Shown here one piece after another: positions 1 to 64,000 of a stretch of DNA of 64,000 bases. The position numbers were made by a program, and so were the translations under genes. Each line of letters starts with the position of its first letter. The stretch's first letter is position 1. The notes under the pieces are model-generated. The model was not told the DNA's origin. It was given only the letters and a program-made list of their open reading frames with translations, and made no database searches. The stretch comes from Dechloromonas sp. CZR5 (GTDB lineage Bacteria; Pseudomonadota; Gammaproteobacteria; Burkholderiales; Rhodocyclaceae), in assembly GCF_008711155.1 (NCBI RefSeq), contig NZ_VUYQ01000005.1, forward strand, positions 62,001 through 126,000. Direction: 5' to 3'.

Positions 1-99
1 CGCGGCTATGTCATGGAGAGCGGGGAAATCACCCTGCACGGCGAATCTGCGCAGCTGCTCGATGATCCCAAGGTCCGCGCGGCGTATCTGGGCGAATAA
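1..99 (+). CDS. livF: LivF-type branched-chain amino acid ABC transporter ATPase, C-terminal fragment
   Basis: Only the last 32 codons lie in the window; the 5' part is upstream. The reading frame is open from base 1 and ends in TAA at 97-99. The end of the protein, with a GYVMESGEI stretch followed by LLDDPKVRAAYLGE, is the characteristic tail of LivF, the second cytoplasmic ATPase of the Liv/HAAT transporters that import branched-chain amino acids and related compounds. The Walker motifs are outside the window, so the call rests on this tail alone. LivF is usually the last gene of its operon, which fits the non-Liv gene that follows. The substrate cannot be inferred. Confidence 0.75.
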   Translation, partial: RGYVMESGEITLHGESAQLLDDPKVRAAYLGE

Positions 100-183
100 G
101 CCGCGTTTTTCAACTGCATCAAAATTTTCCCTACAGGCATCGGCAACAATAGCGTCTTGTCGATCCATCGCACACGAGCAGTC

Positions 184-840
184 ATGAAACTACGCCATAT
201 CGCCTGTATTGTTTCCTGGGCCCTGTTGAGCCTGCCTACCCTGGCTGACGAGGTGAATATCGCCGATCTGCCGGCCAGCAAGCCGGCGGATACCAAGCCG
301 CGGCTGGCCTACGGCCAGGTCCTCAAATATGGCGACAAGCTGATGTTCGCCCCGTGTCGCGACCGTAGCTTCGTGTTCTTCGAGGATGTTTCGGCCGACG
401 GCGAGGTCGGCAAGGCGCTCGATCTGATCGGCCTGGCAGCCGGCAAGAAACTGTATGTCGAACTGCTGGGTTTCGTTGAGCACGATCGCCTGAAGGCGTC
501 GCAAGTCAATTTTGCCCAGACGGACGGGCGTTGCCAGGTGCCCGGCACGGCCGACGAGGCCTGGCGCGCTTCCGGCAACGAACCGGGCTGGATACTCGCG
601 GCGGGTGGTGAGCGGGTTCAGTTCAAGCGGCAGGGGCGAGAGGAAGTCGTTCTGCCCTATGCGCCTGCGGTCCCGGAAAACGGTTTGGCCAATTACCGGG
701 TTTTCGAAGGCGGGCATACCTTGACCCTCCGTTTCGAGCAGAAGCTGTGCCGCGATCAACAGGCCAATTCGGTATTCGGCTGGACGGCGAGCGTGACGCT
801 TGATGGTGAAACGCTACACGGTTGCGCCTGGCAACGCTGA
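184..840 (+). CDS. Secreted protein of unknown function with GNEPGW motif (COG3650-like C-terminal part)
   Basis: The 218-residue product starts with a clear signal peptide (MKLRHIAC, hydrophobic core, cleavage probably after LADE at about residue 22), so it should be periplasmic or outer-membrane associated. A TTG 27 bases upstream extends the frame, but the ATG at 184 starts exactly at the signal peptide and is preferred. The C-terminal third has an ASGNEPGW motif followed by beta-rich sequence, two cysteines (KLCRD and HGCAW) and a TASVTLDGETL segment. This resembles the small envelope domain of COG3650-type proteins. No catalytic motif is visible and no function is assigned. The gene is convergent with the reductase downstream; a strong hairpin overlaps its stop codon. 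Confidence 0.7.
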   Translation: MKLRHIACIVSWALLSLPTLADEVNIADLPASKPADTKPRLAYGQVLKYGDKLMFAPCRDRSFVFFEDVSADGEVGKALDLIGLAAGKKLYVELLGFVEHDRLKASQVNFAQTDGRCQVPGTADEAWRASGNEPGWILAAGGERVQFKRQGREEVVLPYAPAVPENGLANYRVFEGGHTLTLRFEQKLCRDQQANSVFGWTASVTLDGETLHGCAWQR

Positions 841-857
841 TGTTCAGCGTCGCCAGG
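827..857. terminator. Strong hairpin between convergent genes, overlapping a stop codon
   Basis: Bases 827-840 pair with 844-857 in a 14-position stem with one mismatch (833/851) and a three-base loop. The stem includes the TGA stop of the upstream plus-strand gene and lies 11 bases before the end of the minus-strand reductase gene. There is no T-run on either side, so it may be a 3'-end stabilising or weak bidirectional terminator hairpin and not a classical intrinsic terminator. Confidence 0.45.
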
Positions 858-867
858 GCGGCGGCGG

Positions 868-1881
868 TCAGTTGCTCGAAAAGCTAAAGGCGTCGGCGAA
901 GAATTCTTCTTCCGGAAGGCCTTGCGCCATGAAGTCCCGCTTGGCAGCCTCGATCATGGCCGGTGCGCCGCAGGCGTAGATCTGGTAACCCGACAGCTCT
1001 GGGAAGTCGGCCAGCACGGCCTGGTGGACCAGGCCGGTTCGGCCGGTCCAGGCGTCGCTGCTGGCAGGTTCCGAGAGGACCGGTACGTAGCGGATGTTGG
1101 CTTGCCCGGCCGCCCATTGTTCCGGCAGGGCGTTTTGATACAGGTCTACCTTGGCCCTGGCGCCCCAGTAGATGCTCATCGGACGTTGGCAGTTTTCGGC
1201 TATTGCGTGCTCGACGATCGCCTTGATCGGCGCGAAGCCGGTGCCGCCGGCGACGAGTATCATCGGCTTGGGTGAGTCCTCTCGCAGGTAGAAGCTGCCG
1301 TGCGGGCCGTTGAAGCGCAGGATGTCGCGCACCTTCATGGTCGAAAAAACCTGATCGGTGAACAAGCCGCCCGGAACGTGGCGGATATGCAGCTGGAGCA
1401 GCGCATCGTCATGAGGGGCGTTAGCCAGCGAGAAGCTGCGCTTTTTGCCATCCTTGAGCAGGATGTCGATGTATTGGCCGGCGAGGAATTGCAAGCGCTC
1501 GCTGGCCGGCAGGCGCAGGTGCAGTTCGATGACATCCGGGGCCAGTTTTTCAAGTTTTTCGATGCGTGAGGGCAGTGTCTTGGCCGGAATCTGATTGGCC
1601 GAGGTGATCTGCCGGCATTCGATGCTCAGGTCGGATTGGGCCTTGGCGCAGCAGTAGAGCGCCATGCCGGCGGCCTTTTCCGTATCCGTCAGGGCGTGCG
1701 TTTGGGCCTTTCCGTGGTCTACGAGGCCGGACTGGACGTGTCCCTTGCAAGCGCCACAGGCGCCATCCTTGCAGCCGTAGGGCATGGTCAAGCCCTGACG
1801 CAGTGCCGCGTCGAGCAGGGTTTCATCGGCTTCCGCAGTGAATTGGCGGCCGCTCGGCTGGACGGTGACTTGATAGCGCAT
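868..1881 (-). CDS. NAD(P)H-flavin reductase with N-terminal 2Fe-2S ferredoxin domain (AscD/CDP-glucoseen reductase-like)
   Basis: The 337-residue protein has a plant-type ferredoxin domain at about residues 1-90, with cluster ligands C37, C42, C45 and C77. It is followed by an FAD-binding barrel (RSFSLAN at the flavin site) and an NAD(P)-binding domain (GGTGFAPIKAI and a YACGAP motif near the C terminus). It would pass electrons from NAD(P)H through flavin to the 2Fe-2S cluster and on to a partner. Family members are often named CDP-6-deoxy-delta-3,4-glucoseen reductase, but no deoxysugar genes are nearby, so the partner is unknown. The start was set at the ATG before RYQVTV, with AGGGG upstream; an 80-residue upstream extension runs antisense through the neighbouring gene and is rejected. 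It is divergent from the SDR gene with a 33-base gap. Confidence 0.8.
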   Translation of the reverse strand: MRYQVTVQPSGRQFTAEADETLLDAALRQGLTMPYGCKDGACGACKGHVQSGLVDHGKAQTHALTDTEKAAGMALYCCAKAQSDLSIECRQITSANQIPAKTLPSRIEKLEKLAPDVIELHLRLPASERLQFLAGQYIDILLKDGKKRSFSLANAPHDDALLQLHIRHVPGGLFTDQVFSTMKVRDILRFNGPHGSFYLREDSPKPMILVAGGTGFAPIKAIVEHAIAENCQRPMSIYWGARAKVDLYQNALPEQWAAGQANIRYVPVLSEPASSDAWTGRTGLVHQAVLADFPELSGYQIYACGAPAMIEAAKRDFMAQGLPEEEFFADAFSFSSN

Positions 1882-1914
1882 CGGTTCCCCTCGTTGCTCG
1901 GCTAAAATGCCGAC

Positions 1915-2805
1915 GTGCAAAAAATACTGATCGTTGGCAGCGGGGACGTCGCCCGCCGCATCCTGTCCCAACTTGCCCCGCGTGTCCGGGCGTATGCCCT
2001 GTTGCGCAATGCAGATCGCTCGGCTGAGTGGCGAAACGCCGGTGCCACACCGGTTCTGGCCGATCTGGACGACCGGGCCAGCCTTGCCCGCCTGGCCGGT
2101 CTGGCCGACTGCGTCCTGCATCTGGCGCCACCGCCGGCAACGGGCAAACGGGATACCCGCACCCGCAACCTGTTGGTCGCACTGAGCAAAGGCAAAAGTC
2201 TACCACGCAGCCTGATTTACGTAAGCACAACAGGGGTTTACGGGGATTGTGCCGGTGCTGTCATCGATGAAACCCGCAGGCTGAAGCCGGAAAGCGACCG
2301 AGCCGGCCGCCGTGTCGATGCCGAGCGTTGCTTGCGTGGTTGGGGCGCGCGCAACGGCGTGCGAGTCTCCATTCTGCGGGCGCCTGGCATTTATGCTGCT
2401 GACCGCCTGCCGGTCGAGCGACTGCAGAAAGGAGCGCCGGCGCTGGTCGATAGTGACGATGTCTTCACCAATCACATCCACGCCGACGACCTCGCCACGG
2501 CCTGCATTGCCGCGATGAGGCTGGGGCGTGCCAATCGTGCCTACAATGCGGTCGACGACACGGACCTGAAAATGGCCGCCTATTTCGATCGCGTTGCCGA
2601 GGCTTTCGCCTTGCCCAAGGCTCCTCGCTTGGCGCGCAGCGAAGCCGAAAAGGCGCTATCGCCGGTCCAGATGTCCTTCATGCGCGAGTCGCGCCGTATC
2701 GGAAACCGGCGCCTGAAAAACGAATTGAAGCTGCGCCTCGCCTTTCCGTCGGTGGACGACGGCATTGCAGATGCACTTGCCCGGAGAAAGACATGCTCGT
2801 CGTAA
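1915..2805 (+). CDS. NAD-dependent epimerase/dehydratase-family protein (atypical SDR, YeeZ-like)
   Basis: The 296-residue protein begins with a Rossmann nucleotide-binding motif (ILIVGSGDVARRI) and contains YVSTTGVYGD, the extended-SDR substrate/catalytic region, and later NHIHADDLATA, which is typical of nucleotide-sugar epimerase relatives. The start codon is GTG at 1915; no ATG in frame lies nearby. The last 13 bases overlap the HemJ-like gene, so the two are probably translationally coupled, and rlmL follows after one base. The substrate is not evident; E. coli YeeZ is itself uncharacterised. The protein should be cytoplasmic. Confidence 0.75.
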   Translation: MQKILIVGSGDVARRILSQLAPRVRAYALLRNADRSAEWRNAGATPVLADLDDRASLARLAGLADCVLHLAPPPATGKRDTRTRNLLVALSKGKSLPRSLIYVSTTGVYGDCAGAVIDETRRLKPESDRAGRRVDAERCLRGWGARNGVRVSILRAPGIYAADRLPVERLQKGAPALVDSDDVFTNHIHADDLATACIAAMRLGRANRAYNAVDDTDLKMAAYFDRVAEAFALPKAPRLARSEAEKALSPVQMSFMRESRRIGNRRLKNELKLRLAFPSVDDGIADALARRKTCSS

Positions 2806-3209
2806 AGACACTCCATATCTGGATGGTTATTTCCTGGTTTGCCGGCCTTTTCTATCTGCCGCGCATATTCGTCAACCTGGCGATGGTGCCCGCCGACAGC
2901 GTAGCCGAGCGTGACCGCCTGCTACTGATGGCAGGGAAGCTGTATCGGTTCATGACGCCGCTGGGCGTACTGGCCATCCTGCTTGGCTTGTGGCTGTGGT
3001 TCGGCTTCGGCTTCAGTGGTGGCTGGCTGCATGCCAAAACGGCCCTGGTTGCCGTTCTCGCCGCCTATCATTGGCATTGTGGTCGGGTGCTGAAGGATTT
3101 CCAGGCGGGGGGCAATGCCCGTACCCATGTCTGGTTCCGCTTCTACAATGAACTGCCCGTTCTCATCCTCCTTGCCGTTCTTTTCCTTGTCGTCCTGAAA
3201 CCCTTCTGA
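2793..3209 (+). CDS. hemJ: HemJ/CopD-family membrane protein (putative protoporphyrinogen IX oxidase)
   Basis: This 138-residue integral membrane protein has four predicted membrane helices at roughly residues 3-30, 55-75, 80-98 and 115-137. The sequence carries HemJ-family landmarks: KTLHIWMVISWFAGLFYLPR at the N terminus, WLHAKTALV and AAYHWHC in the third helix, and NELPVLILL ending in VVLKPF. Conserved histidines in the family bind haem b. HemJ oxidises protoporphyrinogen IX to protoporphyrin IX in haem synthesis; annotation as a CopD-family protein is the alternative name for the same family. The gene overlaps the upstream SDR gene by 13 bases and is followed immediately by rlmL. Confidence 0.7.
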   Translation: MLVVKTLHIWMVISWFAGLFYLPRIFVNLAMVPADSVAERDRLLLMAGKLYRFMTPLGVLAILLGLWLWFGFGFSGGWLHAKTALVAVLAAYHWHCGRVLKDFQAGGNARTHVWFRFYNELPVLILLAVLFLVVLKPF

Positions 3210-3210
3210 C

Positions 3211-4371
3211 ATGAACAAATATTTTGCGATCTGCCCACGCGGGCTTGAAGAACTGTTGCTTGAGGAATTGCGCGGTATCGGCGGTGAAGACCTCAAGGCG
3301 GTGCACGGCGGGGTGTTTTTCTCGGGCGAATGGACGGTCTGCTACCGCGCCAATCTGGAGTCACGTATCGCCACGCGTATCCTGTGGCATATCGTGAAGG
3401 GGCCGTACGTCAAGGAGGAGGACATCTACCGCCTGGCCGTGCGCCAGCTGTGGCCGAATCACTTTACGGTCTCCAACACCATGCGCGTGGTGACGACGGC
3501 GATCAAATGTCCGTTGAAGTCGCTCGATTTCGTGACTCTGCGCGTCAAGGACGCGGTTTGCGACCGTTTTCGGGAGGATCTCGGAGAACGGCCGAACATC
3601 GAAACGCGCAACCCCGATGTCAGTGTCCATGTCTTCCTGACCGAGAATGAATGCACCCTGTACCTCGATACGTCGGGCCAGCCCTTGTGGCAGCGCGGTT
3701 TCCGCAAGGCCAGCGTGGATGCGCCACTGAAGGAGAACCTGGCTGCCGGGATTTTGAAACTGACCGGTTGGCAACCCGGCATGCCGTTGATCGATCCGAT
3801 GTGCGGCAGCGGTACTTTCCTGCTCGAGGCGATCCAGGTGGCGCTCGACCGTGCTCCCGGTCTGGATCGCACTTTCTCTTTCGAGCGCTTGAAGAGTTTC
3901 CAGGCTTTGAACTGGGCGAACCTCCGCGCCGCTGCCGAGGCCCGTGTGAAGCCCGCGGAACCCATGGACATCCGCGGCTACGACATCGATGACCGTGCCG
4001 TGCGTGCGACCCGGCGCAACCTGCAAGAGGCCGGTTTTGGCGGCGTGGTGACGGTCGACCATGGCGACATCCTCGAAACCCAGCCGCTGACCGATCATGG
4101 AATCCTGCTCGCCAACCCGCCCTATGGCGAGCGGATTGGCGAGCAGGACGAATTGGCCGCCTTCTATCCCCAGCTCGGCACGGCCCTGAAGCGTCACTGG
4201 GCCGGCTGGAACTGCTTTTTCTTCACGGCCGACCTGCGTCTACCCAAACTGGTCGGATTGAAGCCCAGCCGCAAGACGCCGTTGTTCAACGGGCCGCTTG
4301 AGTGCCGCTTGTTCGAGATCCGCATGGTGGCCGGTAGCAACCGAAAGGGTGGTACGCCGTCGCTGGATTGA
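3211..4371 (+). CDS. rlmL: THUMP-domain 23S rRNA (guanine-N2)-methyltransferase, RlmL-like
   Basis: The 386-residue protein has an N-terminal THUMP-type RNA-binding region (CPRGLEELLLEEL, then about residues 50-160) and a C-terminal class I SAM methyltransferase domain. The methyltransferase part shows LIDPMCGSGTFLLEA as the SAM-binding motif and LLANPPYGERIG as the catalytic NPPY motif of N2-guanine methylases. It corresponds to the N-terminal half of E. coli RlmKL, which makes m2G2445 in 23S rRNA; many betaproteobacteria encode this half alone. It starts one base after the HemJ-like stop codon, so the three genes form one transcription unit. The exact target guanine is inferred from the family. 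Confidence 0.82.
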   Translation: MNKYFAICPRGLEELLLEELRGIGGEDLKAVHGGVFFSGEWTVCYRANLESRIATRILWHIVKGPYVKEEDIYRLAVRQLWPNHFTVSNTMRVVTTAIKCPLKSLDFVTLRVKDAVCDRFREDLGERPNIETRNPDVSVHVFLTENECTLYLDTSGQPLWQRGFRKASVDAPLKENLAAGILKLTGWQPGMPLIDPMCGSGTFLLEAIQVALDRAPGLDRTFSFERLKSFQALNWANLRAAAEARVKPAEPMDIRGYDIDDRAVRATRRNLQEAGFGGVVTVDHGDILETQPLTDHGILLANPPYGERIGEQDELAAFYPQLGTALKRHWAGWNCFFFTADLRLPKLVGLKPSRKTPLFNGPLECRLFEIRMVAGSNRKGGTPSLD

Positions 4372-4450
4372 AGTTCCCGGGCGCTTCTTGGCCGTACTGT
4401 GGCGTATGTTTTTGCAGTGCGGCAAGCTTCTGGAATTGATTTATGTCACT

Positions 4451-4469
4451 ATTTTGGTCTGACCAAAAT
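4451..4469. promoter_or_regulatory. Perfect 9-1-9 palindrome, FadR/GntR-type operator
   Basis: ATTTTGGTC-T-GACCAAAAT is a perfect inverted repeat. Its TGGTCnGACCA core matches the operator type bound by FadR-subfamily GntR regulators (FadR, LldR, PdhR). It lies 43 bases before the CoA-transferase start. No GntR gene is in the window, so the regulator would act from elsewhere. Confidence 0.7.
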
Positions 4470-4482
4470 GGGAAGATTTAAC
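4454..4482 (+). promoter_or_regulatory. Possible promoter of the CoA-transferase overlapping the palindrome
   Basis: TTGGTC (4454-4459) and TTTAAC (4477-4482) are 17 bases apart and upstream of the CoA-transferase. The -35 would lie inside the palindrome, so protein binding there would be expected to block polymerase. Both hexamers are imperfect; this is inference. Confidence 0.35.
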
Positions 4483-4511
4483 TTTCATAACAAACGTAGA
4501 GGAGAACCAGA

Positions 4512-5807
4512 ATGTCCGTACAGGCTGAATACCAACAAAAACGCATGACGGCGGCCGATGCAATTCACGTGGTCAAGAACGGCGACACCATCGTCGTCCC
4601 GACCGGGGTCGGCGAGCCGCCCGCCCTGCTGACGGCGCTGTCCGATGTCCGTACCCGCTTTCAGGATGTCAAGGTTTCGCAAATTCTGCCGCTGCGCAAG
4701 TACGGCTATATCGATCCGGAGACCACCCAGCACGTTCGCCACGTGGCTTACTTCTTTGGCGGTGTGACCCGTCCGGGCGGTCAGCAGGGCTGGGTGGACT
4801 TCCATCCCTCCTACTTCTCCGAAATGCCGATGCTGATCAACCGCGGCCTGATGCCGGCCGATGTGGTCTTCGCCATGGCCTCGCCCATGGATGAGCACGG
4901 TTATTTCTCTTTGTCGCTCGGTCCCGACTACACCATGGCCGCTATCGCCAGGGCCCGCGCCGTGGTGCTCGAAGTCAACCCGAACGTCCCGTTCGCCAAC
5001 GGCGCCTGTCATATTCACATCTCGAAGGTCACTGCGCTGATCGAAAGCAACGACCCGCTGCTCGAGGTTGGCTTGCCGAAGATCGGGCCGGTTCAGGAAG
5101 CCATCGGCAAATACGTCGCCGACATGATTCCCAATGGCGCGACCCTGCAGATCGGCTATGGCGGCATTCCCGATGCCGTGGTGATGCAGCTGACGCACAA
5201 GCACGATCTGGGCATCCATACCGAAATGATCGGCGATGGCATCATGACGCTGGTCGAGGCGGGTGTCGTCAACAACAGCAAGAAGAACGTCAACAACGGC
5301 AAGATGCTGGCTACCTTCGCGCTCGGCTCGAACAAGCTTTACCGTTTCATGCACCGTAACCCGGCTCTGGAAATGCATCCGGTGGATGTCACCAACGATC
5401 CCTATCTGGCCGGTCAGAACGACAACCTGCATTGCATCAACGCGACGATGCAGATCGATTTCATGGGTCAGTGCGGTTCCGAAAGCCTGGGCGCAGTGCC
5501 TTATTCGGGTACCGGCGGACAGTCCGACTTCGTGCGCGCCGCCAACCGCTCCAACGGTGGCAAGGCCTTCATCGTTCTGCCGGCAACGGCCAAGGACGAC
5601 ACCATTTCCCGCATCGTCCCGACACTTTCCGCCGGAACCCATGTGTCGACCAGCAAGAACGACATCAATTACGTGGTGACGGAATTTGGCGTGGCCCAGC
5701 TGCGTGGCAAGACAGCAAGGCAACGCTGTGAAGCCCTGATCGGCATTGCCCATCCGAATTTCCGGGGTGAGCTGCGCGAGGCGGCGAAGAAGATGAAATT
5801 GCTCTGA
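4512..5807 (+). CDS. Acetyl-CoA hydrolase/transferase-family CoA-transferase (4-hydroxybutyrate/succinyl-CoA:acetate type)
   Basis: The 431-residue protein belongs to the acetyl-CoA hydrolase/transferase family, which swaps CoA between short acyl groups through a glutamyl-CoA intermediate. The likely catalytic glutamate is E238 in GIHTEMIGDG, the same number as in 4-hydroxybutyrate CoA-transferase. Other family features are PTGVGEPPALL near the N terminus, a GYGGIPDAV oxyanion-type glycine loop and PYSGTGGQSDF. Length and full-length similarity favour a CoA-transferase of the 4-hydroxybutyrate/butyryl-CoA:acetate or succinyl-CoA:acetate group; the acyl donor cannot be fixed by eye. It has a good Shine-Dalgarno (GAGGAGA). 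The gene is alone between an operator-like palindrome and a terminator, suggesting a separately regulated carboxylate-use gene. Confidence 0.85.
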   Translation: MSVQAEYQQKRMTAADAIHVVKNGDTIVVPTGVGEPPALLTALSDVRTRFQDVKVSQILPLRKYGYIDPETTQHVRHVAYFFGGVTRPGGQQGWVDFHPSYFSEMPMLINRGLMPADVVFAMASPMDEHGYFSLSLGPDYTMAAIARARAVVLEVNPNVPFANGACHIHISKVTALIESNDPLLEVGLPKIGPVQEAIGKYVADMIPNGATLQIGYGGIPDAVVMQLTHKHDLGIHTEMIGDGIMTLVEAGVVNNSKKNVNNGKMLATFALGSNKLYRFMHRNPALEMHPVDVTNDPYLAGQNDNLHCINATMQIDFMGQCGSESLGAVPYSGTGGQSDFVRAANRSNGGKAFIVLPATAKDDTISRIVPTLSAGTHVSTSKNDINYVVTEFGVAQLRGKTARQRCEALIGIAHPNFRGELREAAKKMKLL

Positions 5808-5870
5808 CCGTCCCCGCTTTTTCCCGGGATCGGCGCCTTACAATTTGTAGCAATTTCCCGTGACGGCTCA

Positions 5871-5918
5871 GCCGATAATCCGCTAAGGTGATAGTGGGTT
5901 ATCGGCTTTCTCTTTATT
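5871..5918 (+). terminator. Intrinsic terminator after the CoA-transferase
   Basis: Bases 5871-5881 pair with 5896-5906 (11 pairs, one G-T) around a 14-base loop, followed by TTTCTCTTTATT. It sits 64 bases after the CoA-transferase stop. It also ends only a few bases before the next start codon, so it would form part of that gene's leader if there is read-through. Confidence 0.65.
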
Positions 5919-5920
5919 CC

Positions 5921-6286
5921 ATGAAAATTCGTAATTTCCTCTCCGTTTTGCTTGCGCTGCTGATGCTGGGCATCGGTACCGATGCCTTGGCGCACCGGAC
6001 ACGGGTCTATATCGGTGCCTCCATTGGCGGTCCGGTGTGGGGTTCCGGCTGGGGGCCGGGGTGGGGCCCTGTATGGTATCCGCCGCCTTATTACTATCCG
6101 CCGCAGGTCGTGGTGGTTCCGCCATCTCCGCCACCGGTTTATATCGAACAGGCAGAACCGGCTGCGCCGCAGCCTGCCCAGACCCAGCAGTACTGGTACT
6201 ACTGCAAGAGTTCCAAGGGCTATTACCCTTACGTCAAGGAATGTTCTGAAGGCTGGCAGAAGGTACTGCCGCAACCGGAGAGATAA
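5921..6286 (+). CDS. Small secreted Pro/Tyr/Trp-rich envelope protein
   Basis: The 121-residue product has a signal peptide (MKIRNFLSVLLALLMLG, cleavage near DALAH). Next comes a low-complexity region rich in Gly, Trp, Pro and Tyr (WGSGWGPGWGP, then YPPPYYYPP) and a compact C-terminal segment, YWYYCKSSKGYYPYVKEC, containing two cysteines. That tail recurs in small uncharacterised proteobacterial envelope proteins. The ATG at 5921 is chosen over an upstream extension because it begins the signal peptide. It is followed after three bases by a lipoprotein gene, so the pair probably forms an envelope operon. No enzymatic function is evident. Confidence 0.65.
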   Translation: MKIRNFLSVLLALLMLGIGTDALAHRTRVYIGASIGGPVWGSGWGPGWGPVWYPPPYYYPPQVVVVPPSPPPVYIEQAEPAAPQPAQTQQYWYYCKSSKGYYPYVKECSEGWQKVLPQPER

Positions 6287-6289
6287 AGC

Positions 6290-6838
6290 ATGTCGTCGCA
6301 ATTCACGCATTTTCCCCGCTGGGCAATGCTCGGCTCGGTTGCCCTGCTGGGCGCCTGTACGGTCATGCCGACCGGACCATCGGTCATGGTTTTGCCGGGG
6401 ACGGGGCAACCATTTGAGCGCTTCCGCGCTGACGATATCGACTGTCGGCAGTATGCGCACTATCAGATCGGCGGTAAGACAGCAGGTGATGCCGCAAAGG
6501 AGTCGGCGGTGACCAGTGCAGCCGTGGGTACGGCAGTCGGTGCGCTGGCAGGCGCGGCCATCGGCGGCAACAGCAAGGGTGCAGCCATCGGTGCCGGTGC
6601 CGGCCTCCTGCTGGGTAGCGCGACTGGATCGGATTCGTCCAGGGCTTCGACGGTTGGGACGCAAAGGCAATACGACAATGCCTACATTCAGTGTATGTAC
6701 GCGAAAGGTCACCGCGTTCCGGTGCCAGCCAACATGAGTTATTCGCCGCCTGTGCGTTCGTCTGTACAGAGCCAGCCACAAGATCCGACTATTCCACCAC
6801 CCCCGCCGGGTGCTCCGCCTCCGCCTCCGACGCGCTGA
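6290..6838 (+). CDS. Glycine-zipper lipoprotein
   Basis: The 182-residue protein has a lipoprotein signal peptide with lipobox LLGAC and acylated cysteine at about residue 23. The centre holds a glycine-zipper double helix (AVGALAGAAIGG, then GAAIGAGAGLLLGSATG at about residues 80-112), typical of outer-membrane-associated 17 kDa-antigen/YMGG-type lipoproteins. A QYDNAYIQCMYAKGHRVPVP segment follows, with a proline-rich tail. It starts three bases after the preceding gene and ends before a terminator shared with the convergent PEP-CTERM gene. It is probably anchored to the outer membrane; its role is unknown. Confidence 0.7.
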   Translation: MSSQFTHFPRWAMLGSVALLGACTVMPTGPSVMVLPGTGQPFERFRADDIDCRQYAHYQIGGKTAGDAAKESAVTSAAVGTAVGALAGAAIGGNSKGAAIGAGAGLLLGSATGSDSSRASTVGTQRQYDNAYIQCMYAKGHRVPVPANMSYSPPVRSSVQSQPQDPTIPPPPPGAPPPPPTR

Positions 6839-6899
6839 ATTCTTCCTGAACTGTCTTTTGTGAGTGATTGAAACTAAGCTCTCGGAAGGGCAGAAATAA

Positions 6900-6924
6900 A
6901 AACGGCGGCTCGAAGCCGCCGTTT
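6900..6924. terminator. Bidirectional terminator between convergent genes
   Basis: AAACGGCGGCT (6900-6910) and AGCCGCCGTTT (6914-6924) form a perfect 11-bp stem with a CGA loop. It is A-rich on one side and T-rich on the other, between the plus-strand lipoprotein gene and the minus-strand PEP-CTERM gene. Confidence 0.8.
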
Positions 6925-6946
6925 CTCATGTTGCGATTGGCTTATC

Positions 6947-7702
6947 TCAGGCCGACTTGCGACGACGCGAGAAGCCAACACCCAGAAGGCCGATACCAAC
7001 CAGAGCCAGAGAAACAGGCTCCGGAACTTGCAGGCTGCCTTGGCGCAACGAAGCGTAGTGGATGGTGCCGCCCATGTTCAGGACTTCGCCCCAACCGTCA
7101 CCCCAGAAAGTAACTTTTGCGAAAGTGGCAACGTCGTCGAAAGCGGCGACGAAGACACCTGCGCCACGATTGGTCAGGAAGCCGTCACCAAAAACGGTAG
7201 AGTGGCCAACCCGGATCGGGGCATTGTTATCGAAGGAGATATACAGGTCGGAAACTTGGCAGCAGGTAGCCCAGTCGCCCACTTCGAAACCGATGGCGTT
7301 CACGGATTTACCCTTGGCGCCGAAGTCAAGTACCAGACCACTACCCTTGGACGACGATCCATCGCCGGTGCCGTGACCCGTACCCGTGCCTGAGGGGTCA
7401 ATGCTGACCATGTAGCCGGAGGTTTGGCGGCTGGGGGAGGAGTTGTAGAGCGTGTAGATGCTCGACGACATGCTCGAATTATTTGCACGATAGACCGTGT
7501 AGTCGCCGCGATCAACGACGGTACCGCTCAGCCGGGTGCTCCATACGTCATGCGTTGCGGTACTGCCAGCATTGGCCACCGTGGTGTTGAAATTGGCCAA
7601 GCCGCCGTCGAAGTCGTTGTAGACGGTGGCGATGGTTGCGTTGGCGGAGCCGGCGGCAACAGCAAGCGAGAGCAGTGCGAAAGCTTTCTTCAAATTGGTC
7701 AT
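6947..7702 (-). CDS. PEP-CTERM sorting-domain protein
   Basis: The 251-residue protein has an N-terminal signal peptide (MTNLKKAFALLSLAVAAGSANA) and ends in a canonical PEP-CTERM signal: VPEPVSLALVGIGLLGVGF followed by a RRRK cluster. Such proteins are exported, then cut and processed by exosortase (EpsH/XrtA), and are linked to exopolysaccharide and floc or biofilm formation. The body is rich in Ser, Thr, Gly and Asn and contains an SGTGTGHGTGDGSSSKG stretch. It has one CC pair but no recognisable enzyme motif. The gene is monocistronic on the minus strand, behind a sigma-54 promoter and next to prsT. No exosortase gene is in the window. Confidence 0.88.
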   Translation of the reverse strand: MTNLKKAFALLSLAVAAGSANATIATVYNDFDGGLANFNTTVANAGSTATHDVWSTRLSGTVVDRGDYTVYRANNSSMSSSIYTLYNSSPSRQTSGYMVSIDPSGTGTGHGTGDGSSSKGSGLVLDFGAKGKSVNAIGFEVGDWATCCQVSDLYISFDNNAPIRVGHSTVFGDGFLTNRGAGVFVAAFDDVATFAKVTFWGDGWGEVLNMGGTIHYASLRQGSLQVPEPVSLALVGIGLLGVGFSRRRKSA

Positions 7703-7771
7703 GTCATTTTCCCCAGATTAAGTGCATTTCATTGCTAAAACCCAAATGGATTCAGGTTTTTGAAGCTATTT

Positions 7772-7787
7772 AGCATGGAGCGTGCCA
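7772..7787 (-). promoter_or_regulatory. Sigma-54 (-24/-12) promoter of the PEP-CTERM gene
   Basis: On the minus strand the sequence reads TGGCACG-CTCC-ATGCT, matching the RpoN consensus TGGCACG-N4-TTGCW with one mismatch and exactly ten bases between the essential GG and GC. Transcription would start near 7760, about 58 bases before the PEP-CTERM ATG. RpoN with the PrsK/PrsR two-component system is known to control PEP-CTERM genes in related bacteria. Confidence 0.8.
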
Positions 7788-7857
7788 GTGATTTTCTTTT
7801 GAAGTTTATTTTCAATAAATCAATGCCTTATTTCTTCGTGAAAAGGCCGTTCTTGGC

Positions 7858-7877
7858 GAAGTGTAAAAGAAGTGTAA
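7858..7877. repeat. Tandem GAAGTGTAA repeats, possible activator site
   Basis: GAAGTGTAA occurs at 7858-7866 and again at 7869-7877, one helical turn (11 bases) apart. They lie about 100-117 bases upstream of the expected sigma-54 start site, the usual position for a bacterial enhancer-binding protein. PrsR is the natural candidate but this is inference. Confidence 0.5.
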
Positions 7878-7923
7878 GAAATTCCGACGGTGCGCCTTCT
7901 AGAATTTTCTTGACTGGACCTCT

Positions 7924-10716
7924 TCAGATTTTGCTTTGTTCGCGCAGACGAAGCGCTGTTTCCTGTTCGTGCTGATTCAGCTGTGGTTCCTGAATTTTTT
8001 TGAGAATGTCGCTTGCCCCATTCTTGTCGCCAGACGAAAGGAGTGCTTCCGCCAAATGGAGTTTCAGTGTCGCCGCATCGGGGGCAAGATTGCTCGCAGC
8101 TCGCAGATAGGTGACCGCCGACTTGGAATTACCAGCCTGATGTAATGCTACTCCGTAAGTATCCAGAATTGCAGGGTTGGCGGGCTGCAGGCTGGCCGCC
8201 GTTTGCGCGTTGACTAGGGCCTCTGGTTGTTTCAATTGGATTTGAGCCCACGCGAGATCATTGAGAAGTGCAGGGTTGTGAGGGGCTAATGTGGAGGCTT
8301 TTTGCAAGTATTCGACAGCTTTGGTGGTGTTTCCCTGCCGGAGTTGTCGTTGCCCGATGAAGGCTAGTAATTGGGGATGGGTAGGGAATTTGCGCAAGGC
8401 ATCCGTCAGTTCCTGATCGGCCGATGACTGCCGGCTCATCACATCGAGTAGTTGTGCCGCCGATATGGCAGCCTCCGGCATGGCTCCCGCTTTTGCCGCA
8501 TTGGTGAACTGTTGTAGTGCGTCGTCTTTTTTGCCTGCCAGCAGCAGAACATCTCCTTCAAGCAGCATGGCAGTGCGCCTGTTGCTCTTCTTTTCTCCCA
8601 GTTGTCGGGCAATTGAGATTGCCTCCAGCAAATTGTCCCTGGCGGTCAGCTTGGCGAGCGCTATATACGAAGCAGGTTCGTAGGGTGTGTCGGTCATCAG
8701 GCTTCGGAGGATGGTGCGTGCTTCCTGCATGCGTCCTGCACGGACATTCAATTCGGCCAGTTTCAAGCGCCAATCCGTGCGTTGGGGATAATTGGCGGCG
8801 AGCTTGCGATAGACATCCATGGCTTGTTCGGACTTGCCGAGGCGCTCATATACGTTGGCGAGAAGTCCGATCGATTCGGCGTGGGCGTTCGCGATTGAGG
8901 CGCCTGACTGGGCACTCGATAGCGCTTCGTCGTATTTCCCGGCGCGGATTAGTTCATCAACGAGCATTGCCCGGATCGCCGTGATGTTTGGATTCCCCGA
9001 AACGCCATTTTCCAGCACCTGAATAACGCTGGGATCATCTCCGTTCGAGCGGCGTAGCAGGCGTAGGTATTCGATATAAGTCTCCGGAGTACTGGGCTTG
9101 GCAGCGACCGCGAGCTCGTAGTGGCGCAGCAGGTCACTTTGTTCACCGTTCGTACGAGAGAAGCTGGCCAGCGCATTCAATGCGGGTTGATAGTCAGCCT
9201 TGATTTCGAGCGCCTTGAGCGCAGCCTGGCGCGCTGCAGGAATATCTTTCTGGGTCTCCTTGAATGCGGCAAGAGTGAGGTAGGAGCCCGGCTCTTTTGG
9301 GCGGCTCTGTAGTGCGTGATCCACCAGTTGCCGCGCAAGCTCGAGGTGGCCGGAGTTCAGGGAAAGAACAATGCTGCGGTCGCGCAGGATGGGATCGTCC
9401 TGGACATGGGGAAGTGCTTCCTTGAGATAGGCTCCCGCTTCGGTGGTATTTTTTTCCATAATACCGAGCTCGGCCAGGCGCATCAGGCTCTGACCATCCT
9501 TTGGGTTCAGAGCGAGCAGTTTTTGAAGGGTTTTCCGCGCGCCGCCAATATCTTTCCTGAGCACTGCCAGGTCGGCACTGAGGGTGAGCAGACGACGATC
9601 GTCCGGAGATATGCGAAGCCCCCGTTCTATCGTTTCGGCTGCGGAGCCTTGATTTCCATTGCGCATTTGCGCAGTCGCATACATCTGGATTGCCGCAAGA
9701 TTGCGTGGTTGGTCATGCAGGACTTTGCGGAGCCGTTCCTCGGCCATCGGTGCGTTGCCATTCTGAAGTTCTGCCGAAGCGACGATCAGATTGGAGCGAA
9801 GATGGGTCGGAGCGACCGCCAGTACCTTCAGACCGGCCGCATGGCTTCCTTCGATGTCACCCTTTTCGGCAAGGATGACGGCATCGAGATAGTGAGTCCA
9901 GTAGTGGTTCGGGGCTCGTTTTCTCAGGTTGTCGCGGACGGCCGCCGCATCGGCAAACTGGTTGGTGCCGACGAGCGCATCGCCATACTCTCCGGCAATG
10001 CCAACATGCCAGGGAGCAATTTCATAGGCGGCCTTGATTGCGCCAAGTGCTTTGACGGGGTCGCCTGCCGCTGCGTAGGTGCGATACAGTGCCCGATAGG
10101 CCCACCAGATAGCGGCATCATTTTTGTCAGTCAGCTTGATCGCTGCGTCAAGGCTCTCGATGGCTTGTGCCGTTTTGCCTTGCTGTGCGAAGAATTGGCC
10201 CTGCGCCAGCTTGCTCAGCGTTGTTTCAGCTGGGAGTGCCGCCAGCAACTCGGAAGCTTGCCTTGGGTGACCGAGGGCGGTCTCGGCCATGGACAGGACA
10301 GCCTTTAGATCGCTGTTGCCGGCTGCTGTATTGAGTGTGCGCTTCGAGAATTCGCTGATGATCTTGGCGTGTTCCCCTCGATCAAGCATCATCAGCGCGA
10401 TTCTGGGGATCAGTTTCTCAGCATCTCCGCCATTGTCGAGCGCCTTTCGCAGGTGTTGCTCCGCTCCCACTGAATCAGGAACGCGCTCAAGTGCATTAGC
10501 CAATGCCAAGCGGGCTTCCAGAGACTGCGGATTATCCTGGACCGCATTCTTGAATTCGATCACCGCCCCGCTGATCTCTCCCTTCCCGAGTAATTCGATT
10601 CCCGAGGTCAGCGGGTCTTTGTTGCATGCGCTAAGCGCAGCGGCAATCATCAATGCGATGGTGATCTTGCTAAAACGCAGCGAGCAGCGGAAGGTTGACG
10701 GGCTGGTCGAGAGCAT
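7924..10716 (-). CDS. prsT: PrsT-type PEP-CTERM system TPR-repeat lipoprotein
   Basis: The 930-residue protein begins with a lipoprotein signal (hydrophobic stretch, lipobox LSAC, cysteine at about residue 31) and is then almost entirely tetratricopeptide repeats. Examples are AVIEFKNAVQDNPQSLEARLA near the N terminus and AVEYLQKASTLAPHNPALL near the C terminus. Length and architecture match PrsT, the large TPR lipoprotein that accompanies the PEP-CTERM/exosortase system in exopolysaccharide-producing Gram-negatives, where it is thought to act in polymer assembly or secretion at the periplasmic face. It has a good Shine-Dalgarno (TTGGAG). prsT usually sits within the eps/exosortase locus; here it is beside one PEP-CTERM gene only, with lipA upstream. 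Another very large TPR protein is the alternative. Confidence 0.85.
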   Translation of the reverse strand: MLSTSPSTFRCSLRFSKITIALMIAAALSACNKDPLTSGIELLGKGEISGAVIEFKNAVQDNPQSLEARLALANALERVPDSVGAEQHLRKALDNGGDAEKLIPRIALMMLDRGEHAKIISEFSKRTLNTAAGNSDLKAVLSMAETALGHPRQASELLAALPAETTLSKLAQGQFFAQQGKTAQAIESLDAAIKLTDKNDAAIWWAYRALYRTYAAAGDPVKALGAIKAAYEIAPWHVGIAGEYGDALVGTNQFADAAAVRDNLRKRAPNHYWTHYLDAVILAEKGDIEGSHAAGLKVLAVAPTHLRSNLIVASAELQNGNAPMAEERLRKVLHDQPRNLAAIQMYATAQMRNGNQGSAAETIERGLRISPDDRRLLTLSADLAVLRKDIGGARKTLQKLLALNPKDGQSLMRLAELGIMEKNTTEAGAYLKEALPHVQDDPILRDRSIVLSLNSGHLELARQLVDHALQSRPKEPGSYLTLAAFKETQKDIPAARQAALKALEIKADYQPALNALASFSRTNGEQSDLLRHYELAVAAKPSTPETYIEYLRLLRRSNGDDPSVIQVLENGVSGNPNITAIRAMLVDELIRAGKYDEALSSAQSGASIANAHAESIGLLANVYERLGKSEQAMDVYRKLAANYPQRTDWRLKLAELNVRAGRMQEARTILRSLMTDTPYEPASYIALAKLTARDNLLEAISIARQLGEKKSNRRTAMLLEGDVLLLAGKKDDALQQFTNAAKAGAMPEAAISAAQLLDVMSRQSSADQELTDALRKFPTHPQLLAFIGQRQLRQGNTTKAVEYLQKASTLAPHNPALLNDLAWAQIQLKQPEALVNAQTAASLQPANPAILDTYGVALHQAGNSKSAVTYLRAASNLAPDAATLKLHLAEALLSSGDKNGASDILKKIQEPQLNQHEQETALRLREQSKI

Positions 10717-10843
10717 TGTGGCACTCCAATGAGATGGGATGAATATGATTAACCGATAATGAAAATAACATCGGCTCCACTCATTGGGTAGTGCATTACG
10801 CCACAGTCAGTGTTTTCCTCATGAAAAGACCGGGAGCGATCAA

Positions 10844-11836
10844 TTAGCCGGAGGCAAGTCCTGCGCTATGCGCCTGCTGGTCGGCCCAGTAGCTCGAACG
10901 CACCATCGGGGCGCAGGCGGCGCCGGAGAAGCCCATCTTGATGGCTTCTTCCTCGAACATCTTGAAGGTATCCGGATGGACGTAGCGGCTGACCGGTAGG
11001 TGGTGGCCCGAGGGGGCGAGGTACTGGCCGATGGTCAGCATCTCGACGTCGTTGGCGCGCAGGTCGCGCATGACTTCGAGTATTTCCTCGTCGGTCTCGC
11101 CGAGGCCGACCATCAGGCCGGATTTGGTCTTGACCTGCGGATAGCGGGCCTTGAACTGCTTCATCAAGGTCAGCGAGTGGGCGTAATCGGCACCCGGGCG
11201 GGCCTGCTTGTAGAGGCGAGGCACGGTTTCCATGTTGTGGTTCAGCACGTCGGGCAGGGCGGCGCCGAGGATATCGATGGCAATGTCCATGCGGCCGCGG
11301 AAGTCGGGGACCAGGGTTTCGATGGTCGTCTTCGGCGAGGCTTCGCGCACGGCGCGCACGACATCGACGAAATGCTGGGCACCGCCATCGCGCAGGTCGT
11401 CGCGGTCGACGCTGGTGATCACCACGTACTGCAGCTTCAGCGAGGACACCGAATCGGCCAGCTCGGCCGGCTCGTTCGGGTTGGGCGGCAGCGGCTGGCC
11501 GTGGCCGACGTCGCAGAAAGGACAGCGGCGGGTGCAGATGTCGCCGAGGATCATGAAGGTCGCCGTACCGCGGCCGAAACATTCGCCGATGTTCGGGCAG
11601 GCAGCTTCCTCGCAGACGGTGTGCAGCTTCTTCTCACGCAGCATGGACTTGATTTCGCCGAAGCGTCCGGCGCTGTTGCCGGCCTTGACGCGTATCCACT
11701 CCGGTTTGCGCAGTGGTTGGTCCACGGGAACGATCTTGATCGGGATGCGGGCGGTCTTCAGCTCGCCTTTTTGCTTGACGCCTTTTTGCTTGACGCCTTT
11801 TTGCTTGGTTGCGCCTTCCGGTTTGGGTTCAGCCAT
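10844..11836 (-). CDS. lipA: Lipoyl synthase
   Basis: LipA is a radical-SAM enzyme that inserts two sulphurs into protein-bound octanoyl groups to make lipoate on 2-oxoacid dehydrogenases and GcvH. The 330-residue protein has both iron-sulphur sites: [12 protein letters not shown] (auxiliary cluster, C-x4-C-x5-C) and CTRRCPFC (radical-SAM cluster, C-x3-C-x2-C), plus RSSYWAD near the C terminus that supplies the conserved serine ligand. The N terminus is unusual: residues 9-25 are a lysine-rich KQKGV repeat encoded by a 15-bp tandem repeat. The start overlaps lipB by eight bases, so the two are coupled. It is the last gene of the dacC-dat-ybeD-lipB-lipA operon. Confidence 0.97.
11765..11807. 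repeat. 15-bp tandem repeat (about 2.9 copies) inside lipA
   Basis: The unit GCCTTTTTGCTTGAC repeats at 11765-11779, 11780-11794 and 11795-11807 (partial) on the plus strand. It encodes a repeated KQKGV block near the LipA N terminus. Because the unit is a multiple of three, gain or loss of a copy changes tail length without a frameshift. Confidence 0.9.
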
Positions 11837-12446
11837 GTTGTCTGTCCAATTGCTGCAGCAAGTGCTGCGATAGGTGCTCGCCGGCCTCTGTTACGGAAAG
11901 CGGAATATTCAGGTTCTTGGTTTGTATAACTTTCAGCCCGGCGTAGCCGCAGGGGTTGATCGCGTCGAACGGGGAGAGATCCATGTCCACGTTGAGTGAA
12001 ACCCCATGATACGAGCAGCCGTTGCGGATGCGTAGCCCGAGGGCCGCAATTTTTGCTTCGCCGACGTAGACGCCGGGGGCACCGTCGCGCCGTGCGGCGG
12101 CAACGCCATAGGCGGCGAGGAGGTCGATGACGGCCTGCTCGATGGCAGTGACCAGTTCGCGCACCTTGATCTTCAGGCGCGGCAGGTCGAGCAGCAGATA
12201 GATCACCACTTGGCCGGGGCCGTGATAGGTCACCTGGCCGCCGCGGTCGATCTTTACCAGCGGGATGCCGACATCGCGCAGGATGTGCTCCGGTTTGCCG
12301 GCCTGGCCGAGGGTGTAGACCGGCGGGTGTTCGACGATCCAGAGCTCGTCGGCTGTATCGGGTGTCCGATTGGCCGTGAAATCCTGCATGGCCTGGAAGG
12401 TGGGTTCGTAGTCGACCCGGCCCAGGCGTTTGACGACGAGATTCAC
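11829..12446 (-). CDS. lipB: Octanoyl-[ACP]:protein N-octanoyltransferase
   Basis: LipB transfers octanoate from acyl carrier protein to lipoyl domains, giving the substrate for LipA. The 205-residue protein contains [12 protein letters not shown] (the substrate loop), the catalytic lysine in EAKIAALG and the catalytic cysteine in NPCGYAGL, and has normal family length. It lies between ybeD (one-base gap) and lipA (eight-base overlap), an order common in proteobacteria, so the lipoate pathway is translated as a coupled unit. Confidence 0.96.
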
Positions 12447-12447
12447 G

Positions 12448-12717
12448 TTACAGAACGACTTTCACCAGCGGATGGGACGTCAGTTCCATGTACAGCGCGT
12501 CGAGCTGTGGCTTGGAAGTGGCGACGACCGTACAGGTCAGGCTCAGGTAGTTGCCGCCGGAACTGGCGCGCATTTCCATCGTCGCGCCATCGAAATCGGG
12601 AGCGTGCTTGGTGACGATGGTGAGCACCGCCTGGGCGAGTTCGTCGTGCGCCTTGCCCATGATTTTCAGGGGGAAGTCGCAGGGGAATTCGAGGAGGGTG
12701 TCCTTGTAGGAAGCCAT
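12448..12717 (-). CDS. ybeD: YbeD/DUF493-family protein
   Basis: This 89-residue protein matches the YbeD (DUF493) family by size, by the N-terminal [15 protein letters not shown] segment and by position just upstream of lipB. The fold is ACT-like ferredoxin-type and a regulatory role in lipoate metabolism or nearby genes has been suggested, but no activity is established. It is separated from both neighbours by a single base, which indicates one transcript. Confidence 0.9.
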
Positions 12718-12718
12718 G

Positions 12719-13594
12719 TCAGCCTTTGCGCATTACGGTGTTCTTGAAGTCCTGGTACCACTGCCACATCTGTTCGCCGTAGGGGCCGGGTTGGCCGGTG
12801 CCGACCGGCTGACCGTCGAGCCGGGTGATGGCCAGAATTTCCTTGGTCGAGGACGTCATCCAGACCTCGTCGGCAGCGCGAAGTTCCGCTTCGCTGATTT
12901 CACGCACCTCGTGAGCCTGCCGATGCGTCTCGGCCAACTCCAGGATCACGTCGTAAGTGATGCCAGGGAGCATCAGGTGGGTCTTGGGCGGGGCGATCAG
13001 CACGCCGTCCTTGACGATGAAGATGTTGGAGGCGGCACCTTCCTTCATCAGCCCGTCGCGGATCAGCAGTGCTTCGGCACAGCCTTGCTCGACGGCCTGC
13101 TGGCGGGCGAGCACGTTCGCCAGCAGCGAGACAACCTTCAAATCGCAACGCGACCAGCGGAGGTCGGGCACGGTGATGGCCGCCACCCCTTTGGCGCGGA
13201 TGTCGGCCGAGGTCGTGACCAAGGGCGAAGCGAAGGCGAAGGCTGTCGGCGTGACGCTGATTGGCGGGAAGGCGTGGTCACGCTTGTCGTCGGCGCCGCG
13301 GGTGACCTGCAGGTAGATCGACTGGTCTTCCCACGGAGCGCTCTCAACGAGCTTGAGAATGACGGTTTTCCAGGCCTCGGCCGTCAGCGGATTGGCGAGC
13401 TGGATGCCGTCCAGCGTCGCCTGCAGGCGATTGAGGTGTTCGTCGATGCGGAAGGTGCGACGCGAGTAAACCGGGATGACCTCATAGACGCCGTCCCCGT
13501 ACAGGAAGCCGCGGTCGAGCGGCGAGATGCCCGCTTCCGCCAGGGGCAGGAAATGGCCATTCAGGTAAACGGGGTCGGCGACGTAGGGTGTCAT
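12719..13594 (-). CDS. dat: D-amino-acid transaminase (class IV PLP aminotransferase)
   Basis: The 291-residue protein is a fold-type IV aminotransferase. The PLP lysine is in CDLKVVSLLANVLARQ, and DRGFLYGDGVYEV near residue 28 and KEGAASNIFIVKDG are family hallmarks. D-amino-acid transaminase interconverts D-alanine and D-glutamate with 2-oxoacids, supplying peptidoglycan precursors. This fits the carboxypeptidase gene four bases upstream. A branched-chain or 4-amino-4-deoxychorismate aminotransferase has the same fold, but operon context and the RGADDKRDH segment favour Dat. Confidence 0.85.
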   Translation of the reverse strand: MTPYVADPVYLNGHFLPLAEAGISPLDRGFLYGDGVYEVIPVYSRRTFRIDEHLNRLQATLDGIQLANPLTAEAWKTVILKLVESAPWEDQSIYLQVTRGADDKRDHAFPPISVTPTAFAFASPLVTTSADIRAKGVAAITVPDLRWSRCDLKVVSLLANVLARQQAVEQGCAEALLIRDGLMKEGAASNIFIVKDGVLIAPPKTHLMLPGITYDVILELAETHRQAHEVREISEAELRAADEVWMTSSTKEILAITRLDGQPVGTGQPGPYGEQMWQWYQDFKNTVMRKG

Positions 13595-13598
13595 GCGT

Positions 13599-14738
13599 TT
13601 AGTTGAACCACAGGCGGATGGTGTCGATCAGTCGAACGAAGATATTGCCGAGTTCCACTTTTTCAAGGGCGGTGACCGGGTATTCGCCGTACGGCTTGTC
13701 TTCGACCGTAACCTTGACGACGCCCAGTTTCTGGCCAATCTCGATCGGCGCGATCAGGCGCGGTTCGGCGACAAATTCGGATTTCACCTTGTCGGCGTAG
13801 CCCTTCGGGACGGCGATGCCCAGATCGTTCGGGAAGCGGGCCTTGATCTCGCTCTGTGCCCCCTTCCAGACGCGCAGCTTGGCGACTTCCTGATCCTTGG
13901 CGAAGAGCGCGACGGATTCGTAGGAAATGAAGCCCCAGTTGAGCAGCTTCTGCGATTCGCTGGCGCGGGCGTTGTCGGAGGCCGTGCCGAGCATCACCGA
14001 GAGCAGGCGGCGCTTGTCGCGCAAGGCCGAGGAAATCAGGCAATAGCCGGCGGCATCGGTATGGCCGGTCTTGACACCATCGACAGTGGGGTCGATGAAA
14101 AGCAGACGGTTGCGGTTCGGCTGGGTGATGTTGTTGTAGCGGAATTCCTTCATCGAGTAGTACTTGCCGTATTCGACCGGGAAGTCGCGGATCAGCGCCG
14201 AGGCGAGCAGCGACAGGTCGCGTGCCGTGGTGTAGTGATTGGGGTCGGGCAGGCCGGTCGAATTCATGAAGTTGCTGTTCTTCATGCCCAGGCGCTGCGC
14301 TTCGCGGTTCATCATTTGCGCGAAGTTCTCCTCGCTGCCGGCGATACCTTCGGCTAGCGTGACGCAGGCGTCGTTGCCGGATTGCACGATCATGCCCTTG
14401 ATCAGGTCTTCGACTGGAACCTGGGTGTCGACGCGGATGAACATCTTCGATCCGCCGGTGCGCCAGGCCTTTTCGGAGACCGGGAGCGGTTGTTCGAGCG
14501 CCAGGGTCTTCTTGTGGATGGCGGCAAACGTCAGATAGGCCGTCATCAGCTTGGTCAGCGATGCCGGTTCGAGGCGGTCATCCGGCTTTTCGGCGGTCAG
14601 GACCTGATTGGAGCCGAGGTCGAGCAGTAGCCACGATTTGGCGGCCAGTGCAGGCGGTACGGGGAGTTGTTGGGCGAAGGCCGGGGCGGCGAGGGTGATA
14701 CTGAGCAGAAGGACTGCCGTCTTGCGAAACAGCGACAT
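13599..14738 (-). CDS. dacC: D-alanyl-D-alanine carboxypeptidase (PBP5/6-type, DacA/DacC family)
   Basis: This periplasmic enzyme removes the terminal D-alanine from peptidoglycan pentapeptides. With the start at 14738 it has 379 residues: a signal peptide cleaved after AFA (residue 22), the active-site motif SLTK (S60 and K63), the SGN motif in VQSGNDACV and KTG in GVKTGHT. A C-terminal beta domain and an amphipathic tail (NIFVRLIDTIRLWFN) for membrane docking follow. An upstream TTG would add 12 residues before the signal peptide and is rejected. It is the first gene of the lipoate operon; nhaR ends 36 bases before it, and a TATAAT overlapping the nhaR stop (14774-14779, minus strand) could be its -10 box. 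Confidence 0.95.
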   Translation of the reverse strand: MSLFRKTAVLLLSITLAAPAFAQQLPVPPALAAKSWLLLDLGSNQVLTAEKPDDRLEPASLTKLMTAYLTFAAIHKKTLALEQPLPVSEKAWRTGGSKMFIRVDTQVPVEDLIKGMIVQSGNDACVTLAEGIAGSEENFAQMMNREAQRLGMKNSNFMNSTGLPDPNHYTTARDLSLLASALIRDFPVEYGKYYSMKEFRYNNITQPNRNRLLFIDPTVDGVKTGHTDAAGYCLISSALRDKRRLLSVMLGTASDNARASESQKLLNWGFISYESVALFAKDQEVAKLRVWKGAQSEIKARFPNDLGIAVPKGYADKVKSEFVAEPRLIAPIEIGQKLGVVKVTVEDKPYGEYPVTALEKVELGNIFVRLIDTIRLWFN

Positions 14739-14774
14739 AATTTTTTTCTTTGGGGATGCGTTGGGGGAGATCAA

Positions 14775-15683
14775 TTATACCCTTGGCGCGGAGGTGTCCT
14801 GAGCCGCTGCCGCGCACAGGGCTTCGACGGCGGGATGGCGAATCCGGCGCTCGCTGGAAATGGCGTAGATTTGCTCGCTGACGCCTTGCATGGCACCCAG
14901 CGGTCGGGCATCGAGCTGCTGGGCGACTTGTTCGACGAGAGCGAGCGGTGCGGGAAAAATGCCCAGCCCGCCCCGGCCGAAGGTGTTGAGCAAGGCGCTG
15001 TCCTCAAATTCGCCGACGATTTTGGGGCGAATTCCGGCGATCTCCAGCCAGCGGTCGATGCGGCCACGCAAGGCATTGTGACGGGTAGGCAACAGCATCG
15101 GTGCGCCATCGAGCGAGGCCGGAAAATCCTTGCCGTAGCGTTCAACCAGGGCCGGGGTGCCGAACAGTCCGGTGGCAAATTCACCCAGTCGGGTGCTGAA
15201 TACTTTCAGGTTGCCGCCTACCGGTGCGGCGCGGTCGGTGAGTACCACGTCCAGTCGATGCAGGGCGAGGTCGGCGAGCAGCGTTTCGAATTCTCCTTCG
15301 TCGCAGATCAGACGCACATCGGCTGGCATTTCGGTTACTGTGGATAGCAATCGGTAGGCAAGAAGCTTTGGAATGCCGTCGGAAATGCCGGCACGCAGGC
15401 GAAGGGTTGATTCGCTGTCGCTATGCTGGATTGCGTCGACCAGCGCGTCGCCAAGCTGAAAAATCTGGTCGGCGTAACCCAGTGCGACGCGGCCGGCGTC
15501 GCTGAGGACGAGACCGCGTCCCTGGCTGTTGAACAGTGCCTTGCCGAGTTGTCGTTCGAGCAGCGACAGTTGCCCGGAGATGGTCTGGATGGCGACGCCT
15601 AGGCGATCGGCGGCGCGGGTGATGCTGCCTTCCTGGGCAACAACCCAGAAGTAGTGCAAGTGTTTGAAATTGATTTGGCTCAT
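14775..15683 (-). CDS. nhaR: NhaR-like LysR-family transcriptional activator
   Basis: The 302-residue protein has an N-terminal winged helix-turn-helix (INFKHLHYFWVVAQEGSITR at the very start) and a LysR-type effector domain. The HYFWVVAQEGSITRAADRL and QTISGQLSLLERQLGKALF segments are those of NhaR, which in E. coli responds to Na+ and activates the nhaA antiporter and pgaABCD. No nhaA lies nearby, so the target here is unknown. The gene is divergent from htpX across 104 bases and reads toward dacC. Confidence 0.85.
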   Translation of the reverse strand: MSQINFKHLHYFWVVAQEGSITRAADRLGVAIQTISGQLSLLERQLGKALFNSQGRGLVLSDAGRVALGYADQIFQLGDALVDAIQHSDSESTLRLRAGISDGIPKLLAYRLLSTVTEMPADVRLICDEGEFETLLADLALHRLDVVLTDRAAPVGGNLKVFSTRLGEFATGLFGTPALVERYGKDFPASLDGAPMLLPTRHNALRGRIDRWLEIAGIRPKIVGEFEDSALLNTFGRGGLGIFPAPLALVEQVAQQLDARPLGAMQGVSEQIYAISSERRIRHPAVEALCAAAAQDTSAPRV

Positions 15684-15787
15684 GATTTCAACAGAAAAAA
15701 TCGAAGTGATAGTTCATTTTGCTCCGGTTTTATTGATTGTTGCAATGCAATACCATCGAGGCCGTTTCTCTTTGGAGGATATAGTCT

Positions 15788-16663
15788 ATGAAACGCATCG
15801 TTCTGTTCCTGCTGACCAACCTGGCCGTGATGCTGGTACTCAGCGTCGTGACCAGCCTGCTCGGCGTCAACAAATTCCTGACCGCCAACGGCCTCAATGT
15901 CGGCATGTTGTTCGTGTTTGCCGCCGTGATCGGCTTTGGTGGCGCCTTCATTTCGCTGCTCATGTCGAAGACCATGGCCAAGTGGAGTACCGGTGCGCAG
16001 GTCATCACGCACCCGAGTACGTCGACCGAAGTCTGGCTGGTCGATTCCGTTGCCAGGCTGAGCAAGAAAGCCGGCCTGCCGATGCCGGAAGTGGCGATCT
16101 ATGATGGCGAGCCGAATGCCTTTGCCACCGGGGCGAGCAAGAACAGCTCGCTGGTCGCCGTCTCCACAGGCCTGCTGCAGAGCATGAGCCGTGAAGAAGC
16201 CGAAGCCGTATTGGCTCACGAGGTCGCACACATCGCCAACGGCGACATGGTGACGCTGACCTTGATCCAGGGGGTGGTGAACACCTTCGTCGTCTTCCTG
16301 TCGCGTATTGTCGGTTATGTCGTGGATAGTTTCCTGCGCCGCAATGACGAGGAGAGCAGCGGTCCGGGCATCGGCTACATGGTGACCAGCATCGTCTGCG
16401 AAATCGTCTTCGGCATCCTGGCCAGCATCATCGTTGCCTGGTTCTCCCGCCAGCGCGAATTCCGCGCCGATGCCGGTGCGGCCGGCCTGATGGGGACGCC
16501 GGTGCCGATGCAGAATGCCCTGCGTCGCCTGGGGAACCTTCACACCGAACCGTTGCCGCAGAACATGGCGGCTTCGGGTATTGCCGGTGGCAGCAGTATG
16601 ATGGCCCTGTTCGCCTCGCATCCTCCGCTTGAAGAGCGGATTGCAGCCTTGGGCGGGCGCTGA
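15788..16663 (+). CDS. htpX: HtpX membrane zinc metalloprotease
   Basis: HtpX is an inner-membrane protease that helps degrade misfolded membrane proteins with FtsH. The 291-residue sequence has two N-terminal membrane helices (about residues 4-25 and 36-58), the zinc motif HEVAH at 144-148, and a further zinc ligand in the [10 protein letters not shown] segment. Two more hydrophobic segments lie at about residues 155-180 and 195-220. A Shine-Dalgarno (TTGGAGG) precedes the ATG. The metal-efflux operon begins 18 bases after its stop, so part of that operon's transcription may come from the htpX promoter. Confidence 0.96.
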
Positions 16664-16681
16664 ATATCTGATCGCGTATCC

Positions 16682-17920
16682 ATGAAGAAAATACTGAAAT
16701 GCTGGATGGTGGTGCTTGGCCTGGGTAGCTCGTTGGCCAGCGCACAGACGGCCTACGACTTGCCGCGCCTCGAATCGCTGGCGCTGGAAAACAACCGTGC
16801 CGTGCAGGCAATGCGCGACCAGGTCAACGCGGCACGCGCTGCGGTAACGACGGCCGGCGCCTTCCCCAACCCGGAAGTGGAGTATCAGAGCGGGACGGCG
16901 CGCTCGCGCGGCGTCGGCGGCAACAGCGGCGATGCCCGGAGCGCGACGCTGACCCAGCCGCTCGACCTGCCCTGGATTCGCTCGGCGCGTATCAACGCGG
17001 CTGAAGCCGGGCTGGTCGTGGCCAGCACGGCGGCGCTGACGTTTGACGCCGACGTGGTGGCTCGCCTGCGTCTGCGCTATTTCGACGTGCTACGGCGCGA
17101 AGCCGAGTTGCGTAATGCACGTCTCGATACCGAACTGGTCGAGGGCATGCGCTCGCGCATCGCCGCGCGTGTCGAGACTGGCGAAGCGCCGCGTTTCGAA
17201 CTGATCAAGGCCGAGGCCGAATCGCTGAATGCGAGCAAGGCCGTGCAGGCCGCCGGTTTTCGCGTGATGCAGGCGCGCGCCTTGTTGCGTCAGGCGGTTG
17301 GCGATGCCCTGCCGCAGGATTTCGCGCTCGCCGGCGGCTTGCCCGATGTGCCTGAGTTGGCGTCGCTGGAAGGCAGCCGTCGCCAGATGCAGGTGTCGAG
17401 CCCCGATCTGGCGCGCAGCCGGGCCGAATTGGCACGCGCTCAGCGCATGCTCGACTTGGAGCGCCGCAAGCGCTGGCCGACAGTGGCCCTGAAAGCCTCG
17501 CGCGACCAGGACCCGGATATGAATACCTCGCGTTTCGGCCTGACCGTCAGCATCCCGCTGTGGGATCGCCGCAGCGGCCCGATTGGCGAGGCCGAGGCGC
17601 AACTGGCGCGGGCCCGCAACGAACTCGAGGCCCAGGCTTTTGCGCTGGATCAGTCGCTGGATGCCGCCTACCAGGTGTATGACATTGCCCGTACCCAGGT
17701 CGGCGCGCTCGAGTCGGGCATCGTCAAGAAAGCGGAGGCGGCGCTGAAAGTCGCCGAGTCGGCGTATCGATTCGGTGAGCGCGGCTTCCTCGATGTGGTC
17801 GATGCCCAGCGCGTCTATCGCGCGGCACGGAGCGAATTGATTACGGCGCGCCACGAATTGGCCGCCGCCTGGGTGGAAATTGAACGACTGCGGGCTTTGC
17901 CCGGAGGAAAAGCTGAATGA
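16682..17920 (+). CDS. TolC-family outer membrane channel of a heavy-metal efflux system (CzcC/CusC-like)
   Basis: The 412-residue protein has a signal peptide (MKKILKCWMVVLGLGSSLASA) and the two alpha-helical outer membrane efflux repeats of the TolC family, at about residues 30-200 and 220-405. Alternating charged helices such as AEAQLARARNELEAQAF are prominent. It would form the outer-membrane exit duct of a tripartite RND pump. There is no lipobox, unlike CusC. Its stop overlaps the adaptor gene by four bases (ATGA), and the whole set of four genes is joined by such overlaps. Confidence 0.88.
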   Translation: MKKILKCWMVVLGLGSSLASAQTAYDLPRLESLALENNRAVQAMRDQVNAARAAVTTAGAFPNPEVEYQSGTARSRGVGGNSGDARSATLTQPLDLPWIRSARINAAEAGLVVASTAALTFDADVVARLRLRYFDVLRREAELRNARLDTELVEGMRSRIAARVETGEAPRFELIKAEAESLNASKAVQAAGFRVMQARALLRQAVGDALPQDFALAGGLPDVPELASLEGSRRQMQVSSPDLARSRAELARAQRMLDLERRKRWPTVALKASRDQDPDMNTSRFGLTVSIPLWDRRSGPIGEAEAQLARARNELEAQAFALDQSLDAAYQVYDIARTQVGALESGIVKKAEAALKVAESAYRFGERGFLDVVDAQRVYRAARSELITARHELAAAWVEIERLRALPGGKAE

Positions 17921-19056
17921 AAAAAACGATGATTGCCCTGTTGTCCGCGGCCGTGCTGGCCGGGTGCGGGGAGGAGAAAAGCGCGCCGGCCAACCAGGCG
18001 GCCCACGATCCACTGTCAGTCAAGCCGGCACCGGAACTGGTCAGCCAATTGAAAACGGCGGTGGTCGGTACCGAGTCCGTCGCTGAAATGCTGCGTGTGG
18101 CCGGTAGTGTCGAGTTCGATGAGCAGCGTGTGGCGCGTATCGGTGCCTCGGTTACCGGGCGCGTTGTCGAAGTCGACGTCTTGCCCGGCCAAGTGGTGCA
18201 GAAAGGCGAATTGCTGGCGCGTCTGAACAGCAGCGAACTGGCCAGCCAGCAACTAGCCTATCTCAAGGCGCGCGCACAACTGGAACTCAACCGGCGCGCC
18301 GCCGAGCGCGCCAAGGCGCTGCTCGCCGCCGACGTGATCGGTTCGGCCGAATTGCAGCGGCGCGAAAGCGAATACCAGATATCGGTTGCCGAAACGCGTG
18401 CCGCCGCCGACCAGTTGCGTCTGCTCGGCTTCTCCGAGGCGGCGATCAATCGCCTCGGCGTGCAGGGCGCAGTCGATTCGGTGACGCCGGTGTCGGCCTC
18501 CCGCTCTGGGGTCGTCGTCGAGCGCCGCGTGGCGATGGGGCAGGTGGTGCAGCCTGCCGATACGCTGTTCGTCGTTGCCGATCTGTCGCGGGTGTGGGCC
18601 GTCGCCCAGGTGCCGGAGCAGCAGGTTGGCCAGGTTCGTGTCGGTCAGTCGGTGAGTATCGAGGTGCCGGCGCTGGGCAACGAAAGCCGCGTCGGCAAAC
18701 TGATTTTCGTTGGCCAGACGGTCGACCCCGAGATGCGTACGGTGCTTGTTCGCACCGAGCTGGAGAATCGCGACGGTGCGCTCAAACCGGCCATGCTGAC
18801 CTCGATGCTGATCGCTGCGCGGCCGAGCGAAAAGCTGGTGGTGCCGGCCAGCGCCGTGGTGCGCGAAGGCGACGACGAGAATGTGTTCGTCGCGGTCGAG
18901 GACGGCAGCTACCGCCTCGTCAAGGTCAAGCTGGCGCCCGAGCAGGGCGGCCGCCGGGTCGTGCTGTCCGGCCTCAAGGGCGGTGAGAAGCTGGTTATCG
19001 AGGGGGCTTTCCACCTCAATAACGAACGCAATCGCCAGGCGGCGGAGGGATCATGA
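17917..19056 (+). CDS. RND efflux periplasmic adaptor (CzcB/CusB-like membrane fusion lipoprotein)
   Basis: The 379-residue protein begins with a lipoprotein signal (lipobox LAGC, cysteine near residue 17). It has barrel-sandwich (lipoyl-like) halves at about residues 65-110 and 185-215 flanking a helical hairpin, then beta-barrel and membrane-proximal domains. It should link the inner-membrane pump to the TolC-like channel. The mature N terminus has no histidine-rich or methionine-rich metal-binding stretch of the kind seen in CzcB or CusB, so the metal cannot be read from this subunit. Overlaps of four bases join it to both neighbours. Confidence 0.88.
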   Translation: MKKTMIALLSAAVLAGCGEEKSAPANQAAHDPLSVKPAPELVSQLKTAVVGTESVAEMLRVAGSVEFDEQRVARIGASVTGRVVEVDVLPGQVVQKGELLARLNSSELASQQLAYLKARAQLELNRRAAERAKALLAADVIGSAELQRRESEYQISVAETRAAADQLRLLGFSEAAINRLGVQGAVDSVTPVSASRSGVVVERRVAMGQVVQPADTLFVVADLSRVWAVAQVPEQQVGQVRVGQSVSIEVPALGNESRVGKLIFVGQTVDPEMRTVLVRTELENRDGALKPAMLTSMLIAARPSEKLVVPASAVVREGDDENVFVAVEDGSYRLVKVKLAPEQGGRRVVLSGLKGGEKLVIEGAFHLNNERNRQAAEGS

Positions 19057-22000
19057 TCGAGTCGCTGGTTCGCTCGGCGCTTGCCCAGCGCCTGATCGTC
19101 GCGGTGATCGCGGCGATCTGTCTGGCTTTCGGGCTGGATGCGGCACGCAAGCTGTCGGTCGACGCTTTCCCTGACGTCACCAATATCCAGGTCCAGATCG
19201 CCACCGAGGCGCCGGGGCGTTCGCCGGAAGAAGTCGAGCGTTTCGCCACGGTGCCGCTGGAAGTGGCGATGACCGGCCTGCCCGGTCTGACCGAGATGCG
19301 TTCGCTGAACAAGCCTGGCCTGTCGCTGATCACGCTGGTGTTCACCGACCAGACCAACGTCTATTTCGCCCGCCAACTGGTCATGGAGCGCCTGCTCGAA
19401 GTCGGCACCCGCCTGCCGCAGGGCATCACGCCGGTGCTTGGGCCGGTGTCCACCGGTTTGGGCGAAGTCTTTCAATACACGCTGGAGCGCGCCGACGACG
19501 GCGAGCGGGCCTTGACCCAGGAGGAGCTGATGCAGCGCCGGGTGGCCCAGGACTGGGTGGTACGCCCGCTGTTGCGCTCGATTTCCGGCGTCGCCGAAAT
19601 CAACTCGCAGGGCGGCTTCGCCAAGCAATACCAGGTTCAGGTCAACCCGGACAAGCTGCGCCACTATGGCATCAGCGTCGCCGAGGTTTACCAGGCGGTC
19701 GGCCGCAACAACGCCAATGCCGGCGGCGGCGTGCTGCCGCAGTATGCCGAGCAATACCTGATACGCGGTATCGGTCTGGTCCGCGATGTCGAGGACTTGA
19801 AGTTGATCGTGCTGCGCGAGCGCGGCGGCGTGCCGGTGTATCTGCGCGATGTCGCCGAGGTCGATATCGGCCACGAAGTCCGTCAGGGCGCGCTGGTCAA
19901 GAACGGTGTCACCGAATCGGTCGGCGGCATCGTCATGATGCTGGCCGGCGGCAATGCCAAGGAGGTGGTCGGCCGCATCAAGGCGCGCGTCGACGAGATC
20001 AACGCCAAGGGCATGCTGCCCGACGGCTTGAAGATCGTGCCGTATTACGACCGCTCCGAGCTGGTCGATGCCGCGCTGTGGACGGTGACCAAGGTGCTGC
20101 TCGAAGGCGTCGCTCTGGTCGTTGTTGTGCTCTTCCTCTTCCTCGGCGATGTGCGTTCGTCGCTGATCGTCGTCGCCACGCTGGTGTTGACTCCCCTGCT
20201 CACTTTCTTTGCGATGAACAAGCTGGGCATCTCAGCCAACCTGATGTCGCTCGGCGGCCTGGCCATCGCCATCGGCCTGATGGTGGACGGTTCGGTGGTC
20301 GTCGTCGAAAACGCCTTCGCCCAGCTCGGCCGTGCCGGGCAGGCCGGCGAGAACAAGGTGCGGGTGATCCTGCGCGCCGTCGTCGAGGTGGCGACGCCGG
20401 TGATCTTCGGCGTCGGCATCATCATCCTCGTTTTCCTGCCGCTGATGACGCTGGAGGGCATGGAAGGCAAGATGTTCGCGCCGCTGGCCTACACCATCGC
20501 CATCGCGCTGGCCATTTCGCTGGTGCTGTCGCTAACGCTGACGCCGGTCATGTCGAGCTACCTGCTCAAGGCGCCAGAACATGATGGTGACCACGATACT
20601 CGGCTGATCAAGGCGATCAAGCGCCCCTACGTCAAGTTGTTGCACTGGGCGCTGGGCAACGAGCGCAAGACGGTCGTCATTTCGATCGCCGTCTTCATCG
20701 CCTCGATCGCCGCGCTGCCGCTGCTCGGCACCGCCTTCATCCCGGAGATGAAGGAAGGCTCGATCGTGCCGGGCATCACGCGGGTGCCGAATATTTCCCT
20801 CGAAGAGTCGATCAAAATGGAAATGGAAGCGACGCGCCTGATGCGTGAGGTGCCGGGCGTCAAGTCGGTGGTTTCCGGTGTCGGCCGCGGCGAATCGCCG
20901 GCCGACCCACAGGGCCCGAACGAATCGTCGCCCATCGTCAGCCTGCTGCCGCGCGATGAATGGCCGGATGGCTGGGGCGAGGAAGACATCGCCAAGGCGC
21001 TGCGCGAGAAATTGAAGGTGCTGCCGGGCGTGCAGATCGTGATGTCGCAGCCGATTTCGGCGCGGGTGGCGGAAATGGTCACCGGCGTGCGTTCCGACAT
21101 CGCGGTCAAGATTTTCGGCGACGATCTCGAACAGCTGCGCAAGGCCGCCGCCCAGATCGGCCGCATCGCGCAATCGCTGGACGGTGCCAACGACCTTCGC
21201 ATCGAGCGGGTCAGCGGACAGCAGTACCTGACCATCGAAATCGACCGCCAGGCAATCGCCCGCCTCGGCATCAACGTCGCCGACGTCAACGATCTGATCG
21301 AGACCGCGGTGGGCGGCAAGGTAGCCAGCGAAATCTTCGAGGGCGAACGCCGCTTCCCGGCGGCCGTGCGTCTGCCGGAGCGCTTCCGCAACAACATCGA
21401 AGCCATCTCCAATATCCTGATCAAGTCGCCGGATGGTGCCACGGCCCGCTTGGCCGATGTCGCCAAAATCCGCGTCCAGGACGGTCCGGCGCAGATTTCG
21501 CGCGAACTCGGCAAGCGCCGCATTGTTGTCGGCGTCAACGTCAAGGAGCGCGATCTGGGCGGTTTCGTTGCCGAACTGCAACAAAAGGTCGATCAGCAGG
21601 TCAAACTTCCGGATGGCTACTACCTGGAGTGGGGCGGTCAGTTCCAGAACATGGAGCGGGCGCTCGGTCACCTCGGCGTGATCATCCCGATCACCATCGC
21701 GGCGATTTTCTTCCTGCTCTTCCTGCTCTTTAATTCGCTGCGCTATGCGACGCTGATCATTACCGTCCTGCCTTTCGCGTCGATCGGCGGTATCTTCGGC
21801 TTGCTCGTTTCCGGCGAATACCTGTCGGTACCGGCGTCGGTCGGCTTCATCGCGCTGTGGGGCATCGCCGTGCTCAACGGTGTTGTGCTCGTCTCCTACA
21901 TCCGCAGTCTGCGCGACGAAGGGCGTAGCGTTCGGGAGGCCATTGTCGAGGGGGCAACCCTGCGCTTCCGGCCAGTCATGATGACGGCGACGGTTGCCAT

Positions 22001-22163
22001 GCTTGGCTTGATCCCTTTCCTGTTTTCGACAGGACCCGGTTCGGAAGTGCAAAGGCCGCTGGCTATTGTCGTTATCGGTGGATTGATTACATCGACCTTA
22101 CTCACCCTGGTGGTGCTGCCCACCATTTACCGCTGGTTTGACGAAGAGGGAGCCGAAGCATGA
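19053..22163 (+). CDS. CzcA/CusA-family heavy-metal RND efflux pump
   Basis: The 1036-residue inner-membrane proton antiporter has the RND plan: 12 membrane helices in two halves and two large periplasmic loops, at about residues 35-340 and 555-860. The HME family is indicated by VDAFPDVTNIQVQI near the N terminus and by overall length. The transmembrane-4 motif reads AIGLMVDGSVVVVEN (about residues 404-418); the DFG motif of zinc/cobalt/cadmium CzcA pumps is absent, so it belongs to another HME subgroup. The substrate (monovalent copper/silver, nickel, or other divalent metal) is unresolved. It overlaps the adaptor and the PII-like gene by four bases each. Confidence 0.92.
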   Translation: MIESLVRSALAQRLIVAVIAAICLAFGLDAARKLSVDAFPDVTNIQVQIATEAPGRSPEEVERFATVPLEVAMTGLPGLTEMRSLNKPGLSLITLVFTDQTNVYFARQLVMERLLEVGTRLPQGITPVLGPVSTGLGEVFQYTLERADDGERALTQEELMQRRVAQDWVVRPLLRSISGVAEINSQGGFAKQYQVQVNPDKLRHYGISVAEVYQAVGRNNANAGGGVLPQYAEQYLIRGIGLVRDVEDLKLIVLRERGGVPVYLRDVAEVDIGHEVRQGALVKNGVTESVGGIVMMLAGGNAKEVVGRIKARVDEINAKGMLPDGLKIVPYYDRSELVDAALWTVTKVLLEGVALVVVVLFLFLGDVRSSLIVVATLVLTPLLTFFAMNKLGISANLMSLGGLAIAIGLMVDGSVVVVENAFAQLGRAGQAGENKVRVILRAVVEVATPVIFGVGIIILVFLPLMTLEGMEGKMFAPLAYTIAIALAISLVLSLTLTPVMSSYLLKAPEHDGDHDTRLIKAIKRPYVKLLHWALGNERKTVVISIAVFIASIAALPLLGTAFIPEMKEGSIVPGITRVPNISLEESIKMEMEATRLMREVPGVKSVVSGVGRGESPADPQGPNESSPIVSLLPRDEWPDGWGEEDIAKALREKLKVLPGVQIVMSQPISARVAEMVTGVRSDIAVKIFGDDLEQLRKAAAQIGRIAQSLDGANDLRIERVSGQQYLTIEIDRQAIARLGINVADVNDLIETAVGGKVASEIFEGERRFPAAVRLPERFRNNIEAISNILIKSPDGATARLADVAKIRVQDGPAQISRELGKRRIVVGVNVKERDLGGFVAELQQKVDQQVKLPDGYYLEWGGQFQNMERALGHLGVIIPITIAAIFFLLFLLFNSLRYATLIITVLPFASIGGIFGLLVSGEYLSVPASVGFIALWGIAVLNGVVLVSYIRSLRDEGRSVREAIVEGATLRFRPVMMTATVAMLGLIPFLFSTGPGSEVQRPLAIVVIGGLITSTLLTLVVLPTIYRWFDEEGAEA

Positions 22164-22504
22164 AGGAAATCAAAGCCATCATTCGACCTCACAAGTTGGC
22201 GGCGCTGCGCGATGCGCTAATGGCGCTGCCAGGTTTTCCTGGCATGACGGTCACGAAGGTGGACGGGTGCAGCGCTCCCGAACGCCACGTTCCGGCCAAG
22301 GTCAAAATCAAGGACGAACTGACTGAATACATGCCCAAGGTCCGTATCGAAATCGTTTCCCCGGACGAGGTGGCCGAAACGATTTTTCAGCGCATCATCG
22401 AAATAGCCCAGACCGGTCATTACGGCGACGGATTGGTCTGGATCGCCGACGTCGAAAAGGCAGCGTTCGTATTCAAGACGACGCAGGGTCAGGACGAGCG
22501 ATAG
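22160..22504 (+). CDS. PII-like signalling protein associated with heavy-metal efflux (PII-NG type)
   Basis: The 114-residue protein has the PII ferredoxin-like fold signature: KEIKAIIRPHKLAALRDAL at the start, MPKVRIEIVSPDE in the middle and RIIEIAQTGHYGDGLVWI at the ATP-binding C-loop. The T-loop (about residues 37-57) differs from GlnB/GlnK: no tyrosine occupies the usual uridylylation position, and it carries C37, H43 and several lysines. PII-like genes attached to CzcA-type pumps form a recognised PII-NG subgroup. The four-base overlap with the pump gene argues that it monitors or gates the transporter and does not serve general nitrogen control. The ligand is unknown. Confidence 0.82.
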   Translation: MKEIKAIIRPHKLAALRDALMALPGFPGMTVTKVDGCSAPERHVPAKVKIKDELTEYMPKVRIEIVSPDEVAETIFQRIIEIAQTGHYGDGLVWIADVEKAAFVFKTTQGQDER

Positions 22505-22619
22505 TAAGGCCAGTATTACTTTCGCGAGGTGTGGAGGAATTCACAGGCATCTGACCGGGGTCGTCGTTAGCATTGAGACTGTCAAAACGCCCATAGGGCC
22601 AAAGCGCAGTCTCAGTAAC

Positions 22620-23543
22620 ATGGAAGCACAACTCAGCCTCGTCACACCCAACACCCTGATGTCTCCGGAAGACCTTCAGGAGGGCATTGCCAGCCTGTCG
22701 CGCGGCGCCTATTTCGCAGAAGCCGGTCTGGATATGATGCTCAGCATCCTGACCGAGTCGGCGGCCAATATTTGCGGTGTGGAGCGAGCCGGTATCTGGG
22801 CGCTGACAGACGACCGGCGTGAACTGCGCTGTCTTGGTCTGTTCGAACGCGCGAAACGGCTGCACAGCAGCGGTAACGTCATCGATGCCATCGGTCACCC
22901 GATCTTCTTTGCGGCGCTGCAAGAAGGTAGATGCATCGCAGTCGACGATGTCTATGTGCATCCGGTGACGGCAGAATTCGTCAGCTATTACCTGCCGCGC
23001 CACCGGGTTACCGCCATGCTCGTCACGCCCATCCATCTTCGTGGCGAACTGCAGGGTATTCTGTGCCTCGAGCAGGTGGGTTCGCGGCAGCCGTGGGCGG
23101 CCGCGCATCAGATTTTTGCCCAGGCCGTGGCCAATCTGGTGACGCTGGCGCTGGTCGACTATGAGGCGGGCGAAGCCCGGCTTGAAGCGTGCACGGCAGT
23201 AGAGCAGTTGCGGGCGGTTATCAATGCGTCGCAGGACGCCATGTTGCTTGCCGATGCGCAGAGCGGTGAAATACTCGATGTCAATCGTCAGGCTGAAGCG
23301 CTGACCGGCCGTTCACGTGAAGAATTGCTCGGGCGTCACCATGTCAGTCTTTATTCCGTCGAGCAACAGTCCGTTGTGACGGGAGAAGTCAGCCGCATGC
23401 TGGAAGGCCGCGCGACAGCGGGTCGCTTGGCAGCGGAGGTCCAGCGTAGCGACGGGCGCCGAGTTCAGGTTAGCGTGTCGGCCGAGAGAACGGACCTCAG
23501 CGACGGCCGTCGTTTGGCGCTCAGCATTCTGCGGGCGGCCTAA
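22620..23543 (+). CDS. GAF-PAS sensory protein without an output domain
   Basis: The 307-residue cytoplasmic protein has a GAF domain (about residues 25-180, with MLVTPIHLRGELQGILCLEQ) followed by a PAS domain (about residues 195-305, with ILDVNRQAEALTGRSREELLG). It ends there, with no kinase, GGDEF, HTH or methyl-accepting module, so it must act through a partner or be a truncated sensor. No in-frame stop or frameshift explaining a lost output domain is seen before the convergent gene. The start lacks a clear Shine-Dalgarno; an 8-bp inverted repeat (22574-22581 with 22607-22614) ends six bases before the ATG. Its stop overlaps the convergent gene by four bases. Confidence 0.75.
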   Translation: MEAQLSLVTPNTLMSPEDLQEGIASLSRGAYFAEAGLDMMLSILTESAANICGVERAGIWALTDDRRELRCLGLFERAKRLHSSGNVIDAIGHPIFFAALQEGRCIAVDDVYVHPVTAEFVSYYLPRHRVTAMLVTPIHLRGELQGILCLEQVGSRQPWAAAHQIFAQAVANLVTLALVDYEAGEARLEACTAVEQLRAVINASQDAMLLADAQSGEILDVNRQAEALTGRSREELLGRHHVSLYSVEQQSVVTGEVSRMLEGRATAGRLAAEVQRSDGRRVQVSVSAERTDLSDGRRLALSILRAA

Positions 23544-24292
23544 GCGGCCACTGCGTCAATCGTTTTTCCCAGTGTATCGATGAGCGCCAGGAGTTGTTCC
23601 CTGGCTGCAGTGCCGTCCAGCTCGTTGGCGTACCGCGTCACCGAGTCGGCAAACTGGCGGGCGAGGTGCATGACGCCCCATATCTCGAGTGATTCGGCAT
23701 CCTGTGCCAGTTTGAGTGCTTCCGTGGTCAAGACATAGGCATCGGGCGGCAAGGCTGCCAGGGCATCGCGCAGCAACTCCAGTTGTTCGTGGGCCTCGCT
23801 CACGAACAGGCGGTCAAGGAGCAGCGATCGTTGGCTGGCGTCGTTGGCGCTGGCGGTCGTTTCGAGTCGCTCGGCAAAGTGTCGCGCGCGCTCGGCAAAT
23901 GCCTCTTGCTCGAGGCCAAGCGGGTCGTCCAGGCACTCGATTGTGGCGGTCAGCGCAGCGATGAGGCGTGGTGACGGATTTCCTTCCTCGAGCCGATCGG
24001 CTGCTCCGGCCAGCGCTTCGCCAAGGCGGAGGCAATCGCTGTCGGCGGTTTCCAGGGCAATGCCATAGAGCTTGAATACGGCGGGTCGAACGTCGTCGGC
24101 GCTGGCGCCATGGCGCTGGGACCAGGCCTGTTCCAGCGTGGTGCTAGCCTCAACCCAGCGTTCATTCAGTTTTGGATCGAAGCGGGGCGGGCGGGATTTC
24201 TCCACCCAGGGCAGGAGGGCGGCAGTCGCGTCCAGTGTCGGTGCGAGCGCCGCCCGTGATTCCTCGAGATCGTCCTCGGGAATGTCGTCCAT
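23540..24292 (-). CDS. Unrecognised acidic, mostly helical protein
   Basis: I do not recognise this 250-residue protein. It begins with an acidic segment (MDDIPEDDLEESRAAL) and is then almost wholly alpha-helical by composition, rich in Ala, Leu and Glu. Two broadly similar helical stretches, DCLRLGEALAGAADRLEEG and LKLAQDAESLEIWGVMHLA, recall Hpt-like bundles, but no HxxK/R phosphotransfer histidine is clear. It starts six bases after the VOC gene and is probably third in an lgt-VOC operon. The stop overlaps that of the GAF-PAS gene. A coding gene is supported by codon bias; the function is open. Confidence 0.6.
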   Translation of the reverse strand: MDDIPEDDLEESRAALAPTLDATAALLPWVEKSRPPRFDPKLNERWVEASTTLEQAWSQRHGASADDVRPAVFKLYGIALETADSDCLRLGEALAGAADRLEEGNPSPRLIAALTATIECLDDPLGLEQEAFAERARHFAERLETTASANDASQRSLLLDRLFVSEAHEQLELLRDALAALPPDAYVLTTEALKLAQDAESLEIWGVMHLARQFADSVTRYANELDGTAAREQLLALIDTLGKTIDAVAA

Positions 24293-24298
24293 TTTTCC

Positions 24299-24775
24299 TT
24301 AGTTGCCGGCCAGCTTGGCGAATGCCGAAACGACTTCCGGCGGGGCCTGCACCAGTTCGATCAGCACGCCTTCGCCGCCGATCGGGAATTCCTCGTTACC
24401 CTTCGGGTGCAGGAAGGTGATGTCGAACCCGGCTGCGCCCTTGCGGATGCCGCCCGGCGCAAAGCGCACGCCGTTGGCCGACAGCCATTCGACGGCCTTG
24501 GGCAGGTCGTCGATCCACAGGCCGACGTGGTTGAGCGGCGTCGCGTGCACGGCCGGCTTCTTTTCCGGGTCGAGCGGCTGCATCAGGTCGACCTCGACCT
24601 TGAACGGGCCGGTGCCCATGGCGCAGATGTCCTCATCGACGTTTTCGCGTTCCGAGACGAAGGTGCTGGTGATTTCCAGGCCGAATTTTTCGACCCACAA
24701 CGTGCGCAGCTTTTCCTTGGAAGGGCCACCGATGGCGATTTGCTGGATGCCGAGAACCTTGAACGGACGTGTCAT
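24299..24775 (-). CDS. VOC-superfamily protein (glyoxalase/methylmalonyl-CoA epimerase-like)
   Basis: The 158-residue protein has the paired beta-alpha-beta-beta-beta modules of the vicinal oxygen chelate fold. Likely metal positions are Q in [10 protein letters not shown] in KVEVDLMQ, H in NHVGLWIDD and E in VLIELVQAP, a Q/E/H/E set that departs from the usual H/E/H/E. The start is the ATG at 24775, before TRPFKVLG; a longer frame overlaps lgt and is rejected. It lies 40 bases downstream of lgt. Methylmalonyl-CoA epimerase or a lactoylglutathione-lyase-like enzyme are possible, but the substrate is not evident. Confidence 0.75.
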
Positions 24776-24815
24776 GACTGGATTCCTGTCTGGTGTTGAT
24801 GAACGTAATCCATAA

Positions 24816-25607
24816 TTATAGAGGCTTCTTCCGGTAGGCAAAGACTAGCATGGCGACCCCGGTCAGAATCATCGGCAGCGATAGCCACTGCCCCATGCTG
24901 ATTGTGTACGACTGTCCGAAAATCCCGTGATCGGGCTCGCGGAAAAACTCGGTGATGAAACGGAAGCTGCCGTAGCCGATCAGGAACACACCGGACACTG
25001 CCGCCCGAGGTCGCGGCTGGCGGCTGTACAGCCAGAGGATGGCGAACAGCGCCAGGCCTTCCAGTCCGACATGGTAGAGCTGGGAGGGGTGGCGCGGCTG
25101 CATGTCTCCGGATTGCGGAAAGATCATCGCCCACGGCAGGTTGGGGTCGGCGATGCGGCCCCACAGTTCGCCGTTGATGAAATTGCCGATGCGTCCTGCG
25201 GCCAGGCCGAGCGGGACCAGCGGGGCAACGAAATCCATCACATCGAACCAGTTCAGGGCGTACTTGCGCGTCCACAGGCCCATGGCCACCAGCACCCCGA
25301 GGAAGCCGCCATGGAAGCTCATGCCGCCCTTCCAGACAGCGAGGATTTCCAGCGGATTGGCCAGGTAGTAGCCGGGTTCGTAGAACAGCACCTGTCCCAG
25401 CCGGCCGCCGAGAATGACGCCGAGCATGCCGTAGAACAGCAGGTCGTCGAGTTGTTCGACGGTCAGGAAGCCGGGGCGGCTTTTGATGCGCAGTCGCCCG
25501 AGCAAAATAAATTGAACGAAGGCGAGCAGGTACATCAAACCGTACCAGCGTACGGAAAGCGGGCCGACGGAAAAGGCAACGGGGTCGAACTGCGGGTGTA
25601 GAAGCAT
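24816..25607 (-). CDS. lgt: Prolipoprotein diacylglyceryl transferase
   Basis: Lgt moves diacylglycerol from phosphatidylglycerol to the lipobox cysteine of prolipoproteins, the first step of lipoprotein maturation. The 263-residue sequence has about seven membrane helices, the periplasmic SFHGGF motif, and the Lgt signature [14 protein letters not shown], followed by RHPSQLY. The start is the ATG before LLHPQFDP; longer frames run antisense into ilvD. It is divergent from ilvD. Substrates encoded in this window include PrsT, the glycine-zipper lipoprotein and the RND adaptor. Confidence 0.95.
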
Positions 25608-25695
25608 TGCAGGCGCAGAGTGGGCTAGAATTAGCCGATTATAGTTCGCGCCCGTGACAACACCGTGGCGTTCAGTTTCAGACGGAGAGAGAGTC

Positions 25696-27552
25696 ATGCC
25701 GCAATATCGTTCCCATACCTCCACCCACGGCCGCAACATGGCGGGTGCCCGCTCCTTGTGGCGCGCCACCGGCATGAAGGATGGCGACTTCGGCAAGCCG
25801 ATCATTGCCGTGGTCAATAGCTTTACGCAATTCGTGCCCGGCCACGTCCACCTCAAGGATCTGGGGCAGATGGTGGCGCGCGAGATCGAAGCGGCAGGCG
25901 GCGTCGCCAAGGAGTTCAATACCATTGCCATCGACGACGGCATCGCCATGGGCCACAGCGGCATGCTCTATTCGCTGCCCAGCCGCGACCTGATCGCCGA
26001 CTCGGTTGAATACATGGTTAACGCCCACTGCGCCGACGCCATGGTCTGTATCTCCAACTGCGACAAGATCACCCCGGGCATGCTGATGGCCGCCATGCGC
26101 CTCAATATTCCGGTTGTCTTTGTCTCCGGCGGGCCGATGGAAGCCGGCAAGGTCAAGTTGCAGGACAAGGTCGTACACCTTGATCTGGTCGATGCCATGG
26201 TCAAGGCGGCCGATGCATCCGTGTCGCAGGCAGATCTCGACGAAATCGAACGCTCCGCCTGTCCGACCTGCGGTTCGTGCTCCGGCATGTTCACCGCCAA
26301 CTCGATGAACTGCCTGACCGAGGCACTCGGCCTGTCGCTGCCCGGCAACGGCACTGTCGTGGCCACACACGCCGACCGCCAGCAACTGTTCCTGCGCGCC
26401 GGTCGCCTCGCCGTCGAGCTGTGCAAGCGCTACTACGAACAGGACGATGCCTCGGTGTTGCCGCGCTCGATCGCCACCCGTGGTGCCTTCGAAAATGCCA
26501 TGACTCTGGATGTGGCGATGGGCGGTTCGACCAATACCGTGCTGCACATCCTGGCTGCAGCGCAGGAAGCCGGTGTCGATTTCACCATGGCCGACATCGA
26601 CCGCATTTCGCGTTCCGTGCCCTGCCTGTGCAAGGTGGCGCCGATGACCGACAAGTACCACATCGAGGACGTCCATCGTGCCGGCGGCATCATGGGTATC
26701 CTCGGTGAACTCGATCGTGCCGGCCTGCTTCATCGTGACGCGCCGACCGTCCATGCCAAGAACCTGGGCGAGGCGATCGACCGTTGGGACGTGGTGCGCG
26801 AACACGACGTCAAGGTGCATAACTTCTTCAAGGCAGCACCGGGTGGCGTGCCGACGCAAGTGGCCTTCTCGCAGGATCGCCGCTTCAACGAACTCGACCT
26901 CGATCGCACCCACGGCTGTATCCGTAACAAGGCCAACGCCTATTCCAAGGACGGTGGCCTGGCAGTGCTCTACGGCAACATCGCGCTCGATGGCTGTATC
27001 GTCAAGACGGCCGGTGTCGACGAGTCGATCTGGAAATTCACCGGCCGTGCCCGTGTCTTCGAGAGCCAGGATACGGCCGTCGAAGGCATCCTTGCCGGGC
27101 AGATTGTCGCCGGCGACGTGGTGGTCATCCGCTATGAAGGCCCGAAGGGCGGCCCGGGCATGCAGGAAATGCTCTATCCGACCTCCTACCTGAAGTCGAT
27201 GGGTCTGGGCAAGGAGTGTGCCCTGCTCACCGATGGCCGCTTCTCCGGCGGCACCTCCGGTCTCTCCATTGGCCACGCCTCGCCGGAAGCGGCCGACGGC
27301 GGCGCTATCGGCCTGGTGGAAGAGGGTGACACCATCGAGATCGATATCCCGAATCGCCGCATCCATCTGGCCGTTTCCGACGACACGCTGGCCCAGCGGC
27401 GCGCTGCCATGGATGCCAAGGGAGATGCCGCCTGGCAGCCGATCAGCCGTGAGCGCACGGTTTCCGCTGCCCTGCAGGCCTATGCCCTGATGGCCACTTC
27501 GGCCGACAAGGGCGCGGTGCGCGACGTCACGCAAATCCAGCGCCGCAAATGA
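25696..27552 (+). CDS. ilvD: Dihydroxy-acid dehydratase
   Basis: IlvD dehydrates 2,3-dihydroxy-isovalerate and 2,3-dihydroxy-3-methylvalerate to the 2-oxoacid precursors of valine, leucine and isoleucine. The 618-residue protein has normal length and the iron-sulphur cysteines in [10 protein letters not shown] and [18 protein letters not shown], plus the C-terminal [11 protein letters not shown] motif. The ATG at 25696 has a strong GGAGAGAGA ribosome site; an upstream GTG at 25654 would add 14 residues and is rejected. A LysE-type exporter overlaps its 3' end by four bases. Confidence 0.97.
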
Positions 27553-28169
27553 CGCTCCCCGTCTGGCTCGGGTTTTTGCTGGCGGCGATTGTGATCGCCG
27601 TCACGCCCGGGCCGGGCGCCGTGATCAGCATGAGCACCGGCATCCGCCACGGCTATTGGGCGGCCTTAACCGCCATTCTGGGGCTGCAGGCGGCGCTGCT
27701 CATCCAGCTCTTCGGTGTGGCACTCGGCCTCGGGGCCGTGTTGGCGGCATCCGAAGCGGCGTTCTCGGTAATCAAATTTCTGGGGGCGGGCTACCTGCTC
27801 TGGCTGGGTATTCGGAAGTGGTTTTCACCCGTCGTTCCGGTGGATGCTGATGCGCCGCCGATGTATCGAAAGGGGCTCTTTCTGCAGGGTCTGCTGGTCA
27901 ACCTGACGAACCCCAAGGCCGTCATTTTTATCGGCGCCTTGGTGCCCCAGTTTGTCGATCCATTGCAGCCTCAGGTGCCTCAATATGCCGTCATTTCCGC
28001 GACCTTGTGCGTGATCGACACGCTGGTGATGTCCGGCTATGCATTGATGGCTGCGCGCTTGGGCCGTTGGATGCACGATCCGCGCAGCATACGGTTGCAG
28101 AACAGGTTGTTCGGCGGGCTGTTCGTTTCGGCTGGGGCCTTGTTGGCCATTTCCGGTCGTCCTTCCTGA
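27549..28169 (+). CDS. LysE/RhtB-family amino-acid exporter
   Basis: The 206-residue inner-membrane protein has five or six hydrophobic helices and the LysE-family features AVTPGPGAV in the first helix and [21 protein letters not shown] in the centre. Such carriers export amino acids or analogues. The four-base ATGA overlap with ilvD suggests co-expression, so a branched-chain amino acid or homoserine/threonine-type substrate is a reasonable guess, but the sequence does not decide it. Confidence 0.85.
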
Positions 28170-28244
28170 GACGGCAGGTCAACCCTGGAGGGCTCCGGGG
28201 CGTTATATGCCTGCGGATGCCAGGAAGCCAGGGCGCCCTCCTGT

Positions 28245-28273
28245 TTGCCAGGGGCCGAAAAGGGTTTTATCAT
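28245..28273 (+). promoter_or_regulatory. Candidate sigma-70 promoter of the cytochrome c gene
   Basis: TTGCCA (28245-28250) and TATCAT (28268-28273) are separated by exactly 17 bases, with transcription expected near 28280, about 40 bases before the cytochrome ATG. The rest of the gap after the exporter gene (28170-28244) holds a GC-rich inverted repeat (28187-28193 with 28235-28241) that may end the ilvD transcript. Confidence 0.6.
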
Positions 28274-28318
28274 CCGATTCTGTTGTTTCCACCAACCCGA
28301 TGAACGGAGCGAGAGAGA

Positions 28319-28627
28319 ATGAAAGCTGTTTACATTGCCATGATGGCTGCGGCAGGTATCGTGATGGCCGGTCAGGCGAACGCCGACGAAGCACTGGCCA
28401 AGGCCAAGAACTGCATGTCCTGCCATGCCATCGACAAGAAGCTGGTTGGCCCGGCCTATAAGGATGTTGCGGCCAAGTACAAGGGTGATGCCAAGGCTCC
28501 GGCTGCTCTGGCTGCCAAGATCAAGGCGGGTGGCAAGGGTGCCTGGGGCGAAATCCCGATGCCGCCAAACAACGTTACCGAAGACGAAGCCAAGAAGCTG
28601 GCTGCCTGGGTTCTGTCTCAGAAGTAA
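28319..28627 (+). CDS. Small class I cytochrome c (c-551/c8-like)
   Basis: The 102-residue precursor has a signal peptide cleaved after ANA (residue 22), giving an 80-residue periplasmic monohaem cytochrome. The haem motif is CMSCH (residues 32-36), the likely axial methionine is M81 in IPMPPNNV, and KKLVGPAYKDVA is typical of the cytochrome c-551/c8 group. These carry electrons from the bc1 complex to oxidases or nitrogen-oxide reductases. It is monocistronic, between its own promoter and a strong terminator. Confidence 0.92.
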   Translation: MKAVYIAMMAAAGIVMAGQANADEALAKAKNCMSCHAIDKKLVGPAYKDVAAKYKGDAKAPAALAAKIKAGGKGAWGEIPMPPNNVTEDEAKKLAAWVLSQK

Positions 28628-28645
28628 TTTTGCTTCAAATCCGCG

Positions 28646-28676
28646 AAAAGCCGGCTATATGCCGGCTTTTCTGTTT
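28646..28676 (+). terminator. Intrinsic terminator after the cytochrome gene
   Basis: AAAAGCCGGC (28646-28655) and GCCGGCTTTT (28661-28670) form a perfect 10-bp stem with a TATAT loop, followed by CTGTTTTT. It isolates the cytochrome gene from the tRNA-tuf unit. Confidence 0.92.
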
Positions 28677-28683
28677 TTGGGTG

Positions 28684-28712
28684 TTGACAGGGTGTGAAGT
28701 CGTCTGGATAAT
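28684..28712 (+). promoter_or_regulatory. Strong sigma-70 promoter of the tRNA-tuf-secE-nusG unit
   Basis: A consensus TTGACA (28684-28689) is followed after exactly 17 bases by GATAAT (28707-28712) and a GC-rich discriminator (CTCGGG). This layout is typical of strong, stringently controlled stable-RNA promoters. The tRNA-Tyr gene begins 14 bases downstream of the -10 box, close to the expected start site. Confidence 0.85.
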
Positions 28713-28725
28713 CTCGGGTTCTTCC

Positions 28726-28810
28726 GGAGGGATACCCAAGCGGTCAACGGGAACAGACTGTAAATCTGTCGGCTCAGCCTTCGAAGGTTCGAATCCTTCT
28801 CCCTCCACCA
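28726..28810 (+). tRNA. tRNA-Tyr (anticodon GTA)
   Basis: This 85-base class II tRNA has a long variable arm, the acceptor stem GGAGGGA paired with TCCCTCC, anticodon loop CTGTAAA with GTA, a GGTTCGAATCC T-arm and an encoded CCA end. It is the first of three tRNA genes leading into tuf. Confidence 0.96.
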
Positions 28811-28852
28811 GATTGAATGCTGTAGCGGCCTGTGCTGCGGGCGTAGGGTTTT

Positions 28853-28926
28853 GCGGGTGTAGCTCAATGGTAGAGCTGAAGCCTTCCAAGCTTAAGACGA
28901 GGGTTCGATTCCCTTCACCCGCTCCA
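28853..28926 (+). tRNA. tRNA-Gly (anticodon TCC)
   Basis: The 74-base gene has acceptor GCGGGTG paired with CACCCGC, anticodon loop CTTCCAA giving TCC, the GGGTTCGATTCCC T-arm and an encoded CCA. It lies 42 bases after tRNA-Tyr and reads GGA/GGG codons. Confidence 0.96.
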
Positions 28927-28956
28927 CGACACGGTACGGCTGGAGTTTTAAGGTAG

Positions 28957-29031
<75 letters not shown>

Positions 29032-29083
29032 CCGATTAGCTTGGATTCTGGATTTTTATTTATCTGATTATTGAGGAACTGGA

Positions 29084-30274
<1,191 letters not shown>

Positions 30275-30295
30275 TCGATCGTAGTAAAAGTTGCA

Positions 30296-30323
30296 AAAGC
30301 GCTCCGGGTGACCGGGGCGCTTT
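30296..30323 (+). terminator. Stem-loop between tuf and tRNA-Trp (attenuator or processing site)
   Basis: AAAGCGCTCCGG (30296-30307) pairs with 30312-30323 around a GTGA loop: 12 pairs including one G-T. The following bases AGTGTCT are not T-rich, so this may limit read-through or guide RNA processing before tRNA-Trp and need not stop transcription. Confidence 0.5.
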
Positions 30324-30337
30324 AGTGTCTCTGCAGC

Positions 30338-30413
30338 AGGGGTGTAGCTCAATTGGTAGAGCGCCGGTTTCCAAAACCGAAGGTCGGGGGTTCGATTCCC
30401 TCCGCCCCTGCCA
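30338..30413 (+). tRNA. tRNA-Trp (anticodon CCA)
   Basis: The 76-base gene begins AGGGGTG, pairs with CGCCCCT, has anticodon loop TTCCAAA (anticodon CCA), the GGGTTCGATTCCC T-arm and an encoded CCA. The outer pair of the anticodon stem is a C-A mismatch. Position between tuf and secE is standard for proteobacteria of this group. Confidence 0.95.
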
Positions 30414-30437
30414 CTCTCTTTAAAGATCGCGAACGTC

Positions 30438-30791
30438 ATGGCTGACAAGATCAAGTTTGCGCTGGCGCTGGTTATTCTGGCTGCTGGCGTGGCTGGCTTC
30501 TACCTGCTCTCCGAGCAGGCAATGATTTTGCGCGTCCTGGCGGTCCTCGTTGGGTTGGCGCTGGCAATTGTCGTGGCTTGGAAGACCGAGCCGGGGCAAC
30601 GCTTCTTCGTTTTTGGTAACGAGGCGGTGGTCGAGGCCAAAAAGGTCGTCTGGCCGACCCGCAAGGAAACCATGCAAACCACCGGAGCGGTATTCGCTTT
30701 TGTTGTGGTCATGGCGATCTTCCTGTATCTGACTGACAAGAGCCTTGAAGTGGTCCTTTACGACTGGGTGCTGGGCTGGAAGAAATCATGA
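30438..30791 (+). CDS. secE: Preprotein translocase subunit SecE
   Basis: SecE clamps SecY in the SecYEG channel of the inner membrane. The 117-residue protein has three membrane helices (about residues 6-24, 29-47 and 82-100), as in the E. coli form, and the conserved cytoplasmic amphipathic segment [17 protein letters not shown] before the last helix. It overlaps nusG by four bases. Confidence 0.96.
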
Positions 30792-31321
30792 GCAAACGCT
30801 GGTACGTCGTACACGCCTACTCCGGCTTCGAAAAGAGTGTAATGCGCGCCATTCAGGAGCGCATTACCCGTTTGGGCATGCAGGAAAAATTCGGCCGGAT
30901 TCTCGTTCCGGTTGAAGAAGTGGTTGAAATGAAGGGTGGCCAGAAGGCCATTTCGGAGCGCAAGTTCTTTCCGGGCTATGTGCTGTGCGAAATGGAAATG
31001 GATGACGATTCCTGGCATCTGGTGAAGAACACTCCGAAGGTTACGGGCTTCGTTGGCGGTACCGCCACCAAGCCAACCCCGATTTCCCAGAAGGAAGTCG
31101 ACAAGATCATGCAGCAGATGCAGGAAGGGGTCGAAAAGCCCCGGCCCAAGGTGCTGTTCGAAGTGGGCGAAGTCGTTCGCGTCAAGGAAGGTCCGTTCAC
31201 CGACTTCCATGGCTCGGTCGAGGACGTCAACTACGAAAAGAATCGCCTGCGTGTGTCGGTGACCATTTTCGGTCGCGCCACGCCGGTCGAACTGGAATTC
31301 GGTCAGGTCGAAAAAGCCTGA
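30788..31321 (+). CDS. nusG: Transcription termination/antitermination factor NusG
   Basis: NusG binds RNA polymerase through its N-terminal domain and Rho or ribosomal protein S10 through its C-terminal KOW domain. The 177-residue protein starts [19 protein letters not shown] and has the KOW segment [17 protein letters not shown] at about residue 125. It overlaps secE by four bases and is followed by the rplK leader, so one unit runs from the tRNAs to here. Confidence 0.97.
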
Positions 31322-31338
31322 TTTTGGTTTTAGGGTCT

Positions 31339-31359
31339 GCCGGAAGCCCCAATTCCGGC
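31339..31359 (+). promoter_or_regulatory. Hairpin in the rplK leader, candidate L1 autoregulatory site
   Basis: GCCGGAA (31339-31345) pairs with TTCCGGC (31353-31359) around a GCCCCAA loop, in the 106-base gap between nusG and rplK. In E. coli, L1 represses the rplK-rplA mRNA at a leader structure. Whether this hairpin is that site is inference from position. Confidence 0.4.
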
Positions 31360-31427
31360 AAGAGGAGCGTCAGTAGTCGGCAGTTCTGCGATCAAAGCGC
31401 GCTACCACTCATAACTTAGGAGCAATC

Positions 31428-31859
31428 ATGGCCAAGAAAATTGTAGGCTATATCAAGCTGCAAGTGCCGGCCGGCAAGGCGAATCCGTCGCCCCCGATCG
31501 GTCCCGCGCTGGGTCAGCGCGGTCTGAACATCATGGAATTCTGCAAGGCGTTCAACGCCCAGACCCAAGGCGTCGAGCCGGGCCTGCCGATTCCGGTTGT
31601 CATTACCGCCTACGCGGACAAGTCTTTCACCTTCGTGATGAAGACCCCGCCGGCAACCATCCTGATCAAGAAGGCTGCTGGTATCAAGTCCGGTTCGGCC
31701 AAGCCGCATACCGATAAGGTTGGCAAGATCACCCGCGCCCAGTGCGAAGAGATCGCCAAGACCAAGATGCCTGACCTGACCGCTGCCGATATGGAGGCAG
31801 CTATTCGCACCATCGCCGGCTCCGCCCGCTCGATGGGTATCACGGTGGAGGGTCTGTAA
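31428..31859 (+). CDS. rplK: 50S ribosomal protein L11
   Basis: L11 forms the stalk-base of the GTPase centre with 23S rRNA and is needed for RelA activation. The 143-residue protein begins [20 protein letters not shown], with the proline-rich [11 protein letters not shown] segment of the thiostrepton-binding N-terminal domain and an RNA-binding C-terminal domain. It has AGGAG before the ATG and a two-base gap to rplA. Confidence 0.98.
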
Positions 31860-31861
31860 TC

Positions 31862-32557
31862 ATGGCCAAGCTCACGAAGAAACAAAAGGCTCTGGCCGAG
31901 AAGGTTGTCGCCCAGAAGCTGTACCCGCTGCAGGAAGCCCTGACCCTGGCCAAGGAAACCGCCACCGCCAAGTTTGACGAGTCGATCGACGTCGCCGTCA
32001 ACCTCGGTGTTGATGCACGTAAATCCGACCAGGTCGTTCGCGGCTCCGTCGTTCTGCCGGCTGGTACCGGCAAATCCGTTCGCGTTGCCGTGTTCGCCCA
32101 GGGCGACAAGGCTGAAGCCGCCAAGGCCGCAGGCGCCGAAGTCGTCGGTTTTGACGACCTGGCTGCTGAAGTCAAGGCCGGCAACCTGAACTTTGACGTC
32201 GTCATCGCGACGCCGGACGCTATGAAGGTCGTTGGCCAGCTGGGCCAGATCCTCGGTCCGCGCGGCCTGATGCCGAACCCGAAGGTTGGTACCGTGACCA
32301 TGGATGTCGCTACCGCCGTCAAGAACGCCAAGGCCGGTCAGGTTCAGTACCGTACCGACAAGGCCGGCATCGTTCACGCCACCATCGGCCGCGCTTCCTT
32401 CTCTGTCGAGAATCTGGAGACCAACCTGAAGGCGTTGATCGAAGCATTGCAAAAGGCCAAGCCGGCTTCTTCCAAGGGTCAGTACCTGAAGAAGATCGCC
32501 GTCTCCGCCACGATGGGCCCCGGCGTTCGCGTCGATCAGGCTTCGCTGGCTGGCTAA
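31862..32557 (+). CDS. rplA: 50S ribosomal protein L1
   Basis: L1 forms the mobile L1 stalk that helps release E-site tRNA, and in many bacteria represses its own operon. The 231-residue protein has [32 protein letters not shown] and the C-terminal TMGPGVRVD motif. A 222-base leader for rplJ follows. Confidence 0.98.
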
Positions 32558-32779
32558 AAGTACTTTGGGTCATGGCGGATACTCCAGTGTTCGCCATGGA
32601 TCGTCAAAGACCGCAGGCGCCTCGGTAACGGGGCTTAATCGCGAAAGCACCCTGCGCAGACGGTGTCCCCGAACAAGATTTTCTGCTGACCGGCAACGGG
32701 CAGCATAGCTTCTGGTTCAGGTCGCCGTAAGGGCGATGGAATTTTCCATCGTGTTATGACTTGAAAGGAGGAAAGACCT
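32558..32779 (+). promoter_or_regulatory. rplJ (L10) leader RNA
   Basis: The 222-base gap between rplA and rplJ matches the L10-leader position, where the L10-L7/L12 complex represses translation of its own mRNA. The middle (about 32610-32695) has the conserved feel of such leaders (GTAACGGGGC, TTAATCGCGAAAGCACC, GCGCAGACGGTG). Flanking hairpins are visible: CATGGCG/CGCCATG at 32571-32598, and CGATGGA/TCCATCG at 32734-32751 just before the AAAGGAGGAAAG ribosome site. Confidence 0.75.
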
Positions 32780-33277
32780 GTGGGTCTCAATCTGAACGAC
32801 AAAAAAGCGGTTGTAGCTGAGGTGTCGGCACAAGTGGCCAACGCTCAGACCATCGTGGTCGCCGAATATCGTGGCATCGAGGTTACCGACCTCACCGTGC
32901 TGCGCAAGAAGGCCCGCGAGTCTGGCGTTTACCTGCGTGTGTTGAAGAACACCCTGGTGCGTCGCGCGGTCGCGGGCACCGAGTTCGCCGGCCTGGCTGA
33001 CCAAATGGTCGGACCGCTGATTTACAGCGTTTCCGCCGACCCGGTGGCCGCTGCGAAGGTCCTCGCTGATTTCGCAAAAACCAACGACAAGCTCGTCCTG
33101 AAGGCCGGTTCCTACGCCGGCAAGGTGCTCGACAAGGCTGGCGTGCAAGCGCTCGCTTCCGTCCCGAGCCGCGAAGAGCTGCTCTCCAAGCTGCTGTACG
33201 TCATGCAGGCTCCGGTTGCCGGCTTCGTCCGCGGCCTGGCTGCACTGGCTACCCAGCGCGAAGAAGCTGCCGCTTAA
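32780..33277 (+). CDS. rplJ: 50S ribosomal protein L10
   Basis: L10 anchors L7/L12 dimers to the ribosomal stalk. The 165-residue protein starts with GTG (valine codon) after a very strong AAAGGAGGAAAG site; [15 protein letters not shown] and [20 protein letters not shown] are family segments, and the C-terminal helix binds L7/L12. It is under the leader described at 32558-32779 and is followed by rplL after 37 bases. Confidence 0.98.
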
Positions 33278-33314
33278 CCGTACCGCTTACGAACTGATTT
33301 AGGAGTTATTTGAA

Positions 33315-33689
33315 ATGGCAATTAGCAAAGAAGACATCCTGGAAGCCGTTGGCTCCCTGACCGTTATGGAACTGAATGACCTGGTCAAGGCATTCGAAGA
33401 GAAGTTCGGCGTTTCCGCCGCTGCCGTCGCCGTTGCCGGCCCGGCTGGTGGTGGCGCTGCCGCTGCTGCTGAAGAGCAGACCGAATTCACCGTCGTCCTG
33501 ACTGGTGCCGGTGACAAGAAGGTTGAAGTCATCAAGGTCGTCCGTGCCGCTACCGGCCTGGGTCTGAAGGAAGCCAAGGATCTGGTCGACGGTGCTCCGA
33601 AGCCGGTCAAGGAAGGCATTGCCAAGGCTGACGCCGAAGCTCTCAAGAAGCAACTGGAAGACGCTGGCGCCAAGGTCGAAATCAAGTAA
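33315..33689 (+). CDS. rplL: 50S ribosomal protein L7/L12
   Basis: L7/L12 forms the flexible stalk that recruits translation GTPases. The 124-residue acidic protein has an N-terminal dimerisation helix ([20 protein letters not shown]), an alanine/glycine hinge at about residues 38-52, and the C-terminal domain with [20 protein letters not shown]. It has its own AGGAG site, consistent with the several copies needed per ribosome. Confidence 0.98.
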
Positions 33690-33705
33690 TCGACTTTTGC
33701 CCTGT

Positions 33706-33736
33706 GGGCTGGCGGTTTTTGCCGCCAGCCCTTTTG
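33706..33736 (+). terminator. Partial terminator/attenuator after rplL
   Basis: GGGCTGGCGG (33706-33715) pairs with CCGCCAGCCC (33722-33731) in a perfect 10-bp stem, followed by TTTTGTGTTTTG. In E. coli most transcripts stop at an attenuator here, reducing rpoBC relative to the ribosomal proteins; this hairpin fits that role. Confidence 0.75.
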
Positions 33737-33793
33737 TGTTTTGTAAAACAGCTTAGACCGACCTACTGAAAATAAGCTTGAGTACCGCCAGCC

Positions 33794-33854
33794 GGCAAAC
33801 GCAAACCGAACTTTTCTCTTTCTGTGAAGAGAGAGGAGTCCGTTTGCGTTTGCC
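33794..33854 (+). promoter_or_regulatory. Long stem-loop before rpoB, RNase III-type processing site
   Basis: GGCAAACGCAAAC (33794-33806) pairs perfectly with 33842-33854 (13 bp). Inside, 33811-33820 pairs with 33827-33836 (ten pairs, two G-T), with a small internal loop between. The overall helix is over two turns of duplex RNA, the kind cut by RNase III; E. coli has such a site in the same rplL-rpoB gap. Confidence 0.65.
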
Positions 33855-33899
33855 TGTTTCCACAGGTTTCATGTTTGATTTCATCCTCACGGAGTTACC

Positions 33900-38183
<4,284 letters not shown>

Positions 38184-38205
38184 TTCAGGGCTTAGGAGTT
38201 AAACG

Positions 38206-42417
<4,212 letters not shown>

Positions 42418-42426
42418 ATCGTTGGG

Positions 42427-42457
42427 CAACCCCCGGGTCACGTTGACACGGGGGTTG
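42427..42457 (+). terminator. Hairpin after rpoC
   Basis: Bases 42427-42438 pair with 42446-42457 (12 positions, one mismatch) around a seven-base loop, ten bases after the rpoC stop. There is no T-run after it. Its loop and right arm contain the -35 box of the next promoter. Confidence 0.55.
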
Positions 42458-42471
42458 ATCGGCCATAAAAT
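42443..42471 (+). promoter_or_regulatory. Strong sigma-70 promoter of the str operon
   Basis: TTGACA (42443-42448), a 17-base spacer and TAAAAT (42466-42471) form a near-consensus promoter, with start expected near 42478 and rpsL at 42575. The -10 box is inside a perfect 7-1-7 palindrome, CCATAAA-A-TTTATGG (42463-42477), which may bind a regulator or aid melting. Confidence 0.8.
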
Positions 42472-42574
42472 TTATGGTCTTTGTCGGCGGAGGCTAATCA
42501 TTGTCTCCGCTTTGGATAACAAAATTGCCGTCGTGCACCCCGTTTCGGTGCCCGGCCGTTGAAGGAAGTTTGAT

Positions 42575-42952
42575 ATGCCGACCATCAACCAGCTCGTGCG
42601 CAAGCCGCGCGTCGCGGAAAAGGCCAAGAGCAAGGTTCCTGCTCTGGAAAAGTGCCCGCAGAAGCGTGGCGTTTGCACCCGCGTTTACACCACTACCCCG
42701 AAAAAGCCGAACTCCGCTCTCCGTAAGGTTTGCAAGGTTCGTCTGACGAATGGCTTCGAAGTCATTTCGTACATCGGCGGTGAGGGCCACAACCTGCAGG
42801 AACACTCCGTGGTTCTGATCCGCGGTGGTCGTGTCAAGGACTTGCCGGGTGTGCGTTACCACACCGTGCGTGGTTCCCTGGATACGCAAGGCGTCAAAGA
42901 TCGTAAGCAGTCCCGTTCCAAGTACGGGGCCAAGCGTCCGAAGGCTGCTTGA
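42575..42952 (+). CDS. rpsL: 30S ribosomal protein S12
   Basis: S12 sits at the decoding centre and controls accuracy. The 125-residue protein begins [20 protein letters not shown] and has [13 protein letters not shown] and [14 protein letters not shown] with the wild-type lysines linked to streptomycin sensitivity (equivalents of K43 and K88). It is the first gene of the str operon, with AAGGAAG before the ATG and a 110-base gap to rpsG that contains a hairpin. Confidence 0.99.
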
Positions 42953-43000
42953 TTCATTAAGTGGCTTGAGTAAGTGGTCGTTCTTTTGGGCGGCCGAGAG

Positions 43001-43030
43001 AGCCGGGTGGGTGAAAACCCCTTCCCGGCT
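43001..43030 (+). promoter_or_regulatory. Hairpin with GAAA tetraloop between rpsL and rpsG
   Basis: AGCCGGG (43001-43007) pairs with CCCGGCT (43024-43030); inside it GGGT (43009-43012) and ACCC (43017-43020) close a GAAA tetraloop. It lies 33 bases before rpsG. E. coli S7 represses from the rpsL-rpsG spacer, so an S7-binding or attenuator role is plausible; a TTT follows the stem. Confidence 0.5.
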
Positions 43031-43062
43031 TTTCAACTGAATCGTGTTTATCAGAGGTTAAT

Positions 43063-43533
43063 ATGCCCCGTCGTCGCGAAGTACCCAAGCGTGACATTCT
43101 GCCGGATCCGAAGTTCGGCAATGTCGAAGTCTCCAAGTTCATCAACGCCATCATGCAAAGCGGCAAGAAGTCCGTCGCCGAGCGCATCGTTTATGGCGCC
43201 TTTGACATCATCTCCACCAAGTCCGGCAAGGATCCGCTCGAAGTCTTCGGTTCTGCCATGGGCAACGTCAAGCCGATGGTCGAAGTGAAGTCCCGTCGCG
43301 TCGGCGGTGCCAACTACCAGGTGCCGGTTGAAGTGCGTCCGGCTCGTCGCGCCGCGCTGGCCATGCGCTGGCTGCGTGAGTCCGCCCGCAAGCGTTCGGA
43401 AAAGTCCATGGGTCAGCGTCTGGCTGCCGAAATGCTGGAAGCCTCCGAGAATCGCGGTGGTGCCGTCAAGAAGCGTGACGAAGTTCATCGCATGGCCGAA
43501 GCCAACAAGGCCTTCGCTCACTTCCGCTTCTAA
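43063..43533 (+). CDS. rpsG: 30S ribosomal protein S7
   Basis: S7 nucleates assembly of the 30S head and contacts E-site tRNA. The 156-residue protein begins [19 protein letters not shown] and has the [12 protein letters not shown] beta-ribbon and C-terminal [19 protein letters not shown]. In E. coli it is also the repressor of the str operon. fusA follows after 18 bases. Confidence 0.98.
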
Positions 43534-43551
43534 TTCGAAAAGGGCTTTAAC

Positions 43552-45645
43552 GTGGCACGTAAAACTCCCATCGAGCGCTACCGCAATATCGGTATCAGTG
43601 CTCACATCGACGCCGGCAAGACCACCACGACCGAGCGCATCCTGTACTACACCGGTGTCAATCACAAGATCGGTGAAGTGCACGACGGTGCCGCTACCAT
43701 GGACTGGATGGAGCAGGAGCAGGAGCGTGGTATCACCATCACCTCCGCGGCGACGACCTGTTTCTGGAAGGGTATGGATAATTCCTTCCCGGAGCATCGT
43801 TTCAACATCATCGACACCCCGGGACACGTTGACTTCACGATCGAAGTCGAGCGCTCGATGCGTGTTCTCGACGGTGCCTGCATGGTTTACTGCGCGGTCG
43901 GTGGCGTACAGCCGCAGTCTGAGACCGTCTGGCGTCAGGCGACCAAGTACAAGGTGCCGCGTCTGGCCTTCGTGAACAAGATGGACCGCTCCGGCGCCAA
44001 CTTCTTCAAGGTCGTCGAGCAGATGAAGACCCGCCTGAAGGCGAATCCGGTGCCCATCGTGATTCCCATCGGTGCTGAAGACAGCTTCGCTGGCGTGGTC
44101 GATCTGCTCAAGATGAAGGCCATTATTTGGGACGAAGCCTCCCAGGGTATGAAGTTTGAATACCAGGACGTGCCGGCAGATTTGCAGGAAACGGCCCAAA
44201 CCTGGCGCGAACAGATGATTGAGGCGGCTGCCGAAGCCTCCGAAGATCTGATGAACGAATACCTCGAGAATGGCGAACTGTCCGAAGCCAAGATCAAGGA
44301 AGGTCTGCGTCTGCGCACCCTGGCGTGCGAAATCCAGCCGATGCTGTGCGGTACCGCGTTCAAGAACAAGGGTGTGCAGCGCATGCTGGACGCCGTGGTC
44401 GAGTTGCTGCCGTCGCCGGTCGATATCCCGCCGGTTTCCGGCGTCGACGAGCGCGAACAGCCGGCTTCCCGCAAGGCTGACGATGCTGAGAAGTTCTCGG
44501 CGCTGGCCTTCAAGCTGATGACCGATCCGTTCGTCGGCCAGCTGACCTTCATCCGCGTTTACTCGGGTGTGCTGGCTTCCGGCGCCACCGTTTACAACTC
44601 GGTCAAGGGCAAGAAGGAGCGCGTCGGCCGTATTCTGCAGATGCACGCCAACAACCGCGAAGAAATCAAGGAAGTTCTGGCGGGCGACATCGCCGCTTGC
44701 GTTGGCATGAAGGACGTCACCACGGGTGAAACCCTGTGTGATCCGGATGCCCCGATCATCCTCGAGCGCATGGTCTTCCCGGACCCGGTTATTCACGTTG
44801 CTGTCGAGCCGAAAACCAAGGCTGACCAGGAAAAGATGGGTATCGCGCTGGGTCGTCTGGCTGCAGAAGATCCGTCCTTCCGGGTGCGTACCGACGAAGA
44901 GTCGGGTCAAACCATCATCTCCGGTATGGGCGAACTGCACCTCGACATCATCGTCGACCGTATGCGTCGCGAATTCAACGTTGAAGCTGCTGTCGGTGCC
45001 CCGCAGGTTGCCTATCGCGAATGCATCAAGAAGGCTGTCGAACAGGAAGGCAAGTTCGTCAAGCAGTCCGGTGGTCGCGGTCAATTCGGCCACGTCTGGC
45101 TCAAGATCGAGCCGAACGAGCCGGGTGCTGGTTATACCTTTGTCGATGCCATCAAGGGCGGCGTCGTTCCGCGCGAATTCATCCCGGCGGTCGACAAGGG
45201 TCTGCAGGATGCCATCGGTAGTGGCGTGCTCGCCGGCTTCCCGGTTGTGGACATCAAGTTCACGCTGTTCGATGGTTCCTATCACGACGTTGACTCCAAC
45301 GAAAACGCCTTCCGCATGGCGGCTTCCATGGCCTTCAAGGAAGGCATGAAGAAGGCCAGCCCGACGCTGCTCGAGCCGATGATGGCCGTTGAAGTCGAGA
45401 CCCCGGAAGACTACATGGGTAACGTGATGGGCGACCTGTCCTCCCGCCGTGGCATCGTCCAGGGTATGGAAGACCAGGCTGGCGGCATCAAGGTGGTCAA
45501 GGCTGAAGTGCCGCTGTCCGAAATGTTCGGCTACGCCACCTCGCTGCGCTCCCTGTCGCAAGGTCGTGCTACCTACTCGATGGAATTCAAGCACTACACG
45601 GAAGCGCCGAAGAACGTCGCTGACGCTGTCATCAACAAAAAGTAA
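43552..45645 (+). CDS. fusA: Elongation factor G
   Basis: EF-G is the translocase GTPase of translation. The 697-residue protein starts with GTG after AAGGG, and has the P-loop [24 protein letters not shown] (G3) and NKMD (G4), then domains II-V. Length is normal. It is followed by the second tuf after 21 bases, the usual str operon order. Confidence 0.99.
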
Positions 45646-45666
45646 CACCTTATTGGAGAACCGATA

Positions 45667-46857
<1,191 letters not shown>

Positions 46858-46875
46858 TCGTTCTTTTTGAAAATC

Positions 46876-46896
46876 GGGGTGGGTAACCCTCGCCCC
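46876..46896 (+). terminator. Weak hairpin between tuf and rpsJ
   Basis: GGGG (46876-46879) pairs with CCCC (46893-46896), and GGG (46881-46883) with CCC (46887-46889). There is an ATCG after it and no T-run, so it more likely slows read-through or marks mRNA processing than stops transcription. Confidence 0.35.
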
Positions 46897-46919
46897 ATCG
46901 TTCTTTGGAAGCCAAGAAA

Positions 46920-47231
46920 ATGCAAAACCAAAAAATCCGTATCCGTCTGAAGGCCTTCGACTATCGCCTGATCGATCAATCCGCCCAGGAAATCGTCGAG
47001 ACCGCCAAGCGTACCGGTGCTGTCGTTCGTGGTCCCGTTCCGCTGCCGACCCGCAAGCAGCGTTTCGACATCCTGCGTTCGCCGCACGTGAACAAGGCTT
47101 CCCGCGATCAGCTCGAGATCCGTACCCATCTGCGTCTGATGGATATTGTCGATCCGACCGACAAGACTGTTGATGCCCTGATGAAGCTGGATCTCCCGGC
47201 TGGCGTCGACGTCGAGATCAAGTTGCAGTAA
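46920..47231 (+). CDS. rpsJ: 30S ribosomal protein S10 (NusE)
   Basis: S10 is part of the 30S head and, as NusE, of antitermination complexes with NusB and NusG. The 103-residue protein begins [19 protein letters not shown] and has the [17 protein letters not shown] loop. The start is the ATG at 46920; a GAAGCC-preceded upstream frame adding five residues is unlikely. It is co-directional with tuf, and a separate promoter and structured leader follow before rplC. Confidence 0.97.
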
Positions 47232-47252
47232 TTGTAGTTTTGCGGATATAAT
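47223..47252 (+). promoter_or_regulatory. Candidate sigma-70 promoter before rplC
   Basis: TTGCAG (47223-47228, overlapping the rpsJ stop) and a consensus TATAAT (47247-47252) are 18 bases apart, followed by CGCGCC. The GC-rich discriminator is typical of stringently controlled ribosomal promoters. Start would be near 47259, giving an 83-base leader for rplC. Confidence 0.65.
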
Positions 47253-47268
47253 TCGCGCCTTTCGGGGG

Positions 47269-47334
47269 TGGCCGGCGACGGCTGCCCATTTGTTGTTTTA
47301 CATCGACCGGCCAATCGCAGCCGGCGATGAGGAG
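47269..47334 (+). promoter_or_regulatory. Structured leader of rplC: two overlapping helices and ribosome site
   Basis: Helix 1: 47269-47278 pairs with 47303-47313 (ten pairs, bulged A at 47306). Helix 2: CGGCTGC (47279-47285), in the helix 1 loop, pairs perfectly with GCAGCCG (47317-47323). The two give a pseudoknot-like or mutually exclusive fold. The Shine-Dalgarno GAGGAG (47329-47334) begins six bases after helix 2, so folding could control rplC translation. Confidence 0.6.
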
Positions 47335-47341
47335 AATAACC

Positions 47342-47980
47342 ATGAGTCTAGGCCTTGTTGGTCGCAAGGTTGGCATGACTCGCATTTTTGCTGAGGATGG
47401 CGCGTCCATCCCGGTGACTGTGCTTGACGTGTCCAATAACCGCGTGACCCAAGTCAAAACGCCGGAGATCGATGGCTACGCAGCCATTCAGGTCGCATTC
47501 GGCAAGCGCCGTGCCTCGCGTGTTTCCAAGCCCCTCGCTGGCCATCTGGCCAAGGCGGGCGTGGAAGCCGGGCATGTGCTCAAGGAATTCCAGATCGAAG
47601 CTGATCAGTTGGCCAATTTCAAGGCTGGCGATCAGGTCGCTGTCACCATCTTTGCCGAAGGGCAAAAGGTCGATGTGACCGGTACCTCGATCGGTAAGGG
47701 TTTCCAGGGTGGTATCAAGCGCCACAACTTCAGCTCCAACCGTGCTTCCCACGGTAACTCGGTGTCGCACAATGCGCCGGGTTCCATTGGTATGGCGCAG
47801 GATCCGGGGCGTGTTTTCCCGGGTAAGCGCATGGCCGGCCATCTGGGTGACGTGCAGTCGACCCTGCAGAGTCTGACCATTGTTCGCGTTGACGCTGAGC
47901 GTCAGCTGCTGCTGGTCAAGGGCGCTGTGCCGGGTGCCAAGGGTTCTGACGTCGTCGTGCGTCCGGCAGTCAAGGCTTAA
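47342..47980 (+). CDS. rplC: 50S ribosomal protein L3
   Basis: L3 is an early-assembly protein near the peptidyl transferase centre. The 212-residue protein begins [19 protein letters not shown] and has [20 protein letters not shown] with [20 protein letters not shown]. The ATG at 47342 is chosen because GAGGAG lies seven bases upstream; an ATG at 47327 overlaps that site. It is the first gene after a distinct promoter and RNA leader. Confidence 0.98.
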
Positions 47981-47989
47981 GGGGGCGAC

Positions 47990-48613
47990 ATGGAACTGAA
48001 GGTTATTAACGAACAAGGTCAGGAAGCGGCCAAGCTGCAGGCTTCCGACGTGCTGTTCGGTCGCGAATTCAATGAAGCGCTGGTGCATCAGATCGTCGTC
48101 GCCTATCAGGCGAATGCTCGTTCCGGTGACAGTAAGCAGAAGGATCGCTCCGAAGTCCGTCACACCACCACCAAGCCGTGGCGTCAGAAGGGCACTGGTC
48201 GTGCCCGCGCTGGTTCGAACGGCAGCCCGCTGTGGCGTGGAGGCGGTCGGATTTTCCCGAACTCCCCGGATCAAAACTATTCCCAGAAGGTTAACAAGAA
48301 GATGTTCCGCGCCGGTATGGCTGCGATCCTCTCCGAGTTGGCCCGTCAGGATCGCCTGGTCGTTGTTGACGATCTGTCGATCGATGCGCCGAAAACCAAG
48401 CTGTTTGCCCAGAAGTTGAAGGGCATGGGCCTGGAAGGCAATCTTCTGGTTGTGACCGACGAGCTGAATGAGAACCTCTATCTGTCGTCGCGCAACCTGC
48501 CCAACGTTCTGGTTCTGGAAGCCCAGGAAGCTGATCCGGTTTCTCTGGTTCGCTTCAACAAGGTTCTGGTGACCAAGAACGCCGTGGCCAAGTTCGAGGA
48601 GATGTGGGGATGA
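47990..48613 (+). CDS. rplD: 50S ribosomal protein L4
   Basis: L4 lines the exit tunnel and, in E. coli, represses the S10 operon by termination and translation control. The 207-residue protein has the tunnel loop with [20 protein letters not shown] and the C-terminal [14 protein letters not shown]. It overlaps rplW by four bases. Confidence 0.98.
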
Positions 48614-48912
48614 ATCAAGAGCGTCTGATGCAGGTACTGCTGGCACCGCAAATCTCCGAGAAGGCGACCTATGTTGCCGACAAGCATGAGCAAGTGGTTT
48701 TCCGTGTCGCATCCGATGCGACCAAGCCGGAGATCAAGGCTGCTGTCGAGCTTCTGTTCAAGGTTGAGGTTGAGGCTGTTCAAGTCGCCAACGTCAAGGG
48801 CAAGGTCAAGCGCTTCAAGGGCGCAACTGGCCGTCGCAAGGGCTGGAAAAAGGCCTATGTGAGCCTGAAGCCGGGTCAGGAAATCAATTTCGTTGAAGGG
48901 GGCAATGCATAA
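48610..48912 (+). CDS. rplW: 50S ribosomal protein L23
   Basis: L23 lies at the exit-tunnel opening and binds trigger factor and SRP. The 100-residue protein begins [20 protein letters not shown]. The ATG at 48610 overlaps the rplD stop (ATGA) and has GAGGAG eight bases upstream, so it is preferred to a GTG two codons earlier. Its stop overlaps the rplB start by one base. Confidence 0.97.
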
Positions 48913-49739
48913 TGGCTCTCGTTAAAGTCAAACCGACCTCCCCGGGTCGTCGTGGCGTTGTTCAGGTCGTCAATGCCGATCTGCACAAGGGTAAGCCGTT
49001 TGCCGGTCTGGTTGAGTCCCAGTCCAAGAACGCTGGCCGCAACAACAATGGTCGTATCACCGTTCGCCATCAGGGCGGTGGTCACAAGCAGGCTTACCGT
49101 CTCGTTGATTTCAAGCGCAACAAGGACGGTATTCCGGCCAAGGTTGAACGTCTGGAATACGATCCGAATCGTACGGCGAACATCGCCCTGGTTTGCTACG
49201 CCGACGGCGAGCGCCGTTACATCATCGCCAACAAGGGTATGGTGGTTGGTCAGCAGATCATGAGCGGCTCGGAAGCGCCGATCAAGTCCGGTAATGCTTT
49301 GCCGATTCGCAACATTCCGGTCGGTACGACCATCTGCTGTGTCGAGATGATGCCGGGTAAGGGTGCTCAAATCGCCCGCTCCGCCGGTACCTCGGTTCAG
49401 CTGCTGGCCCGCGAAGGCAGCTACGCCCAGATTCGTCTGCGCTCCGGCGAAGTTCGTCGTGTGCACGTCGAGTGCCGCGCAACGGTTGGTGAAGTCGGTA
49501 ACGAAGAAAACAACCTGCGCAAGATCGGCAAGGCCGGTGCTCAGCGTTGGCGTGGTATTCGTCCGACCGTCCGCGGTACTGCGATGAACCCGATCGACCA
49601 CCCGCACGGTGGTGGTGAAGGTAAGACCGGCGAAGGTCGTGTTCCGGTTAACCCGTGGGGTCAGCCCACCAAGGGTTACCGTACCCGCAGCAACAAGCGC
49701 ACGAACAGCATGATCGTTCAGCGCCGTCATAAGCGTTAA
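48912..49739 (+). CDS. rplB: 50S ribosomal protein L2
   Basis: L2 supports the peptidyl transferase centre and subunit joining. The 275-residue protein has [19 protein letters not shown] near the N terminus and the C-terminal [16 protein letters not shown], including the conserved histidine. It starts on the last base of rplW. Confidence 0.99.
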
Positions 49740-49749
49740 GGGGTAGGAA

Positions 49750-50025
49750 ATGGGACGTTCTCTCAAAAAGGGCCCGTTTATTGATGCGCACCTGATCGAC
49801 AAGGTCGAAGCAGTTCGCGCCACCAATGACAAGCGCCCGATCAAGACCTGGTCGCGTCGTTCGACGATCCTCCCCGAGTTCATCGGCCTGACGATCGCGG
49901 TCCACAATGGCAAGCAGCATATTCCGGTGTTCGTCACCGAGAATATGGTCGGTCACAAGCTCGGCGAGTTTTCGCTGACCCGTACGTTCAAGGGTCACAC
50001 CGCCGGCAAGAAGGCCAAGAAGTAA
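49750..50025 (+). CDS. rpsS: 30S ribosomal protein S19
   Basis: S19 is in the 30S head near the A-site tRNA. The 91-residue protein begins [18 protein letters not shown], with [20 protein letters not shown] following and the basic C-terminal [10 protein letters not shown]. It has GGGGTAGG before the ATG and short gaps to both neighbours. Confidence 0.98.
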
Positions 50026-50034
50026 GGAGCTGAC

Positions 50035-50364
50035 ATGGAAACTCGTGCAAGTCTGCGGGGCGTACGCCTCTCTGCGCAAAAAGGCCGCCTGGTGGCGGAT
50101 CTCGTGCGCGGCAAGCCGGTTGGTCAGGCTCTCAATATCCTGGCCTTTAGCCCGACCAAGGGTGCCGGTATCATCAAGAAGGTGCTGGAGTCGGCTATCG
50201 CCAACGCCGAGCACAACGACGGCGCCGATATCGACGAACTGAAGGTCAAGGTCATCTACGTCGAAAAAGGTATGGTGCTGAAGCGCTTCACGGCGCGCGC
50301 CAAGGGTCGTGGCAATCGGATCAGCAAGCCGACCTGCCATATTTATCTGACCGTTGGTAACTAA
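50035..50364 (+). CDS. rplV: 50S ribosomal protein L22
   Basis: L22 contributes a long hairpin to the exit tunnel. The 109-residue protein has [20 protein letters not shown] at the start and the C-terminal tunnel hairpin with [20 protein letters not shown]. Wild-type hairpin sequence; AGGAG lies before the ATG. Confidence 0.98.
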
Positions 50365-50373
50365 GGAAGAGCC

Positions 50374-51159
50374 ATGGGACAGAAAATTCATCCGACTGGC
50401 TTCCGTCTGGCCGTCACCAAGAACTGGAGTTCGCGCTGGTACGCTAACAGCAAGGACTTTCCGGGCATGCTGCAAGAAGACGTCAAGGTACGCGAGTACC
50501 TGAAGCGTAAACTGGCGCACGCCTCCGTTGGTCGCGTCCTGATCGAGCGTCCGGCCAAGAACGCCCGCGTCACCGTTTACTCCGCTCGTCCGGGCGTGGT
50601 CATCGGCAAGAAGGGCGAGGATATCGAACAACTGCGTACGGATCTTCAGCGCATCATGGGCGTTCCCGTCCATGTTTCGATTGAAGAAATCCGCAAGCCG
50701 GAAATCGACGCCCAGCTGATCGCCGATTCGATCGCCCAGCAGCTCGAGAAGCGCATCATGTTCCGTCGTGCCATGAAGCGCGCGATGCAGAACGCCATGC
50801 GCCTCGGTGCCCAGGGTATCAAGGTGATGAGTGCCGGTCGTCTGAACGGTGCAGAAATCGCCCGTAGCGAATGGTATCGTGAAGGTCGTGTGCCGCTGCA
50901 CACCCTGCGCGCCGACATCGACTACGCAACTTCCGAAGCGCTGACCACCTACGGCATCATCGGTATCAAGGTCTGGGTTTACAAGGGCGATATGCTCGAC
51001 CGTAATGCCCAGCCGGTCGCCGAAGAGCCGGCAGCCGAAGAGCGCCGTCCGCGTCGCGCCCCGGGCAAGCCGGAAGGCGACAAGCCGCGTACCCGCACTG
51101 TCAAGAAGGCTGATGGCGATGCTGGTGCAAAGCGCGGTGTCAGAAAGGCAGGTGCCTAA
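50374..51159 (+). CDS. rpsC: 30S ribosomal protein S3 with extended C-terminal tail
   Basis: S3 binds mRNA at the entry site and has helicase activity. The 261-residue protein begins [20 protein letters not shown], contains the KH motif ([19 protein letters not shown]) and the conserved C-terminal domain to about residue 215. It continues with an Arg/Lys/Pro/Ala-rich tail of about 45 residues absent from the 233-residue E. coli protein, a feature shared by other betaproteobacteria. rplP starts at the base after its stop. Confidence 0.98.
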
Positions 51160-51573
51160 ATGTTGCAACCTAATCGTCGCAAGTTCCGCAAGGAGCACAA
51201 GGGCCGCAATGAAGGTCTGGCGACTCGCGGTACGAAGGTTTCCTTCGGTGAGTGGGGCCTTAAGGCGATCGGTCGCGGTCGTTTGACGGCTCGTCAGATC
51301 GAAGCCGCCCGTCGCGCCATGACTCGTCATATCAAGCGCGGTGGCCGTATCTGGATCCGTATCTTCCCGGACAAGCCGATTTCCAAGAAGCCGGCCGAAG
51401 TTCGTATGGGTAACGGTAAGGGTAACCCGGAGTACTGGGTCGCCGAAATCCAGCCGGGCAAGGTGCTTTATGAAATGGATGGTGTCAACGAAGCGCTGGC
51501 TCGCGAGGCGTTTGCTCTCGCCGCTGCCAAGCTGCCGATTGCCACCACCTTCGTGACTCGTCATCTGGGGTAA
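51160..51573 (+). CDS. rplP: 50S ribosomal protein L16
   Basis: L16 helps place A-site tRNA. The 137-residue protein begins [20 protein letters not shown] and has [20 protein letters not shown] with [13 protein letters not shown]. The arginine of its [10 protein letters not shown]-type loop (the YcfD hydroxylation region) is present. It directly abuts rpsC and is two bases from rpmC. Confidence 0.98.
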
Positions 51574-51575
51574 TC

Positions 51576-51770
51576 ATGAAAGCTAGTGAATTGAGAACCA
51601 AGAGCGTGGACGAGCTCAACAAGGAATTGCTGGACCTCTTGAAGGCCCAGTTCGGTCTGCGTATGCAGCTTGCTACCCAGCAGCTGTCCAATACCAGCCA
51701 AATGTCCAAGGTGCGTCGCGATATCGCTCGCGTTCGCACGCTTATCCGTGAAAAGGCGGTGCAGCAATGA
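51576..51770 (+). CDS. rpmC: 50S ribosomal protein L29
   Basis: L29 is a small two-helix protein at the tunnel exit. The 64-residue protein begins [20 protein letters not shown] and has the [20 protein letters not shown] helix. It overlaps rpsQ by four bases. Confidence 0.97.
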
Positions 51771-52033
51771 GCGAAACCACCAGCATCAAGCGCACTCTGA
51801 TCGGTCGCGTTGTTAGCGACAAGATGGACAAGACGGTTACCGTCCTGGTCGAACGTAAGGTCAAGCACCCGATGTACGGCAAGGTGATGGTTCGTTCGAA
51901 GAAGTATCACGCCCATAACGACGGCAACACCGCCAAGGCCGGCGATCTCGTCGAGATCGTCGAAACCCGCCCGGTTTCCCGTACCAAGACTTGGGCGGTG
52001 ACCAGCGTTCTGGAAAAGGCGATCGTTGTATAA
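51767..52033 (+). CDS. rpsQ: 30S ribosomal protein S17
   Basis: S17 is a primary 16S rRNA-binding OB-fold protein. The 88-residue protein contains [20 protein letters not shown] and [19 protein letters not shown]. It is the last gene of the S10 block; a terminator hairpin follows 31 bases after its stop. Confidence 0.98.
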
Positions 52034-52052
52034 CGAAAGTTTTTAAAAACGC

Positions 52053-52082
52053 TTGCGCAGTATTAAAAGAAGCCGGTATAAT
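52053..52082 (+). promoter_or_regulatory. Candidate promoter of the spc operon, -10 box in a terminator loop
   Basis: TTGCGC (52053-52058) and a consensus TATAAT (52077-52082) are 18 bases apart. The TATAAT is exactly the loop of the perfect hairpin at 52065-52094. Start would be near 52089, giving a leader of about 97 bases before rplN. Confidence 0.6.
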
Positions 52083-52096
52083 CCGGCTTCTTTTTT
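52065..52096 (+). terminator. Intrinsic terminator between the S10 and spc operons
   Basis: AAAAGAAGCCGG (52065-52076) pairs with CCGGCTTCTTTT (52083-52094), a perfect 12-bp stem with loop TATAAT and a six-T run. This ends the S10 transcript after rpsQ, at least in part. Confidence 0.85.
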
Positions 52097-52110
52097 GCGG
52101 GCGCCGTCCT

Positions 52111-52144
52111 GGACCCGTGAAGTTGTTCGACCCGTACGGGTTCC
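52111..52144 (+). promoter_or_regulatory. Leader hairpin upstream of rplN
   Basis: GGACCCGT (52111-52118) pairs with 52136-52144 (one bulged T) around a 17-base loop; the 3' side also forms the perfect DNA palindrome ACCCGTACGGGT (52130-52141). It lies 41 bases before rplN in the leader made by the spc promoter. Function unknown. Confidence 0.4.
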
Positions 52145-52185
52145 AAGACTGACCGCGCAAGCGGATTAAGTTGGAGTTAATTTAA

Positions 52186-52554
52186 ATGATTCAGATGCAG
52201 ACGATTCTGGACGTCGCCGATAACACCGGTGCGCGTTCGGTAATGTGTATCAAAGTGCTGGGTGGCTCCAAGCGCCGCTATGCTGGTATTGGCGATATCG
52301 TCAAGGTCAGCATCAAGGACGCTGCGCCGCGCGGTCGCGTGAAGAAGGGTGATGTTTATAACGCCGTGGTGGTTCGTACCGCCAAGGGTGTTCGTCGTCC
52401 GGACGGCTCGCTGGTACGCTTTGACGGCAATGCCGCTGTCCTCCTCAACAACAAGCTCGAGCCGATCGGCACGCGCATCTTTGGCCCGGTGACCCGCGAA
52501 CTGCGTACCGAGCGCTTCATGAAGATCGTGTCCCTGGCTCCGGAAGTTCTGTAA
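52186..52554 (+). CDS. rplN: 50S ribosomal protein L14
   Basis: L14 sits at the subunit interface and contacts 16S rRNA and RsfS. The 122-residue protein begins [20 protein letters not shown] and has [19 protein letters not shown]. It is the first gene of the spc operon, with GGAG before the ATG. Confidence 0.98.
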
Positions 52555-52564
52555 GGAGCGGATG

Positions 52565-52882
52565 ATGGAAAAGATTCGCAAGGGCGACGAAGTCGTCGTC
52601 ATCACTGGCAAGGACAAGGGCAAGCGCGGCATCGTGGTGCTCCGCCTTGATGCCGAGCATGTTGTCGTTGAAGGTGTCAATCGTGCCAAGAAGCACGTTA
52701 AGCCGAACCCGATTAAGGGTGTGGCCGGTGGCATCGTTGATAAGGACATGCCGATTCATATCTCCAATGTTGCGCTGTTCAATGCGGCAACCAAGAAGGC
52801 CGATCGCGTCGGCATTAAGGTGCTCGAGGACGGCCGCAAGGTTCGCGTGTTCAAGTCGAACGGCGAACTGGTAAACGCATAA
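52565..52882 (+). CDS. rplX: 50S ribosomal protein L24
   Basis: L24 starts 50S assembly and has a KOW motif ([17 protein letters not shown]). With the ATG at 52565 it has 105 residues; the ATG one codon earlier is only three bases from AAGGAG, so the second is preferred (spacing six). rplE follows closely. Confidence 0.95.
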
Positions 52883-52891
52883 GGGGTGGAC

Positions 52892-53431
52892 ATGGCGCGT
52901 TTGCAACAGTTTTACAAGGACACCGTTGTTTCCGACCTGACCAAGCAGTTCGGTTACAAGTCCGTGATGGAAGTGCCCCGTATCACCAAGATCACCCTGA
53001 ATATGGGTGTTGGTGAGGCGGTTGCCGACAAGAAAGTTCTGGAAAACGCCGTTGGCGACATGCAGAAGATCGCCGGCCAAAAGCCGGTCACCACGAAGGC
53101 TCGCAAGTCGATCGCCGGCTTCAAGATTCGTGATGGTTACCCGATCGGTTGCATGGTCACCCTGCGTGGTCCGCGTATGTTCGAGTTCCTGGATCGCTTG
53201 GTCACCATCGCGCTGCCGCGCGTTCGTGACTTCCGTGGTATCTCTGGCAAGGGTTTTGATGGCCAGGGCAACTACAACATGGGTGTCAAGGAGCAGATCA
53301 TTTTCCCGGAAATCGAGTACGACAAGATCGATGCTCTGCGGGGTATGAACATTAGCATCACCACGACCGCGAAGACCGATGCAGAAGCCAAGGCTCTGCT
53401 GGCGTCCTTCAAGTTCCCGTTCAAGAATTGA
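52892..53431 (+). CDS. rplE: 50S ribosomal protein L5
   Basis: L5 binds 5S rRNA and P-site tRNA. The 179-residue protein begins [20 protein letters not shown] and has [20 protein letters not shown] and [14 protein letters not shown]. The ATG at 52892 is preferred to a GTG two codons upstream and gives the same length as E. coli L5. In E. coli, S8 represses at the rplX-rplE border; no matching structure was confirmed here. Confidence 0.97.
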
Positions 53432-53438
53432 GGCAATC

Positions 53439-53744
53439 ATGGCAAAACTTGCTCTGATCAACCGTGAAGAAAAGCGCCGCAAGCTGGTGGCTCAGTACGC
53501 CAAGAAGCGCGCTGCCCTCGAGGCAATCTTCAACAACGTGAGCCTGTCGGACGAGGAGCGTTACGAAGCCCGTCTGAAGCTGCAGGCTCTGCCGCGTAAC
53601 TCCAGCCCGTCCCGTCTGCGCAATCGTTGCCAGCTGACCGGCCGTCCGCGTGGCGTTTTCCGTAAATTCGGTCTGTGTCGTAACAAGATCCGTGAGCTGG
53701 CCTTCAATGGCGAGATCCCGGGTGTTGTTAAGGCCAGCTGGTAA
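53439..53744 (+). CDS. rpsN: 30S ribosomal protein S14 (zinc-independent form)
   Basis: S14 completes the 30S head. The 101-residue protein begins [20 protein letters not shown] and contains [20 protein letters not shown]. It has the long form of the family without the CxxC zinc pairs found in the short S14 form. A longer upstream frame within rplE is rejected. Confidence 0.97.
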
Positions 53745-53759
53745 TCAGGAGATACAGAA

Positions 53760-54155
53760 ATGGCTATGAGCGATCCGATCGCGGACATGCTGACCCGCAT
53801 CCGCAACGCCCAGCTCGCCGAAAAGGCGTCTGTGTCCATGCCGTCGTCCAAGGTCAAGGCTGCCATCGCGGCTGTCCTCAAGGATGAAGGTTATGTTGAA
53901 GATTTCGCTGTTCGTCAGAACGACGGCAAGGCTACCCTCGAAATCGCCCTCAAGTATTACGCTGGCCGTCCGGTCATCGAGCGTATCGAGCGCGTTTCCA
54001 AGCCTGGTCTGCGTATCTACAAGGGCTGCGAAGATATTCCGCGCGTCATGAACGGCCTGGGTGTGGCGATTGTGTCCACCCCGAAGGGTGTCATGACCGA
54101 CCGCAAGGCCCGCGCTACCAAGGTTGGTGGCGAAGTCCTCTGCATCGTGGCGTAA
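53760..54155 (+). CDS. rpsH: 30S ribosomal protein S8
   Basis: S8 binds the central domain of 16S rRNA and, in E. coli, represses the spc operon. The 131-residue protein begins [20 protein letters not shown] and ends with the [23 protein letters not shown]-binding segment. AGGAG precedes the start. Confidence 0.98.
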
Positions 54156-54169
54156 GGAGCTGACCGATC

Positions 54170-54700
54170 ATGTCTCGTATTGGTAAGAATCCCGTCGTGC
54201 TGCCGGCTGGTGTTGAAGTCACCGTGGGTGAGCAGATCGTCGTCAAGGGCCCGTTGGGTACCTTGAAGACCGCTGCCCACCCGGCAGTTGCAGTCGCCGT
54301 TGAAGGTCAAAGCGTTGTTGTTTCCAAGGTTGCTGGTGCGGAAAACGCATCTGCCATGTGGGGCACCATGCGTGCCAACCTGAACAACATGGTGACCGGC
54401 GTCTCCAAGGGTTTTGAGCGCAAGCTGCAACTGGTTGGCGTGGGCTATCGTGCCCAGGCTGCCGGCGATACGCTGAACCTCTCCCTTGGTTTTTCTCACC
54501 CGGTTGCGCACAAGATGCCGGCTGGTGTGAAAGTTGAGTGCCCGACCCAGACGGAAATCGTCTTGAAGGGTGCAGACAAGCAACAAGTCGGTCAGGTGGC
54601 TGCCGAAGTTCGTGCGTATCGTAAGCCGGAGCCCTACAAGGGCAAGGGCGTTCGTTACTCGGACGAAGTGGTGGTTATCAAGGAAACCAAGAAGAAGTAA
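54170..54700 (+). CDS. rplF: 50S ribosomal protein L6
   Basis: L6 lies near the factor-binding site. The 176-residue protein has the two L6 repeats, [20 protein letters not shown] and the C-terminal [16 protein letters not shown]. It has an AGGAG site and a nine-base gap to rplR. Confidence 0.98.
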
Positions 54701-54709
54701 GGGTGGCAT

Positions 54710-55066
54710 ATGTTTAACAAGAAGCAAGCGCGTTTGCGCCGTGCCCGCAAAACCCGGGCCAAAATCGCCGAACTCAAAGCTGTGCGTCTGTGCGTTAACC
54801 GCACGAACTGCCACATTTACGCCCAGATCATCTCGCCGTGCGGCGGCAAGGTCTTGGCATCGGCTTCCACGCTGGACAAGAACGTTCGTGGCGATGTCAC
54901 GAATGGCGGTAACAAGGCTGCTGCCACTGCTGTTGGCAAGCTGATCGCCGAGCGCGCCAAGGCCGCCGGTATCGAGCAGGTGGCTTTTGATCGCTCCGGT
55001 CTCCAGTACCACGGTCGTATTCAGGCGCTGGCTGAAGCCGCGCGTGAAGGCGGCCTGAAGTTCTAA
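54710..55066 (+). CDS. rplR: 50S ribosomal protein L18
   Basis: L18 binds 5S rRNA with L5. The 118-residue protein has a basic N terminus ([20 protein letters not shown]) and the C-terminal [20 protein letters not shown]. It has a GGGTGG ribosome site. Confidence 0.98.
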
Positions 55067-55093
55067 CCGACGGCGAAAGGACGAGGTTAAGAA

Positions 55094-55621
55094 ATGGCTA
55101 AACCTGAAAGAAACAAGAAGCCGCAGCAGGCTGAAGAGCGCGACGACGGTCTGCGCGAAAAGATGGTTGCGGTTAATCGCGTCACCAAGGTGGTGAAGGG
55201 CGGCCGTATCCTCGGTTTCGCTGCATTGACCGTGGTTGGCGACGGCGATGGCGCAATCGGCATGGGCAAGGGCAAGTCCCGCGAAGTGCCGGTGGCCGTT
55301 CAAAAGGCAATGGAAGAGGCCCGTCGCAAGATGGCCAAGGTCAGCCTGCGCAACGGTACCGTTCATCACACCGTGATGGGCCGCCATGGTGCAACCACCG
55401 TGATGATCCAGCCGGCTCCGGAAGGTACGGGCATCATCGCCGGTGGCGCCATGCGCGCCGTCTTCGAAGTTGTCGGCGTGACCAACGTTGTGGCCAAGGC
55501 TCACGGCTCCACCAATCCTTACAACATCGTGCGTGCCACCATCGACGGTCTGTCGAAGGTCAACACGCCGGCAGAAATCGCTGCAAAGCGCGGTCTGTCT
55601 GTTGATCAGATCCTGGGGTAA
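55094..55621 (+). CDS. rpsE: 30S ribosomal protein S5
   Basis: S5 lies at the mRNA entry and affects accuracy and spectinomycin binding. The 175-residue protein contains the double-stranded RNA-binding domain with [20 protein letters not shown] and [20 protein letters not shown]. The spectinomycin loop ([10 protein letters not shown]) is wild type. Its start follows an AGGTTAAGAA stretch with a weak ribosome site. Confidence 0.98.
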
Positions 55622-55624
55622 GTC

Positions 55625-55807
55625 ATGGCTGACAAGAAAATCACTGTGAAGCTCGTCAAGAGCATCATCGGCACCAAGCAGGACCATCGCGCCACCGTGC
55701 GTGGCCTGGGCCTGCGCAAGCTGAACAGTACTGCTGTTCTGGAAGATACGCCGGCGGTTCGCGGCATGATCCAGAAGGTGCAGTATCTCGTAAAGGTTGA
55801 GGGTTAA
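55625..55807 (+). CDS. rpmD: 50S ribosomal protein L30
   Basis: L30 is a small peripheral protein. The 60-residue sequence has [20 protein letters not shown] and [20 protein letters not shown], normal for bacteria with the short form. There are three bases between its neighbours on each side. Confidence 0.97.
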
Positions 55808-55810
55808 ACC

Positions 55811-56245
55811 ATGCGTCTGAACACCATCAAGCCGGGCGAAGGCTCGAAGAAGGCCGCCAAGCGCGTCGGCCGCGGTATCGGTTCCGGCCTCGGCAAGACC
55901 TGCGGTCGTGGTCACAAGGGTCAGAAGTCCCGCTCCGGCGGCTTCCACAAAGTTGGCTTCGAGGGCGGCCAAATGCCGCTGCAGCGTCGTCTGCCGAAGC
56001 GCGGTTTCAATTCATTGACCCGCGCCCGCAACTACGAAGTTCGCCTGACCGACCTGGATCGCCTGCCGGTTGACGAAATCGATCTGCTTGCTTTGCAAGC
56101 AGCCGGTATCGTTCCGGGTGACGCTCTGTCCGCCAAGGTCATCCTGTCCGGCGCCATCAGCCGCAAGGTTGTCCTGAAGGGCGTTGGCGCCACCAAGGGT
56201 GCCAAGGCTGCGATCGAAGCCGCTGGCGGCTCCGTCGCCGAGTAA
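55811..56245 (+). CDS. rplO: 50S ribosomal protein L15
   Basis: L15 is a late-assembly protein reaching deep into 23S rRNA. The 144-residue protein begins [20 protein letters not shown], with [20 protein letters not shown] and [20 protein letters not shown]. secY follows after 20 bases. Confidence 0.98.
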
Positions 56246-56265
56246 CAAAGGGAAAGGTTAGAACG

Positions 56266-57588
56266 TTGGCAGCAAATCCCAATACCGTAGGCAAGGGTGG
56301 CAAGTTCGGCGATCTCAAGCGCCGGCTGTGGTTCCTGCTGGGCGCTCTCGTGGTTTACCGCATTGGCGCACATATACCGGTTCCGGGGATTGACCCCAAC
56401 GTTCTGGCTGACCTTTTCAATTCTCAACAAGGCGGCATCTTGGGCATGTTCAACATGTTCTCGGGTGGTGCCTTGTCGCGATTCACCATTTTTGCATTGG
56501 GGATCATGCCGTACATTTCGGCGTCGATCATCATGCAACTGATGAGCGTGGCGAGTCCACAGCTCGAAGCCCTCAAGAAAGAGGGTGAAGCTGGTCGTCG
56601 CAAGATTACGCAGTACACCCGTTACGGCACGGTCGTTCTTGCCCTCTTCCAGGGGCTGGGTATTGCCGTAGCTCTCGAAGCTCAGGCTGGCTTGGTCAAT
56701 GATCCTGGTTTCATGTTCCGCCTGACGACCGTTTCCACGCTGCTCACGGGGACCATGTTCCTGATGTGGCTGGGGGAACAGATCACGGAACGCGGTCTGG
56801 GTAACGGCATCTCGATCATCATCTTCGCTGGTATCGCCGCCGGACTGCCGAATGCCATTGGTGGCTTGCTGGAACTGGTTCGTACCGGTGCGATGCATCC
56901 GCTGACCGCGCTGATCATCTGTGTCTTGGTGGTCCTCGTGACCGGTTTCGTTGTCTTCGTTGAACGTGGCCAACGCAAGATTCTGGTCAATTACGCCAAG
57001 CGCCAGGTAGGCAACAAGATTTATGGCGGTCAGAGCTCGCATCTGCCGCTGAAGCTGAACATGTCGGGTGTCATTCCACCGATTTTTGCGTCTTCCATCA
57101 TTCTCTTCCCGGCAACCGTCGCCAACTGGTTTGGTTCGAGCGAGTCCATGCTGTGGTTGAAGGATGTGGCGGCAACCCTCTCTCCTGGGCAGCCGATCTA
57201 TGTGATGCTCTACGCTGCCGCGATCGTGTTTTTCTGCTTCTTCTATACCGCGCTGGTTTTCAATTCCAAGGAAACCGCCGACAACCTGAAGAAGAGCGGT
57301 GCCTTCGTGCCGGGTATTCGTCCGGGCGAACAAACTGCACGCTACATCGACAAGATTCTGATGCGCCTGACCCTGATCGGCGCGGCCTATATCACTGTGG
57401 TGTGTTTGTTGCCGGAATTTCTGATCTTGAAGTGGAACGTGCCGTTCTACTTCGGTGGTACCTCTTTGTTGATTATCGTGGTCGTTACCATGGACTTCAT
57501 GTCTCAGGTGCAGGCTTACGTAATGTCGCACCAATATGAAAGTCTCTTGAAGAAAGCAAACTTCAAGGGTTCGCCGATGATCAAGTAA
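56266..57588 (+). CDS. secY: Preprotein translocase subunit SecY
   Basis: SecY is the protein-conducting channel of the inner membrane. The 440-residue protein has ten membrane helices, including the plug region after helix 1 ([20 protein letters not shown]) and the C-terminal loop ending GSPMIK. The only start fitting the conserved N terminus ([20 protein letters not shown]) is a TTG at 56266, behind GGGAAAGG; no in-frame ATG or GTG lies nearby. A rare start may limit SecY synthesis relative to ribosomal proteins. Confidence 0.97.
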
Positions 57589-57597
57589 TAGTTACTC

Positions 57598-57816
57598 ATG
57601 GCAAAAGAAGATTACATCGAAATGCAGGGTGAGGTTGTCGAGAACCTCCCCAATGCAACCTTCAAGGTCAAGTTGGAAAATGGGCATATCGTCCATGGCT
57701 TTATCTCCGGCAAGATGCGTATGCACTACATCCGTATCCTTCCGGGCGACAAGGTTACCGTCCAGTTGACGCCATATGATTTATCGAAAGCCCGGATCGT
57801 TTTCCGGGCCAAGTAA
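57598..57816 (+). CDS. infA: Translation initiation factor IF-1
   Basis: IF-1 binds the 30S A site during initiation. The 72-residue OB-fold protein begins [20 protein letters not shown] and has [20 protein letters not shown]. It follows secY by nine bases, as in other betaproteobacteria. The 75-base gap to rpmJ holds the AGGAG of rpmJ and nothing else I recognise. Confidence 0.97.
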
Positions 57817-57891
57817 AAAGTTCTCTACGCAATAAACCGCAGGGCAAGGAATCACGGCTGCTTCCAAGCTCTCGCAGACGAGGAGTAAAAC

Positions 57892-58005
57892 ATGAAAGTT
57901 CAACCTTCAGTGAAGCGCATCTGCCGCAACTGCAAAGTTATCCGCCGCAAGGGTGTCGTGCGCATCATTTGCAAGGATCCGCGTCACAAGCAGCGCCAGG
58001 GTTAA
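57892..58005 (+). CDS. rpmJ: 50S ribosomal protein L36 (zinc form)
   Basis: L36 is the smallest ribosomal protein, 37 residues here. The zinc ligands C11, C14, C27 and H32 are all present in [19 protein letters not shown] and the following [16 protein letters not shown] lies nine bases before the ATG. It sits between infA and rpsM as in the E. coli alpha-operon border. Confidence 0.97.
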
Positions 58006-58055
58006 TTCCCTGTCGAGTCGGCATTCGTTAATTTTCGAAATATTGGAGCGATAGA

Positions 58056-58418
58056 ATGGCCCGTATTGCAGGGGTAAACATTCCGAACCATCAGCATGCT
58101 GAAATCGCGTTGACCGCGATCTACGGCATCGGCCGCACCCGCGCACAGAAAATCTGTGATGCAGCCGGCATTGGTCGTACTACCAAAATGAAGGACCTGT
58201 CCGATTCGGACATGGACCGTCTGCGTGATGAAGTGGGCAAGTTCACCGTTGAAGGTGACCTGCGCCGCGAAGTCACCATGAACATCAAGCGCCTGATGGA
58301 CCTCGGTTGCTACCGTGGTCTGCGCCATCGCAAGGGCCTGCCTTGCCGCGGTCAGCGCACCCGTACCAATGCACGTACCCGCAAGGGCCCGCGCAAGGCC
58401 ATCGCTGGCAAGAAGTAA
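58056..58418 (+). CDS. rpsM: 30S ribosomal protein S13
   Basis: S13 bridges to the 50S subunit and contacts tRNA. The 120-residue protein begins [20 protein letters not shown] and ends with the basic tail [24 protein letters not shown] precedes the start. Confidence 0.98.
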
Positions 58419-58430
58419 TAGGGACTGAAC

Positions 58431-58820
58431 ATGGCAAAGACTGCACCTAAAGTTCGCAAAAAGGTCAAGAAGAACGTAGCCGAGGGCATTGCCCACATCC
58501 ACGCTTCGTTCAACAACACCATCATCACCATTACCGATCGCATGGGCAACGCATTGTCCTGGGCAACTTCCGGTGGTGCCGGCTTCCGCGGTTCGCGCAA
58601 GTCCACCCCGTTTGCTGCGCAGGTTGCCGCCGAAGCGGCCGGCAAGGCTGCCCAGGAATGCGGTATCAAGAACCTCGAAGTCCGCATCAAGGGCCCGGGG
58701 CCTGGCCGTGAATCGTCTGTCCGCGCCCTGAATGCGCTGGGCATCAAGATTTCCGCGATTTCCGACGTGACGCCGGTGCCGCACAACGGCTGCCGTCCGC
58801 CCAAGAAGCGCCGCATCTAA
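58431..58820 (+). CDS. rpsK: 30S ribosomal protein S11
   Basis: S11 forms part of the platform near the E site. The 129-residue protein has [20 protein letters not shown] and ends [20 protein letters not shown]. There is a 12-base gap on each side. Confidence 0.98.
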
Positions 58821-58832
58821 GGAGAAAGACAA

Positions 58833-59462
58833 GTGGCTCGTAATCTCGATCCGAAATGCCGTCAGTGCCGCCGCGAAGGCGAAAAGCTGTTCCTGAAGGG
58901 CGAAAAGTGCTTTACCGACAAGTGCGCCATTGAGCGTCGTTCCTACGCTCCGGGCCAGCACGGTCAAAAGTCCGGCGCCCGTCTGTCCGACTATGGCGTC
59001 CACCTGCGTGCTAAGCAGAAGATCCGTCGCGTCTACGGCGTGCTGGAAGGTCAATTCCGCAAGACCTTTGCCGAAGCCGACCGCCGCAAGGGCCAGACTG
59101 GCGAAAACCTGCTGCAGCTGCTGGAAGCCCGCCTGGATTCCGTCGCTTACCGCATGGGTTTCGGCGCATCGCGTACCGAATCCCGTCAGATCGTCCGTCA
59201 CAACGGCGTTCTGGTTAATGGCAAGCGCGTCAATATCCCGTCCTACCTCGTCAAGCCGGGCGATGTCGTCCAGCTGACCGACCGTGCTCGCGCTTCCCTG
59301 CGTTGCAAGGCCGCTCTCGAGGCCGCCGAATCCCGCGGTTTCCCGGAGTGGATTTCGGTTGACGTGAAGGAAGGCAAGGGCACGTTCAAGGCCATGCCGC
59401 AACGTTCCGAACTGCCGGCGACCCTGAACGAAGGTCTCGTCATCGAACTTTACTCGAAGTAA
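58833..59462 (+). CDS. rpsD: 30S ribosomal protein S4 (four-cysteine form)
   Basis: S4 starts 30S assembly and represses the alpha operon in E. coli. The 209-residue protein starts with GTG after AAGGAG. It has four N-terminal cysteines (C9, C12, C26, C31) spaced as in zinc-binding S4 of Thermus, a site missing in E. coli S4, and the S4 RNA-binding domain with RLDSVAYRMGFGASRTESRQ. Confidence 0.98.
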   Translation: MARNLDPKCRQCRREGEKLFLKGEKCFTDKCAIERRSYAPGQHGQKSGARLSDYGVHLRAKQKIRRVYGVLEGQFRKTFAEADRRKGQTGENLLQLLEARLDSVAYRMGFGASRTESRQIVRHNGVLVNGKRVNIPSYLVKPGDVVQLTDRARASLRCKAALEAAESRGFPEWISVDVKEGKGTFKAMPQRSELPATLNEGLVIELYSK

Positions 59463-59485
59463 GCACTGAGCAGAGGATCTAGCCC

Positions 59486-60460
59486 ATGCAAAGCAGTGGA
59501 CTTCTGAAACCCCGTATCATTGACGTGCAGAGCGTTTCGCCCGTGCAGGCCAAGGTGGTCATGGAGCCGTTCGAACGCGGCTATGGCCATACCTTGGGCA
59601 ATGCACTGCGTCGCATCCTGCTGTCGTCCATGGTTGGTTACGCGCCGACGGAAGTCGGCATCGATGGCGTGCTCCACGAGTACTCCACCGTTGATGGTGT
59701 GCAGGAAGATGTTGTCGATATCCTTTTGAACCTGAAGGGTATCGTCTTCAAGTTGCACAACCGCGACGTCGTCAACCTCAAGCTGGTCAAGGAAGGTGAA
59801 GGCGCCGTTCGTGCCGCCGACATCGAGTTGCCGCACGACGTGGAAATCATCAATCCGGAACACGTGATCGCTCACCTCTCCCCGGGCGGCAAGCTCGCCA
59901 TGGAGATCAAGGTCGAGAAGGGTCGCGGCTATGTGCCGGGTAACGTGCGCAACCTCGGCGACGCCAAGACCATCGGCAAACTCGTTCTGGACGCTTCGTT
60001 CAGCCCGATTCGCCGCGTGGCCTACGCCGTCGAAAGCGCCCGTGTCGAACAGCGCACCGACCTCGACAAGCTGATCGTCGATATCGAAACCAACGGCGTC
60101 GTCGAGCCGGAAGAAGCCATCCGCTACGCTGCCCGCGTGCTGATGGAACAGCTCTCCGTGTTCGCCGATCTGGAAGGCACGGCCCCGGTGGCCGAGGCTT
60201 CCAAGCCCGCCCAAGTCGATCCGGTTCTCCTGCGTCCGGTCGATGATCTCGAACTGACGGTTCGTTCCGCGAACTGCCTGAAGGCCGAGAACATCTACTA
60301 CATCGGCGATCTGATCCAGCGTACCGAGAATGAACTTCTCAAGACCCCGAACTTGGGTCGCAAGTCGCTGAACGAGATCAAGGAAGTGTTGGCCGCACGC
60401 GGTCTGACGCTGGGCATGAAACTGGAAAATTGGCCGCCCGCCGGTCTGGAAAAGGCGTAA
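59486..60460 (+). CDS. rpoA: DNA-directed RNA polymerase subunit alpha
   Basis: RpoA forms the dimer that seeds polymerase assembly and contacts UP elements and activators. The 324-residue protein has the N-terminal dimerisation domain ([20 protein letters not shown]) and the C-terminal domain with [20 protein letters not shown] and [16 protein letters not shown], joined by a flexible linker near residue 240. rplQ follows after 56 bases. Confidence 0.99.
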
Positions 60461-60516
60461 GCCTTTTCCGATCAGGGCAGTCAAGGGACGCCTGCAGAAC
60501 ATAGAAAGGATTAACC

Positions 60517-60918
60517 ATGCGTCACCGCAATGGACTTCGCAAACTGAACCGTACCAGCAGCCATCGCCTGGCGATGCTGCGCAACATGACCGTTTCCCTG
60601 CTCCGCCACGAGGCCATCAAGACCACGTTGCCGAAGGCCAAGGAACTGCGTCGTGTCGTCGAACCGATGATCACCCTCGGCAAGAACCCGACCCTCGCCA
60701 ACAAGCGCCTGGCATTTGACCGCCTGCGCGACCGCGAGATCGTGGTCAAGCTGTTCGCCGAAATCGGCCCGCGCTACGCTACCCGTCCGGGCGGCTACTT
60801 GCGCATCCTGAAGTGCGGCTTCCGCGTCGGCGACAATGCGCCGATGGCGTTCGTCGAACTGCTGGATCGCCCGGAGCCGACCGAAGCTGTCGAGATCGAG
60901 GAATCGGCTGGCGAGTAA
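60517..60918 (+). CDS. rplQ: 50S ribosomal protein L17
   Basis: L17 lies at the tunnel exit. The 133-residue protein begins [20 protein letters not shown] and contains [20 protein letters not shown]. It is the last gene of the plus-strand ribosomal block and is followed by a strong terminator. Confidence 0.98.
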
Positions 60919-60934
60919 GTCAGTTTTGCTCAAT

Positions 60935-60963
60935 AAAAAAGGCCGGAATTTCCGGCCTTTTTT
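60935..60963. terminator. Bidirectional terminator after rplQ
   Basis: AAAAAAGGCCGGA (60935-60947) pairs with TCCGGCCTTTTTT (60951-60963): 13 bp, three-base loop, T-run on both strands. It ends the alpha operon and the convergent phosphatase gene. Confidence 0.95.
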
Positions 60964-60984
60964 ATTTCCAGGATCGGCCCCAGT

Positions 60985-62514
60985 CTAGGGGCAATCGATC
61001 AACATCAGCGACACATCGTCGCTGGCAGGCGTTCCATTCTGGTGGGCTTCCAGCGCGGCTTCGATTTTCAGGAAGCGGTCGCCGGGCGAGGTGTTCGCGA
61101 TTGCCTGTATCAAGCCGGACGTCCCGAACTGCTCGTTGGCCGGATTGGTGGCCTCCTGCAGCCCATCCGAATAGAGGACGAGTTGATTTTCCGCTTCCCA
61201 TGAGAATGACTGAGGTTCTCCACCCAGCTCCGAGCTGGCAACGATGCCAAGAGGCAGGTTGGACGACGGGAATGTTTTTGTAGCCCGACCCCAGCGATCG
61301 AATAGAAATGCCTCGGGTGTCCCGCCGACCCAGATTTCGCCTTGGCGCGATTGTTCATCAAGACAAACCAGGGTGAGCGCGACAAAGCGACCGACCGGCA
61401 TCGATTCCCTCAATTGCTGATTCAGTTCGAGAATGATCTCTTGAACCGTGCGGTTCAACTTGGTCATCCGGTAGAACAGCGCAAGCACGGGGAGGACGCT
61501 GATGGCGGCAGCCAGTCCGTGCCCCGTTGCGTCGGCCAGCAAGGCGTAGAAGCGATTGTCGGGCGACCGGGCGGCGGCAACGATGTCGCCGCTGAAATGC
61601 TCGGCAGGGATGACCTTGTATTTCAGGCGATGGTCGCGCAGGCCGCTGCGGTGCAGCTGCTTCTCCATCAAGCGAAGCGCCAGTTGCTGTTCGGCTTGCG
61701 TTTGATCGTAGTAGGTCTGCAGCTGCCGGGCGTTGGCGCGCAGTTGCTGCTCGGCTTGCTTGCGTTCGGTGATGTCACGGATGACGCAAATTTTCATTTG
61801 CTGATTATCGAGCGTGACCTGACTGATCGACAGCGTTGCGGGGAACTGGTGCCCATCCTTGTGGCGGGCCAGCACTTCCTGTTCGTTGGCCCGGATGGCC
61901 GGGCGGGCGTTTCCTGGCTGTTCGCCGGGTTTGGCAGAGGATTCTCCTGGCAGCAGAATGGCGATATTCCGGCCGACAATCTCGCTCTGGCTCCAGCCAA
62001 AAATACGCTCGGCGGACTGGTTGGCTGAAACGACGATGCCTTGCTCATCCGATGTGATAATGGCGTCGAGGACGTTGTCGGAAATGGCCTGGACCCGATG
62101 CAAGGAATCGATGGCCACTTGCTGCATCGACAGCGAACGCTGCATGGAACGCAGCTTGGCTTCGAGGACGACGAAGTTGATCGGTTTGGTCAGGTAGTCG
62201 TCGGCGCCCGCATCGAGGCCTTCCACCAAATTCTCGTCGCGATTGAGTGCCGACAGGAAAATGACCGGCGTCCACCGGTCGCAGGTCATGCCCTTGATGC
62301 GACGCGCAGCCTCGAAGCCGTCCATGACGGGCATCATGATGTCGAGCAGAACGAGGTCCGGGGATTCGGTTTCGAACTTGCGGACCGCCTCTTCGCCGTT
62401 CTCGGCAAGAATGACCTCATGCCCGAGTTTCTTCAGGAATACCTGGAGGATGTGCAGGTTGGTCCGGTTGTCATCGACCGCCAACACCTTCATTTTGGAC
62501 ATCAGGGCATTCAT
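60985..62514 (-). CDS. Response regulator with PAS and PP2C (SpoIIE-type) phosphatase domains
   Basis: The 509-residue cytoplasmic protein has a receiver domain (about residues 8-128; D14/D15, phosphoacceptor D58 and K110), a PAS domain (about residues 138-262, SDEQGIVVSANQSAERIFGW), a short coiled coil (QAEQQLRANARQLQTYYDQT), and a C-terminal PPM/SpoIIE phosphatase domain. The phosphatase carries AEHFSGDIVA, LLADATGHGLAAAI and LYSDGLQEATN. RsbU/RssB-like proteins of this build dephosphorylate anti-sigma antagonists when phosphorylated. No partner kinase or STAS protein is in the window. It could start at M1 or at M5 (62502). Confidence 0.9.
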   Translation of the reverse strand: MNALMSKMKVLAVDDNRTNLHILQVFLKKLGHEVILAENGEEAVRKFETESPDLVLLDIMMPVMDGFEAARRIKGMTCDRWTPVIFLSALNRDENLVEGLDAGADDYLTKPINFVVLEAKLRSMQRSLSMQQVAIDSLHRVQAISDNVLDAIITSDEQGIVVSANQSAERIFGWSQSEIVGRNIAILLPGESSAKPGEQPGNARPAIRANEQEVLARHKDGHQFPATLSISQVTLDNQQMKICVIRDITERKQAEQQLRANARQLQTYYDQTQAEQQLALRLMEKQLHRSGLRDHRLKYKVIPAEHFSGDIVAAARSPDNRFYALLADATGHGLAAAISVLPVLALFYRMTKLNRTVQEIILELNQQLRESMPVGRFVALTLVCLDEQSRQGEIWVGGTPEAFLFDRWGRATKTFPSSNLPLGIVASSELGGEPQSFSWEAENQLVLYSDGLQEATNPANEQFGTSGLIQAIANTSPGDRFLKIEAALEAHQNGTPASDDVSLMLIDCP

Positions 62515-62607
62515 GGAAGAGAGGTAGGTCCAACTAAAAAAATTGCCAACAATCCTATCACGCCGCAGGGGCCGCGTGGCCGGCTGACGATGCCGAAAGC
62601 GGGTACG

Positions 62608-64000
62608 TCAGACGATGTTCTGCTGTTCCTCCTGCTGCTGGAGCATCCACATCGTCGCGTATTGCCCTCCGGCGGCGAGCAGTGCCGGGTGGGTGCCCCT
62701 TTCAATGATGTGACCGGCGCTCATGACCAATATTTCGTCGGCACTCATCACGGTCGACAGTCGGTGCGTAATGATCAGTGTCGTGCGTCCGATGGCCGCC
62801 TGTTCGAGCTGGCCCTGGATGGCGCGCTCCGTCGCCGAGTCGAGTGCCGAGGTGGCTTCATCGAAAATAAGGATGGGTGGGTTCTTGAGGAGCGTCCGGG
62901 CAATTGCGACGCGCTGTTTCTCTCCACCGGAAAGCTTGAGCCCCCGCTCGCCGACCTTGGTGTCGTATTTGAGCGGCAACGATTCGATGAAGTCATGCAA
63001 CTGGGCGGCGCGGGCGGCGGCGAGGACTTCTTCGCGACTGGCGGTAGGCCGACCGTAGTTGATGTTGTAGAAAATAGTGTCGTTGAACAGTACCGTGTCC
63101 TGGGGAACGATGCCGATGGCGGCCCTGAGGCTGCTCTGGCGAAGGCTGCGCAGGTCATGTCCGTTGATGCGGATGGCACCGCCGCGGACATCGTAGAAGC
63201 GGTAGAGCAGTCGGGCCAAGGTCGATTTGCCGGCGCCTGAATGGCCGACGACGGCGACGGTCTTGCCGGGTGCGATGGCGAAATTCAGGTTCTGCAGGAT
63301 TTGCCGATTGGACTCGTAGGCAAAGTCGACCGAGTCGAAGTTGATCTGCAACGGTCCCGATGGCAGTTCCCGGGCATCGGGGGCATCGGCGATTTCCTGA
63401 TTCTCGTGCAGCAGGTTGAACATCCGCTCGATGTCGGTCAATGCCTGGCGGATTTCGCGATAGACAATGCCTAGAAAGTTGAGCGGCATGTACAACTGGA
63501 TCAGGAAGGCATTGACCAGAACCAGGTCGCCGATGGTCATTTCCCCGGCCACGACCCCGCTGGCGGCACGCCACATCATGGCGGTCACGCCGACGGCGAT
63601 AATCGCGGCCTGCCCGAGGTTGAGGTAAGCGAGCGTGGTCTGGCTGCGCGTGGCCGCTTCCTCCCACTTGAGCAGTTGCTCATCGTAACGCCGGGCTTCC
63701 CAGGCTTCGTTGTTGAAATATTTGACCGTTTCGTAGTTGAGCAGGCTGTCTACGGCCCGCGTGTTGGCGGCCGAATCGTTTTCATTGACCGCCCGGCGGA
63801 TGTCGATGCGCCAGTTACTGACCCGGACCGTGAATACCACGTAGGCAATCAGCGAAGCGAGGGTGATGATCACGTAGCCGATGTCGTACTTCACGAAAAG
63901 AATCGCCAGCACGAGACCGATCTCGACGAGCGTGGGGAGGATCGAATACAGGGTGTAGGAAATCAGGCTCGAGATGGAACGGCTGCCCCGCTCAATGTCG
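62608..64000 (-). CDS. ABCB/Atm1-type ABC exporter, permease-ATPase (5' end outside window)
   Basis: The frame stays open to the window edge, so the N-terminal part of the membrane domain is missing. The visible part has the end of the transmembrane domain (DIERGSRSISSLISYTLYS at the edge, then NYETVKYFNNE) and the complete ATPase domain: GHSGAGKST (Walker A), LSGGEKQRVAIARTLL (signature), ILIFDEATSALD (Walker B) and ITHRLS (switch). The membrane motif is typical of Atm1/HMT1-type exporters of glutathione conjugates or metal-sulphur compounds. The gap to the phosphatase gene is 93 bases. The exact substrate is unknown. Confidence 0.9.
   Translation of the reverse strand, partial: DIERGSRSISSLISYTLYSILPTLVEIGLVLAILFVKYDIGYVIITLASLIAYVVFTVRVSNWRIDIRRAVNENDSAANTRAVDSLLNYETVKYFNNEAWEARRYDEQLLKWEEAATRSQTTLAYLNLGQAAIIAVGVTAMMWRAASGVVAGEMTIGDLVLVNAFLIQLYMPLNFLGIVYREIRQALTDIERMFNLLHENQEIADAPDARELPSGPLQINFDSVDFAYESNRQILQNLNFAIAPGKTVAVVGHSGAGKSTLARLLYRFYDVRGGAIRINGHDLRSLRQSSLRAAIGIVPQDTVLFNDTIFYNINYGRPTASREEVLAAARAAQLHDFIESLPLKYDTKVGERGLKLSGGEKQRVAIARTLLKNPPILIFDEATSALDSATERAIQGQLEQAAIGRTTLIITHRLSTVMSADEILVMSAGHIIERGTHPALLAAGGQYATMWMLQQQEEQQNIV

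Follow-up and report, generated by a model that had tools for sequence, protein, structure and literature searches.

A PEP-CTERM gene of Dechloromonas sp. CZR5 lies behind a predicted PrsR box, an IHF-like site, and a sigma-54 promoter spaced in whole helical turns

The stretch of DNA analyzed here (64,000 nucleotides of one contig of Dechloromonas sp. CZR5, referred to below as the window) holds on its minus strand a gene for a 251-amino-acid protein (6947 to 7702). The C terminus of this product carries a PEP-CTERM domain, as assigned in an earlier sequence-only reading of the same DNA, and the domain scores over the cutoff with both TIGR02595 (23.4 bits; cutoff, 16) and PF07589 (26.2 bits; cutoff, 20.7). 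The protein also bears a weak full-length likeness to the flocculation protein PepA (NF033554), at 40.9 bits and below the cutoff of 80. Upstream on the same strand lies prsT, which encodes a TPR lipoprotein (7924 to 10716; TIGR02917, 417 bits; cutoff, 312.2). The PEP-CTERM gene is preceded, 69 bases upstream of its ATG at 7702, by the candidate sigma-54 promoter TGGCACGCTCCATGCT (7772 to 7787, minus strand), which has the −24 GG and −12 GC elements, agrees with the consensus at 11 of 12 scored positions, and is predicted to control the gene. The strict pattern TGGCAYRNNNNWTGCW finds this promoter and no other place in the window (0.12 matches expected; a match was present in 12 of 100 shuffles), and the near-consensus promoter that had been proposed before the ATG stands. 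A search for a sigma-70 promoter between 7650 and 8000 found none, and the two terminator-like matches in that interval are on the plus strand and therefore do not belong to the PEP-CTERM gene on the minus strand.

The genome encodes the regulators that such a promoter would call for. A prsK-prsR-prsT tandem lies elsewhere in it (L011), with scores of 689.9, 776.3, and 493.8 bits, all over the cutoff even though prsK and prsT are cut by the ends of the locus, and RpoN (474.3 bits) and IhfA (145.4 bits) are encoded as well, also over the cutoff. Based on these genes, PrsR, RpoN, and PrsK are the probable regulators of the PEP-CTERM gene, as the sequence-only reading had suggested. The genome thus holds at least two prsT-type genes, one in the window (7924 to 10716) and one in the prsK-prsR-prsT row (L011, 2854 to 4329). 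Within the genus the system is patchy, since 8 of 26 genomes (G006, G008, G010, G011, G015, G019, G021, and G022) lack a PEP-CTERM match at an E value of 0.01.

Where would PrsR bind? A matrix trained on 87 PEP-CTERM upstream regions, all from genomes other than this one, has its best place in the window on the minus strand at 7892 to 7870, at 25.55 bits; the second-best place on either strand of the 64 kb scores 10.7. This is the predicted PrsR box, CGTCGGAATTTCTTACA (7873 to 7889, minus strand). It corresponds to motif 1 of Haft and colleagues, whose 2006 paper reported, for 99 of 167 proteobacterial PEP-CTERM genes, an upstream 17-nucleotide (nt) motif that ends in TTTACA, followed by a spacer of 62.8 nt (standard deviation, 10.6; range, 32 to 92) and a sigma-54 motif, with PrsR as the suggested binder (PMC1569441). 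Compared with the motif as the text of that paper gives it, the box here is likewise 17 nt long, with a final hexamer (CTTACA) that is one base off. The rest of the described arrangement is also in place, with a box-to-promoter spacer of 85 nt that falls within the range of 32 to 92, a sigma-54 motif, 69 nt to the start, a PEP-CTERM gene downstream, and prsK, prsR, and prsT in the genome. These features support the claim that the PEP-CTERM gene is preceded by a sigma-54 promoter and, farther upstream, by an enhancer-type site, but the latter is the box at 7889 to 7873, whose left half, GTCGG (7888 to 7884), falls outside the interval that the sequence-only reading had marked (7772 to 7877).

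The box is a family feature. For comparison we took the upstream regions of 96 PEP-CTERM genes in 18 genomes of the genus, the CZR5 genome itself contributing 9; these came from 179 PEP-CTERM matches in the 18 genomes, the 97 better-scoring of which were processed and 96 analyzed (one region, L033, runs off its contig, and another, L028, lies at a contig start). An unseeded search for spaced words in this set ranked GTCG-N7-TTAC first, in 49 of the 96 regions as against 0, 0, and 1 in three shuffles. The box is present at 10 bits or more in 54 regions, a fraction close to that of Haft, and absent at that score from the other 42. The sequence-only reading had staked its proposed site on recurrence before other PEP-CTERM genes of the genome, and the box does recur, in six of the nine PEP-CTERM genes found there. 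The three without it at 10 bits (L005, L008, and L010) may be controlled otherwise.

Between box and promoter, at 7818 to 7830 on the plus strand, lies AATCAATGCCTTA, which matches the IHF consensus at 9 of 9 positions. The pattern that we used, WATCAANNNNTTR, is stricter than the published WATCARxxxxTTR (PMC7962754, PMC3897727). It has one exact match in the window, and 0.82 would be expected by chance; the presence of the match is therefore not informative, but its position is. Among 41 of the 54 boxed genus regions, namely, those whose box reaches 15 bits and whose promoter is a clear GG/GC one, a perfect IHF match in the orientation seen here occurs in 11 loops (shuffle mean, 0.2) and in the opposite orientation in 1 (shuffle mean, 0.16); at 8 of 9 positions the opposite orientation is found in 8 of the 41 and is not enriched (shuffle mean, 3.8; largest, 9). 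Outside the genus but within the order, perfect matches number 9 and 10 for the two orientations in 96 loops (57 genomes, 22 families), against shuffle means of 0.35 and 0.44.

We take the center of the IHF bend to be the W end of the consensus, after the IHF-DNA structure. With the bend centered there, both orientations share the same registers, at about 33, 44, 55, or 65 bp from the box and about 8, 19, or 30 bp before the promoter. Of 45 genus loops, 30 have an IHF-like site (at least 8 of 9 positions) in register (shuffle maximum, 5), as do 47 of the 96 other-genus loops, in 18 families (shuffle maximum, 7); loops read backwards have none, and about half of the order loops (49 of 96) lack such a site. 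The register centers and their tolerance of 1.5 bp were fixed after the genus and order loops had been seen. A class-wide search for the three modules, made after the registers had been set, is an independent check; it used exact modules, one IHF orientation, and arms of 15 to 45 and 5 to 35 in 369 genomes. It returned 24 places in 17 genomes, the present locus included, and no control match was seen. In the 21 places outside the order (15 genomes), the first arm is in register in 20 and the second in all 21, where 35% would be expected. At the present locus, box and bend center are 55 apart and bend center and promoter 30 apart, each arm being one turn above its mode.

The distance from box to promoter, 85 nt at the present locus, follows the same ladder. 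In 39 genes of the genus set, the distances group near 42, 52, 63, 74, 85, and 94. Over 41 genus genes this distance is periodic (R = 0.81), and the promoter-to-start distance, taken as a control, is not (R = 0.17; null mean, 0.29). A search of 399 genomes of the order for an exact box and an exact promoter, the gap between them left free, matched 101 genomes with gaps of 61 to 91 and 35 genomes with gaps of 30 to 60, and the backwards-read control matched 2 genomes in each case. At least 196 matches (150 plus 46) from 86 genomes and 29 families were listed. Among the matches listed, 31 fall at 50 to 53, 98 at 61 to 65, 20 at 73 to 75, and 13 at 83 to 85, with valleys at 56 to 59 (1 match), 66 to 71 (4 matches), and 76 to 80 (3 matches); the peaks are thus at 52, 63, 74, and 85, although their heights are not comparable between the sets with gaps of 30 to 60 and of 61 to 91. 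With the main peak set aside, 74 of 91 listed matches fall no more than 2 bp from the ladder of 11-bp steps centered on 63 (45% expected; P = 1e-12). Four matches with a spacer of 55 resemble, judged from their letters, coding sequence for prolyl-tRNA synthetase, and without them the count among the matches listed becomes 74 of 87. The order sequences were hand-chosen: 100 of the 196 listed were fetched (85 plus 15), no genome gave more than two from the first list, some genomes were passed over, and matches of the second list that looked coding were avoided; a crude letter pattern for a PEP-like C terminus is found downstream in 75 of the 100. Across natural promoters, then, loop lengths cluster one helical turn apart. 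The helical turn invoked by the sequence-only reading does apply, though to a different set of elements, since whole turns separate box, IHF site, and promoter.

The geometry was also compared among homologs of the 251-amino-acid protein. One homolog at an E value of 1e-10 was found in 40 genus relatives (G014, 52% identity), and homologs from other genera were therefore used. The nearest, labeled Thiobacillus, have identities of 68%, 59%, and 58% and arms (box to bend, then bend to promoter) of 56/30, 55/30, and 65/31, a geometry that the present locus shares. The genus homolog (L016, 52%) has arms of 43/19, and its IHF site faces the other way; arms of 44/18 and 33/18 are found in L020 (labeled Asaia) and L022 (labeled Elioraea). 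Within the eight homolog loci examined, a box-promoter match was lacking in L021 and L023, the latter matched over part of the protein. It thus appears that geometry is conserved even where, judged by eye, the loop sequence is not. Second full boxes lie farther upstream in two of these loci, at 64 bp in L020 and at 77 bp in L022, roughly six and seven turns away.

In total, the sequence shows three modules that match those of the family, at quantized spacings, and the genome encodes PrsK, PrsR, PrsT, RpoN, and IhfA; we consider it highly probable that this is a PEP-CTERM promoter with a predicted PrsR box, an IHF site, and a sigma-54 promoter. We posit a mechanism in which phosphorylated PrsR would bind the box at 7889 to 7873 and assemble an AAA+ ring, and IHF, acting about 30 bp before the promoter, would bend the 85-bp loop and bring PrsR against the RpoN-RNA polymerase. 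ATP hydrolysis would then open the complex, such that the PEP-CTERM protein would be made only under the PrsK signal. The loop is short and stiff, which would confine the modules to fixed faces of the helix, and evolution would alter both arms mostly by whole turns. We further think it probable, with somewhat less assurance, that many PEP-CTERM promoters across the class, and probably beyond it, are looping devices of this kind, built from a PrsR box, an IHF bend, and a sigma-54 promoter, with quantized arms (about 33, 44, 55, or 65 bp from box to bend and about 8, 19, or 30 bp from bend to promoter) and with IHF facing either way, provided that its bend center keeps its position. Two published observations speak against a simple account: in Geobacter sulfurreducens, the PEP-motif gene GSU1943 is reported to be up about 3-fold in ihf mutants (PMC7962754), which argues against simple IHF coactivation, and a plasmid carrying prsK-prsR is reported not to have restored flocculation to an Aquincola mutant (PMC9850573).

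The proposed mechanism leaves the tandem repeat to be accounted for. Exact copies of GAAGTGTAA do lie 11 bases apart, at 7858 to 7866 and 7869 to 7877 on the plus strand, as the sequence-only reading had noticed, and there is no further exact copy in the window (with up to one mismatch there are 11 matches, as against 5.6 expected). Read on the minus strand, they are part of an 11-bp tandem (7858 to 7879) made up of TCTTACACTTC (unit 1, 7879 to 7869) and TTTTACACTTC (unit 2, 7868 to 7858), identical at 10 of 11 positions, in which unit 1 overlaps the right half of the PrsR box. An 11-bp tandem copy of at least this identity arises in 77 of 20,000 shuffles of the 105-nt region, and a tandem copy of any unit of 9 to 13 bp with at most one mismatch arises in 832 of 20,000; the repeat by itself is thus only mildly surprising.

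Could unit 2 be an accessory half-site? A further PrsR dimer might touch the extra TTTTACAC one turn downstream and so raise occupancy or oligomerization. Unit 2 does contain the right half, TTTACA, on the same face and one turn off, and the Haft paper mentions occasional repetition of motif 1 (PMC1569441). Yet unit 2 lacks the left half, GTCG, a TTACA at +11 from the box is found in 1 of 54 boxed genes, namely, the present one, and the second full boxes of L020 and L022 stand at their 64 and 77 bp rather than at 11. We regard such a half-site as possible but unlikely.

Is the repeat instead the trace of a slipped-strand duplication of one turn, which lengthened the arm between box and IHF site from 31 to 42 nt and kept the phase? 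The identity of 10 of 11, the one-turn unit, and its position in an arm of 42 rather than the modal 31 nt would fit such an event, as would the tandem arrays of 5- or 10-bp period that L172, L184, and L241 hold in the same arm and the tandem copies of 9 to 13 bp in 13 of 141 loops, as against 5.4 in shuffles (largest, 11). In these three loci the arrays follow closely on the box within the loop, and in L184 a 10-bp unit is repeated about three and a half times. Against a duplication, chance tandem copies are not rare, as the shuffles of the 105-nt region show, and the long arm (bend center at 56 and 55 from the box and 30 before the promoter) is found without a tandem copy in the nearest homologs, L017 and L018. 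The extra turn therefore seems older than the repeat, which weakens the duplication reading; we hold it to be unlikely, and slightly more so than the half-site. A long arm without the repeat would leave the latter as chance, an accessory half-site, or a later event.

A different objection concerns the spacing rather than the repeat: do the quantized distances reflect a physical constraint, or the shared descent of a few promoters? Related genes do occur in the sets compared (L002 and L049 are alike), and taking one match per family lowers the support for the phase among the matches listed to a mean of 16.3 of 21, as against 9.5 expected (P of about 0.004). However, different registers occur within single genomes and within single families, all on one 11-bp ladder, both IHF orientations use the common registers, and the 15 genomes outside the order agree in the class-wide search. 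We therefore judge descent to be an improbable explanation of the spacing.

Least probable of all, to the point where we give it hardly any weight, is the model of the sequence-only reading itself, in which the two GAAGTGTAA copies are the enhancer and seat two activator subunits side by side on one face: an exact 9-bp repeat with an 11-bp period at a plausible enhancer distance speaks for it, but the exact spaced repeat has one site in the whole genome, so that no other PEP-CTERM gene there carries it, TTACA-N6-TTACA occurs in 1 of the 96 genus upstream regions (the present locus), the matrix falls from 25.55 to 2.15 bits at the register of copy 2, one turn downstream, and the homologs L016 to L020 and L022 have the box without the repeat. 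As a general motif the repeat is ruled out by the single genome site and the single related upstream region. Judged from these comparisons, the GAAGTGTAA tandem is probably not the recognition motif, and its second copy is incidental or at most an accessory half-site. Two looser patterns were also tried and set aside: GTCGNNNNNNTTTACA with one mismatch has 147 sites genome-wide, as against 173 in a reversed control, and is uninformative, and TGTCGRNNNNNTTTACA with one mismatch matches all 40 genus genomes, including G006, G008, and G015, which have no PEP-CTERM match, and so does not separate genomes with and without PEP-CTERM.

Promoters with an upstream activator site, IHF, and sigma-54 include those of nif, Pu, and others. 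This architecture is classical (PMC7962754, PMC3897727, PMC5263251), and the present locus resembles examples such as the Desulfovibrio orp promoters (PMC3897727) in its activator site, the IHF consensus in the loop, the −24/−12 promoter, and the proposed bending as coactivation. What differs is that here the IHF-like site sits at set registers, in either orientation, before many unrelated genes of one regulon type. In Vibrio, 61 qrr enhancers under LuxO have natural loop lengths that cluster about 11 bp apart (PMC4740811); they belong to one small-RNA family in one genus and have loops of about 80 to 120 bp. In contrast, the clustering reported here spans many PEP-CTERM genes over many families, with loops that are mostly shorter and in which a bend site has been located. 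According to a review, dependence on the face of the helix is a property of one NtrC-type promoter and not of glnA (PMC7408454). Among the closest known systems is pepA of Aquincola tertiaricarbonis RN12, a PEP-CTERM gene adjoining prsT with an RpoN-dependent promoter, a mapped start site, and a predicted enhancer upstream (PMC9850573); pepA lies upstream of prsT, whereas the PEP-CTERM gene here lies downstream of it.

Based on these precedents, the locus is a further case of a known promoter class, and the phased PrsR-IHF-sigma-54 pattern is the part worth following. In the text of the Haft paper the spacer is given as summary statistics, IHF and phasing are absent, and the word "helical" appears only in a reference (PMC1569441); the words "IHF" and "helical" are absent from the Aquincola paper (PMC9850573), and the open-access literature searched yielded no report of IHF or of phasing at PEP-CTERM genes.

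The site to footprint or to mutate is corrected by this analysis to 7889 to 7873 rather than the tandem repeat, and the three-module description is better suited to locating the targets of PrsR in bacteria from the environment and in those that form flocs. Should the phased arrangement be borne out, many natural promoters could serve to test how tightly the phasing of enhancer-binding protein, IHF, and sigma-54 polymerase is constrained; the family would then amount to an insertion experiment on looping by enhancers that nature has replicated many times.
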